From Isoetes taiwanensis (taxonomy: Eukaryota > Streptophyta > Lycopodiopsida > Isoetales > Isoetaceae): 64,000 nt of DNA. Position numbers and translations under genes: made by a program. Positions within the stretch are counted from its first letter, which is position 1. Every line of letters starts with the position of its first letter. The notes beneath the pieces were generated by a model, which searched no databases, was not told the origin of the DNA, and worked only from the letters and a program-made list of their open reading frames with translations. Positions 1-64,000 of this stretch are shown in pieces. The stretch is from assembly GCA_021234155.1 (NCBI GenBank), contig JAJEKV010000004.1, forward strand, positions 5,582,109 to 5,646,108. The letters are read 5' to 3'.

Positions 1-1050
1 ACACTTCAGTTTTATCTCGTCATGCCTATTTTGCCATAAATCCACACTTTGGACTCCTTTGCCTAGAACATTTCTCTACTTTTCTATACATATCCTCTTA
101 GATCATTCGTTTTTACGATCTTGACCCCACATCCTATACCTCTTGTTTTGAGATCCCACATCTTAGCCATTTTTGTCAAATGTTCATGTTGCCATTTTTT
201 CATACCCATTGCCTTCAAATATTCCCTAAAGAATAGAATAGAATATAATAGATTTTTTAACGTACACGGGATTTTATGGGCCAGTGTACGTATTTATATA
301 CACATATATACATGTGTGCATGCATGCATGGAGAGCATAAAAGCAAGCATTTTGCCTCTTTGAGGAGGACTTTGCAAGAACATAAAGGCAGGGGAGCACG
401 GAGGAGGCAAGAGGAGGGGAGATTGCATCCAAATTGCATCAAGGAGGCCGAGGAGGCTAGAGCTTGCAAAGCACTGCATCAATCTTCTTCCTATAAATGG
501 GGGTTTTTCTACTGATTCTATGGATTACATGGCTGTTGTTGTGAGAAAATGTGTTCATGTTAGAATTGGATGTTTATGTGCTAATGTGAACATCTAGATT
601 CAGAGATAGATTGTTCATGCTTTGTTTAAATGGATGGCATATGATCTTAAAAAGGAATTGAATCAATGCATATTGGTTCTTTTCAAGCAATCGAGAATAA
701 CTGGGAATGGCCAAAATTTCTGCTTAGCAATCAGATTTGAGGGGGGAGAGGCAAATTTGTAGGAATTAAGGCTTCTAGATGAAGTTCAAAAGCCAACCAG
801 AACTGAGGCAACAACAATCCGACTTGGGGACTCCTAGAAATGAGCTAAATTAGCATCAAATGGGCCGAAACCCAAACTGAAAGAAAAGGGTTGATTTGGG
901 GCATGCATAGGCCGATTTGCCCTAGGATCGAAGCTTTTTGGAGCTCTCACGATGGTCTAATTAGCATGTTTCGTGTCCTAATGTATATTTGATTTTTCTT
1001 TTGTTGGTCATGCTTTTGTTACATTGTTATTTTATAATTTGCTAAATAAA
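1..1050. other. Flanking non-coding DNA, no gene seen
   Basis: No convincing coding sequence. Short overlapping frames at 257-515 are purine-rich shadows of each other. A LINE 3'-end scrap lies at 229-300. A TATA-like CTATAAATGGG near 491 sits before a pyrimidine-rich stretch and could be an old LTR promoter, but no partner repeat was found. Confidence 0.4.
229..300 (-). mobile_element. LINE 3'-end scrap with (TATTC)n tail
   Basis: The plus strand reads repeats of GAATA, then a T-run, AACGTACACGG and TATGGGCC. This matches the reversed 3' end of the LINE at 15.84 kb (GAATA repeats, T-run, GTCCACG, GGCCTATGGG). Only the terminal tens of bases remain, so it is a severely truncated minus-strand insertion. 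The call is by eye; the right edge is uncertain. Confidence 0.5.
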
Positions 1051-1061
1051 AAATGGAAGGG
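1051..1061. repeat. Left target-site duplication of the L1 LINE
   Basis: AAATGGAAGGG here recurs at 6948-6958 directly after the poly(A) tail. A second shared stretch, GGCTTTAACA, follows a few bases further on both sides, so the original duplication may have been longer and later altered. Confidence 0.8.
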
Positions 1062-1301
1062 TAAAGTAAGAAACGGCTTTAACAAAAATCGTTGTTCTGG
1101 GAAAAAGCGGTCGAATTGGGTGGTTGGGGTTCTGACGGCGAAACTTTGATTGGCGATATCTCTCTTATCTGGTGTCAGATTTCGGCATGCTTAGGCTCGT
1201 TGGAAAGCTTGTTTTGAGCTCTTTCCGGTGGTGTATAGCATCAGCTGTTTTGCATGTGGTTTGTTGCCGCAAACAGCTGATTTCCGGACTGGTTCGGATG
1301 C

Positions 1302-2816
1302 ATGGCTCCTGCCAGACAGGCTGATGGGGGATCGATTGAGCCTCATGGCTTGGGGCTGAAGCCAAGGGAGATGGCGAGGAGGAAGAATCCTCCAGTAAAG
1401 GGGAAGGGCGTGGGTCTCGGCATGCATGAAGAGGCCGGGGCTGTAGGAAGTGGCATCCAATTGGTGGCAGAGATGAGGGAACTCTTGGAATCCCCTTCGC
1501 TTGAGAGGTATGTGGATTGCTCTTCCTCTCAATATAATTCTGAGACCCAGTAGATTGTGTTTTGGAGACTCCGGTCTTGATCCCATCAAGCATGCCCCCT
1601 TTGGAAACTGGATCTGTGATGCCCTCTTCCCTTGTGCTTGGGAAGGGATCACTTGCTGGTGATGCGCCCTCTTCTAGGGTGCATGTAGCTGATGTGCCTC
1701 CTGGGGTGCCCCTGAATACCTCTCAGGATGCCAGGGCGGCATCCCCAACTCCTGTGCGCCCGGCCTGGCAGAGCAATGACACTGTTGCTCGCATCACTCG
1801 GCCGGGGTTTTCAGATTGGATCAAGCGCAAGGCTCCGGAGTGTAGGACTGCCCGTGTTCAAGAGGCTCTGAAATTTGTGGAGGATCATCACTCTGTTGAC
1901 CTGCAGGCAACTCTTCCAGAGACTCCATGGATAGATATTGATCATACCAAACATGTTCAGACCATTGAGAATCTAGTTTCATTTGCGGTATTGGGCTGCT
2001 TCACGTGTTACATATTGGACACGAGGAGGTTTAGCTCTTGGCTTGCCGGACATCTGAGGCGGATTAGTTTGCCCAGGTATCAGTCTCTGAAATTCCTACC
2101 AAATAATTTCTTCATAATCATGTTTGAGGCTGAGTCTTCCGTGCGGCAATTGGTTAGCCGAGGGGTGGATACTTTGTTATGTGTTGTATCAGTATTATAC
2201 TCCGGCAATGTCCACCAGTTCTTTGACAGCGGTTAAAATCTCGTGTTGGTTCCAGATTCAGGATCTTCCTCCTGATCTGATGGTGCCTGATTTCTTGGTT
2301 TCTATGGCTAATGGCCTGGGTGTATATTTGGCTCATTCTATTGTGTAAGTCCCCAAGATCTGTGTTGCTCTGCCTGCTTTGCAGCCTGTGCCCACTTCTC
2401 TTCCAGTGCGTAGTGGTCCCTGGCATTTTCTCTTCCGATTGAAGCTTTTGAATGGCTCAGAGATCCGACGGATGTTTCCATCTATTGTGCTACCATCTGA
2501 CCATGTTGATGATCCTGCTGGTGCTTGTGATGTGGGAGGGGTTGCGGGTGCTTATGCAGGGGCCCGGGATTCCTCGGTTCTTGAGGCAACAGACAGAGGA
2601 CTCCGTGGTGCAGTGAGTGGAGTTGGACGAGGTGGTGTGGTTGGGAGAGGTGGTGTGGTTGGACGAGGCCTGGGCAGGCTTGCTGCTGGCCGCCCATTGG
2701 ATGGCGGGGCTAGGGGACGTGGTGGCTCAGGGGAGGGCTCAGATGATTTGGTTGTGGCTAGTCCGGGGACGGGCCGTGGGAGGGGTCGGGTGATCCTGGT
2801 GGGGATGTCCGGGTAG
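1302..2816 (+). pseudogene. LINE ORF1, DUF4283-like RNA-binding protein remnant
   Basis: This is the first ORF of the L1 element, whose product would coat the RNA in the retrotransposition particle. It is readable in three consecutive frames: 1302-1553, 1562-2236 and 2379-2816. The middle piece has the look of plant LINE DUF4283 domains: AVLGCF near 1985, a W-L-RR stretch, then FLPNNFFIIMF around 2095-2130. The last piece is rich in Gly and Arg with RGG-like steps, as in nucleic-acid-binding tails. No CCHC knuckle was found, which may be due to decay. The family assignment is by pattern only. Confidence 0.6.
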
Positions 2817-3060
2817 CGGTATGTGCTGAGCATGAGGTGGCTGGAGCAGCCCGGGTGGAGGTAGAGACTAGTGTGGCCCATGACTCTATGAAGGTGCCTG
2901 GGGGACTTCCAACACGTGTTGGTATTGGCAGTGGAATCTCACGTAGAGTGGCTGTGGGTCACATTGCTGTGATTAATCCTCTGGCTCTAGATGATGACTA
3001 TGTGGAGTGGGCTGATGGCCTGGTGGGTAGGCATGTGGGGCTGGACACTTCTCCTCCGGG

Positions 3061-6000
3061 ATGAATAGGTCGATCCTTAGTTGGAATGTGCGGGGGGTGC
3101 GGTCCTCTAGTAGTAAGAGGGCCCGTGTTTCTTTGGCACCGGCGGTTAAGCGCCCCCGATATTGTTTGCATTGGGAGCATAAGTGTCACAGGGGTGATAT
3201 GCCTAGGCTCATGAATATGGTTGGTAGGCAGTTTGCCTCTATTGCTTCTTCTTCTGGGCGGACTAGTGGGGGTACTCTTATTGCTTGGAGGATGGATGTG
3301 CAGGTCACGTACTCTGCAGCAGACAGGTTTGGTCGGTGGGCAATAATTAAGTGGTTGGAGGGAGGGCAAGAGTGGGGGATTGTTAATGTTTATGCCCCTA
3401 ATCGGCCTTCTCGGTGAGGGTGCTTTATGGGGCCTGATTCGGAATAAGTTTGCGAGCCCTTGGTGGGTTGCTGCGGTCGCTTGGTTGTTGTTAGGGGACT
3501 TCAATATGGTAGAGCGAGTAGAGGATCGCCTGTTCGGAACACTGAGTTGTGCATGGGTTTGAGAGGGACCAGTGGTCTCGTTTGTTGCAGGATTTGGCCT
3601 TGGTTGAGGTCCCTGGGGACTTGTCTTTCACCTATTGTAATAGGCAGATTGGTGCGGGCCGGGCGTATGCTAGGCATGACCGGTGTTATGCTTCCCCATG
3701 CGCACTGGATGGTGTGCCCTCTTTCTTGCCGGAGTAACATTACGTCTACCTCTATTTCTGATCATTACCCTCAGGTTTTGTCCAGTCAGGGTGCAGTTGC
3801 CTTTCGGCCCTCTAGGACGGTGTTCCGTTTGAATACCCGGCTTCTGGCTGATCCAGATTTCTCGGCCCAGTGCCAGGAGTTGTGGCTTGATACCTTTTCA
3901 TCTCTGAAGGGTATGTCTGGTATGGTGACTGCCTTGGCCAGGGTGAAGCGTTTTGCCAAGGTCTTTGGTAGGCAGCGTGTGCAGCAGGAGCGGCAGGAGT
4001 TGCATGGTCTCTATCAGGAGTTGGAGAGGATTCGAGTGCAATTTCCGATGGCATCGAGGGAGAATGCTGGTGTTGCAACGTATTGTTGCTCGAGCAAGTT
4101 AAAGTGCTGGGAGGCATGTGTGAAGGCGGCCCCACCGGGTTGAAGGAGGGGGACACAAATTGGTCGGTGTTCTTGAGCAGCCTAGGCGGGGCGATATGCA
4201 AAGCATCTATGGCGTCCCTTGCTTGCCTCGGGATGGCCGGACTTTGGAGGATCCCGCTTTTTCGCACAATGCACTCTTCTCCTCCTATGAGCAAAGCGAT
4301 GCGAAGCTTGTTTTGGGGGCTGTTAAGCCATCTATTCGCCTCACCACCTTGAGAGCTTGGAGCGAGTGAGCTCTCGAGAGAGGATTTAGCTGTGGCATGT
4401 ATGTGCATGGCCAAGGACAAATGTTTCGGGATGTATGGCATCCCCGTGGAGTTCTTCGGACTTATTGGGAGTGGGGCTGGTGAGTCGGTGTATTGGTGTA
4501 TCTTGAGTTTTTCGCGGTCTTCTCAAATGGATAGGATCTTGAATACCGCATGCATTTCCTTGATTCCTAAGGTTAAGCGACCTTCTACTATTAATGATTG
4601 AGGCCTATCTCCTTGTTGTCCCCTCGTGTATAAGATTATTGCGAAAAGCCCCTGGCAGAGAAGTTGAAGCGGTGTTGACTTCTTCCATTAGTAAGGTGCG
4701 ATCCGGGTTTGTCCCCGGGAGGAACATTTTGACTAATGTTGTCGCAGCCTTATGAGGGCCTTTATTGGGCGTAAGAAAAACAGTCAAGGCATTGCCTATC
4801 TTAAGCTTGACTTTGCCAAAGCTTACGATAGTGTCCGTTGGGGAGTTTTTGTCCGCCATGATGTTAGCATTGGGCTGTGGTCCACGCAGCGTTACGAGAG
4901 GCGATCATGAAGCCGCATAGGTCGGCCGACGGGCTACGGTGGCTGTGCGGGGTGAACCCTCCGCCTTTTTCTCCTTAGGCGGAGGGGTGCGTCGGGGTGC
5001 CCTTTGGCGCGATTTTTGTTTACGATTGTGGTGGAGGCTTTGTCTCGGTTGTTTTTGCTGCGGTGGAGGAGGGAGTGGTGGATGGGCTTGGATGCGGGAT
5101 GGTAGCCGCCAGATTATTTAACCGGTTTGCCGATGACACTTTCCTCTTCTTGGTGGCGTAAGAGAGGAATTTTGCGGAATGTGAAGGGTTTGTTGGATAC
5201 TTTCTCCTTGGCCTCGTGCATTCTTCCGAATTGGGGTAAGTGCTCGCATTATGGGCCCGGTGACTCGCCTCCCCCTTGTTTGGCTCTATTCCCTTGGAAG
5301 GTGCTTCCAGGTAATGTGTGTACTAAGCTATTGGGTATTCCCTTTGGAGGGGATGTTTCCATGGGGAGGGTGTGGGATGAGATTTTGCAGGGGTTGCGAA
5401 ACACCTCAATTGGTGGAAGGGTAGCAAGTTGTCCATGGCGGTAGGATCACTATTGCCAAGTCGGTGCTTTGTAGCACTCATGTGTATCGACATCTGCGAT
5501 GCTAGCTCCCGAGGGTAAGATACGGGCTTTGGATAAGATTGTTCAAAATTTTTGTGTGGGGAGGGGATGATGAAGGGGCGGTTGTTAAAGTGGCTTGGTG
5601 GAAGTGTCTCCGCCCGGGGAGGATGGGGGCTTGGCCATTTCGGATTTGGCGCCGCATAGTAAGGTGTTGGTCTCCAAGTTTGTGTGGAGCATTACGGGGA
5701 TGGAGCATCTTCTCCGTGTGCGGCGTTGTTGTTGCGATCTCTTCGCCATGCGTTTGGGAAGCCGCCCTGTGCATGTGGAGTTGCCCTAAGTAATCGTTGT
5801 ATGGTCTCCGGCCTTTCCCACATGCATCCCCTTTTCTCCACGGGAGTGTTGCGGGCTTGGGATCATGTGCATGTGCTCTTTCGGCTAGATTATGCCTCGG
5901 TTTATCACCACTCTTCTCCTTTCTTGTGGGTTCCTCTACCCCTAGCAAGACCTTGCCCCCCGGGTCACCTTGTGCATGCTCGGACGCGAGCCCGTTGGAG

Positions 6001-6805
6001 GGAAGCTGCTTTGTGCTCACCTTGGAGGATTGGTATTGGGGTGGTCGGCTAGCTTCGTGGGAGTTCTTTCGAGCTCGCTTTCGCCGAGGGGCGTGTGGCC
6101 AGGGTTATCCGGGAGCACGTGGCGGGGAGTATACGCTACACATACCTATAGTCCCTCGGGATGATGTGGTGGTGCAGTTTGGAAGGTTCATCCGGATGTT
6201 GTGTCTTCTTGCTTTGTGCGGTCTTCTTCGGGTCTTGGCTATTCATGACACACCGCCAGGCAAGTGGTCTCTGCGGCTTCGGGTTCTCGATGGGCTTCGG
6301 TTTGGACGTGGACATGGAGCTCACTTCCCCATAGAAGGTTAGGGTGCTTCGTGGCGGTGGTGCACGGTATCGGGGTGAATGTCCTTGTGAGTCGGTTTAG
6401 GCGGTGTGAGCCCCTCGCGCCCTTGTTGTGGCCTTCATCGTGAGACCGTGGAGCATTATGCGGTTTTATGCCCTCACTTGCGGCCGCATGGGATTGGGTT
6501 AAGGCTTTGTTTGGTGAGATTGACTAGCCGCCAGATTGCCGCTTCATGTGTATCCTGGTGCTTGGCCGCTCTTGCGGCAAAGCAAGCCTTGCATCCGCGG
6601 CGTGGCTTGGTTGGTGTGGTTGATTTGGCGGCGGCGGTTGTGGATCTTCGGGGGGATTCAACGACTGCGGCCTCTCGATTCCTCGACTTCGTACACGCTA
6701 TTTCAAAGCTTTTTGGTGTTCCCGGGAGTAGTAGAGCGGAAGTTTGCCATTTGGCGGGACTTCTTGGGTGTTGTAGATGGTGATGGTCGGTTTGTACAGC
6801 AGTAG
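3061..6805 (+). pseudogene. LINE ORF2, endonuclease and reverse transcriptase remnant
   Basis: It begins with MNRSILSWNVRGVRS, the usual start of an L1 endonuclease. The metal-site block LLLGDFNM is near 3487-3510 and SDHYP near 3758. Reverse-transcriptase blocks follow: LIPK near 4562, SGFVPGRNIL near 4700, LDFAKAYDSV near 4805 and the catalytic FADD near 5126. After that come KLSMA..., the post-polymerase region, and a Trp- and Cys-containing C-terminus. It changes frame repeatedly (for example near 3420, 4590, 4750 and 5120) and has in-frame stops. L1 ORF2 proteins nick target DNA and prime cDNA synthesis there; this copy is dead. Confidence 0.82.
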
Positions 6806-6958
6806 AGTTGCAGTTTTTCTGTGAGTTTGTTGTGGAGTGTCGAGGTATCGCTGTCTCTTTGGGGCAGTTCTCCTTCCTCCTCACTTGCTTTGTAACATTA
6901 CCATTCTTTTAATATATTGATGACACAGTTCTTCAAAAAAAAAAAAAAAATGGAAGGG

Positions 6959-7639
6959 CCATGGCTTTAACACTAGCAACATATGTAAGGGCTATCAAAT
7001 TAGTTGCAAAAGGTCACCAGCGTGACAAGGGTTCGGCATGGAAAACCCATAGTAATTCATGTAAGAACTTGCTTCGTTGTGAATGATTGAACTTCGTAAC
7101 TAGGAAATAATAACACCTAAGCTTAATATTTCTTAGACTAAGAAGCTACTATATTTTGGCTCTTGGATATGAAACCTAGGCTTGGAATCATTTAACAGGT
7201 AGTATAAGCAGTTGCGATCATGGCCCTATGAACTTTTAAGCTGGAAGTGTTTGATTTCGAGAACTCATTAGATGCACCATTAAATGCATTAGCTAAAAGT
7301 GGATTTTCAATACATATATGTATGGCAGTTTCATTTTATGTTTGAAGATAAGATTTTTGCCCTAGGAAAAAGTGTGAGCATGACATGTCTTCTAAAAATA
7401 ATAACTGGAAATTCAAAAAAAAAAAAAAGAAACGCCCCTTTTCTTCCTCTAGAAGCAATCTGGCAATCCGTTGATCTTCTTATTCCTTGCCTTGCAAGCA
7501 ATTCTTCTGTATAGCCACGCGGCGCTAGTTTTTCGAGAGACCTCAATTGCATCTGAAAGGGAGCGGCTTCAACATTCTGCCAGATTTGGGTATCAGCAGT
7601 TTTGGGCATTATTGGCAACTAACAATGTGAGCGTACCAA
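6959..7639. other. Intergenic stretch, nothing recognised
   Basis: AT-rich with a poly(A) run near 7414-7428. Short frames here show no family motif. A frame at 7471-7668 could be a further exon of the adjacent putative gene fragment, but no start or splice logic supports it firmly. Confidence 0.3.
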
Positions 7640-8130
7640 GCTATGGACGAGCTTCACAGCCTGAATGAAGAGATCATACAAAATAGTCCTCGGTCAGGTA
7701 CAAACTTGAATTGTTAGAGCATATTTCTTATTTGCTTGTGCATATAGCAGGTTCTATAGAGTTTAAATGAGGGTTCTAGTGGAGGAGAAGAGATTAATAT
7801 GGCGAGTGTAAATAGCAGCCCTTCTTCACTCTCAGATACTAGCAGCGCCGTTAGGAGGGACATGGAAAGGTTTCCTATATAGTTGGAAGCTTCAAATCTT
7901 CTTCAAAATGTGTAGCTATTTCAAATTCAGAAACAACAATATTAGATCAGGTTCTCTGCTATTAGATACAAAGAAAATCAAGACTGTGGTTATAGGCTTG
8001 GCAGTAGCTGCTTTTGTGATTATTTGCTTGACTTTGGCTATGCTAGAGCTACATAAAAGAAAACCCATTAATTTAGTTAATAAAGAAATTGATAAATCCT
8101 TAGCTTGCATTGATGGCTTGTTGTTGAAGG
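7640..8130 (+). pseudogene. Possible host-gene fragment with one membrane helix
   Basis: Not recognised. Three pieces look protein-coding. The frame MDELHSLNEEIIQNSPRSG ends at a fair donor (GGTCAG|GTACAA near 7697). A second piece, after a plausible acceptor near 7770, reads EINMASVNSSPSSLSDTSS and RRDMERF, then meets a stop. A third has a 20-residue hydrophobic helix (VVIGLAVAAFVIICLTLAML, about 7987-8046) followed by a basic stretch. The arrangement suggests a small tail-anchored or SNARE-like protein, but that is inference. The reading frame runs straight into the LTR element that starts at 8131, which would truncate it. No continuation was seen after 15578. Confidence 0.25.
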
Positions 8131-10149
8131 TGTTCCTGGCAAACCTTCAATCTCAATGGCTTAGAACCTCTAGGTTGCTTCAGGCAACCACTATGTGCAA
8201 GAATATTGCAAAAAGAAAGCTCAAATAATGAATAAGTACTGCCTTCCCAAAACAAAAAAAAAGGATGCCTTAGCAAGAATGCTGCCATTTGCAAGCTGTT
8301 TGGAATTTTGTCATGATTTCAATTCAGAAGTCTGCTTAAAGACTCAAGGAATCTGGGGCAAAAAGTCAGATGTCAATAGATTATCAAAGGTCTCTCAAAT
8401 TTGTGGTCCTGACCAAGTCAAAACTTGGTCAATATCCCTGGCAGAGAGCTAATTTTTGCGGATCAAAAAAATATGAGTCCTTTTTGAGTTATGATACTTG
8501 ATCCTGTCTCTCACAAGTCTGAACACATGGATCAATAGTTTTTTGGCAGGAAAAGATGCTAAAATGCCAAGAGACTTGGATTTTTTGCCCACAGATTGTA
8601 ATTATGCAAAAACAGTGGGAAAAGTTTTGCTAAATGAGTTTTGGCCACTCTTTTCCACTTCTGATAGCTTCTAGATACGCTGTCAAGTCTGCACACAAGG
8701 TGTGTCCACCCTTCAATCAGTAGTTATGTCTAAATCCTATAGAAGAATTGATTCTCTGCTGTAGACAATGAGCTAATTTCCCTGCATTATGGCTTGGCAC
8801 AGATTTTAAGTAGTTTAATACTTTGATGAGACTCAGAGACACCGATAGTTGCAATGACTTACTATTTTGAATAGGTCTTTTATAAGAAGATGATCTTTCT
8901 AATGTTTGTCAATGCATGAATTTGTCTCCTTACCTAGCTTCTATAATGAGAATGATCTAATTCTAGAGGGCAATAGAAAATTATGCTATCACTCTTAGTG
9001 TCACAGATAAACCAATGCAATCTTGTGCAATCTTCATATCTCTTTTGCTGTTCCCCAAAATACTTACTTTTCTTTTGTAAAGAAATGACAAGGGATAATT
9101 TCACCAAGGTTCGGATTTTCATTCAAAAGGATATCACTGTACAAAAAGCCCAAGCTCATAGGTCAAGGGCACATAATCAAGTCAGTAATCAAAGCAATTT
9201 CAAGGAATTTGCCCCAAAAACATCTTCTCTGAGGCAAAGAGTGTAAATCCAAGCATATTCTCAGAAATTCGACAGTCTTCAAAGATCCACTCGTCAATTC
9301 TCGCGCCCAAAGCCCTTAAAAATTCCGTGAACATGATTTCCCCTTCTTAATCCCCTGTTCTTGGCCTGTTCTTGGCAAATCCAGCCCGTAAGCTTGTCTT
9401 TTAGCTTCGTTTAAGAGTTTTTTGGCTTATATTAGGTAGATTCGGGAGTGTTTAGCCATGACTAGGTAGTTAATTTCGAGAGAAAAGGTCGGATCTTGGC
9501 ATGACAGAAATTTAGGGTTCTTGAGAATTCTTAACACAATATCCCACAGGTGTATTTCAAAATGGAGGCTCGGGTATAAAAGGTTTGATCTGACGTGTCT
9601 CAGTAATAATTGCGTGTTGTCTCCCCGTGATGTCTGGCCCATTGCCAGCTCACAGCCCGGAGGCACCATGTGGTGGGGGGAGATTGGATGGGAAGAGTGA
9701 CTAGGCCGCCCGGGGGGGGGGGTAGATCGAAAAAAAATTATTTATTTTTAAAACTTGGCATGAATCCCAAGAACTCAAAAATGAAGGTCAAAATAGGGTC
9801 ATTTTCAAAAATTCTTTTTTTTTCACAAGGAATCTTTTTTGATGCTCTACAAGAAGGGAGAATCTTTTTGCAAAAAAGAGGATTTGACATTTTGGCTCAA
9901 AATGAAGGTCAAATTTGATGATGTGGCAAGTTGGTGGGGTGACTTGGCAAATGAGTAATGACATGGCATTTTGGGATGATGATGTGTCAAACAAGGTGGC
10001 AAAATGATTTTTTTCTAGTCAAATTTTTTTATGAAGTGGAGATGATGTGGATCACATGTGTATGATGATGTGGAAGCACTTAGTGATGGCGTGGCACCAT
10101 GGAATGATGACATGTCACCTTAGGTAACAAAATGACTTTTCTTAGGTCA
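8131..10149 (-). repeat. 3' LTR of the gypsy-like element
   Basis: 2019 bp from TGTTCCTGGCAAACC to TTCTTAGGTCA. It matches the other LTR along its length, including TATAAAAGG near 9573 and the DNA around CTAGGCCGC near 9710. TATA boxes here are on the plus strand, opposite to the coding strand, so they may be fortuitous or drive antisense transcripts. Confidence 0.8.
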
Positions 10150-10548
10150 AATATTTTGAAAAAAGAGTTTTATGATTTTTATCTCTTTTACCTGCTTTTC
10201 TTCACTTGCATTCATGACCAAAATTGGATAAAGTTGTTGTAGATCATCTTTTGCTAAGTCCTCCTCCTTTATTGCTCCTTCAGCTAAGTGTTCAAGCTGA
10301 ACACTCCTACACAATGCATCAGCTTCACAATTTTGTTCTCTTGGCACATGGCACAATTTCCAAGACTCAAAACCTGCGAATTCTTCTAATGTCTTATCTC
10401 TTAGCAAGATCATGTCTTCATTTTTTGCTTGGTATTCTCCCAAGACCTGTCTACAAACCAATTGTGAATCACCAAAAATAACAATGCTGGTCATGCCTAG
10501 ATGCTTTGCGTCTTGCAAACCTGCCATAAGAGCTTTATATTCTGCCAT
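10147..10548 (-). pseudogene. Retroelement RNase H domain
   Basis: The minus strand reads SNMAEYKALMAGLQDAK, then VIFGDSQLVCRQV and HVPREQNCEADAL. These are the E, D and D positions of the RVT_3-type RNase H found in plant gypsy elements, where the domain removes the RNA template after cDNA synthesis. About 130 residues are readable without interruption. Normally a reverse transcriptase lies N-terminal to it and an integrase C-terminal; neither is here. The frame runs to the LTR edge. Confidence 0.78.
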
Positions 10549-10820
10549 GTTAGAAGTAATATTAGGAAAATCCTGCCTACTTTAGCCAATAATCTATTGG
10601 AAGAATCCTTGAGAATTGCAGCAGAAGAAGCTACACTCATCCTTTTGGAAACACCTCTATCAAACCATCAAAAGGCAAAGTTTTCACCTCAAGACAGGTT
10701 CACCTCCATGGATAGTTTTGGCTCTGGTATTTGATCAGGGGCAGCAAACTCCTACTCACCACAAGGATTTGGCACCAAAATATCCTCTTCAATGAAATTT
10801 AAAGCTTCAAATTCTCCAAA

Positions 10821-11417
10821 TTATTGTAGAGAGTTATTCTTTTTCCCATTGGATATGGTGCATTCTCCGTTTGACCATACAGGTCTTGCATCTACTGTGG
10901 ACAACCATTTTCTTCCCAAAAGCAGGTCATAAATATCAGATTTTTCATCAGTACCTTCAAATGCAAACTCCACAAAGTCAGCAGCCACAATAATGCTTTC
11001 TACATCAATTGGCACATTACTCACTATCCCCATAGGGTTGATTTTAGTATTAGAAAAGGATTTTAGCACCATGGGAGCCTTCTTATCAATTTCTAAACCA
11101 CATAATCTCCTAATATGATGAGGCATCACATTAAGTGGTGATCCCCCATCTAGCAACACTTTTGTTAATACTTTCTTACCCATTTTTTCCACACATGTAA
11201 AGGCACCTGGATCATAATCTTCTTGAGTCAATACATGCTCCTCAATATCATTTGTGAGAGCGACTTCATCCTCTTTAGTTAGATTTATTCTATAAGAAGG
11301 AGCAATCTTAAGCAAAGTTAGCAAATCCACACTAATCTTGGAATTTTTCAAAAAAGATTCAGAATCCTCAGTCTCCTTATCCTTCTTCATGTATTTTTGA
11401 CAAGGGGGAGGAGGCAC
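10821..11417 (-). pseudogene. Retropepsin-like aspartic protease domain
   Basis: The minus-strand frame has KVLLDGGSPLNVMP, the plant gypsy form of the aspartic-protease active site (DGG for DTG/DSG). Later come YDLLLGRKWL, matching the LG.W segment of the family, and DARPVWSNGECT. The protease would cut the gag-pol polyprotein in the particle. It follows gag on the same strand after a short gap with a stop, so gag and pro are now separate frames. Confidence 0.75.
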
Positions 11418-11435
11418 AACTTAATTTAGCTCATT

Positions 11436-12719
11436 TTACTTAAACTTGGGTGCATAAGTTTCCTCATTAACTTGAACTTGCTCTTTATCCTTTGAATTGT
11501 TCATTCCTCTGGTATGGACAGCCATGATCTTCGCTTGAGCTTCAATTTCCTGCACAAATCTGACTGAGGCACTTGGCTCATTAGTTTTGTCCTTTTCTTG
11601 CCTAGCAAAGCACTCTTTCACACTACACCTATCTTCATAATGGCCTATTGCTTTGCAAAAACCACAAACAGGGCATTCTTTACCAAAATGCCCTCTCTTA
11701 CCACACTTGCTCATGGTCTGTACCAACCATAATATGATGAATGAGTATTTCTTGAGCAATGGCCACATCGAGGGTATATCCTCTTCTGGGTCTTGAACTC
11801 TTCATTTCTTGGAGCTGCTTTATGACTTCAACCAAGGCTTCAGACACTTTGGATATTTCAGCTCTGACATTAGCCACAGGACCATCTGGATCCTCCATCT
11901 TCGGTTTTGTCTTGTCCTTTTGAATAGCATAGATTGGCACTGGTCCAGGCCCCATGTACTCCAACTCATAATCTGGAAAGAAAGGATCATGAGATGAGTG
12001 CATATCATTAGGAAGATAAGAAATCATATCAACAATTTCAGTAGCCTTAGTAAAGGCTTTGTGTATGGTGTCAAATTGTTCTTGCTTTTGTATCTTGAGC
12101 ATTTTCCTGTGTATTCCTGGTCTGCTGATCAAACCTCTAATAAATTAAGCAACCAGATGCAAAGTATGGTTAGGCACTTGATTCACTTGGCACTTGACAA
12201 GATACAAATTAAATCTTTCAACATATTGATGCACACTCTCACCATGTTCAATGTGAAAGTTTGCAACTCAAAGATCAAAACTTGGGGATCAAATAGCTTA
12301 CCAAACCTTGCCAAGAATTTCTTTACAATTTCATCCCATGGATTAGCACCTAAGCTCATGACATATTCCAACCATGCTCTTACTTCATCATTTTTGAAGC
12401 ACTTCTTGAATTTAGAGAACTTGCATTCCTTTTTGTGTCCATATTCCTAATAGTATTCCTCAAAAGTCTTCAAGAAATTATTAGCATTCATACTTAGATC
12501 AAATGTAGGAGGAGGAATTGGCATGTTTAACTCAAAGTAGTGGCAAGGCATACCTGCATTAGCTTGAATACTTACTCCTGGCACTGCTGCAGAGGTCTCA
12601 TGATTCTCTTGTGCTTCAACATGCTCAGAAGTTTCATTATTTCTCCTAGGAGCCATGAGTTCAAATTCCAGGTAAAGATCTCTGCAGAACCTCCAAAACG
12701 TTGACGGTGTTCCTGGCAA
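11436..12719 (-). pseudogene. Gag with CCHC zinc knuckle, frame-broken
   Basis: Several minus-strand frames follow one another: 12719-12447 (starting region, MAPRRNNE), 12371-12183 (NPWDEIVKKFLARFGK, typical of retrotransposon gag), 12132-11698, and 11768-11436. The last has GKRGHFGKEC and a clean C-x2-C-x4-H-x4-C knuckle, CGFCKAIGHYEDRC. Gag forms the particle and packages RNA. At least three frame breaks show that it is not functional. Confidence 0.72.
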
Positions 12720-13826
12720 ACCTTCAACAACAATGGCTTAGAACCTCCAGGTTGCTTCCTGCAACCACTCTGTGCAAGTAAATTGAAAAAAGAAAGCTCA
12801 GATAATGAATTAGTACTGCCTTCCCAAAACAAGAAAAAGGATGCCTCAGCAAGAATGCTGCCATTTGCAAGATGTTTGGAATTTTGTCATGATTTCAATT
12901 CAGAAGTCTGTTTGAAGGTTCAAGGAATCTGGGGCAAAAAATCAGATGCCAATAGATTAGCAAAGGTCTCTCAAATTTGTAGTCCTGACCAAGTCAAAAC
13001 TTGGTCAATATCTCTGGCAGGGAGTTATTTTTGCAGATCAAAAAGTATGAGTCCTTTTTTATTTCTGACACTTGATCCTATCTCTGACAAGTTTGCACAC
13101 GTGGATCAATAGGTTTTTTGGCAGGAAAAGATGCTAAAATGCCCTAAAACTTGGATTTTTTGCATACAGACTATAATAATGCAAAAACAGTGGGAAAATT
13201 TTTGCTAAATGAGTTTTGGCCACTCTTTTCCACTTGTGATACTCTGTCAAGTCTGTACACAAGGTGTGTCCACCATTCTATCAGTAGTTATGTCTAAATC
13301 CTCTACAAGAATCGATTCTCTGCTGTAGACAATGAGCTAACTTCCCTGCAATATGGCTTGGCACAAATTTTAAGTAGTTTAATGCTGTGATGAGACTCAG
13401 AGACACCCATAGTTGCAATGACTTACTATTTTGAATAGGTCTTTTATGAGAAGATGATTTTTCTAATGTTCGTCAATGCTTGAATTTGTCTCCTTATCTC
13501 GCTTCTATAGAGAATGCTCTAATTATAGAGGGCAATAGCAAATTATGCTATTTCACAGATAAATCAAATCTTAAGCAATCTTCATACCTCTTTTGTTGTT
13601 TCCCAAAATAGTTACTTTTCTTTTGTTGTTTGTAAAGAAATGACAAGAAATAATTTCACCAAGGTTCAGATTTTCATTCAAAAGGATATCATTGTACAAG
13701 TTCAACAATCAAAGCCCAAGCTCGCAGGTCAAGGGCACAGAATCAAGTCGGCAATCAAAGCAATTTCAAGGAATTTGCCCCAAAAGCATCTTTTATGAGG
13801 CAAGGAGGGTAAATCCAAGCATATTC

Positions 13827-14321
13827 TGTAACGGGCCCATGGTAGACCGCTCGAGTATTCGAACCTTGAATGTGCCTGTGGGGCGTTCCCGAGGCACCGG
13901 CATAAATGGGTAGAAGCGACTATTCATAAACGTCTAGATGGTTTTGCCCAGTTGGCTAAGGGCATGTCGGTTAGGAACATTACAGTTGGTATCAGAGCAG
14001 GTCTCGAGTTCGAGTCTCCATGGGTGCCTATATGCATGGGTAATTTGCAAAGACTTGATAATCATTGTGGCATGGTATAGCCGTGGATGCTGAGGACGAG
14101 CATAATTCTAGTGGGAGAGACTGTAACGGGCCCATGGTAGACCGCTCGAGTATTGGGAGAGACTGTAACGGGCCCATGGTAGACCGCTCGAGTATTCGAA
14201 CCTTGAATGTGCCTGTGGGGCGTTCCCGAGACACCGGCATAAATGGGTAGAAGCGACTACTCATAAATGTCTAGACGGTTTTGCCCAGTTGGCTAAGGGC
14301 ATGTCGGTTAGGAATGTTTCA
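13827..14321 (+). mobile_element. TRIM (miniature LTR retrotransposon)
   Basis: Two 158-bp LTRs (13827-13984 and 14164-14321) start TGTAACGGGCCC and end in CA. A primer-binding site follows two bases after the first LTR, and a purine-rich GTGGGAGAGAC precedes the second. Flanks carry a perfect 5-bp target duplication TATTC (13822-13826 and 14322-14326), and the empty site is preserved in the other host LTR near 9258. The first 42 bp of the second LTR region is tandemly repeated (14122-14163). The interior has no coding capacity, as expected for a TRIM, which depends on proteins of other elements. Confidence 0.92.
13987..13998 (+). promoter_or_regulatory. TRIM primer-binding site, initiator tRNA-Met type
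   Basis: TGGTATCAGAGC is the 12-base sequence complementary to the 3' end of plant initiator tRNA-Met, placed two bases after the first LTR. It fixes the element's direction as plus. Confidence 0.92.
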
Positions 14322-14985
14322 TATTCTGAGAAATCCAATAATCTTCAAAGATCCACTCGTCAATTCTCGCACCCAAAGCCCTCGAAAATTGTTTGAACAT
14401 GATTTCCCCTTCTTAATCCCCTGTTTTCGGCCTATTCTTGGCAAATCAGGCCCGTAAGCTTGTCTTTTAGCTTCGTTTAAGAGTCCTTGGCTTAGATTAG
14501 GTAGATTCGAGAATGTTTAGCCACGATTAGATAGTTAGTTCGAGAGAAAAGGACGGATCTTGGCATGACAGAAATTTAGGGTTTTTGAGAATTCTTAACA
14601 CAATATCCCCGGCATAAATGGGTAGAAGCGACTACTCATAAACGTCTAGACGGTTTTGCCCAGTTGGCTAAGGGCATGTCGGTTAGGAATGTTTCATACT
14701 CTGAGAAATCCAGTAGTCTTCAAAGATCCACTCGTCAATTCTCTCATCCAAAGCCCTCGAAAATTGTTTGAACATGATTTCCCCTTCTTAATCCCCTGTT
14801 TTCGGCCTATTCTTGGCAAATTAGGCCCGTAAGCTTGTCTTTTAGCTTCGTTTAAGAGTTCTTGGCTTAGATTAGGTAGATTCGAGAATGTTTAGCCACG
14901 ATTAGATAGTTAGTTCGAGAGAAAAGGACGGATCTTGGCATGACAAAAATTTAGGGTTTTTGAGAATTCTTAACACAATATCCCA
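14236..14985. repeat. 375-bp tandem duplication inside the 5' LTR
   Basis: 14236-14610 and 14611-14985 are near-identical. Each begins inside the TRIM's second LTR (GGCATAAATGGGTAG) and ends in host-LTR sequence at CAATATCCC. The duplication therefore happened after the TRIM inserted and carried part of the TRIM with it. Confidence 0.9.
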
Positions 14986-15837
14986 TAGGCATATTTCAAA
15001 ATGGAGGCTCGGGTATAAAAGGTTTGATCTGACGTGTCTCAGTAATAATTGCGTGCTGTCTCCCTGTGATGTCTGGCCCGTTGCCAGCTCACATGCCTGG
15101 AGGCACTTCGTTGTGGGGGGGATGGGAAGAGTGACTAGGCCGCGTCAGGGGGTAGATAGGAAAAAAAAATATTTCTTTTTAAATCTTGGCACGAATCCAA
15201 GAACTCAAAAATGAAGGTAAAAAATGAGGTCATTTTCAAAAATTCTTTTTTCACAAGGAATCTCTTTTGATGCTATACAAGATGGGAAAATCTTTTTGCG
15301 AAAAAATAGCATTTGACTTTTTGGCTCAAAATGGAGGTCAAATTTGATGATGTGGCAAGTTGGTGGGGTGACTTGGCAAATGAATAATGACATGGCATTT
15401 TGGGGTGATGATGTGTTAAGCAAAGTGGAAAAGTGACTTTTTTCTAGTAAAAACTTTTTATGAAGTGGAGATGATGTGGATCACATGTGTATAATGATGT
15501 GGAAGCACTTAATGATGATCTGGCACCATGGAATGATGACATGTCACCTTAGGTAACAAAATGACTTTTCTTAGGTCAAATTTGGATCCCTTATGAAATA
15601 TCTTGGACTTTTTACTTCTTCGTGCTTGTTTGGGGAAATTATGCACTTTCTTTCTCTAGTTTAACTTTTAGAGAGAGAAGATGATCTTAGATCATAGAAA
15701 AAGTCAAATTGGATGGATGTTTTTTGCTTTTTTTGAAGATAATGGATGTATGGTGGTGTGTGGTGTATGAATGGTTTGTTTTGACTAGAAAAAAGGCTAT
15801 TTGCCAACTTTGGCTAGGGGAAGTGAAGGTAAGAATA

Positions 15838-18800
15838 GAATAGAATAGAATAGATTTTTTATTGTCCACGAAGACCAGTTGGCCTATGGGACCCAAACAA
15901 AAAGAGAGCAGCAAACGTATTACTGTTAGGATTAAAAAACCCCCACCCCGAAGGGTTTTTGAGGGAAAAACCTTAGCAGTAATAAGCATGCTGGTACACT
16001 GTACAATTGTATATGACAATTCAATACTATCCCCGATGACACAACTGAGTCCGTGCATCCATAACCTCCTTGAGGTATGACCCCAACAAGCCCACGGGCG
16101 CCATATTCAATAACTCATGCAACGGCTGGCCAGTCACTAGTAACCAAACATACTGCGCTCGGATATGGGCAAACGCTGGGCAGATCTGGAGGGCATGACA
16201 TTCATCTTCAATGGCGCCTTGGTGGCAACACTGACAAAGCCTCTCCTCCCGTGCTTCCCGAGTCCAACGCCTTGTCTCAATGCAGAGACGATGTGCACCC
16301 GTGCGAGTGGAAGCTATAAGTCTGCGCTTCTTCATAGGCAAATGGGGGTACAAGTATTGGTGTGGGCCTCTTGTGAGCCTAGGATTGACTCGCTGCTGAT
16401 AGTGTGCCAGCTTAACGTGCGTCAGAGCATCTGCATCCCAGAGCTTGCGATGAAAAGTAGTATCTAGGTACAACTTTAGTGCATTGTGATCCTTCTTTGT
16501 CTGTACCTGTACGCATCTGTTTGCCTGCACACCCCAACTTGAGAACCACTGAGCTTGCTTGTCCTTCCAGCAGGCTTTGAGGCATTGGGGACCCATTGCT
16601 ACGGCCAAAGCAAGATTGGGCAAATGTGTATCACCCATAGCAACCACCTTCTGGGAGTAAATAATATGGCGTTCCAATGCAGCCCGTTGAAGGGGTTAGA
16701 AAACCTATCTCCTGTAGTAGGATCTGGTATGGAACTGTGGACTTTACCCCAAGGGCTCGTGCCAAGAAGGCTGTCTGCACCTGCTCGAGATCATTCCAGG
16801 TGGTGAGGGATATCATCGGACCCCACACTTCTGCCCCATACAAGAGGACCGGCTTGACCAAGGCCCTAAACAAGTGTGACTGGTGGCCCCAGGCATACAA
16901 CTCTGCCTTGTGGCTGTTGTTCTGCATGGCATATAGTGCTTTCCAACCCGCCGTGACCCGCAACCTGATGGCAACATCCCAGTGGGTGGTAGTAGAGAAC
17001 TCGATCCCCAAGTACTTGTAGGTCGGAGCCACCTCTGCATCTTGTCCCTAGTAAGTGAATGAGGGAAGACTTGGCTGACGGGACAACGAAACTAGCAGCA
17101 CCCTAGTTTTGGCCAAGTTAACTCGCATGCCAGTGAATCGGCAAAAAGTGTCAAGAGCATCCATGTGACGTTACATGTCCTTTGGAGTATAGGCCATGAG
17201 GTTGACATCATCAGCATATATGAGTTGTCGGATTGTGTGATGCACGAGATGGGCGTCCGCACCTCCGTGCTCAGAAAGCCAATCTTCCAGCTGGTCACTG
17301 TATAGGTGAAAGAGTGTGGGGGAGAGGGTCAACCCTGATGTACTCCAACACTACTGTCCTGATGACGTGATACGGCCTGAGCATGCCTCGTATAGCCTGT
17401 ATATTGTGTTCTGCAAGTCAAGGGAGGTCCCTAGCTGCCGCAATCTGTCCCATAACTTGTCCTAGGGCACTGTGTCAAAAGCTTTTGCGAAATCCACGAA
17501 ACAACAGTACAAGTTTTGCCGGCAATTCCTGCTATCCTCAATCAATGTGCGCAGAGTGAAGATATGATCAATGGTGGAATGACTGGGCCGAAAGCTTGCA
17601 TGTGTGAGAGCTCGCGCATCTGCCTCTTCTGCCTATATTGTCAGCCGCTGCTCAAGGATGCCAACCGACAGCTTTGCAAAGATAAGATAAGATAAGATAA
17701 TGTTTTATTAACATCTGTGAGACCATCAGGTCTAGAAGACGATCATCAACATAAATACATTTTTCTAAATATCCAATGATCCTTTCATAAGGTATCATTA
17801 GTCTATGTCTCCCTCTTTCTCATAAATGTCCAACAAATATTTATAATTTTTTATAGACATCTCTTTCATTTTCATAACATCTGTTAGGAAATATCCAATG
17901 TTCGCCGGTGGTATCTCAAAAAACGCCTGTATGGTCATTTCCGAGGATATCTTGTGTCTATGTCTCAGAGCCTGGTACGCTGGGCAGTGCAGTATCAGAT
18001 GTATCTCATCCTCAATCACATCCTCACCACATACTTTGCATGTGCGCCTATGTCGCGGGACATCCCCCCATCGTCCTACTTCTACCCCTAGGTGGTGGGA
18101 ACTAAGGCGCAGCCTAGAAACAAGATGTTTTTTAAAATGTGAAAGGTTACCTGTTAGGTGTGTGGGCTCTCCCAACTCTGGATTGATCATTTCCCTATAT
18201 AAGACCATCTTAGTACCAGGATTCCTCCACCCTTTATCCCGTGCCTTCTTGTATATCCATTCAATTAGTTTGTCCTCTTCGTCTGGTACATCGTCCAACG
18301 TCATGTCCCACCGTCTCATCCATTCAACTACACTCGCAAACCATCCTTTTAGACTACTCTGAATCATAGCCTTCTTGGGTAATCTATCATGATCCATATC
18401 TTGAATCTTTCTGATATAGTGTATGGTCTGCAGTAATGCTTCAATTTCAAGTTCATATAACCCTGCTTCAGCAAGCATCATCTGGTAGGGTGTTTGCACT
18501 TTAACTCCTAGTTCTGACAACAACAACTTCTTTTGGATCTTCTCCACTCTAGTCCACATGTCTAGAGAGAGTCCTGGACCCCACACCTCACATCCATATA
18601 GAATGACAGAGCGCACCAAAGTCTTATAAAGAATTTTTTTTAATTGCCAATCAATAATCCCTCTTTTATTGCATATTCTTTGCATTGAGTAGAGAACTAT
18701 AATCCCAGCATCTGTCCTCTGTTTCACTGCACTGTTCCAATTATAATTGTGCTTCACAACCACCCTAAGTATTTATATGTGGATGTAATCTCTACCTCCT

Positions 18801-21045
18801 CCCCTTTGTAGTAGAAGTGAAAATCATGGACTCTTATCCCAAATATAAGGATTTTTGTTTTTCCCAAATTCACCTTCATCTCTGTTCTATCACAAAAATC
18901 AGCCAATGTATCTAGATGTTTCTGCATCCCTTGCTGGGTCCTGGCAAAGATCACAATATCATCAGCATACAACAACAGTACCAGTGCATATCCAGCAATT
19001 GTGATTCCCCCCCATCCTCCTTTAACCACATTTCTAGTTGGTCAATATATATGCCAAAAAGAGTAGTTGATAAAGGACATCCTTGCTTCACACCTATATT
19101 GCTGACAATTTCTTCTTGGCATTGTTGGTTCAGTGGGAATGACAATCCAACCACCACCTTTTTATATAATATCGCCACTGCATTTCTTAGTTTATGGGGA
19201 ACTCCAATATTTTCCATATAATCCCATATATTTCTTCTGCGCAGCATGTCAAAGGCCTTGGTAAGATCAATAAAGCATGCAAAAAGTGGTTTTTTGGTCT
19301 TTTTTATTGAATTTGTAACTGCTCTAAAAGTCACCAAATGGTCTATGGTGGATTTTCCACGCCTGAAACCTGCCTGCCCTTCTGCTCTAATGTTCATTCT
19401 CCTCTGCCCATGTGCTCAGCTTGTTTTCTAGCAGTGTCGCAAAGAGTTTCGAGAAGAGACTACTTACCATCATCATTCTATAGTTATTTGGGTCTGCGGC
19501 ATCCCCTGCTTTATGAATCGGTACCACTCGGTTGTACTGCCATGTAGATGGAAAGCCATTGATCAATGTCGTGTTCATCATCTTTGTGATTATCTTTGTT
19601 ACCCCTGGTCCTGCCCACTTAACCATTTCAGCTACGAGGCCAAGAGCATCTGCTGCCTTCCCACCTGCTAGCGTTTTTATACCAATTTCTACTTCTTCTT
19701 CAGAGAAAACTAACACTTCGCTATTCACTTTCATGATATCATTCAAACCTCCAATGCGGTAAAGTTTCCGTACCTGTTTTATTAGCATGTCCACTTCTAA
19801 TGTACTCACCATTTGTTTCCTCTTTTTTAATTTTGCCCAGAACCTTTTAGGATCTCCAATCAACTCCTTCACAAACTTTTCCTGTTTCTGTTGCATGTAC
19901 ACCCATTTTTTCCGTCTGACCAGCTTCCTGTATTCCTCTCTTATCCTAGGCTTGCATACGATGTTAGCATGCTTATACTCCATTCTCTTATCCTTGCACT
20001 GTTGATCATACCATCCATTGCATGGTAGCCCTTTTTTCTCTACGATAAGAAACAGTTACTAGCCACCTCAATCAGCATTGATGATAGCGTGGCATCAAGA
20101 TCAGCCAGGTCAGTTGGCCATAAGATTTCTTGTATTCTCTCTTCACATGCTTTTTTGTACTCCTTCTTCTTAGTTGCCTGCATGTATATGTGTTTGTTAA
20201 ATATCTGTTTCCGCAAAGAGAGAGCTGACCATAATAGTGCAATAGTTGGCTGGGCATTGAGGGTCCCCTGCCTTGTATATGGGCACAACTCTACTAGTGG
20301 TCCACTGCGGAGGGAAGCCTTCTTGCAATGCTTTATTGAATAGTGTCGTGAGGACAGGCATCAGTGGAGGTCCAGCCCATTTCAGAAGTTTCGCCTGCAT
20401 GCCATCTAAATCTGCTGCCTTCCCATTAGCTAAGCGTTGCAGGCCCATGATGACACCCCCCTCTATGATGACCAAAGCCCCCATCTGTGGAGGTACTGGT
20501 GCCCGACCCCCGAGCAGATCGTAAAGCTATTGCAAGTATTGTACCCATTGCTCCGAGGTGATGTTCCCTGTGGACTGTACAGCCTTGCGCAATACCTTTC
20601 TCCAAAATGTCTTGGGATGCCAATCCAAGAGGCCGAGCATATGTTGCTGGAGCTCTGCGAGGTATCTGGCTTTCTTGTTCTTGAGGAAGGATCGGTATTG
20701 ACTGATGGCCTATGGGCGGAAGGTGGGGTCAGTGGCTTGTTGGAGTTCAAGTTTGAGCTCCCGGAACTCATCATCGAACCATCTGTTGCAGGGGAAGGTG
20801 GTAGTACCGGAGGTTCTCCGTGAGTGGCCTCTCCCAAAGCATCTTTCAGCAACTGTCAGAAGCAGGTGAGTCAGCTGAACAGATTGCTGCTGAAGTGTGG
20901 GGAGTTGCAATAGTCTCGCCAGATCATGCTCAAGCATCTGGACATGGGTCCCTGCATGGTCATAGTCCACGCGCAGCCGGGGCACCTGGGGTGTTGAGGC
21001 AATGGATGAACAGGGAGCGGCAATAGGGTATGGATTATGAGTCAA
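15838..21045 (-). mobile_element. Non-L1 LINE, 5'-truncated, split by another LINE
   Basis: The minus strand encodes reverse transcriptase and a C-terminal region in two blocks, 20213-21045 and 15838-17683, interrupted by the LINE at 17684-20212. Recognisable blocks are ANGKAADLDGMQAKLLKWAGP (pre-RT), VVPIYKAGDP, FRPSHSTIDH near 17575, QLIYADDVNL near 17205, YKYLGIEF near 17015, and a terminal CQCCHQGAIEDECHALQICP Cys/His motif near 16150. The 3' tail is repeated TATTC rather than poly(A). Several stops and shifts are present. No endonuclease is left, so the 5' end is missing. The clade was not resolved. Confidence 0.8.
17684..20212 (-). mobile_element. Non-L1 LINE nested in the 15.8-kb LINE
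   Basis: 2.5 kb on the minus strand, ending in a repeated TATCT tail (plus-strand GATAA repeats at 17684-17700). It is flanked by GCAAAGA on both sides (17676-17682 and 20213-20219), which restores the host LINE frame around VSSLFAKL. Frames 20288-20040 (its part), 19983-19387, 19397-18951, 19029-18754 and 18763-17798 give pre-RT (GGKAADALGLVAEMVKWAGP), RT (AGFRRGKSTIDHL, VKQGCPLS, LLYADDIVIFA near 18950-18990), YKYLG and a terminal C-x2-C...H...C motif (CKVCGEDVIEDEIHLILHCP). Only a few frameshifts separate them, one at a seven-base C run at 19007-19013, so this is the youngest-looking LINE here. The endonuclease is missing. Confidence 0.85.
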
Positions 21046-21650
21046 GTATGATATGGGATTGAGGTGGTAAGCTCATGTAAGAAGCCTTGTGAAATAGAAC
21101 TCTGCCTTCAAACTAGCCACATACCAAGGAATCTTTGAGGGGTCTTCCAATCTTCAAACTCTACTATGCTTGCTTGAATCTTCTCCTCCTTGCCATGCTT
21201 GCATGATATCTAATGAATGCCCTTCCCTGGTTCTTCAACAATGTGTCTACTTTGTGATCTTCAAGGATGTGAGTTTTCATATTTGTAGCACTTGCACACA
21301 TATTTTAGACAATAGTTAGACAAAGATGTATAGATTGTATGTGTAGCTCTTCTATGCTTCCAAAATGTGCAGCAATTGGGCCAAGGTTTACATACCAGGA
21401 AATGGAGGTAGCTTTAGCAAGAAGCTTGGAAGAAGAGGATTTGGATCTGTATATAACGGCTTCATGCACTGAGTCATGCTTTACTTGCAACCCATGGATT
21501 TGTACTCGATGAATAGGAACATGACTTTCAACAGACAAGCTCCATTTTCTTGCGCAGTTGCATGCTTTATAGAAAGGTCTATAAATTATGTTAGACATAT
21601 ATTTAACTAGTTATGACTACATTGACCAAGGGCTTGCACTAGCAATCTAG
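21046..21650. other. Intergenic stretch, no gene recognised
   Basis: No family motif on either strand. A minus-strand frame at 21305-21598 has no supporting start or splice context. It could hold decayed upstream laccase sequence, but I could not see any. Confidence 0.3.
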
Positions 21651-22119
21651 CAACAGAAAGGGTACCATGGTTACAGAGATCCGTTTTGGAGCTAATGTTG
21701 AGTTGATAATGCAAGGGACTCCAAATTTCCAAGCTCAGGGACATCCCTTCCACTTGCATGGAGCTGACTTCTATATGTGGTGGTTATGGAGCTGGGAATT
21801 AAAATTTCTTCTCTCATCCTGCCAATTTTAACCTGGTTAATCCTGCGCGAAGAAATACTACCATATTGAAGAGTTCTGGAAGAAATTGTGCTGGCTGGAG
21901 AGCTGAAAATCCAAGTATGCTTCAAGGCCTCTGTTATATGATAATGGTAGGATCTGATAATATTTCTCTGTTTGTTTCTACTATCCAGGTGTTTGAATTT
22001 CGCATTGCCACTTTGAAGGACATGTGACTTGGGGAATAGCCACCATATTTATTGTTAAGAATGGAGCTAAGCCTGACCAGATCATTCCTACACCTCCTCT
22101 AAATCTATCTACCTATTAA
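21651..22119 (+). pseudogene. Laccase 3' end, pseudogene
   Basis: This is the last two exons of a multicopper oxidase that would oxidise phenolics such as monolignols in the cell wall. The first reads TMVTEIRFGANVELIMQGTP, then the copper-ligand motif HPFHLHGADFY (about 21746-21778). A frameshift follows and NFNLVNPARRNTT continues in another frame. A donor (AATCCAA|GTATGC near 21914) and an acceptor (CTATCCAG near 21996) flank an intron of about 80 bp at the place where plant laccases have one. The last exon has the second copper motif HCHFEGHVTWGI and ends at TAA near 22119. The Trp codon before HCHF is TGA. All upstream exons are absent, so it is a truncated, disabled copy. Confidence 0.85.
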
Positions 22120-23254
22120 AATATCTGAAGATACTTCCAACTCTTCCTGTATCTCAGGCTGTATTTTAGTAATCAATTATTCTTTTACTCAAGCAATACT
22201 TTTGAACCCATCAAGCTGTATTTTACTGATTGATTATTCTTTTGCCCAACGATAGTTTTGACCCCAGAAGATTGTTTGTCCAAATGCTTGATTCTTCGAA
22301 AAGATTGTTTGTGGCAGCCAAATACGCCATATTCCAACTAGCGAAGACAACTGATTTCAAGCCACCTCATCTAGCATGTTATCTTTGCATTGAATTGTTC
22401 CACAAAAAGTTGCAAACTTGCATAGCTTTAAAATATACACAAGACTGATTGCACTCCTACTGCCCTTAAGCTCTTCCAAAGTAGACATGGAAAGAACCGT
22501 TTCAACTTTCTACTCCATTTTAAAGTTCATATGGTGCGTAAGTTGATGTTTTTATAAAGAGTAAATTCTGGGTTGTTAACAATAACTTTAGAAAATCAAC
22601 AAATCTTGTATTTCAAAATCATTGCATATGCAAAAGCCTTGTCATATGTCATCATGGCAGAGAGTTTTCATTTGTCGTACTCTTAGAGCTTTAAACTATG
22701 TGAGAGGTGACACCATATAATTGCTTTAAACTATGTGAGAGGTGAGATAAAACGGTTGTATTATCTGAATATCAAGATCCAAGTTTGTTTATTTTGTTCA
22801 ACTAAGTAAAGTTACCAGAAGTAATCAAGGCAACCTATATATCATATTGAGAATTGCAAGTTCAAATCTTGCATGTTCAAAAACCCCTTCCATATCATTC
22901 CAGACTAATACATATTCATTGCTAAGCAAGTTTGGAACTAGAGAAATCTGCCACCACGATAAATTTCTTGTAAATATAAACCATTAGTAACCTTAGCTAA
23001 GTTATTTATTGTAAACATTGGAAATTGATGGAACGAGGAGGCTTTCAATGAGATTCATGTTACTTGGATCAAGAATCTATCTGAATGAGAATCTTATGGG
23101 GACTTTACAATGTGGGTACGGCTGGGAGTCCTGCTTTTGCAATAAGAAACACTTGTTAATATATCTAGTGAGTTAAGTTGATATGAGTATATTACATTCC
23201 TTATGGGGGGAATGGGTAACTTGAGATGCTTTGTATTTCCTATGGGAGATTGGT
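22120..23254. other. AT-rich intergenic stretch, no gene seen
   Basis: No coding signal. It contains a short tandem duplication of about 41 bp (GCTTTAAACTATGTGAGAGG near 22688 and 22729). Confidence 0.35.
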
Positions 23255-24228
23255 TTGTATCAAGCCACTTCAACATGGGCAAGTTGTATGGGCAACGTTG
23301 GCAATGACAAGATCTAGAGCCACGTTTAGTTAATATTCTAATGAACATCACATGTCTTGGTCTTTGGTATTGTATCATATGTTATCTTGGCATTTGATGT
23401 CTCTTGGATCCTCGAGGTCGGATTTCCAGGTTCGATAGCCTGGGTTATTCCGGCATTACTCATGTCATCTATGTTTCTTTGTGCTTTGTGATATAGGACA
23501 TGGCATTCGGGAAAGGGGATGCACGTCAATTCTTGTGGCTCCATGATAAGAGGTCCTCTAGTGCCAGACGTGGGCTGGAAAGGGTATGACAAGGTTCACC
23601 CCACCACTCCCACTACAAGGTTTGGAATGTAAGCTGGCTGGGCATTTTTCTGCTAACAGAGCCTGCATGTAGGCTGGCTGAGCTTCCCATTGTCCCGGAG
23701 CTATGTTTATGATGTGTCGATATTTTGGCTATATTCTTTGCTTCTGATGTTCATGCGTTGTATTTCATTTGATTACATTGTCATTGTCTAGCACTTTACT
23801 CATATAGGACCTTCAGTCTGTGCTTGTGCTTATGTTCTTGTTATCCAAGATTTCCGAGATGTTCTATGCATGCAGTGGCAGCCAAGGATCCCCACTTACT
23901 CACAAGGACTAACCCTAGTGAGTGCTTGTGCAATGAAGAAGCAAGGCAGTGGTCAAGCAGACGGCAGCAATGTAGCTGAGGATTATGGTTGAGTTTTGTA
24001 GGAGAAGCTTGTGAATTACTCAACTAGATATTATGCATCTGATAATGGATATACTTGAGCATATTATTATTGATCTCTGATTGCTATGAGTAAGAAGATT
24101 CAATTCTTCACCATATTGTATTGTTTGTCATCGTGTCAATTTTGAATATACCAACCTAGATCTAGTCCTATGTAAGTTTTGACAAGATCCCACGTTGCCA
24201 TGAGGGTCAACTCGGCAGGCTCGTCACA
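23255..24228 (+). repeat. Single LTR of the 47-50 kb LTR family
   Basis: By eye it matches the reverse complement of the LTRs at 46913-47935 and 49635-50626. Shared landmarks are CAACATGGGCAAGTTGTATGGGC, the GATGTCTCTTGGATCCTCG segment, CCAAGGATCCCCACTTA and the end CGGCAGGCTCGTCACA. Its first few dozen bases are missing or diverged, so the start is approximate. The other LTR of this copy was not found. Confidence 0.75.
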
Positions 24229-24230
24229 AT

Positions 24231-24242
24231 TGGTCTCAGAGC
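24231..24242 (+). promoter_or_regulatory. Primer-binding site, one-base variant
   Basis: TGGTCTCAGAGC lies two bases after the LTR end. It differs from the initiator tRNA-Met complement TGGTATCAGAGC at one position. It confirms that the preceding repeat is a 5' LTR in plus orientation. Confidence 0.75.
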
Positions 24243-25085
24243 ATGTTGCTTTCGGAGCTGATATAGCAAATCAGAGATTAAGTTGAGGTTGTGGAATTAT
24301 GATACCAATGGTTCTTCTTTCAGTGACAATTGGAGATGGTGGGAGAGAAGTAGTATCTAGAGGCTTTGTGATTACTATATCAAGGGAGAAGTCTCCAGGA
24401 TTGATGAGGTGTAAAAAAGGAGTGCCAAGATGACGACACATGGATGGCCAAGATTTGTTCACAAATTTATAAATATCTTTAGGGGCCTTGTTCTCCTCCT
24501 CTTTGGGCTCTAGAATCTGACATGGAGCAAGGGTAGTGGCAGCCCTGGGAAGATGGTGTCAGAGACCTCTTCCCCCATGCAAGATGTCTTGAAGCTTTTT
24601 TGTATTACCTTCTTAAATAAAGTAGTGCACCCCATTTATTTTCCTACGTCTTTTGCATTGTTCTTTATGATTCTATTTTTCCATTATCTTTTTATTCTCC
24701 AAAATTTCTCCAAATTTCTCGTCATTTTTTTCTTTTTCCTTGGAGCAGCATCAAAACTGGTCCCATCTTTGCCTTTGAGGCCGGATGATGAGGATGTGGG
24801 AAAATCCGTCATCACCTTGGCCTCAAGATCTAATTAAGGATTCAATGTAGGAAATATATTGTGCAATTACATATTCTCCTAATGGCCACTTAGGAATTCT
24901 CATGTCCTAGAGACCTTGATATACCAAGAATATTCTTATTGTACAACTTTTCATCCAAAATCAGTTTGGGTTATAGTGGAATTTAACACGAACACTATAT
25001 CGTGGAATACAGCCTCATTATCTAACATAGTATAGTTCCTATAGTTAGCTTTCATAATACTCAGTACAGATCTAGTTTTTCCAAT

Positions 25086-25375
25086 AAAGCTAACTTATAT
25101 GCTAATATTCCCAGTCTTTTTCCTCGAAAAGGATTACCATAATGTGGAATAAACATTGGCACTTTTATTAACCATATTGTTAAGAAAATTGTTCGTAGAA
25201 CTAAGAAATTATCATTTCTTAGGTCGACATAAAGCTAACTTATATGCTAATATTCCCAGTCTTTTTCCTCGAAAAGGATTACCATAATGTGGAATAAACA
25301 TTGGCACTTTTATTAACCATATTGTTAAGAAAATTGTTCGTAGAACTAAGAAATTATCATTTCTTAGGTCGACAT
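25086..25375. repeat. Perfect 145-bp tandem duplication
   Basis: 25086-25230 and 25231-25375 appear identical base for base, from AAAGCTAACTTATATGC to TTCTTAGGTCGACAT. No change was seen between the copies, so the duplication is very recent or is an assembly artefact. Confidence 0.9.
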
Positions 25376-27290
25376 AATCATCTTCCTCAAGATGACCTCA
25401 ACTGCATAGGTTTGACTCTAACTTGGAGATTCAAACAACTCTACTTCTGGGAAAGTGAGAATTGCCTCTCCAACATGCGACAACTTAAAGTAGAATCCTT
25501 TTTGAGGCACTCATGTACTGTAGTACATATCATAGGATTCTACGCCAATATACATATACTAGATCGCTTTAGATCGTCTACATAGGTAGCTAATCCTTCC
25601 ACTTAGTTAACTTCTCATGGATAAATTTTACTCTCAACACATCTTCCAAAACACACTCTCACAATCCTTCACATAGACCATTTCAATGTTCCCATCATGT
25701 TGCATGCATATTTTAACCACATTAGGTTAATAATATCTACTTCACTAGTACCATCCTAGGGTACTTGGTCAAACCTTACTAGAACCAAGTGCACTGCCTA
25801 GCAGTCTCAAGCAATGTGACTCATGTTCTCACACTTACATAATGGTTCCATATAAGTAAGCTTGTGGCAATCTTAGTATGCAACTATCCTGGCTCTCATA
25901 GCCTGACCCATTGCACACTCAACTCCAAGTAAAAACTTGGCAAACCCATATCTTCCCATACCTAGTATAGGATTTTGTGATGAATTGCACATGAACATAA
26001 GGATCAACCACCAGGACATAACCACTTTTCCACAAGAAAAGACTCTAATGCACCAGTTCCAGACACAGTCACCATGCCCTTTAGTCAATCTTCTCAACAT
26101 GCATTAACAATCCTTCAAATAAGATTATATCACAACTTAGACACAATTCAAGAAACTCTATGCTTATAGAGATTGCTATGGTCATATGTATATTATCCTC
26201 TAGATAATATCCAACACTTCGACTGATGAACTTCCAATCATATTCTCAACCCATGGTCACATAATCTCACCTAGCTACTTGAGATTATTTAGGCAACCTT
26301 TTGACTTTGGCAAATCAAATAGTCCTTCAAGCTCACTCCTAACATCAGTTTTATTAGCAATCCTTCTTCCAAGTCCCAATGCTTGAAGCAGTATTGCCAA
26401 CAACAGCTTTTGACCATGCCAATAACTTCCCATTGAGCTCTAATCCATTTACTTCTTGACCCTAAGTCAGAAATTCCATGAATGGAGTAGTCAAAGATTA
26501 AGAATTTTTTGCAACCCCAAGACACACTTAGGTTGAATTCCAATCTTTCACAATGTGCTCATTACCGATGTCGTAAAACCTTTCCTCCTTCAGAGAAATT
26601 GAGCCATTCAAGCAAATCCTTACTTAGAAAGGACAAATTCTGGACGACTATAGAAAAAATCTATAAGTGCACTACTATAGATGTGCATATTACACCTCCG
26701 AATGTGCGTATCACATCCCCCGGGAAAGAAATGGAGAATAAGCACCTACTTAAATTTCCATAATGAATTCTAATTATCTACACCGATAATTAGTTGTTCC
26801 ACAATCCAATTACGAACACATCATTATGATTTAAAGCAAGATTACCGTATTGCTTAAAATTACACAATACCTTGCCCAGCTTAAATCAACGTTATGAACT
26901 GATATCATGTACATGGTATATTTTCAAGTTGTAAAGCATATTAACATGCTATCTCTTACGTTCTTTTCGGGAAGAACCATGAGTAGTCTCATAACAAGTT
27001 GATCTCTACGACTTATGTCATGATTACATAACCTATTCCATTTCTATGGAACAAAGCATCAACAAAATGGATTTGGATGCACAAGTAACAATTCTGAAGA
27101 TCGGTTGCACCATATTTTTGAAGGACCAACCCCACCTTTTCACCAATATTTATGTAAGTTAAAACTCCAAATATTAGAAATTGTTTTTGTCTAAGGTTAA
27201 CAAGCTAACAAAATCGCACTATGGACTTCCAAGATTTGTATTTCAAAACTCCGGAACAGTATGTAAGGAACACATGTTTGACACCATCAT

Positions 27291-27460
27291 TTAAAGCCCT
27301 CACTTCCTTTCTAAAGATGAACAAAAGTATTAATAATCTGTAATAATTGAAAGCAGGATGACATTTGACACCATAGTTTAAAGCCCTCACTTCCTTCTAA
27401 AAGATGAACAAAAGTATTAATAATTTGTAATAATGGAAAGCAAGATGCCATTCTTCTATA
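27291..27460. repeat. Diverged tandem duplication, about 85 bp
   Basis: TTTAAAGCCCTCACTTCC followed by AGATGAACAAAAGTATTAAT occurs near 27291 and again near 27379, with several substitutions. No coding content. Confidence 0.7.
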
Positions 27461-27583
27461 GAATGGGTGACCTCCGCATTTTTTATTCACCCATTCTATG
27501 CAACCCATAACCACTTTTCAAAGAAATTTAAACTGTAATGGAAAGTAACTCAAATTTGTTTGAACTAAAGTGCTGAAACATTG

Positions 27584-27861
27584 CAGGCCATCCTTGGCCC
27601 AAATCAGACAAAGCAAATTGTGAGAAACTCAGAGTACCGGCTGCTAGAACATGTTTTGCCCATTATAATTTATTTCATTGTTACCCCTTAATGGGCATGC
27701 CCATGCCAAGAGGACGCCCTTTGAAGGCCATCCTTGGCCCAAATCAGACAAAGCAAATTGCGAGAAACTAAGAGTACCAGAACATGTTTTGCCCATTATA
27801 ATTTATTTCATTGTTACCCATTAATGGGCATGCCGCATGCCCATGCCAACAGGACGCCCTT
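27584..27861. repeat. Tandem duplication, about 139 bp
   Basis: Both units start AGGCCATCCTTGGCCCAAAT and end GGACGCCCTTT (junction near 27723). The copies differ by a few substitutions and small indels, including a deletion near GTACCAGAAC and an insertion in the GGGCATGC block. Confidence 0.85.
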
Positions 27862-28247
27862 TCCATTACGAAGACCAAGCACAAGCAAAGAAACAAGCCT
27901 AGAGTTCGGCAATCGATATTTGGGTGACAGAATTTGAATTTGAGTTTGTGGGCGAGTACTTAAACTTGACTGCTTCCACGCCTCTTAACAAGTATTGTCA
28001 GGCAATTATATCGTCCATTCGATGCACTAGAGTACATCATGTTAATATAGTCTCATTGCTTCCCCTTGAAACTTGGACCACAAATTTTATGAATTTACAC
28101 AAGGTAAGTAGCCAGTGGAGCACAAAATCTAAATAAAATTAGTATGGAAGTTTGTGGCTAAAAACACAATGATGCAAATGTGCACCATCCCCATTTACAG
28201 ATGACACTGTCACTTAACATCTGAAGGGAGCAGCGTCTTGACATTAG

Positions 28248-30700
28248 CTACCTCCATGTGGACCCACCCAAACGAATGACATCCTCTGCACTAGTATCCT
28301 TCAAACGGAAACCACTGCCATTTCCCTCTTTGTTGTTCCCACTTGCATCACCATATACATCACGTAGCTTTGACAACGTCAGTGAAGCAGATGCTCTTTC
28401 CCCTGGACTTCTTCTTAAATCAACACTTGCACTCCGTGGACAACTTCGGCTTCGACTTCTGCTTCTGCTTCTACTATGATGATGCCTGGACCTGAGTCTC
28501 TCCTTGTCTCGTGCTCTTTCCCTGTCTCGTTCCCTTTCCCTGTCTCTTCCCTTTTGTCTCTCTCTATCACGATGTCCAACTTCATGATCTTTCCCCTTGT
28601 CTCGCAATTTATCCCTGTCCCTGTCCCTGTGATCCCTCACTTTCTCCCAATCCTTTGATCTCTCACCATCTCGATCTCTGCGATCTGCTTCCCTTTGTCT
28701 ATCACGTTCCCAGTCCCTATCCCGATCGATATCACGCTCCTTTTCATCCCTGCAACTCTTATATCCCCGTCGATCATCAACATCATCATTATCACGGGTT
28801 GGCGGAAGACTTCGACGAACAGGAGAAGAGTCACGAGTTGAAGCCCTGTGGGGGGCACGCTGCCCAAAGGAAACAGAAAGGGCAGCTTTTACAGATGGGG
28901 GCCTACGAGCTGTATCATCTGAACCATGCCTGCCACCAGTTCCTGTAACGCCAGCTGGCTGCGTGGGAAGCTTTAGTTTCTCTAGATTAGCAGTTATCTG
29001 ACGTAAAACAGGAACTGGTATACGAGGAAAAAGTGTGTCGAAATAATACTGTAATTTAAAACAACAAAATAAAACTACTTAGTTAATTGACAAAGTTAAC
29101 TGATAAGCCATCATAAAAAAAATAGCTCCTTGATAGCTAATTTCATATCCTCAAGAAAGAAGGTACCCACATTGTCTGCAAAACGTCATCACTACTACAC
29201 ATTCATAAGACTCCATACTGGAATAGAAATGCATACCTGATCTAGTAAAAGATCCCGTGCATATATTCCCATGGTTGTCAACCTTCCATTGGAACCAGGC
29301 GAGAATTCCTGCCAAAACTTATATTTTTTACTTAAAGGATATGACATTAACATGGAGAACACATCATCGACAGCGTAAAGAAATTGCCTTTCTATAAAAT
29401 AGCTTTGTAAGAAATATATATTACAAAAAATAAGATGCCAGACACAGTTCTGCAAATGTATCTCAGCAGAAAAGAGAAAAGATATTGAAGTAGACTGCTT
29501 TCAAAGTAGCCTACAAAAATGAAAATACCTCGTCGTCTTTTACATAAGGTTCAAACCAACTCCATAGCATCTTTGGATCCCCAACATATCGCAAGTACAA
29601 AAAGCCTATCTGAAAACCAATGAACACCCATAAAACAAAAAGGTCAGGTGTAGAAATTGGTTGAAAAATAAGCAGTGACATTTTCATTCGTACAGATAGC
29701 ATCATGATTAATAATTCATCCTTTCTTTGAACTGTGCATTGTCACAAACTATTTTTAGAAAAGACAATTACTGTGTCTAATGGCTATTATTTGAACTGAA
29801 CAATGTAAATGGAACCCCTCAACAATACCCCATCTGTTAATTGGAGCTTTTGCGTATATATGTACCCAAAAAGAAAAAAAAAAGATGATTAAGATGAAAG
29901 TGGTATGGCACACGATTCAAGAGAAACATAGGTAAAAAGAGCAAGTTATGTAAGCTTAACACCTGGGAAGTACTGTTCCTGGCAAGGCTTCCATAACAAA
30001 ACAAACCAAATACTGTGAGCAGTTGTAACGCCGAAACGAGGGTTAATGTGGATGATACATACTGAGAAACTCTCCAAGGATCTCAAAATTGTGTTGCAAG
30101 CACATACCCTATATTTCTGCCAAGAAGTAAAACATTGTCTGCAAATGTCAGACACAAATTTGCCCCACACTCAAAATCCAACAGTATCAGGCACCAGTCT
30201 TTGCCTGGTTTGAGCCCCTCTTGTACTTCTCGATGTGTAGAAATTCATACTTCAAATTTATTGCTAACAGGACATTTTAAAAGAACCTGGAAAAAGATGT
30301 CATAGAACTGCATGCAGAAAAAATAAATACTGCTTTTCCAAATTTATTACGGTGATTTAGCATACATTCTACATTCGCCAAAACTCATGAGTCATAGCAT
30401 AGCAGACCTTACCGCACGGATATAAGGAGAATCGGAATGAGTGAGAAGTCCGTGCATCTGCTTAGATGTAAGCTTCATAGTGAAGAACTTGTATAAGAGG
30501 CAGAATGCTGTGGAGGGACCCCGACAATTGCCGGTCATCCAAGGCTCCACATGATCAACCTGATTATATATCTCGTCGATAACCTCGTGATAGGTCTTCA
30601 ACCTGTACAACTCCTTGAAATAATCTGAAGACAGTATGTTCATACATAGAACTTTCTCCAAAAGCGCATCGATGGATTTGCCACATGTCTGGACCTCCAT
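28248..30700 (-). CDS. PRP38: PRP38-family pre-mRNA splicing factor, four exons
   Basis: Exons on the minus strand are 30413-30700, 29529-29609, 29237-29308 and 28248-29048, giving 413 residues. All three introns (803, 220 and 188 bp) have GT-AG ends, and the joined frame is open to the TAG at 28248. Residues 1 to about 180 carry the PRP38 domain: MEVQTCGKSIDALLEKVLCM, YHEVIDEIYNQVDHVEPWM, then GFLYLRYVGDPKMLW in exon 2, EFSPGSNGRLTTMG in exon 3, and YYFDTLFPRIPVPV opening exon 4. PRP38 proteins join the tri-snRNP and are needed for spliceosome activation in the nucleus. The C-terminal half is a charged RD/RE tract followed by an RS run, as in the plant Arg/Ser-rich PRP38 paralogue, which in Arabidopsis is about 390 residues. 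I see no disruption, and this is the only clearly intact host gene in the window. Confidence 0.95.
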
Positions 30701-30737
30701 CTCTAGTTAGGGCTATATCATATGAAAAGAGGAGGGA

Positions 30738-30792
30738 GGCGCTGCTCCAGCGCCTTGAGTCGGGGCCGGCTCCTAGTAATTGGAGCGGCCCC
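30738..30792 (-). promoter_or_regulatory. Two GC-rich hairpins upstream of PRP38 start
   Basis: GGCGCTG and CAGCGCC pair perfectly around a three-base loop at 30738-30754. At 30762-30792, GGGGCC plus GCTCC pair with GGAGC plus GGCCCC around an eight-base loop, with one bulged G. They lie 38-92 bp before the ATG, so they are probably in the 5' leader or core promoter. Any role in translation or transcription is inference. Confidence 0.5.
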
Positions 30793-32071
30793 CTAACCTA
30801 AACATGTCGATTTTTATTCGACGAATATTCTTGAGCAGCCTAATCGCCTGAAATTAGCTGCCGTCACACATTTGTCTATCTATTGTTTAAATTTGGTTTT
30901 CCGGTTTGGTAGAAATTTTTTTAGAATTTTTGGTTTTTCCGGTTTGGTAGAAATTTTTTTAGAATTTTTGGCAAGCTTTTTCCTAAGGTTTTGAAGGTTT
31001 TTAGTTACCGAAAAAACTTTCCGACCTTCCAAGAAAAAACAAAAAAAAGAAAAAATCTTTTAAAATCTGTTCAACAGACTTTTACCATCCATCGACTTTT
31101 GTAAATACCACTTCTGGCCAGTACGTAGCCTTGAGCCAAAACAGGTATAAATTTGACTTAAGCCTTAAAAATGGTTGATATTTATCAAAAGAAATTACCA
31201 AATTCTCTTTACAAATAACAATTTCCTCTTGTCAATCCAATGATATTCTTGTTCAATACATCATATTTCAGAATTCAGAGTTGACTAAAAAATGACATAA
31301 GATTGAAAATGAAGTTTAGAATTTCCCTTGTCTTTCAAATCAACACCATATAGCTCCGCAGCCTTGTCAACAATGTGACTTCAAAGTCATCACGTCTTGT
31401 AGCTTCTCCAACTTGAATGAATGGGAAACATTACATAGGAGCAAGAAATCCCGTTACCTGCAATGAAACCAGATGCACGTTAGCCTTGGAAAGGGTAACC
31501 ACATGAGGCATCACGGGTAAGCTACAGATCTCTTAGGCTCTTCGCCCTTCACCTTGCATGTTTCAAAAATCAAAATAGAAGATAGTTCCTGCACTATAAT
31601 ATCCAAGCATCAGCAGGTGCAAACCCTGTCTACTGCCCTTATTACCATTTTATTATTTGTAACTCCAGGATGTAACTGTGGATCCGTATTGTCATCCTAC
31701 TCATATACAACAATATGTTTAAATCATGTACTATGTAAGTTCCAACGTAAGTCTTGCATTTAAGCAAAAGCCACTAGACTATGACAGAGCTATTGAATTC
31801 AAAGTTCAAATTAACATCTGCTTAACCCCTTGAAGCCTTGTTGTCCTATTTTATTCTGCATTTTTACATTATGCCAACTGCAATATATCTTTCCTTTTAG
31901 CACAAAAAGATATGAGACATGTATTTGTTTTCTTGGTTCATGTACATGAGACATGATACTTCATAAAGTTTGCACTCACAAGCTATGAAAAGATTATAAC
32001 AACATATACATTGAGGGACCACTTTGCCCAGATTGCATCAACAAAATAGTTTTTAAGGCAACCAAAAAAGC
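30793..32071. other. Intergenic stretch, no gene seen
   Basis: AT-rich. A 38-bp tandem duplication (TTTCCGGTTTGGTAGAAATT) lies near 30898 and 30937. No coding signal on either strand. The outer end of the large transposon probably falls within the right part, but no terminal inverted repeat was found by eye. Confidence 0.35.
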
Positions 32072-35000
32072 TCAAGGGTCAACCACCCCTTCAGCTGACT
32101 TATCGATCTCACCTTCTTCACTGTGTTGTGCCCCTCCCTGCGTCGTCTGTTTTAGGAACTCCATCTTGGCCAGGAATTCTTCGGGACTTAGCGTAGCATC
32201 TATCCCCTCCTCTACTACCTTAAGAGGAGACTTCTCAACCTCAACCTCCTTATCTTGCTCTGGTGGTACTGGGTCTACGGGTTGAGCTTCTTGTGTTTCC
32301 ATCACAACGGAAGGTTCTTGATCCTTGAGGACTAGCTGCGTAAACTTCGAGCTACCCTCGACCACATCTTGGGTGCACACTAGTGTAGTGCCCCCCAAAG
32401 CATTAATGTTGTCCTTCTTCTTTCTAAAGAAAGACATGCCCTTTGCTCCAAAATCTGCAACCCTTTTCAAATGGTCTGTGACAGAATCCTTAGACCTTTG
32501 GAGAGTGGATTGCAACTCGTGCACTGTTTGTGCAGGAAATGGACAAGGAGGTGGAGGAGTACTCGCTACTTTCGATGCCTTGGAGCCACCTACTTTCTTT
32601 TTTCCCTCTGCTATCTTTTGCAATGCACGGGCTTGCGACCTCTTCTCGTCAAGCATTACTTCAAGTTGATCAAAAATTTGAACAAGCTTAAGCTGCATAG
32701 TTTCGTCAATCTCAAATGCAGAAGCTTTATACCCTTCGCACAATGCTGCACGGCTAAACGATCCTCCAGAAAAGAAATCCAGCACACTGCAACCCTCCAT
32801 CATAAATTTGCGCACTAGGTATGTGCATGTCCTGGAATCCAATTGATTCGGCAATAGAGCACACGTGCCTCCTGCTGCACCCTTATCACCCCAAGGCCGA
32901 TACAACCAATATGCTGAAGGAAAGTAGACAAGCGTTATGATTGGTATTGAAAAAAAATGGACGACTGCTCAATTTTGAACCATGTTACCTGCTACGCATC
33001 CATGATCGGGCAAGTTCTTCTCTATGTCCTCAAGTTCTTTCAAGTGTTGCAGAAACATTGAATACTCTTGAGGATGGTCTGCGTCCACGAAGCATAGATT
33101 CAGGTCATGCAGAGCAGGGGTAGCCGCTTGGTCTCTGGCCACATACATTACTAGCACAAGGCTCTGCAGCTCGCGAACTTTAGAGGAAGGGTTTCTCGTT
33201 TTAGAATCCTGATACGCTCCCACCCATACACGACTACCACCATCTATCGTTTTCATGGTGGACAAGCACTTACTCAAACGATCTGGACTGATAAACACTG
33301 TGATCCAATATAGTTGCTGGTCCGTTAGTACACTGATCTGATCCAAGAACTTTTGGTATTCTTCCATGCTCCATTTTCTGAGATTCCTGAAATCACATCC
33401 GATAAAACGAGCAGATGTATTCACAGCATCAACAGACATCCCCAAAGGACTAACACGGTAGCACTTGAATGCTTTACATCCCTCTTGCCCCGGTCCATGC
33501 AGATACTCATTAACCTTTGCGATAAGAGCCTGGGGAAGGTTAAGCTTTTCTGCCTCCCTGCGGCTATCCACCCAATCACTGACGATGTTTGCGAACATGA
33601 GCATCAAATTCTCCGTGAATATTGGATGAATTTTTCTCACATTAGCCATGTTCTGTACTTTGAGCTTCTTTGCTTCCTTCAGATATTTGATAAGTGCACG
33701 CTCAACGGTGCCAATCTTCTTCAGTTCCCCTGTGCGGATTTTCATGACACGCCTGCCAGTATAATCTTTGGTGGTCTTGATAAAAGGTGGTGCCTGCCAT
33801 AATCTCATTCAACAGCCTTTGCAAATCCATTGGATGCATGGACTTTAAAGGTCGGCATTTGTTATTCGTGAACATCCTCGGCCGGTCCTTAACCACTATC
33901 GTTTCACCCTTCTCATCTTTGAGTTGGTCTTCATAGAATAGCTGAGCCATTTGGAGGCACATATTCCAAGTCTCGTCATCCAAGTACACAAAGTAATCAT
34001 AGTCTCGCATGGCGGCTTTCTTCAAAGTGCTTCACTATGGCGAGCCAATCCTGCACAACATAGCAAACTTAGCATATCTGAAGTATATGGCATATCTGAA
34101 GTATATGGTCTTCAAATTGGGCGTCCGCCCAATTTGAGACTCGAGAGGCTGCAGGCAAACATGTTGAATGCATACAGGGGCAACCCAAATTGGGCGCCCA
34201 TCCAATTTAACAGTATAGTATAATGTTACATGCCAATGTAAGGGGGGAAATCGGGTGTGTGCCCAATTTGATAGTCAAGAGGCTTCAGGCAAACATGCTA
34301 AATGCATACTTGGGGGGACCCAAATTGGGCGCCCACCCAATTTGACAGTCAAAGTAGAATGCTACATGCCGAGGTTTGGGGGAAATGTCTGGGTGTCAAA
34401 TCGGGTGGGCGCCCGATTTGAGAGCAATGGGGGATCTCAAGAAAGCATATTGCATGAATGAATTGAAGCCAGACTTACTGAATATGCGCCACCTTGGGAT
34501 AGTCCACGCTTTCCTTTCTTCGCCTTGCCATAAAACTCCCATTGATTTCTTAGCTGCTGGATTTGCTCAAAGTAAACATCCATATGAATGGTATTCTTTG
34601 TGATGTCATTGCTTTCCTGGCTCACCTTTACATACTCTGTTGGAGTCAGATTCCCCGCCAGCAACCAACATTTTCTTTTAGAATAGAAAAAGAAAATAAG
34701 GTCTTTCAAATGTCCCCTTTCTATTGGCCATTCCATGGCCTCGTTAACAAGAATTTGGGCAACTGCAGTAGTGTGATTCCCATTTACTATCCAAAAGTTT
34801 GCATTGTCCAAATCGCTGGCCTTTCTCCACTTTATTGCACGTCCTGTGTTTGGGTCATAAGGAACAACATCCGCACAAGGTGGATGCATTTGGACATTAA
34901 TGAACGAATCATACAGTTTGTCAATATGTTCTGCACTAATGACCATGCAGGTCATGTTTGCAGGGGCTTGATGCATTTTAAATATGTCCACCTCAATTTC

Positions 35001-36105
35001 AAATTCAACTCCAAGAGGGCAGATCCTTTCCCCGTATTTTATGTTGATCATTGCGCTCTGTGACAAACTCACGTCTGCCCTCCTGGGTCAAGTCCCCCCC
35101 ATAGGTTGAGCACTTCACAATTTGCAAGTCATCTTCCTCTGAGCCTGTCTCAGTCTCACTCTCCCCTTCCGATTCACCTGAAGTCTCGGGTGGAGTCGTT
35201 TCTCTTCTTCTCTTGGAGGAGGAACCTATTGCCTCGTGTCTACTTCGTTTTTTCACATGCTTTTCTGGTAGGGACTGTTCAGATATCTCCTCTGATCCAA
35301 TACTTATGTCCGGTCTACGTGGTCTTCTATGCATACCTCCAAGAATCAGTTTTGGCGTTTCAGTGCTTTGCTTGGTGGGTGTTTCCGATCTTTTCTTCTT
35401 TGGAATACTGATTTTGTCTGACGCCTCGGTAATGGCCTTCTCTGTGCCTTTGGCCCCATCACCCTTCCTAATAACTCCATAATGTGACTTCAACCAAAGG
35501 GTGTCATACACCTTTGGTCGGTTCTTACCATGATATTCTCTGTACAGGGCTTTGATCAATTTTGTTTGTGATCAAGTATCCATTGCCTAACTGTATTAAA
35601 TCCATCTATAATATATCCCGTTTGGTCAATCCAGATCTCTCAAGGCTTTTGTAAGAAGCCAACACCCAGCCCTTGGCTTGACACGAATGTGGAGCCTCAG
35701 TGATGCTTGTAGTCATTAGCTGAGGATTGTAAGTGTCAAAAGGCAACATGTATCCAACAAATGACTTATCCAACACGTCTTCCACAATAAGATCTACCTC
35801 GCTATCAACTTCAGTACACACAGTCATATCAATTGCTATACCAGCATTCTGTGTCCTCCTAGTCCCCGGCTCAGCAAAGTACAAGCACAGATCCTTAAGA
35901 TGATTTGTGCTAGAGCCAGGGTGCACTAGGCCAACCTCGATTCACCATGTGAACTTATCGGCAACGGGAGTTATTTGATCGGGGACCACCTCAATACCAT
36001 CAAACTGAACACTTGACTTTGTTTCCTTTGCTGCAGCAAATGCCTGTGCCATCGGAGGGCCAGTCCCAACTACACTGGCAATTTGTTTAGTCCTAGCAAT
36101 AGGTG
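32072..36105 (-). pseudogene. ParB-like and methyltransferase-like fusion protein
   Basis: Order on the minus strand: 36105-35606 (AIDMTVCTEVDSEVD), a linker that turns into a Ser/Glu/Arg-rich disordered stretch (35559-35005), then a ParB/sulfiredoxin-like segment (35072-34437) with WIVNGNHTTAVAQILVNEA in place of the ParB GxHRxxA box. An intron (34051-34478, CA|GTAAGT to TGTGCAG) follows, then DYDYFVYLDDETW, a long region to 32989, and a 75-bp intron (32914-32988). The last exon starts AYWLYRPWGDKGAAGG and has GCSVLDFFSGGSFSRAAL...AFEID, resembling motif I (D.F.G.G) of amino-methyltransferases in a late position as in beta-class enzymes. No DPPY was seen, so activity is doubtful. The C-terminus is low-complexity and acidic. 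Disruptions: TGA at 35942-35944 and frame breaks near 35600, 35070, 34020 and 33800. Confidence 0.6.
34114..34419. repeat. Palindrome array 1, inside a confirmed intron
   Basis: Five copies of the palindromic core start at 34114, 34187, 34248, 34322 and 34398 (spacings 73, 61, 74, 76). The typical core has arms AAATTGGGCG and CGCCCAATTT separated by two bases. The spacers share GGCAAACATG and AATGCATAC. The copy at 34398 has AAATCGGG matched by CCCGATTT, a paired change. The array lies wholly in the 34051-34478 intron; its nearest core is 63 nt before the 3' splice site. Confidence 0.9.
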
Positions 36106-36187
36106 CTGCATAACATCAAGCAAGAATCCCATTAGTATGAAAAAACAATAGCCTAGAATAAGTAACAAAACATGCAAGGGGAGGGTC

Positions 36188-36812
36188 AAATTGGGCGCCC
36201 GCCCAATTTGCACCCCCCGTGTGATGTGTGAAAGCACAGAAACAAGCAAGGGGGTGCCAAATTGGGCCACCGCCCAATTTGCACCCCCAGGTGATGTCTG
36301 AGCAGCTATGGACATGCAAGGGGAGGGTCAAATAGGGCGTCCGCCCAATTTGCACCCCTTTTGTGATATGTAGAAGCCCAGAAACAAGCAAGAGGGTGCC
36401 AAATTGGGCACCTGCCCAATTTGCACCCCTAGGTGATGTCTGAGCAGCCATGGACATGCAAGGGGAGGGCCCAAATTGGGCGCCCGCCCAATTTGCACCA
36501 CATTGTGATATGTAGAAGCACAAAAACAAGCAAGGGGATGCCAAATTGGGCGCCCGCCCAATTTGCAACCCCAGATGATGTTTGAGCAGCCATGGACATG
36601 CAAGGGGAGGGTCAAATTGGGCGCCCGCCCAATTTGCACCCCCCTTGTGATGTGTAGAAGCACAGAAACAAGCAAGGGGGTGCAAAATTGGGCAGCCATG
36701 GACATGCAAGGAGAGGGTCAAATTGGGCGCCCGCCCAATTTGCACCCCTCTTGTGATGTGTAGAAGCACAGAAACAAGCAAGGGGATGCCAAATTGTGTA
36801 GAAGCATAGAAA
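36188..36812. repeat. Palindrome array 2, 71-bp units in pairs
   Basis: Cores start at 36188, 36259, 36330, 36401, 36473, 36543, 36614, 36685, 36720 and 36791. Spacing is 70-72 bp, except for one 35-bp step where a unit was partly deleted. Two spacer types alternate (GCCATGGACATGCAAGGGG and AGCACAGAAACAAGCAAGG), so the true period is a dimer of about 142 bp. The array ends about 82 nt before the acceptor TTATGCAG of the 36105 exon of the minus-strand gene. Confidence 0.92.
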
Positions 36813-37315
36813 ACAAGCAAGGGGGTGCATGCAAGGGATGTGGAGAAAAGCACCCGCAGGTGATGTCTCGGAAAGGGCATGTGCATGCATGTTGTAAGGT
36901 GCATGTAAGGCTGTTGTAAGGTGCATGTAAGGCTGTTGCTTATAGCCAGGGGCTTATAGCCAGGGCAGAGATGGCTTATAGTGGGGGCATGCAAGAGTGT
37001 GCATCTAACAGATGGCCTTCAAAAGTCTGTCCTAAGAAAATGATCTAAAGGTAAACAGAACAACATGACCTTTTCCTCCCTTTGAGGGTCGACTTTCCAT
37101 CAAAGAAGTGGCGCAATCAGATCGAAGGCGACAGACGCGATGTGATCCTCGCAGAAGTGGATGAGGCGGTGTGATCCTCGCAGAAGAAGCCTACAGGCAG
37201 TATTGGTCGGAAAGAAAAGAATAAGCTTCCAAAAGGGACATGCAATGAGGTTGGATGGGCGAATGACAAGTGGCGGCCATGCAAATGGTGGAGCTTTTTG
37301 AACAAAAATAGACCA

Positions 37316-38800
37316 AGGTAAGTTGTCTCTTGCGGGTCGCATTACAGTGGCCAAGTCAATCCTTAGTAGTACCCATGTTTATATGGCATCCTTACTGCTA
37401 GCACCACAGATCAAAGTGTGTGAGCTCATTGCAATAGTTCGGAACTTTATTTGGGCAGGTACTGAGGAAGGTGATGTGGTCAAGGTGGCTTGGTCGAAGT
37501 GCATCCTTCCAAAATGGGCAGGTGGTCTGGGTATGATGGACTTCTTATTGCAGAGCAAAGTGCTTATTTTAAAGTTCATTTGGAGACTCCTGAATGGTGA
37601 GGATGACTCTCCTGGTTTACGCCTTCTTAGACAAGCTCTTGGTCACTGTATCCCTCTAGGCAAGAAGGCTGTCAAACCAGTCCTACCTTGGGCTTTATTT
37701 CAGACTCTGCAGCCTTTTCCAAGTGCTTCTCCATTTTTTTGCGTGGCTTGTTGGCGGCATGGGAGGCGGAACATCTTTTTCAGGCCATGCCCCTCTATCC
37801 ACACCCTATTGGAGACTCCATGGTGGTGGGCACCTGCCTCGGACCCATCGGCACCTCCATTGGCGACCTCGGTTCATCCCCTTATCTGAGAGGCGATGGG
37901 TTCTTGCGGTGTTGTCTCTATTCAAGCATGGAATGAGGAGGGTAAGCCCTCTTGTCTTGGCTTTGAATTTCGGGCAAAGTTCTGCTCTCTCGTTGGGATG
38001 TATCTCTATGGGAGAAGGTTGAGAAAATTTGCCTCTTATAGTGCAAGTTGGTGTTCTTTGAAAAGGGTGCCATGGGACTGTCATGAAAATATTCACAAAG
38101 GCAAGCAATTTGTCGGATCATTATATCGCCTTCTTTTAGCACCACAATCCCTCCGGTTGCGGATGGGTAGCACCTACATGTTCCACTGACCCACTTTGTG
38201 TCGTACATGGCGATGGCTTTGGGATAGGTTGCTCCACCCTAAAGTCTACATCTTTGTGGTGGCGAGGTTATCCACAGGTGCCTGCGGGTTAATGCCTTCG
38301 ATATCGCTATCATCCTCGTTATATCTGCGGTATGATGCTCTACGTCTTTCGGACGTTGAGACTCTTGAGCATTGTCTCTTTGATTGTCACGAGGTTCAAC
38401 CGGCGTGGTCACGGCTACAAGGTTTGTTTAACGGTACATTGATTTGTCGATGCATCCTTTTGGCGTCCTATCCCAACGCATGGCCTCCAGCTAAACAAAC
38501 AGACACCACATCTTTCAAGGCATTTATTCATCTGCACACAGTGTTATTACGGTGGCCCAGAAAAAGATATTGGCGACCCTCACGAGTGTTCCTCCCTTGA
38601 TTTCGAGGCGTGGTGGAGCGATGCGGATTCGATATCTTGAATTGTCCTAATGCGAGTAAGTACATTGTGCTCCAGGCTCGTGCTCCTGTGGCATCTTTGT
38701 GTGCTTACACAGTTAGATGAGACATGTAAATTTTGTACTTTTTCTCTGATTAATAAACTTTTTGGCTTTCGTCCTTCAAAAAAAAAAAAAAAAAAAAAAA
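37316..38800 (+). mobile_element. 5'-truncated L1 LINE with poly(A)
   Basis: It begins inside ORF2 at the post-polymerase region (KLSLAGRITVAKSIL). VRNFIWAG, VAWSKCILPK and GGLGMMDFLLQSKVL follow, all typical of plant L1 elements. The frame breaks near 37.8 kb and again later. A Cys/His-like stretch precedes the 3' UTR and a poly(A) run at 38778-38800. AAAAATAGACCA occurs at both edges (37304-37315 and 38825-38836) and may be the target duplication, although the right copy lies among similar A-rich repeats. It sits in the central region between the two divergent transposon genes. Confidence 0.78.
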
Positions 38801-39192
38801 GGAGAGACCATAAAAATAGACTATAAAAATAGACCATAAAAATGGACTTTTAAAATAAATGCGCCCCAAACTTTAAAATAAATGCGCCCCAAACTTTAAA
38901 TGTGAAGGTTTAAGTATGCCACATGGGGCAAAGTGGGCCACACCATCGCCCCACCCATTTTTAAATTTAAAATTATATGTGGCCTGACACAATAGTTTTA
39001 TAATTAATAACCACGTGGTTGAATGTGAATTTAAATTTTGAAAACTTGCACGATGGGTGAGGACATTCATGTCACGAATGTTTATATGGTCCCAAATTGG
39101 CCCAATAAACAGACGTTTGACAAATGCATGTCCAGTTCCCTCAATATCTAAAGATCTATTGAGGGGTCAGCCTAGATACCAACTGGGGTAGC

Positions 39193-39790
39193 AAATTGGG
39201 CGGGTGCCCAATTTGACACCCTAGGTAGATGTGCATGGCCAAAGTAGATTCCACCTGGGGTAGGAAATTGGGTGGGTGCCCAATTTGACACCCTAGGTAG
39301 ATGTGCATGGCCAAAGTAGATTCCACCTGGGGTAGGAAATTGGGCAGGTGCCCAATTTGACACCCTAGGTAGATGCGCATGGCCAAATTAGATTACACCT
39401 GGGTGGGCAAATTGGGCGGGTGCCCAATTTGACACCCTACATAGATGTGTATGGCCAAAGTAGATTCCACCTGGGGTAGCAAATTGGGTGGGTGCGCAAT
39501 TTGACACCATAGGTAGATGTGTATGGCCAACCTAGATTCCACCTGGGGTAGCAAATTGGGCGGGTGCCCAATTTGACCCCCTCAGTAACTGTGTATGGCC
39601 AGCATAGATAATACCTGGGGTAGCAAATTGGGCGCGTGCCCAATTTGACCCCCTAAGTAACTGTGTATGGCCAGCTTAGATACCACTTGGGGTAGCAAAT
39701 TGGGTGGGTGCCCAATTTGACTCCCTAAGTAAATGTCTATGACCAGTCCAGATACCACCTGGGGTCACAAATTGGGCGGTTGCCCAATTT
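39193..39790. repeat. Palindrome array 3, nine exact 72-bp units
   Basis: Cores start at 39193, 39265, 39337, 39409, 39481, 39553, 39625, 39697 and 39769: an unbroken 72-bp period. The usual core has arms AAATTGGGC and GCCCAATTT around four bases. Spacers carry ACCCTAGGTAGATGTG and CCACCTGGGGTAG; the first resembles the CCCCTAGGTGATGT of array 2. The last core ends about 90 nt before the acceptor TTTTGTGCAG (39871-39880) of the plus-strand gene. Confidence 0.94.
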
Positions 39791-39983
39791 GCCCCCCATG
39801 TAGATGTGTCTCGCACAATTTAACCCCCAAGGTAGATCTGGTCTTACTTGGCTCTGGATCTAATTCAATTTTTTGTGCAGGAGGTGTACCTATTCAAGGA
39901 CGATCGGGCAGTTGCCAAAGGATCCGTGGGAGACAGGGAGCGATGCCATTTTAAAGACATCCCGGATGAACTTGTGAGTGTTG

Positions 39984-40192
39984 ATGATCATCTCGATGTG
40001 GTAGACCATGTTGATTGTGATGAGGCCATTAAACGCCTCAAGGTGGCACAAGGAGTGTGAGTATATACTGTGTATAGGTGGTTTTGCTTAGTGGACTATT
40101 TCGTCCTCTAGGTTTTGAGTCCCATTTCACAGGTCCCTTGTATGTATCTTGATTTTTCTTGATAATAGATTGTCGTCCTTTAAAGAAAAAAA
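39984..40192 (+). mobile_element. 209-bp LINE 3'-end insertion in the DUF7869 gene
   Basis: The 15-mer AACTTGTGAGTGTTG occurs on both sides (39969-39983 and 40193-40207), and the insert ends in an A-rich tail. It carries a short LINE-like C-terminal frame followed by a 3' UTR. Removing it and one copy of the 15-mer joins the exon frame cleanly (PDELVSV to GVLAVFEG). This is a textbook 5'-truncated retroposition. Confidence 0.88.
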
Positions 40193-41486
40193 AACTTGTG
40201 AGTGTTGGTGTTCTAGCTGTGTTTGAGGGGCACCATATTCTCTGCTGGCCTACTCCAGATGCAAAAACTTTAGGAGAGACACTGGGGTCCTTCATTCTCT
40301 GGAGGGAAGGTGATGTCCATGACTCCAACGTGGTGGACATGTCATCGGCATCCAAAAGACAACACGTGGGAAGCAGCAGAGACGCTATGCCGCTAACAAG
40401 GTACACGCTACTTGAGACCGACTGCGAAATTTAGCACTCTTGTGATGCCATCCCTGCAGGAAAGGGCTTTATATCCTTCACTGGTCTAGACAATGCAGTA
40501 TGTGACCAGTTCTTAGGTATGAAGACCATAGGAGTGTCTGTTACTGAGGGTTTTCCCCTTCCGACTGAGGTGAACTTCCGGTGTCAGGCATGTTTGATAG
40601 TGCCTAAAGCAGGCATGCTTGCGAGGTGGAATAATGATCTTGTTAAGGTTAGTGGAGTGAAGGTGTCTGATATTTTAAGTGCAACACCAGTAGAACAGCA
40701 TGATACGACATCAAGCCAGGGTAGCTCAGAGCTTGAGAAGCATCCACAATACGAGAAGCGTAAATACACCTTCCATTTTCGACAGCAAAAAAAGGTACTA
40801 AAGCCTCCAAAGATCGATCAGCTTACACCCAATGAAGCCATCTTGAAGTATAGGAAGCATGTCTTGCAAACAGAGATGTTGTGAGAAATTCACTAAGGAT
40901 CAAGCTATAAACATGCAAAAGGATTTCCTCACCATGAAATCGAGTGACAGGGTCACTTTTGTGTATGATATGTTAGGCAACAACATGAAGGGCAGAAGGG
41001 TCCATCGGCTAGTCTTGCAAGGCATGACTGTATGTGAGAGAGCTTGATCTCAGGGTATCTCAAGTGGAAGGCACAATTCGGCTTTGGTGCTCGCAAAGCT
41101 GAGCATGGCAATCCAGGCACGATGAAAGCTCGTGCGGCAACCTTGGCCTCAGAGGCTGTTTTCTACATGTTTGTCAGGGAATGTTGTGAATCCTTACCTG
41201 ACCGTAGAAGGAGGAATGAAGACGAGATTCGAGAAAACGTGAGGAAGTTGCCTGCAATGTTTACAAAGACCTGCATTCTCGAAGAGGTCAATGCAGAAGT
41301 GATGGCACTCACAGGCAAGAAGGTGTCTCCGACATGATTTCATAGAACGTGGAGGCGTAGCTTCAAGGATGTCAGTATTGCTAAGAAGATTGCATTCTCC
41401 AAGTGTGACACTTGCAAGGTTATCCACACGAAGTTGTTGAAGACCAAGGATGAGGCTGAAAGGAGAATAATGCATGATCAGAGAAG

Positions 41487-42105
41487 GAAGGAAGGAAGGT
41501 ATTTTTATCGTCTATGGAGACCAAACGGTTTATGGGACCCAATACAAAAGCGCCTTTTGCACCTGCTCCAAGTCATTCCAGGTCGCCAAAGAGACGACCT
41601 TGCCCCAAACCTCGACCCCGTACAGAAGGACAGGCTCGACTAGCGCCCGAAACAGATGTGACTGATGACCCCAATCATAGAGCTCTGCCTGGTGACTGTT
41701 GTTCTGCATGGCATAAAGCGCTTTCCAGCCTGGTGTCACCCGCAAGCGAATGGATGCCTCCCAACAGAGCGAGGAGGGGAACTCCACCCCTAGGTACTTG
41801 TAGGTGGGCGTGACCTCCACAGGTTGTCCCCGATATGTGAGTGCAGGAGGCGTGGGGTGGCGTGAAGAGGATATGAGAACCACCCTGGTCTTGGCCAGAT
41901 TCACGCGCATGTCTGTAGCCTGGCAGAATGTGTCTAGGGCATCCAGATGAGACTGCATAGCTTCTGGGGTGTGGGCCAGAAGGTCAACATCGTCCGCATA
42001 GATGAGCTGGCGGATGACCTGGTGCAAAAGATGTATGCCATCCCCCCCATGCTCAGTAAGCCAGGGCTCTAACTGGTCAATGTAGAGGGCACATAGACTA
42101 GAGCA
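41487..42105 (-). mobile_element. Truncated non-L1 LINE inside the DUF7869 gene
   Basis: The minus strand reads CALYIDQLEPWLTEHGGDG, RQLIYADDVDLLAHT (active-site YADD near 41995), YKYLGVEF and LYGVEVWGKVV. A deletion then brings the 3' end close, and the tail is repeated CTTCC (plus GGAAG near 41490). It is closest to the LINEs at 15.8 and 59.5 kb. It separates the zinc-ribbon-like part of the host transposase from the MDQ block. Confidence 0.82.
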
Positions 42106-43632
42106 GCAATCATGTCGCACCCAGTACTGGTCATGGAGACTGTACTCCCACAGGTATCCTCGAGACTATGTGTCTATGATTCACGACAAAATGGATCAGG
42201 CAAAGGTTATGATTCCAAAGTTGCTACAGCCTAGATAAGCTGAAGATTTCATTGACAGGTGCACTTAGTCATGGCCATGGAAGAGGGTCCTATGGAAATT
42301 TTGCTTTGGAGCTGTGGTCCGATCTGTGGTCCGATGACTCCAACTTCCACGTAGGTTCCTTGAATAGTATTCTAAAAAGGTTGGAACTGCCTCATGAGTT
42401 TGCAGGAGGCCATCTTGCATTGTCTGATCCATCAGTCCCAGATTGGGCAAGGGCCTTGCGTGACACCACCGCGCTAGCGTCCAAGTTGTCGCTATCTAGT
42501 AAGAGCATCTCCGTTGACCTGCCTCAACCTGAGGGACCCTCAATGAAGCGCCTCCCTCCCACACTGATGTTGCAACTAGACAACGCATCTGGGCAAACAA
42601 AAATAGGTATGTATTCTTATACCTTTCATACCTTGTACATCTCGGTGTTTTCGAGGAGATTGAGTTAGGTTTTATGATGCCTGGCCACACACATGAGGAT
42701 ATAGATGCTATGTTTGGTAATTTTTCATCTTCCTTGAAGAAAGCCGAAGTGCTAACCATGCCTGCATTGCCGTATGAATTTCATACGTGCAATCTCAACA
42801 TGCCAGTAGTTCCAAGTTGGGAAGGTTTCATAGAAGGGTACATCCCTGATGGGGAAGATAGATTGACTGGTCACACTGGCCCTCTGACCTTCAGGTTCAC
42901 TATGAATAGTGACTGGCCTGTCATGTACCACAAGGCACGTCCTACGTTCATGGATTGGTTACCTGCTGCAGGAATAAGAATGTGGAAAGAAGGAGAGGAT
43001 GGAAAACCCCTAATGCCATCTGAAAATCCGAAGATGTTAGCACCTAAGAGCTCGGTGAAAGACCTCGGTCAGCTCCAAAACAGTATCTATAAGCGTATCC
43101 TCCACTGGGTTGCATGCTCGACGAATAATAAGGGCACTCTAGAGACGGCCAAATATATGGCACAATTTACGTCGACAATTGAATATTGGATGGGACTCTT
43201 GCAGCGTCCGGGTAACATCACCAATGTGGAAGGTCCTTACGAGGACTTTTGGCCATGCACTAGGCAAGACAGACTTGACATACCTGATCAATCCATTCAC
43301 GGATCAAGAAGGGCATGTTTGTAATGGCGCACCATGATGACATCTTGTGTCTGACATGGGTAGGGTATGCTACAGAGGAACCCCAAATGGATGATAAGAA
43401 AGATAACTTCGAGACGTCACTTGGTGGGAGCCTATCCCTGGAGGTGTTCCCAGCCAACTATGTCAATTGTTGGAAGAAGAGATGGAGGCCGATGACTGCT
43501 AATGACCACATTGAGATAGAGTGTATCGACTATGCTTCGAGTCCTTCGAATAAGAAGAAGCTACCAAACACTGTCAAGATTCATATGCTTGTTGCCGAAG
43601 CATATGCGGCACTCGCTGGGGATGTATGTTAG

Positions 43633-45852
43633 TATCATGGAAGCACTTATTTTATAAAAAGTCCACAAATTAAGGTATTGTCCATGTTTAATGAAAATGT
43701 GCTTATATGCATTCCGTTCCATGAGACACAAAAACCTCATCTGTCATGCCATGTTGACTCCAAATTGTGCCGTCATAATTTGCTCATCAATAAGCCATTT
43801 TTCTTATATAACTACCATATACTAATCAAATGTTCATAATCTTATCTTTGTTTGAGCCCTCCCAAAAACTTTTTGGTAAGCTCATCATACATCACTTTGC
43901 AAAAAGTGCCAATACTTTGCCATGTGTATCTCATAATGTTCTGCTAACTTGGTCAATGCAATAAGAAATTATGCCAACAATTATGCGATTCATTTAAGAA
44001 GAAATACTTCAATTGTGACCTTATGTCCAACTATTGTTGCTATGTCTGGTTCTGTTCAACATGCCCTTGCATGTAGAATTCATATAATACATCTTCAAAT
44101 AATACTTGAGGCTAGCAAAAAGCTCCATACAAAATTTTTATGGTGGTATGGTGGTTTTTGCAACTTTTTCATAACTTACACAAGTGTACAAATAAACCCA
44201 TGTATCAAGTGTACATGCATTCCATACTATTCATAAAAAAAAAAAAAAAAACAGACAGCACTAGCCTTGACATAAGCCATACTAGCCACCTCTACATACC
44301 TCGATCAATCCCTTGGTACTGTTATCGTCCCAATCTAGGACCAGCTATCCCAAATTGGCATATCTGCATACTTGGTATCAAAATCTTATCCTTATAATTA
44401 TGCCTAATGTAACACTAGATTACTTAGGCTTATTACATCATACTTCAAGTGAAACTACTTACCCAGAGCTTGACCCTACAAGTCAATACGAGATTGCTAC
44501 TTTAATAATAATAGCCCAAGAAACCTTTGGACATATAACTCTTATTTGCCATTTAGTCTTTAGAGACCCTTTGCATTATTATGATAGTCACCATTCCAAG
44601 CATTGGATCACCCCTTGTTCATTTATTGAATAACTTAAACTCCAGTACCTAATAATCAGAATCCATATGCTGGTATGCCATGCCATTCCCCTATTTCTCC
44701 TGTCACATGCTGCTGCATTATTAATGCTAGCCTCAAGACTACATTCGACTATAACCAGTTTGACAAATTCCTTTAGAGTAGCACAATGCTGCCACAATCC
44801 CTGGGATGTAATCTATTATGCCACACATTGCTCTAACAAACCCATACAACAAAACATATGGAACAACATTAATCAGTAAGATGTTATGCCCGTACACTGT
44901 TAATACAATCCTTCCATAAGTAAAAATATATCCTGATATTACCAACCTGTTTTACATGCGTGTATGCTCAATCCTTATGTACTGACATTCAAAAAACATT
45001 TTTAGCATAACAGTACTACATTTTGTACCAACATGTTCATAAAGTTTGAATCAGCTTGCTGCTATGCTGTATATATTATGAGGATTTCAAAAAGCAAATG
45101 TTATTACCTCAACCATACCAAAATCCTGTTTACCAGCTAGACAAGCCTGTCATGAACTTACATAGTGGTGAACAATCAGAAATATACCTTTTCCAAACTT
45201 TAAATAATATTCCAGAACCTGTTTTTGTAAAAACATATTCTCATTCATCTATAAACTTCAGTTGCCACTGCTTCCATGCTATTTCCAGTACATATTCTTG
45301 ATCACTTGACATAAAAAAGCACAACTGGAGAAGAAACACTGTACCTGCAGCCAATCAAGCAAACATTAGCAATAAATTGGTAATGATGCAAGGGCCAAAA
45401 GGTACCTTGGTGTTTCTTGGCTTATCGCCTTTCACCGTTTGTACCTTTTATGCCCTTGATCAAGAATATTACTTTTTCCTTATCTTTAATATACAAAAAA
45501 CCACACAGCATAGCCTAAAGCGAATCTTTGAGGTATTACTCAACCAAAACTTACGAGGTTAACACTACATTAGTCAGTTACAAACTTCAGAGTTCAGGCA
45601 TAGCTTAAAACTTCATACATAATGTAAGACCATAGCTTTATTCTTTGACCTGTACTTAAACCTTTAGCACCTAGTCAGCCCAACCTTCTGTTTTACATAC
45701 TCAAACCTCTCATGGCTGTATTATGAAATCATACGTCCTTACAACCATTCTTATAATCAGATTAATACATACATTACTTCATGTCATGTGATACATTTCC
45801 CACCATACCCGGGCTTCACTAAACCTAAGCTGGATCTTATCCTACTTAGACC
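43633..45852. other. AT-rich stretch, no gene recognised
   Basis: No family motif on either strand. A 17-base A run lies near 44236. Short frames on both strands overlap each other and look random. The right end of the large transposon must lie here if it is a single element, but no inverted repeat was spotted. Confidence 0.3.
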
Positions 45853-46134
45853 TTAAAATTTTACCTGGTTTTCGCCTTGCTCCAAGTTAAAGCATTCGTC
45901 ATCTTGAGTTTTAGGAACAAATTGTCCAGATGCACTCCATCCTTGCCTAAGATTTGGCTGCTTGTTTCTATTATAGTATGCATTTCTTCTATTATAGTAC
46001 TCCCCACTACCATCTCCAAAGCCCCTTTTGTTATCAAAGCCACGACCCCTTCCCATTCTCTCCATGCTTCTACTCTTAGCACTAGAGTTGAGGCGGCACC
46101 AATCCAGCTCCCTATTCAACTGGCGTTCATCCAA
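45853..46134 (-). CDS. Possible exon of an unknown RG/YN-rich protein
   Basis: Not recognised. The minus frame reads DERQLNRELDWCR, then MGRGRGFDNKRGFGDG and YYNRRNAYYNRNKQPN, a Gly/Arg/Asn/Tyr-rich stretch like those in RNA-binding proteins. It reaches CCAG|GTAAAA (near 45864), a usable donor, and an upstream acceptor is possible near 46155. No further exon was found, so it may be an isolated exon, a retroelement gag piece or chance. Confidence 0.25.
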   Translation of the reverse strand: MDERQLNRELDWCRLNSSAKSRSMERMGRGRGFDNKRGFGDGSGEYYNRRNAYYNRNKQPNLRQGWSASGQFVPKTQDDECFNLEQGENQVKF

Positions 46135-46912
46135 CCATTCCTTCTCCGACTCAACAGTTCATCATATTCGAAATGCTCCATTATTACCCTATCTGCTGTA
46201 GCCCCCAGCCATTAATTACCTTAGATACCAACCAAATTCTTGGGGGTCGACCCACCATTAACTCAATCATGCATAATGTCACATACCAGCATTCCACCAT
46301 TAGTTCTGAATTTTCATTCCGATTTTCACAAGTCTCAAAATTACCTATAGCAATACATATTGGTCATGTAATAAATATTCCCTTACCAGGTCTGCCATGC
46401 CCCTACTTTGGTGCCATTATTTAACCCTTGACCATTAATCCTTAACATAATTCACCATTTCATAAAAAAAAAAAAACCTTTTTTAATGCATGCACTCAGC
46501 ACATGTCATTATTTTATTATAATAACAGGATTGTTTATTTATACATATATATAAAAAAAGAAAAAAAACAACTCCATATAGTTATTTGGGTCGTGCATAT
46601 CCAATATAAGATCTTCCTGCCTGTTTTGGTAACATCTGAGAATGTTGCATTGAAGGTTGCATGCCCAACCTGAGGCTAGATTAGTATGGGCCTAGGGGTA
46701 ATTTTGACCGCAAGATAGTGCTCGGCTTCAGGGCTTCAGATAGTCTTCGATCATTCCTTAAGGGTTGCCATGATTCGCCTGCATAACCGAGTTAGGGCTT
46801 GCCTTGATGAAGGTTGAACTGTGAGTAAGGATTCATGAAGAATAGAAGTCAGAAATTATGGAAACCCGTGAAGAAGCTTCAACATCACAACAAATTCATC
46901 TTCGGCTCCGTC
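46135..46912. other. Non-coding stretch, nothing recognised
   Basis: AT-rich with A runs near 46466 and 46560. No coding or repeat structure seen. Confidence 0.3.
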
Positions 46913-49900
46913 TGTGACAAGCCTGTCGCGTTGACCCTCCTGGCAACTCGGGATCTTGTCAAAACTTGCAAAGACTCTTGCTTAATTGGTGTGACAAACA
47001 GTTGAATATGGCGAAGAATTGAATCTTTCTTTGCTTGATATTTGAACCATTCTTATATTTCCATTATCCATTATGAACAATATAAATCCCCGAGAATAAA
47101 TCCACAATAATGTCAATATATTCAATATCAAACTGAGCAAATCAAATAGAACCTCTAGCTCTAGATCTCAGCCACAATCCCGGCTACATTGCTGCTATTA
47201 ACTTGACCACTGCCTTGCGGATTAACTGCACATGCACTCAATGGGGTTAGTCCTCGTGACTAAGTGGGGATCCCTGGCTGCCACTGCATGCATGGAAAAC
47301 ACTATGGAATCTTGGATACAAAGACATAAGCACAAGCAAAACAAAGATTCTATGTGAGTATAGTACTAGACAATGATAACTTAATTCAAGGAAGTACCAA
47401 ACATGAGCATCAAAAGCAGAGAAACATAGTCAAAAGTACTAAACATCATGAAATAGCTCCAGGACAAATGGGAAGCTCAGCCAGCCTACATGCAGGCCCT
47501 GTTAAGAGAGAATGCCCAGCCATCTCACATTTCGAGCCCCATTGGCAGAGTTGATGGAGTGAACCTCGTATGCGCATACCCTTCCTAGCCCACGTCTAGC
47601 GCTGGAAGACCTCTTACCATGGAGTCACAAGAGTTGATGCACAACCTCGCCAGGAAGCTACACCCGTGAGGAAGCCACGCCCGGTGTCACGGAGCACAAA
47701 TACAAAGAACACAGGTGATATGAGAATGCCGGAGCAGCCTAGGCCATCGAACCTATAGGCCCGACCTCGGAGGATCCAAGAGACATCAAAATACGAAGAC
47801 AACAGTGGAACAATGCAAAACCATAACATGTGATGTTCATTACTAAACATGTGACTAGATCTAGCCATTGTGAGGCTGTCCATACAATCTAACCATGTCG
47901 AAGTAGCTAACTCATTGGTGAAGATCATGATCACAATCCAAACATGTCGAGGAAGTCACAAGCCTGGCGGTCATTGATGTAGCTCCAATACCTATGTACT
48001 TTACTGATCAAGGAAAGATGCTAACTAACATCTTTCATAATGCAAAACTTACCGCCGAGCCATCCTCCCATGAGGAATACAACGTCCCATACCATTTATA
48101 CTTTGAATCCATTAGCTATGATGCTCTTGATAAAATACAATGCAACAACTTGGAAACTTATAGTTATGCACTCAGGCTAGCAGCACTTCACGTTATAGCC
48201 ACATTCAGAAACCCCCAAGCTTCACATGGCTCTCCTTGTATCAATGTGGACCCGTCTCATTCTCAATAATTCTTGATGTCGGATGACTGCTTATTCCAAT
48301 TCATGATCCACATACGAACTTGATGCTGAAATCCTTGATGCCGAGGGTTCGTTGACACTCTACATCTGTGCTAGGCTACTTCTCAGCATTAGACCCATCT
48401 CCATGAGCTAAGATTGATATTTTATCCCAATCCTTAGAATTTTACCATAGTTAGACAATTATTCAAACAATGCATATTCTTACTACTTGTGATTATTCTG
48501 CCCAGCTCTTCATGTTCCAATCTCCTTTGCTGCTAAGCTCAAATGCAACACAATTCCATCCATGGGTACCTAGCTTTATTTTATGACATGCAAATAAATT
48601 GACAAAATCAATAAATACAAGTCCAACAAGATAAAACACAAAATGACAAAAACATAACATGAACACAAAATGGCGTTAAAGCTCGGTGCCGACTAGAACC
48701 AATTCAATTCTGCCTTTTTTGAATTTTTCATGCTGAATCGGTGCTTCTCAATTATATTTGGCCATTTCTCACTCAGAATCAGCCCTTTCAGAGATGTTTC
48801 CACTCACTGGTTACCTTCTATAGACTTATGACCCTACCTAAGAATTTCTTCATGCATAGAACTCTATCCTCTTTTCCATTGCTTGCACCTCAAAAGATCG
48901 CCTTCTAGCTCCAAGAATCAAACTGCAGAAGAACATACATAGTGCAGTCAATTCTAATCCAACATCACAATTTCTGTCATAACTTTCTCATACGGATGAT
49001 TTTTCGGCATGATCAGACCCAATCCGGAAAGCTTACTCAAAAATCTTTCTAGCAAAAGAAAAATCACCTAAAAAGGATCTCGGGTCCTCGAGATATGATG
49101 CTCCAAAGTTTGGGCTCGAAAACTGCCCAGAATTGCTCCATGCTTTCATGCTCTGCAACAATCCTTTCTCCAAAGAGACAAAACCCTGAACTCATGCTGC
49201 ATACATGTTATGCATGTGTACATACGTACATATACTAGCCCATCAATTGCCCAGGTCTGTTACAGTCTCCCCTTCTATTAAACCCATGTCCTCATAGGTC
49301 GTTCATAGATTTGGTGAAGCATTCTTCCAGCCAATTTGAATCAATATGCAATTCCAACTTATTCACTAATCCATACCTCAACATCATCATTAGTTGCTTT
49401 CATTGCTCACAAGAAAAATTCCTTTTTAGCATCTTCATGCCAAACACAAAGCCTCTAGATAATGCTCCTCCTCCTGAGAATAACCTCTCCAATTGTCTCT
49501 TAAATATAATAGAATAGAATAGAAGAGAATAGTTTTTTTAAAGAGAACTATTAGTATCATAATTCCATAACTTGAACTTACTCTCTGATTTGCCATGTCA
49601 ACTCCCAAGGATCCAACATTGCTCTGATACCAATTGTGACGAGCCTGCCGAGTTGACCCTCCTAGCAACTCGAGATCTTGTCAAAACCTGCGAAGACTCT
49701 TGCTTGGTTGGTGTGACAAACAATTGAATATGGTGAAGAATTGAATCGTTCTTTGCTTGACATTTGAACCATTCTTATATTTCCATTATCCATTATGAAT
49801 AATATAAATCCAGAGGAATAAATTCACAATAATCTCAATACCTCTAACTCTAGATCTCAGCCACGATCCCGGCTACATTGCTGCCATTAACTTGACCACT

Positions 49901-50626
49901 GCCTTGCGGATTAACTGCACATGCACTCAATGGGGTTAGTCCTCGTGACTAAGTGGGGATCCCTGATTGCCACTGCATGCATGGAAAACAACTCTAGAAT
50001 CTTGGATACAAAGACATAAGCACAAGCAAAACAAAGATTCTACGTGAGTATAGTGCTAGACAATGACAACTTAATTCAAAGAAGTACCAAATATGAGCAT
50101 CAGAAGCAAAGAAACATAGTCAAAAGTACTAAACATCATGAAATAGCTCCAGGATAAATGAGAAGCTCAGCCAGCCCACGTGTAGGCGCTGTTAGCAGAG
50201 AAATGCCCAGCCAGCTCACATTCCGAGCCCCGTTGGCGGAGTTGGTGGGGTGAACCTCGTACACATACCCTTCCCAGCCCACGTCCGGCACTGGTGGACC
50301 TCTTACCATGGAGTCACAAGAGTTGATGCATAACCTCGCCAGGAAGCTACGCCCGTGAGGAAGCCATGCTCGATGTCACAGAGCACAAATACAAAGAACA
50401 CAGATGACATGAGAATGCTGGAGCAACCTAGGCCACCGAACCTAGAGGCCCGACCTCGGAGGATCCAAGAGATATCAAAATACGAAGACAACAAGGGAAC
50501 AATGCAAAGACCATAACATGTGATGTTCATTACTAAACATGTACCTAGATCTTGCCATTGCCGAGGCTGCCCATACAATTTAACCATGTCGAAGTAGCTA
50601 ACTCATTGGTGAAGATCATGATCACA
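46913..50626 (-). mobile_element. Small non-autonomous LTR retrotransposon
   Basis: LTRs at 46913-47935 and 49635-50626 both start TGTGAC and end GATCACA. On the minus strand the 5' LTR is the right-hand one, followed by two bases and the primer site. The 1.7-kb interior (47936-49634) has no readable gag or pol and contains a short GAATA-repeat LINE tail near 49508-49535. I found no matching 5-bp flanks. The LTRs look roughly nine-tenths identical by eye, so the insertion is old. The lone LTR at 23.3 kb belongs to the same family in the other direction. Confidence 0.82.
49621..49632 (-). promoter_or_regulatory. Primer-binding site, initiator tRNA-Met type
   Basis: The minus strand reads TGGTATCAGAGC two bases after the LTR end, a perfect 12-base match to the complement of the plant initiator tRNA-Met 3' end. 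It sets the element's direction. Confidence 0.9.
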
Positions 50627-50628
50627 AG

Positions 50629-50700
50629 TGTTCCTGGCAAACCTTCAACCTCAATGGCTTAGAACCTCCAGGTTGCTTACAACAACCACTCTATGTGAGA
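50629..50700 (-). repeat. Edge fragment of the 8-kb gypsy LTR family
   Basis: TGTTCCTGGCAAACCTTCAA followed by TGGCTTAGAACCTCCAGGTTGC matches the edge of the LTRs at 8131 and 12709 for about 70 bp. It then runs on with only weak resemblance (CCATTTGCAAGC, ATCATGATTTCAA, GCCAAAAGTCAGATGCC up to about 50880). This is a diverged member or a solo LTR; the far edge was not found. It abuts the LTR ending at 50626 almost exactly. Confidence 0.6.
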
Positions 50701-50879
50701 AAAAATCCCAAGAATAACTTGCCTGAATACAAGTTTAGCACTGCTTTCCCAAATCAGAAAGAAGACTGTTTCAGAAAGAATGATGCCATTTGCAAGCAAA
50801 GAGAGATTTGATCATGATTTCAAATCTTAAAGCTGCTTAAAGTCTTAAGAAATGTAGAGCCAAAAGTCAGATGCCAAAA

Positions 50880-51918
50880 GATTTGTAGCGATCACTCAAA
50901 TGTTCAGTTCTGACCGGGTAAAAAATGAGTCAATATCCTTCGCAGTGAGCAAATTTTTGCAGATCGAAGGATATGAATCTTTTTTGAGTTCTGACACCTA
51001 ATTCTTTCTCTGAGATGTATGCACGCAAGGATCAAACACTCTTTTTGCGAAAGCAAATGTAAGAAAGCCTTTAAATTCAAGATATTTGCACACAGCCTTC
51101 TCGAGCATCCATAGACACGAACGATTTGTGCAAGAAAGACCAGAAAAACTTGTGCATCGCGGTTCTCCGCTGATGCAAATCCGACTTGCTTAGTTCTATA
51201 ATGATGTCCTTAAGTATAAATAATTGCATCCGACAAAAGCTCTTATCTGACAAATGACCCTTAGCTCCTATACATGAATGTGGACTGATCTGCACCCTAA
51301 TGAGCATAAAATGGAAGTTAATACCCAGCAAGATTTCGGCTATGCATGAACGGCAAGCTCCTTACAGATGCTTCTTGCTCGAATCGACATAAGTTTCCCT
51401 CCTCTCTCAATCCCTACATGAAGGTGGACTAATCTGCATCCTAGTGAGCATAAAATGAAAGTTAATGCCCATCAAGATTTCGGATATGCATCAATGACAA
51501 GCTTCTTGCTCGAACTGACATAAGTTTCCCTCCTCTCTCAATCCGTGTTCCAAATCTAGCGTCCCGCACGGGGCAAGGGGAACGCCGCATGTGGCGTCAA
51601 ATGCGGTATTCCGACACAAATACCAACACCCTCCCAAAATAATAAAGAAGATACCTGTGTATAACACCCTCCCAAAATAATAAAGAATATATCTGTGTCA
51701 GGCTTTGAATATGGCAATGGTGCGCGAAGAGGTTCTATAAAAATGCGCCAAAAGAATATGCCCTTTAACTAGGTTATACGATAATGCCAGAATATAGTTC
51801 CTTCTTGATCAGGAACAGTAAAATTGTACAAAAGATTTGTTTGTCTGAATCGGACTTGTGTGACATATGTAGGTCCATCTCGCCTTGATGTTCTTCTTTG
51901 ATGCACACCATACCTCCA
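50880..51918. other. Non-coding stretch with tandem repeats
   Basis: No gene. An imperfect duplication of about 130 bp (GTGGACT.ATCTGCA.CCTA, then GAGCATAAAATG) lies at about 51287-51545. A shorter one, ACACCCTCCCAAAATAATAA, is near 51627 and 51665. Much of it may be diverged LTR. Confidence 0.4.
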
Positions 51919-51927
51919 AAAAAATAA

Positions 51928-54900
51928 GGGAAAATTATAAAAATGCCCCTATATTTTATAGAAATTATGAAAATGGCCTTTTCTAGAGCCTAGTTGAACT
52001 CCAACACAAACCAACAACCATGCTGAATGAATGAGCCATAGGAGCCCTCCTCTTTACTTCAAAATGAAAAAGTACATCATATTCCTAGAACACTTCCAAC
52101 AAAATCCCTCATGCCCACCGGCCTTTTCGGGTGTACAGTATAATCAAGTACTCTGACAAACTTGTATAGTGGACTACAAGGTAAAACTGGAACAGGCCTT
52201 AAGCTTGCAACTCCATGTTCGCAAAACAATGACGCCAACAGCAATAAAACTCGAGAGGAACATCGACTCATTCTAAGAACCACCCAACACTGCGAGGCGC
52301 GTCATGTCTACAAAGGCCATTCATCTGCAAGCCAACCCATCATGGGGATACCTGCAACCAGGCCAATTGACCTCAACCTGTAGCCTGCAAAACCCACCAA
52401 ATGCAACCCACAGGGCATGAGGGCCCTAACCCAAGCACGAGGGCCACCAAATCTCGGTCACGAGGGCGAACATTCATGCAAAACCACCAAAGGCAACATC
52501 CCCCAGGCACAAGGCCCCTAACCCAGGCACGAGGGCAAAATACTCACGAAGCGAAGGCCACCACAAAAATCCACACCTCTACTGCCCGACACGAGAGCCA
52601 TCCTCCCGTTGGCATCCCACAAACCACTAATCACGAAAGGGAATCACCGCAACATCAAATACTTGGCACTAGGACTATAAGTTCCTGCACGAGGGCTGAA
52701 GACTATTAAGAACAAAAATACTAGAAGCTACCACCTAGAAAGGACAAAGAAATGAGGGCAGAGAACAGAAAGACCGAACAAGAAACTATCTAAAGATACT
52801 AGGAGCCCAAAGGCACAAGGGGTGGGAGGGGGGGAGCAAGCAACCTAATGAGGAGAGGCTAGAGAACGGCTGATAGAGACAACATGAGAAAAACAGGCTT
52901 AAATACTCCAAAGGGAACACTCTAAAGAGGACACGTCAACTAGCCTCAAGAAGCGGATTTATACGCTTATCTCAAACGCAGAGATAAATCGTACTTCTAG
53001 AGCCTAGTTGAACTCCAACACAAACCAACAACCATCTTTGAAAAAAAAGATGAAAGAGAACCGGATAGCGACCACGTCAGGTGCATCTAGAATGCTAGGT
53101 AGCAACCAACATGCCCAGTGCGACCGTGACAACGTAGATAAAGGAAGAGAAACGAGCACGGATCTCATCTCTAAACTTCTAAAGTGGGACCGAAGTCTAA
53201 CGGCCGGATCCAAGCAAAGACGAATGAACCAAAGAGAATCAATAAGCACACAAAAAGAAATGAAGACAACTAACGAGTGCAGGCAAGCTAACCTAAAGGT
53301 TCGAACCACTCATAAATACAAAAAGGAGCAGGGAAAAAGCAGCAAGACATTGAGAGGGGTCCACAAAGCAGGTCCAACAACTAATAGCACAAAGGAACAC
53401 TAACATAGAGATGGAACAAACGCTAAAAAGCCAAAAGGGATTCACATACAACCTCCAACTGCAAGAGAGCAAAAGAAGACATGTAAAACACGTTAAGAGC
53501 ACGAAACTACTAGTATAAAACCACTTGAATAAGAGCAGCAAAGCTCCAAACTTCACAAGGCCTACGACTACAAAGCTCTAGAATAACCCAGCACCAAAAT
53601 AGAAACGCGATCAGTGCAACTCGAAGCGTACTCAAAACACGACGCAGACCAAAATCTACAAAACTGAGCTAAGCATCCATAAGAAAGGCAAAACAGAAAG
53701 CTTAAGCAAGTACACATCCTGACCACCCCCAACAAATTATGCACAAATTAAAGCATGCAAAGGCTAGTAAAAAAAATGAAGGAAAGATGAGGCCAAGGGA
53801 AGAGAGAATCGAGTTATAAGCCCCCGTCAAATACCCAACCGACTCAAAACAAAGCAAGGAGAAAGGTTAGTATGCACCAAAACTGATAAGATGTGTACGC
53901 AACACTACAAAAGGATGAAGGCATGTGATTAGTAGAAAGGCAGAAGCAAGGCTTGAGACCGGCTCAAGGGTCAACCAAGGTCAACTAGCCTCCAAAGCCC
54001 CATGAGAACCCGTGGACCCGACTCCAAATTGACAGGCACAAAATTGCAAGATCTATAACACGCTAGCAAAATGAACCTAGCCCATAAAAACCATTAGCAA
54101 ACCTGGGAAAACTACTAACTAGAGTGCCCAACCAATAGGCGTCCTTCCAACGTTGCAATGCTAACATTAAGCTAAAGGCATTCAATTAAACTCACACAGA
54201 CCAACCAACTCTTGCAAAAGGAGAAACTGGATGTCTTCAAACTTTACAAGGGACTAACCAATGGCAAACTAGATAAAACTGTGAAGCAAATAAATGAGTA
54301 ATGCTACATAGTACACATCAAAGACCATCCAAAATTCACCTTAGAAGGTCGAGTATAGCAAAGAGGCAAAAATCAACCTACCGAGGTCTAGAAGATCCAA
54401 AATATAATAAAACTAAGACTCTACAAGCAAGACAACCTAGAGCAGCAAAGCTATTAATGCAGATCCACTCAAAGAATATGAGCACAGCTAGAAGCTATAC
54501 AAAGCCCTCACATAAGATGAGTCATAGCAAACCCTAAGGCGCGAACCTTAAATGTGTGAGTCAACGAAAACAATTAATAGCCAAGGGTCCAGAAACCACA
54601 ATGCTCGCGCCCTACAAAATAGGTGATACCAGACGCGCATAAGAAAACTAAACCTTGCAACTAGGTCGCTCCATAAAAAGGCAACTTAGAATAGATACAA
54701 ACACCTATTCTTGCAAAGCGAGTGGACCTATGCCACTAGACCAATCTGTAAAAAGAACCAACTTGAGAGGTAAAGAAGGCCATACTACTGCATAAAACAT
54801 GCCAAGAGAGCAAACGAAAGTAGCAAACTCGATTCAAATGAACAGAGGCAAAACATAGAGACTACCCTAAGAACATAGATGCCATAATGGAAAGATACCC

Positions 54901-57900
54901 CTAATAGAGGTCAATAGTGACCACCTAAGAAGAATCAATGCGTGTCAAACCAAAAGGCAACTCTAAAGCACCACACCACCATGGGTGACATACAAAAACA
55001 ACCAAGCTCGATAGCAACAATCGGGACATCATCAGAGACAATAAAGCAACTCACGTCGGGTCGAAGAAGACATACCCATTCCGTGGCATGAACCTATAAA
55101 AGTCTACCTCAAGGCCTATTCCATGACGCTAAACTAGAGCTACCTCTAACAAGGAGTAACCAACAAAAGATGATAGCTACATAAAAATGCAATGCATGGG
55201 TCATACAAACTATAAATTGCAAAGAAGATTGTAACAACTAAAGTCACCAGTTCCAATAGGAACATCAAACTGGCATGGAACCAGCGCAAATGGCTAAAAT
55301 AACAAAGGAAGGCATTGGGTGGGCATTAGACAACAAGGTATACCGTGTGAGACTGCACAAAAGGTAAGATATCGGCACATACCCAGACCAGCCACAAATA
55401 AAAAATCTACAAGCTAAAAATGCATCTACTACAAGGACAAGAACTGCAAGACTACTGATCAACCACACAATGAAAAGGATTAGCACTAAAAAGGCCAACT
55501 AGACTATTAAGGCCGTGGAAATGCAAGCAATGGCAAGTAAGGCTACCGCCCAAGCAAAGGTTGTGTATGGGTATACAATCAGCCAATGCAATGGTACGAG
55601 GACAGACAACCATGCTAGATATACAAGGGGGGATACACAAACTGTTAACTAGGTAGAAAATACTAACTGGAAATAAACAGCACCAACGATTCAAAGGAAC
55701 AACTGGTATGTTAACAGGAAATAAATAGCACTAAAGATTCAAAGGATCAAACTGGTCAAGCGGATTATTTGGAACAATGAGAGTATACATGAAATACTAA
55801 CTGGAAATAAACAGCACCAACGATTCAAAGGATCAAACTGGTATGTTAACGGAAATAAATAGCACCAATGATTCAAAGGATCAAACTGGTCAAGAGGATT
55901 TATTCGGAACAATTTGACAAGATTGCACCACCTAAAATCCTTAAAATGCACCGATAAAAAGGCATACGCAGTACCAAAACTACAACCATTACTTACAGCC
56001 TAGATGGACAGCCCGAACATAGTCAAAGTGACATGGGTTGTCCGCACAAAGTAGAATTCCTTGTACAGCTTTGTGATACATGCAGTGGGGAGCTACTGGA
56101 GCTTAATGAAATGCGCTGGGAAAAATGCTTAAACCAGCTCCGAGAGGATTGAATTTGCCATTGCAGAATCTCATGTACATAAAAGTCTCGACATATACTG
56201 CAAAAAACACCGCATACACGAGCCCACATATAGTCTAAGGTGAAAAACATCTGCTCAAAACTTCCCAAAGAGAGATCTAAAAGCTCCTGGATCTGCAACC
56301 CTCTGCAGCTGAAAATTGCAGCACAATATCCATGGCAACTGTCAAAATAATGTGGAACGCATACACATCCGGCTAAATGCAGCTTATGTGAAAATTAACT
56401 CATCAGAAGATTATGCGATGCTTTCCTACTTGAAACGTTTAAACAAAATGAACAAGCCTAGGTATTTAGAATACATGCCAGAAAGGATACAAAGCTGGAA
56501 ATAGATAGACTGATAGAAGGCAGAATCACATCAAGAGTTTACAATCATGTATAACACAGACAGCTCTAGAAATGAAGTAGCCAAAACTGACCCTCATAAT
56601 ACCTTCAATATCAAATTCGAATGAACTTACAAGGAAGACTTAACCTGCGCACCAACACGCAGTAGTAGGCTGTAGAAAGCCACAAACCGATCTCCTCTCT
56701 TGGCAATGCAATCACTGCATCCAAATGGTAAAGTAACGAAACAGATGTAAAATAAGTACAAGATCGTCTTCCCAGAGAAGCCTTGAATTAAAATCTCTCA
56801 TAGCAACAAAGACTGCAAAACACTGGCGTAAGTTCTGATCCCTTATCTCCTTACGCAAATTTCCGCCACCATCCAGTGAGGACGAACAATAGAGACATGG
56901 CTGTAGTAGCCGTTGCAAAGAGGAGTGGGCCAACATAGCCCTGGCTAGGAACCTCGTAAGAGAACCAAATGCAAGGGAGGTTCAACTTAAAATCTATAGA
57001 AACAGAGGAACAAATGCAAGAGAGGTTCAACTTAAAATCTATAGAAACAGAGGAACTATTATGGACAACAAACGAAGAAATAAGGAAGCAAAAAATCAAG
57101 ATGAGGTGAACTCAAGCAAAAGAAAACAGCGAGATCAAAAGAGCCTGGCAGAAATCTCTGAAAGGTTGCAAATGCAAACAAATGCTCCAGACTGCCAAAC
57201 ATCTCCTTAGATCTTATATTTGACCCGTAACTTACTGAACAACAACGAAGGCACAGTTTGATTGAAAGCCAAGAAACAAATTAAGGGTGCAAGCCCCCTC
57301 AGAGGGACGAGACAGGGAGCTAGAAACGTCTGCATAGGCTCAGCTTGCCGACCAAGCCTAGAAGTAGCAGCCAACAACCTCTGCGTCCACGGTTAGCAAA
57401 TTAAAAGGGACAAAAAATAATCTTAAGACTTACCACACAAACAACAACCGGCAAAGGCTACACCGAATCAGCGCCCAAGTACAGTCGGCCATGAACTCGA
57501 GCCCATCCCTAGAGCTTTTAGGTGCCAACCGCCTCTTGGACTTGGGTCATAGCCAAGGCTGCACCGATGGTCAAATAAACCCAAGCCGACTATCTTAGAT
57601 CTTCACGCAACCATCTTCTGTAAACAAAACTAAAGCTACTAGAACAAGCAAACTTCGCCACGAACCCAGACATACAGAGCTGACATGACCCAGAGCAGTG
57701 CAAACCATCCGGAGGACACATGAACAGCCTGAGACGATGACATGGGACACCTAACAATAGAGCAAGCCGGGAAGAAGCCATCAAGAAAATAAAATAAAAT
57801 GAAATACAAAACATAAGGCATCAAGCCTCCTCTGCCGGGACTCGGTAAGTGAGGAGACCAGCATAAAGGGAAGCCAAAGCGCACAAGCACAAAACTCTGA

Positions 57901-58696
57901 CGTAGCAAGCAACCTAATGAGGAGAGGCTAGAGAACGGCTGATAGAGACAACAGGAGAAAAACAGGCTTAAATACTCCAAAGGGAACACTCTAAAGAGGA
58001 CACGTCAACTAGCCTCAAAGAAGCGGATTTATCTGCTTATCTCGAAACGCAGATAAATCGTACATATTTTTGAAAATTATCTAAATGCCCCTATTGTTTC
58101 TTCTATGAGCAAGAAGAATGGGTGTATGCAGGCAACAAATGAGGCGCAGATCAAGCTTTGGGCTTCCTTTTTCTATTTTATTTGCACCATAGCCATGCTG
58201 CATCTGAAGTTCCGCTTGTGCACTGCCATCACATTTTTCCAGAAGTGAAAGAATGTCTGAAATCTTCGGATCTGCCCAAGCTCGGGTGCTCTGAGAATTT
58301 GGGCAAAAATTGGGCGAGAAGCCGGATTGAGGCCCAGAAATTCTGTGGGTTTGGTTGGTTTGATTCAGAGCTTTAGGGTTTGTGGTAGAACCACGGCCAA
58401 ATATATGTGTCCTTACTGGGAATTCTATTAACAGTTGCTAAAATAGCCATAGCCAAAGTGGAAATTTTCCAGTTTGATGAGCTAAGCCATAGCCAAAGTG
58501 GGAAAGACGCTCTCTTGGAGCTCTGTCTAATTTAAAGATTGCAAAATGATCTCCTGCCGGAACCATCTTCGTGGATGGGCTCTTCTTCTGCGGACTGTAG
58601 GTATAAGAATAAGCAGGGACATTTTAATAAATTAAGAAAATACAAGGGCATTTTCATAAATATTTAAAAATACAAGGGTATTTTTATAATTTTCCC
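51928..58696. mobile_element. Mutator-like (MULE) element, no transposase
   Basis: The ends are inverted repeats of at least 50 bp (51928-51978 and 58646-58696) starting GGGAAAATTATAAAAAT, the usual form of plant MULE termini. They are flanked by a perfect 9-bp direct repeat AAAAAATAA (51919-51927 and 58697-58705), the size Mutator transposases make. The 6.77-kb interior has no MURA-like or other recognisable protein on either strand. It contains two blocks with the same ends but different middles (see the internal repeat entry) and several small tandem duplications (about 55690-55910 and 56955-57060). It is non-autonomous, or a carrier of captured sequence I cannot identify. Confidence 0.88.
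51979..58057. repeat. Two internal blocks sharing both ends
   Basis: Block 1 is 51979-52996 and block 2 is 52997-58057. Both begin TTCTAGAGCCTAGTTGAACT and run through ACAAACCAACAACCA. Both end with the same segment of about 155 bp, from GCAAGCAACCTAATGAGG to AAATCGTAC (52838-52996 and 57907-58057). The middles, about 0.8 and 4.9 kb, look unrelated. On the minus strand the shared end segment has TATTTAAG before a pyrimidine-rich run, which resembles a promoter. Confidence 0.75.
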
Positions 58697-58705
58697 AAAA
58701 AATAA

Positions 58706-59534
58706 AGTTCATCTGTTTGATTCCAACATTTCCTAACATAGCAGATTTAAGTTAAATGCCATTGTATTGTAACATTGCTTTCTTATCAAGTTGGTTATGT
58801 TTGTGATAACTATACATGATCCAACATATTATGGATACCAGGTGGGCATAGATCTAAATAATATGACCTCCTATCGACACCAATTATGACAATTTCACAA
58901 AAGTGAAGCAGTTTGGATGGACCATTTATGACGTTGGGCTCAAACTTACTTAAACTGGTCGTGAGATTAAGATGTTTGTTACTTCTAACAAAGGGCACTC
59001 TTAGGGTGTTGCAGGTTAGACAATGCAGCAACAATGACAGCATAAATATAAATCTGCCAGAACAAATCTTAAACTACCCTTTCTTTATTATCGTGCATTT
59101 ACCATAAACAAACTCAGTCTAATCAATAGAAGCAAATGACCCTGCATTTTGAGGACCTTAGAAGTCAGAATCATCAAGAAGAGAATATTTTGCATGTTCT
59201 CAACTAGATAAACTGCATCAAATCCAATATTATATCTGGCTAAGAATGCATTAGAAGCCAAGAACAATCCGATGTCTCAATATCTGGCCGTAGAACTTTG
59301 CGCTTCAATAGTTGTGGCATGATCTTCTCGCCAATTGCAAGAGCCAAAAGAGAAATTTGATTAAAAAGATGAGGAACCCCAAAATTATGTGAAAATTTTA
59401 GAAACTTTTGAAAAATCGAAAGTCACTTCCCAAAACTTTAAGAAAATAAGAAAATAACTTAAAAAGAATTATATTAACCTTCAATTATTAATTTAGCATG
59501 GTTAGCTTTTAATTAATACTTAAATTAACATAGC
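58706..59534. other. Non-coding stretch, nothing recognised
   Basis: AT-rich flank between the MULE and the next LINE. No coding signal seen. Confidence 0.35.
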
Positions 59535-59817
59535 TAACCTTGCCTTAGGGGCTGCTGGTTTGGTTAATGGCAAGATGAAGGTATATGTGCCTCCTCGTCG
59601 ACAGGCGAAGGCAAAGACACCCCCAAAAACCGCTAGGCCAAGCAGGGCGAGCGTCCAGGGGCATCCGCGCAGGCGGTCGAGGAGAGGGCGGATTGAGGCC
59701 TTCCACAACTACAAAGACATCCATCGTGGTCCCGGAGCAAGTCGCCCGAAAGTTATTCCCAACCACGCAGCCGGCCCTCGGGCACTCGGATGGGTCTACT
59801 GACCGATTCAAAGATAG

Positions 59818-62800
59818 GGAAAGTGTCTTCGCATTGTTTCGGAATTGTAGGGGCTTCCCGCGGGCGTAAGGGGCGTGGCTTGAATGGGATCGCCACGCAC
59901 ATGGACATCGTTTTCTGCAGGAGACATGGGAGTATGAAGGGCATCGATTGCCGGACATTCGAGGATATCGGCATTTCTCACTTGCTAATGCGCCATGGCG
60001 ACGCTGGTGCGGTGGAGTAGCTTGCTACTTTAGGGACGCCTTTAGCATGCAAGATCACACGCCCGGAAGTCGATGCATTTAACCGCTACATGTGGGTAAC
60101 GGTATTAGAGCCCGGTCATGTCCCATTGTTTCTTGCTAGTCGCTACATTCCCCATGCGGGCTCTAAGTTCTACCGGTACATGATGCGGATTACGGATGTC
60201 CAGATTTGTATAGGGAACTATATGATGACATAGACCGCTATAGACAGCAGGGACAGGTGCTTTTGCTAGGAGATTTCAATGCTCGTACGGTGCAGTTGCA
60301 GTCAGTGACTTTCCAAGGCGACGCTAATGCTGATCCGCTTTGGCTTGAGACAACCGCTATTCAGCATACACGGCACTTCCAGGATATGGTGGCTAGACCA
60401 TTTGGCAGGCAGCTGGTCCAGCTCTGCCAGGTTTTTGACATGGTAATTTGTAATGGTATACAGCGATGGCCACACTCAGGGGGTGTTACTTGCAGGAGTG
60501 ATAGGCAGGATGGGGGAGCTAGTGTGTTGGATTACCTTCTCGCTCCGGTAGTAGCACTTGACATGGTTACACACTTCTCCATTGGCACAAGCACAGGGGA
60601 TGAGGAGGCTTTATCAGATCACTACCCACTTTATGTCACGCTGAATTGGGAGCACTCAATAGTGGAGACAATGCAAAGGGGGCGTGGAGGATTACCATAC
60701 ATCCCACGCTATCAGAAGCAGGGACAATATGAATCTCTGTTGGTGCGGGAGTTACAGGGGTTTGATAGCTTCTACACACTGCAAGACAGGTGTGCATGGC
60801 TGGTGAGGGCGCTGCTTGCCGCTGCTGGTGCTTCCTTTGCAGTGAAGGGCCCTCCAAGGAGGGACACCGCGCATTTTCCTGAGAACCCGTGGTTTGATGC
60901 TGATTGCAAGGCTCTAAAGAGCCAGCTGCGCTTGGTCATAGATCTACAATTACGGCCACAGGCCCTGCAAGACTATAAGCTCTTCCTAAAAGCCAAGAAG
61001 GGGAGATACATGGCAGAAACTCAGGAGCGCCTGTTTGACATGCTCATGGCAGAGCCAAAAGCTTTTTGGCGTAAGGTGTTATACCAGAAGCGCCAGGTGG
61101 CTGGTAATGTAAGTGTGGAGCAATGGATGCACCGCTTGCATGAGTTATATGACCCCCGTGAGCTAATGCGGGGTCCGGTCCCGGACGTAGGAGAGGTGTC
61201 TTTGCACTCCGCAGCGGGAGGATGTCCAGCCAGGTCTCGGGCATCCGGCGAATGGCAAGGCAAAGGATTTCTGAGGGGCTGCAGCCGAGTTTGTTGAAAT
61301 GGGGTGGCCCATCGTGGTAGGGGCCCCGACGGTGATCATTAACCGTGCCTCGAGGGAGGGGCTCCCCGTGAGTGGATGGTTAGTAAGGTTGTTCCCTGTT
61401 CATAAAGCCGGTAATCGGATGGCCGGGAATTCTGGGATGAGTATGGTAAGCTCGCTGTTTGCAAAGCTCCTGGCATGGGTGGTGGAGAAGAAACTCACTA
61501 AGTGGGCCGAGGAGGTAGGGGTGCGGGCAATTGGCCATGCAGGCTTTCGCCCAGCTCACTCCACGACCGACCATATCTTCACTTTGAGAGTGTTGATGGA
61601 GGCAAGCCGAATCTTGCCGACAGGACTTGTATTCTTTGCTTTGTAAATTTTAAGACTGCATATGATACCGTCCCCAGAGACATGCTATGGCAGAGGTTGC
61701 AAGAATTGCGAGTTCCACATGAGTTGCAGAATGTGGTGCACCAACTTTATGATGGGATTTATGCTGCACTGCCTTATGAAGATAAGCGGGTAGCTAGCAC
61801 TATGGGAGTTAAGCAGGGCTGCCCGTTGTCTCCAACGCTCTTTGGGTTGTACATTGATAGCTTGGAGACGTGGATGCAGCACCATGGGGGAGCCGGGGTG
61901 CAATTATCTGATGCGACCTCTGTGAGCCAGTTACTATATGCGGATGATGTAGGTTTGCTAGCCCACAAGGCGGCGGGCAAAGATGCAAAGGCATTTGGAT
62001 GCCCTCGATGGGTTACGTGGGGCAACGGGAATGACAAAGGAACTTGCACAAAACTAAGCTTTCGCGATCCACGTCCTCGCAACACCCTATCCCGGAGTTA
62101 TATTATAGGGGACAGGAAGTGGAGATGGTGCGGAGCTTCAAGTATCTGGGAATTGATTTCACTACTAACATGTTGTGGGATGAGTGTGTGGAGAGGAGAG
62201 CCAGCGCAGGCTGGAAGGCTCTATATGCAGTGCAAAACGCGCGTGTTCTTTGGATAGATCTCTGCGGATGGGCGAGGAGAGCACACACGTTTAGGGCTTT
62301 GGTCGAGCCCGTCTTTGCTATATGGGGTGGAGGTTTGGGGCCCAATGATTAGCAAAAACACGTGGGATAGGTTGGAAAGGGTGCAGAAAGCTTTCTTGAC
62401 ATATAGCTTGGGAGTGAAGGACACCGTACCGTATCAGATTTTGTTGTATGAGATGGGGTTCTGGCCTTTACAGCATTCTGCTATGCGCAGGCATCTTACT
62501 TGCTTCCATAAGGTGGATGGGATGGATGAGCATCGCTTGCCTCCACAGGCAGTGTTGTTAACGCAGGGCCCCCAGCGGCTGAAGAGGGTATGGCACGAGC
62601 ACTGTAAGGGATGGTTTATGAGGTGGTCTATGGATTACCAACAGATGGTGGCACTGGCAGATTTTGATGCGCAGAGTGGGCAATTGGATGCGGGCTATGC
62701 TGGCACTCTGTGGGATGCCTATACTCTTGCAAAGCCCAAGACAGAGCACTATCATGCTCAGATTAATCCCGGCCTTGAGCATGGACCGCATCGGTACTTG

Positions 62801-63142
62801 AAAGCACACATCTCGGTGAAGAAACGGAGAGCTATTGCTGCCATAAGGACGGGTTCCCATTACCTCAGAATTGAAACAGATCGCTGGGGGGTGAATGGCA
62901 GGCACGAGATCCCCAGGGAGGAGAGGATATGTCAGTGTTGTGAGATGCACGTGATAGAGGATGAGCACCATGCCCTCCAGCGGTGCCCAGCATATGCCCA
63001 TGTCCGAGCAGTGCACACTGATCTTAGATGCTCTGACACACCGCTACATCAGTTACTCGCATCACCTATGGTAGCGCGACTGGGAGCTTACATCCTGCAG
63101 ATTTCGGCCGTCAGACTTGCTCTTCGGGGGCATGGTATTTGA
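59818..63142 (+). pseudogene. LINE ORF2, endonuclease and reverse transcriptase
   Basis: The endonuclease starts in a broken frame: LQETWEYEGHR near 59918, GGVACYFRD near 60010. It continues in the long frame 60206-61297 with LLLGDFNAR near 60257 and SDHYPLYVTL near 60618. Reverse transcriptase follows in frames 61299-61646, 61502-62257 and 62044-62352: GHAGFRPAHSTTDH, VNFKTAYDTVPRD, VKQGCPLSPTLFGLYID near 61808, LLYADDVGLLAH near 61930, and FKYLGIDF. The last frame, 62315-63142, ends with ICQCCEMHVIEDEHHALQRCP, a C-x2-C...H...C motif near 62928. Five frames imply at least four shifts, yet conservation is high. The protein would nick DNA and copy its own RNA. Confidence 0.82.
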
Positions 63143-63280
63143 GAGCCTATTGTTAGGGTTTTTCCTCCCAAGTGGGGGTTTTTTCATCCCGGTAGTAGGG
63201 ATCTACTGTACAGTTACATTGTTTGTTTTTGGTGTTGGGGTTTTTGGCTTTTTGCCTGTTCTCTGCATGTACCGTCTCAT

Positions 63281-63426
63281 AGGCCTCTGGCCTCCGTGGA
63301 CGTTAAAATAAACTTCCTTCCTTCCTTCCTTCCTTGGAAAAATAAACTTCCTTCCTTCCTTCCTTCCTTCTGGCCTCCGTGGATGTTAAAATAAACTTCC
63401 TTCCTTCCTTCCTTCCTTCCTTCCTT
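63281..63426 (+). repeat. LINE 3' hairpin and repeated TTCC tails
   Basis: AGGCC-TCT-GGCCT forms a five-base-pair hairpin at 63281-63293, then GTGGACGTTAAAATAAAC leads into TTCC repeats. A copy of the AAAATAAAC plus TTCC run follows, and then TCTGGCCTCCGTGGATGTT with another TTCC run. The 3' end is thus present two to three times in tandem, probably by slippage or template jumping. Confidence 0.75.
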
Positions 63427-63483
63427 GTACAGACACTAGATACAGAATTACAACCATAGAAGAAACATTGTGTTGAAGCGGAA

Positions 63484-63834
63484 GTGCAGACATTGGAAAG
63501 GGAACATGTGGAGGTGGACGTACACACATCTCCACAATCCCAAGGGGACCAGGAGTCGCAGTGCCGAGCTAGCAGACAGGAGCAGGCTGCCTCAGTATCT
63601 TATGTTACTAGGAGCCTGAACTTGCGTATTATAGGGGTTGCAGAGGCAGAAGATGATGCTCTTTCTGATATGGATGCTGCTTTGCATTTTTTCACTGATG
63701 TCATGCATGTGAAGGCTGATGGAGTTGTCTCCGCTATTAGAGTGGGAGCGGCAAGACCTGATTGTCCTCGCCATCTTTTGGTTCGGTTTCAAGACACTTT
63801 TAGCCGCTTACATGTTCTTCAGCATGGAAACTGA
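63484..63834 (+). pseudogene. L1 ORF1-like RNA-binding protein, partial
   Basis: The frame has RSLNLRIIGVAEAEDDA, then VVSAIRVGAARPDCPRHLLVRF. This is the layout of the Transposase_22/RRM-type ORF1 protein of many LINEs (NLRIIG at the start of the RRM, RxG...RP..LVRF later). A Gln/Ser-rich stretch precedes it. The frame stops at 63834, but similar coding seems to go on (LINLLESKAP) to the window edge, so another LINE probably begins here. It lacks the DUF4283 type seen in the 1-kb element. Confidence 0.55.
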
Positions 63835-64000
63835 TACGAATGGTCTATTCTTCCTGCAAAACTCATCAACTTATTAGAAAGTAAAGCACCACAGGGTACT
63901 CGTTTTACCACCCAACCGGACCAACTAGAAGAGATATCACCAAGTCAAGCTACTCCGCAAGACAAGATCTCTCTAGCCACCAACCACTGGTGTTACATGA

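What the first reader, a model, noticed from the sequence alone, without database searches (positions are those of the whole stretch)
34114..39790. Three intronic arrays of one palindrome, each parked before a 3' splice site
Arrays at 34.1, 36.2 and 39.2 kb share the core arms AAATTGGGCG/CGCCCAATTT and nearly the same period (61-76, 71 and exactly 72 bp), although most spacer sequence differs. In each case the nearest core lies about 60-90 nt upstream of an acceptor (63, 82 and about 90 nt), in genes on opposite strands. Independent chance expansion at the same place in three introns seems unlikely. Possible roles are an intronic hairpin that affects branch-point use or keeps the transposon's introns spliceable, binding sites for an element-encoded protein, or an intron-targeting repeat. 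None of these is known to me for plant transposons.
Basis: partly seen in the sequence, partly recalled or inferred. Interest (0 to 1): 0.82.

Follow-up and report, generated by a model that had tools for sequence, protein, structure and literature searches.

The report
Palindrome arrays in transposon noncoding DNA
A large jumping-gene family in what is probably a quillwort genome carries rows of one DNA palindrome in its introns and gene gaps, and a sister branch carries a different palindrome in the same places, which looks like docking sites for a protein made by the element rather than a splicing signal.

Summary
The three arrays are real and far above chance. They belong to one copy of a high-copy DNA transposon (about 11.6 kb, two divergent genes plus a small third, mostly 4-bp target duplications); the genome is very probably Isoetes taiwanensis. 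The arrays lie in introns, but the 3'-splice-site link is not specific: in other copies gaps to the acceptor run from 26 to 428 nt, and in intron A the arrays sit nearer the donor in 4 of 5 copies. The palindrome also occurs in a non-intronic gap and in elements without genes. Over 316 units a sharp symmetric 22-bp footprint is kept while flanks carry almost no information; substitutions show no sign of RNA pairing. A sister clade (49% protein identity) lacks this palindrome and has GATCGCG-NN-CGCGATC instead, also in introns A, B and C; 6 of 6 loci sampled for it are clade II elements. Best explanation: DNA-binding sites for an element-encoded, lineage-specific protein, working like the VANC/VANDAL anti-silencing arrays of Arabidopsis in an unrelated transposon. 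Which protein binds, and that it opposes silencing, are inferred. The minus gene begins MARTKQTAR, the histone H3 tail, in several copies.

The parts
34114..34419 (-). Array A: 5 palindrome units inside intron A of the minus gene
34051..34478 (-). Intron A (GTAAGT donor at 34478, GCAG acceptor ending 34051), coding homology on both sides
36188..36741 (-). Array B: 8 palindrome units, period about 71, upstream of the minus gene's first recognised coding exon
36106..36107 (-). Acceptor AG of intron B; in other copies the H3-like start codon follows 5 nt inside the exon (here ATG reads ATT at 36098-36100)
39193..39790 (+). Array C: 9 palindrome units, period 72, upstream of the DUF7869 gene's first recognised coding exon
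39879..39880 (+). Acceptor AG of intron C
   Evidence: same place in C1063, C1036, C1078
32954..32975 (-). Single decayed palindrome (3 mismatches) in short intron D; better preserved there in C1066, C1032a, C1045b and C929
34479..36105 (-). First recognised coding exon of the minus gene (H3-tail-like N-terminus, no Pfam match); frame broken in this copy
32072..34050 (-). Further exons of the minus gene, last part weakly like N6/N4 DNA methyltransferases
39881..43626 (+). Plus gene with DUF7869 (putative transposase), interrupted by an RVT_1-bearing insert at about 41530-42165
43677..43704 (-). Right terminal inverted repeat; no left terminus was found for this copy

Best explanation
The arrays are cis-acting DNA sites of a DNA transposon. 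Each 22-bp palindrome (AAATTGGGCG-NN-CGCCCAATTT) is bound as duplex DNA by a symmetric, probably dimeric, protein encoded by the element. The sites spread through introns and gene gaps by tandem duplication and local copying, so that the protein covers the element, including gene-less derivatives. By analogy with VANC in Arabidopsis, the likely result is protection from silencing or activation of the element. Shown here: the symmetric footprint without an RNA-pairing signature, the non-coding distribution, retention in non-autonomous copies, and a clade-specific switch of the palindrome at the same positions. Inferred: that the binder is encoded by the element, which protein it is, and the anti-silencing outcome.
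For: A 22-bp information plateau over 316 units from 19 copies, with 0-0.3 bits outside it (0.4 at the first flanking base); the AAA/TTT ends were not used in selection. 105 of 112 units (at most 2 mismatches) in four near-complete copies lie outside coding sequence, which makes up 61-68% of the element. Elements with both TIRs and no coding homology, C346 and C68, keep the palindromes; so does C140, with one marginal coding hit at E 0.001. Clade II element C1054 has 7 copies of GATCGC-NNNN-GCGATC (100 shuffles: mean 0.29, max 2), no clade I palindrome, and sites in introns A, B and C. Genome-wide there are 838 exact GATCGCGNNCGCGATC sites against 1 in the control; 6 of 6 sampled loci lie in clade II coding context with no clade I palindrome. 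No RNA-pairing signature. VANC21 binds a short motif in introns, intergenic and terminal non-coding parts; such motifs form tandem repeats and differ between families (PMC5735166, passages).
Against: No binding, methylation or expression data. No recognised DNA-binding domain in the element's proteins, so the binder is unidentified. The shared centre GCGNNCGC could also suit a conserved host factor. Units within an array are not independent. Three degraded copies (C1100, C908, C933) have no palindrome at 2 mismatches and C1072b has one. Clade II copy C1046 has two, no more than the shuffle maximum. Of 16 sampled palindrome loci, two show no element hallmark within about 4 kb and one only a single TIR. 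In clade II the palindromes sit close (about 19-63 nt) to the acceptors, which my reading does not require.
Confidence: 0.5

Rival explanations
1. The palindromes are binding sites of the transposase or an accessory protein needed for the transposition reaction itself, like TnpA sites of CACTA elements.
For: Element-specific, symmetric, kept in non-autonomous copies.
Against: The sites are not concentrated next to the ends: they begin about 0.2-1.6 kb from the TIRs in C346, C68 and C140, and the right 3 kb of the full element has none except a few matches inside the coding frame.
Confidence: 0.2
2. The palindromes bind a host transcription or chromatin factor and act as enhancers or insulators for the divergent genes.
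For: Arrays B and C flank the region between the two divergent genes; both clades share the centre GCGNNCGC.
Against: Each clade largely excludes the other's palindrome: 17 of 19 clade I stretches have no clade II site at 2 mismatches (one match in C1034, one outside the element in the window stretch), and 6 of 6 clade II loci plus C1046 and C1054 have no clade I site. A host factor should keep one site.
Confidence: 0.12
3. Intronic RNA hairpins act in splicing or keep the introns spliceable.
For: Each clade I intron identified (A, B, C, D) carries palindromes in at least some copies; in clade II the nearest palindrome lies about 19-63 nt before the acceptor in introns A, B, C and E.
Against: 63 wobble-keeping against 56 pair-breaking transitions, and 10 compensatory against 26 non-compensatory double changes in 263 units. 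Palindromes also lie in non-intronic gaps and in gene-less elements. C1054 intron E is 66 nt with no palindrome. Clade I distances vary widely.
Confidence: 0.07
4. Neutral tandem repeats spread by slippage and gene conversion, without function.
For: Copy numbers vary, and clade II introns B and E share sequence downstream of the palindrome (scores 40, 43 and 30 against shuffle maxima 26, 23 and 25), so local copying happens.
Against: Only the 22 bp stay conserved while spacers lose similarity; kept in gene-less elements; replaced by another palindrome at the same places.
Confidence: 0.11

Closest known systems
VANDAL21/VANDAL6 elements and VANC anti-silencing proteins (Arabidopsis)
   Same: Short motif in tandem repeats in introns, intergenic and other non-coding parts; motif differs between related families; copy number varies (PMC5735166, passages; PMC10398659, abstract).
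   Different: VANDAL motifs are 8-9 bases and the word stem 'palindrom' does not occur in that paper. Here the site is a 16-22 bp palindrome; the transposase-like gene is DUF7869, not a Mutator transposase (VANDALs as Mutator-like: recalled); TSD mostly 4 bp; no VANC-like gene was recognised; the host is probably a lycophyte.
CACTA (En/Spm) elements with TnpA-binding subterminal repeats (recalled)
   Same: Repeated short motif in the element, kept in defective copies.
   Different: Arrays here are internal, in introns and gene gaps; TIR AAGCACA..., TSD mostly 4 bp rather than 3 (recalled).
Sola superfamily DNA transposons (4-bp TSD, recalled)
   Same: TSD length.
   Different: Relationship of DUF7869 to Sola transposases was not tested; the passages of PMC4455052 that I saw only list Sola as a superfamily.

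Membership tests
VANDAL/VANC anti-silencing system | Short motif in tandem repeats in non-coding parts of the element, introns included | tested here: met
VANDAL/VANC anti-silencing system | Motif differs between related element families | tested here: met
   two clades with nearly exclusive palindromes
VANDAL/VANC anti-silencing system | Mutator-type transposase | tested here: not met
   DUF7869 is the only Pfam family above its cut-off in the element's own proteins that were scanned; TSD 4 bp in five of six elements
VANDAL/VANC anti-silencing system | VANC-family protein encoded | tested here: inconclusive
   no Pfam match reaching a cut-off in the minus gene or gene 1; no direct comparison with VANC was made
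VANDAL/VANC anti-silencing system | Protein binds the motif and removes DNA methylation | not testable with these tools
   needs EMSA/DAP-seq and bisulfite data
CACTA with TnpA sites | Motifs concentrated in subterminal regions | tested here: not met
Functional RNA hairpin in introns | Compensatory or wobble-keeping changes in excess | tested here: not met
Introner-type intron-generating element | Introns that are copies of one sequence | tested here: inconclusive
   clade II introns B and E share about 30-50 bp downstream of the palindrome; other intron pairs were not compared in this way

The most novel reading that the evidence does not exclude
An anti-silencing system evolved in a DUF7869 transposon, independently of VANDALs. 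The minus-gene protein carries an N-terminal copy of the histone H3 tail (MARTKQTAR), binds or is brought to the palindrome arrays, and there recruits or decoys the host's H3K4 readers and writers. The palindrome specificity switched between two sister clades in one genome, giving a natural experiment in protein-DNA co-evolution.
Probability: 0.2. Interest if true: 0.88.

Novelty: new variant of a known kind. Interest (0 to 1): 0.66.

Why it matters
In the papers I saw, sequence-specific counter-silencing by tandem motif arrays is described for VANDAL elements of Arabidopsis. A second, unrelated transposon lineage, probably in a lycophyte, with the same anatomy would make it a convergent strategy. 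Two clades with nearly exclusive palindromes in orthologous introns let one ask which protein reads the site and how specificity changes. The H3-tail-like N-terminus offers a concrete, testable link to chromatin.

Tried and rejected
Splice-site-linked element: rejected on variable distances and donor proximity in clade I, though clade II distances are tighter. RNA hairpin: rejected on substitution pattern. Search for another repeated palindrome: C1100 none; C908 one repeated arm 6-mer, partly from overlapping hits, not pursued. Identity of the binder: Pfam gave DUF7869 and only sub-threshold matches otherwise in the element's proteins, and PDB profile searches gave a weak match to RsrI methylase. 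My reading of part of the minus gene as ParB-like rests on recall and got no support, so it is not claimed. The H3-like N-terminus gave no meaningful PDB match. Papers holding 'DUF7869': none. A search for histone mimic + transposon + H3 tail gave 4 papers, seen as a listing only, none about a transposon-encoded mimic by title or abstract start. A search on palindromic, tandem repeat, DNA transposon, introns, lycophyte found 97 papers; the 10 listed were not on point by title and abstract start. Structure prediction was not used.

My notebook says 9 of 16 isolated loci have coding homology; the call itself (31) shows 8, and the report uses 8. Notebook entry 4 has no start-codon fault that the sequence bears out: it places the lost start codon at 36099-36101, while one search gives 36098-36100.
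Full report
The sequence. The three arrays are as described. AAATTGGGCG (at most 1 mismatch) occurs 44 times in the window against 4.1 expected, 42 of them in the arrays. Array A (34114-34419) lies in intron A (34051-34478) of a minus-strand gene. Array B (36188-36741) and array C (39193-39790) lie upstream of the first recognised coding exons of the minus gene and of a plus-strand gene. A stretch with long ORFs ending in a poly-A run (37302 to about 38800) separates B from C; I take it for a retroelement insertion, although its ORFs had no Pfam match.

The element. The plus gene carries DUF7869 (PF25273, E 3.9e-25). The genome search returned 149 matches to it and 150 to one exon of the minus gene, both lower bounds and counted per matched stretch. 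Copies from other contigs show the divergent gene pair, a third small intronless gene near the left end (gene 1, 43% identical between C1063 and C1066, found in C1063, C1078 and C1066 but not in C1036 or the window stretch), and terminal inverted repeats starting AAGCACA. The target duplication is 4 bp in C1066 (TGCT), C346 (AACA), C68 (GATG), C140 (AAGC) and, allowing one changed end base, C1078 (TAGG); C1063 fits 5 bp (AATGG) and not 4. C1063 is about 11.6 kb long. The genome (1,658,258,908 bases in 1110 contigs) matches the published Isoetes taiwanensis assembly (1658.30 Mb, 204 scaffolds plus 909 contigs; PMC8566536, passages), so that host is very likely but not proven.

The palindrome. 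316 units (at most 3 mismatches in 12 selected positions) from 19 copies give a symmetric 22-bp block with 0.9-1.8 bits at 19 of 22 positions, 0.3-0.65 bits at the three central ones, about 0.4 bits at the first base outside and at most 0.32 beyond; the AAA/TTT ends were not used for selection and still show 1.1-1.2 bits. The pattern AAATTGGGCGSSYGCCCAATTTG has 1386 forward and 1420 reverse matches genome-wide and none in the reversed control.

Position. Of 112 units (at most 2 mismatches) in C1063, C1078, C1036 and C1066, 105 are outside coding sequence (intervals set by hand); the other 7 lie in the plus gene. Units lie in introns A, B, C, in short intron D (C1066, C1032a, C1045b, C929; gaps 29-37 nt), and beyond the 3' end of the minus gene. 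Gaps to the acceptor are 26-145 nt for A (11 copies), 64-428 for B (13) and 47-225 for C (12) (good to about 3 nt). In intron A, five copies give gaps of 23-130 nt to the acceptor and 37-57 nt to the donor, the donor being nearer in 4 of 5. In clade I the arrays fill the introns rather than mark the acceptor.

Genome-wide sample. Sixteen palindrome loci, picked by me from the first 100 places listed with a preference for isolated ones, were fetched in pieces of about 2.5 kb. Eight have element coding homology. Three (C68, C226, C346) have element TIRs and no coding homology. After widening the other five, C112 has a TIR and weak coding remnants, C140 has both TIRs (4.7 kb) with one marginal coding hit at E 0.001, C26 has a clear TIR on one side only, and C237 and C32 remain unexplained. 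C346 (4.05 kb) and C68 (4.13 kb) have both TIRs, matching 4-bp duplications and palindromes; in the 2.5-kb pieces compared, their best similarity to the autonomous copies outside the palindromes was 39 and 56 bp at the TIR. C226 has a left TIR but no matching right end that I could assign.

Duplex or RNA. In 263 intronic units from 15 copies read on the transcribed strand, transitions that keep a G-U pair (63) and transitions that break pairing (56) are balanced; there are 214 transversions. Of 36 double changes 10 are compensatory and 26 not, while 13 double changes of any kind would be expected if the two sides varied independently. The excess of double changes therefore comes mainly from non-matching ones, as expected of decayed units. 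Units are related by descent, so these are counts, not probabilities, but there is no trace of selection on an RNA stem.

The sister clade. C1054 and C1046 carry DUF7869 at 49% identity to the window's. Neither has a clade I palindrome. C1054 has seven GATCGC-NNNN-GCGATC palindromes (2 mismatches or fewer; 100 shuffles within 50-bp blocks, mean 0.29, maximum 2): one in intron A, three at the 5' intron B, two between the genes, one in intron C. C1046 has two, within the shuffle range. Genome-wide the pattern GATCGCGNNCGCGATC occurs at 838 places against 1 for the control. Six loci picked from the rows listed, most of them because palindromes lay close together, all show clade II coding homology and no clade I palindrome. 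Conversely, 17 of 19 clade I stretches have no clade II palindrome at 2 mismatches; C1034 has one match and the window stretch one outside the element. The two palindromes share the centre GCG-NN-CGC. Intron E is 66 nt without a palindrome in C1054 but carries one in L046, L047 and L051. The sequence downstream of that palindrome resembles that of intron B in the same copy (scores 40, 43 and 30; maxima of 300 shuffles 26, 23 and 25). So palindromes with their downstream flank seem to move between introns by local copying, which may by itself explain the similar position.

Interpretation. A symmetric footprint without RNA-pairing signature, preference for non-coding parts, retention without genes, and replacement of the site in a sister clade point to a binding site that co-evolves with an element-encoded protein. 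The closest described system is VANC/VANDAL: VANC21 binds a 9-base motif in introns, intergenic and terminal non-coding parts, and such motifs form tandem repeats, differ between families and occur in introns of VANC21 and VANB21 (PMC5735166, passages). RdDM targets the same non-coding parts (PMC10398659, abstract only). I call this 'works like VANC', not 'is a VANDAL': the transposase domain and TSD differ, and no VANC relative was recognised.

Histone-like start. Just inside acceptor B the minus gene begins MARTKQTAR, identical to the start of histone H3 (recalled sequence), in C1063, C1078, C1032b and C929. One change each is seen in C1032a and C1045b, and two in C1066. Codons differ between copies, so the peptide rather than the DNA seems to be kept. 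In C1034, C1036, C985, C1053 and C1072a a partial match is in another frame than the downstream exon; C105 and clade II C1054 show none within 3 changes; the window copy reads IARTKQIAS. Thus 7 of 15 copies keep an in-frame start with at most two changes. Its role is unknown.

Weak points. The binder is not identified. No functional data exist. Array units are not independent. Introns B and C lack identified donors. Four degraded copies (C1100, C908, C933, C1072b) have no or one palindrome at 2 mismatches; parts of their array regions may be missing from the pieces fetched.

Noticed in passing
36074-36100 (minus) and the same place in other copies: The minus gene's predicted N-terminus is MARTKQTAR, identical to the histone H3 tail (recalled), in 4 of 15 copies compared and near-identical in 3 more, with synonymous codon differences; the window copy is mutated.
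   Followed up: partly
32072-34050 (minus); C1066 exons: C-terminal exons of the minus gene weakly match N6/N4 DNA methyltransferases (RsrI, E 6e-4; Pfam E 0.21, below its cut-off).
   Followed up: partly
37302-38800 and 41530-42165: Two probable retroelement insertions inside this transposon copy; the second has RVT_1, the first ends in poly-A and had no Pfam match.
   Followed up: no
clade II loci L046, L047, L051: Several clade II palindromes near acceptors have outer TGCTCA/TGAGCA-like half-sites, so the site may be longer, about 36 bp (read by eye).
   Followed up: no
25084-25377 and 14234-14984: A perfect 145-bp tandem duplication and a 375-bp one with 97% matches.
   Followed up: no
C1066, L005:447-878 and 1300-1797: Gene 1 is present twice in tandem in this copy.
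   Followed up: no
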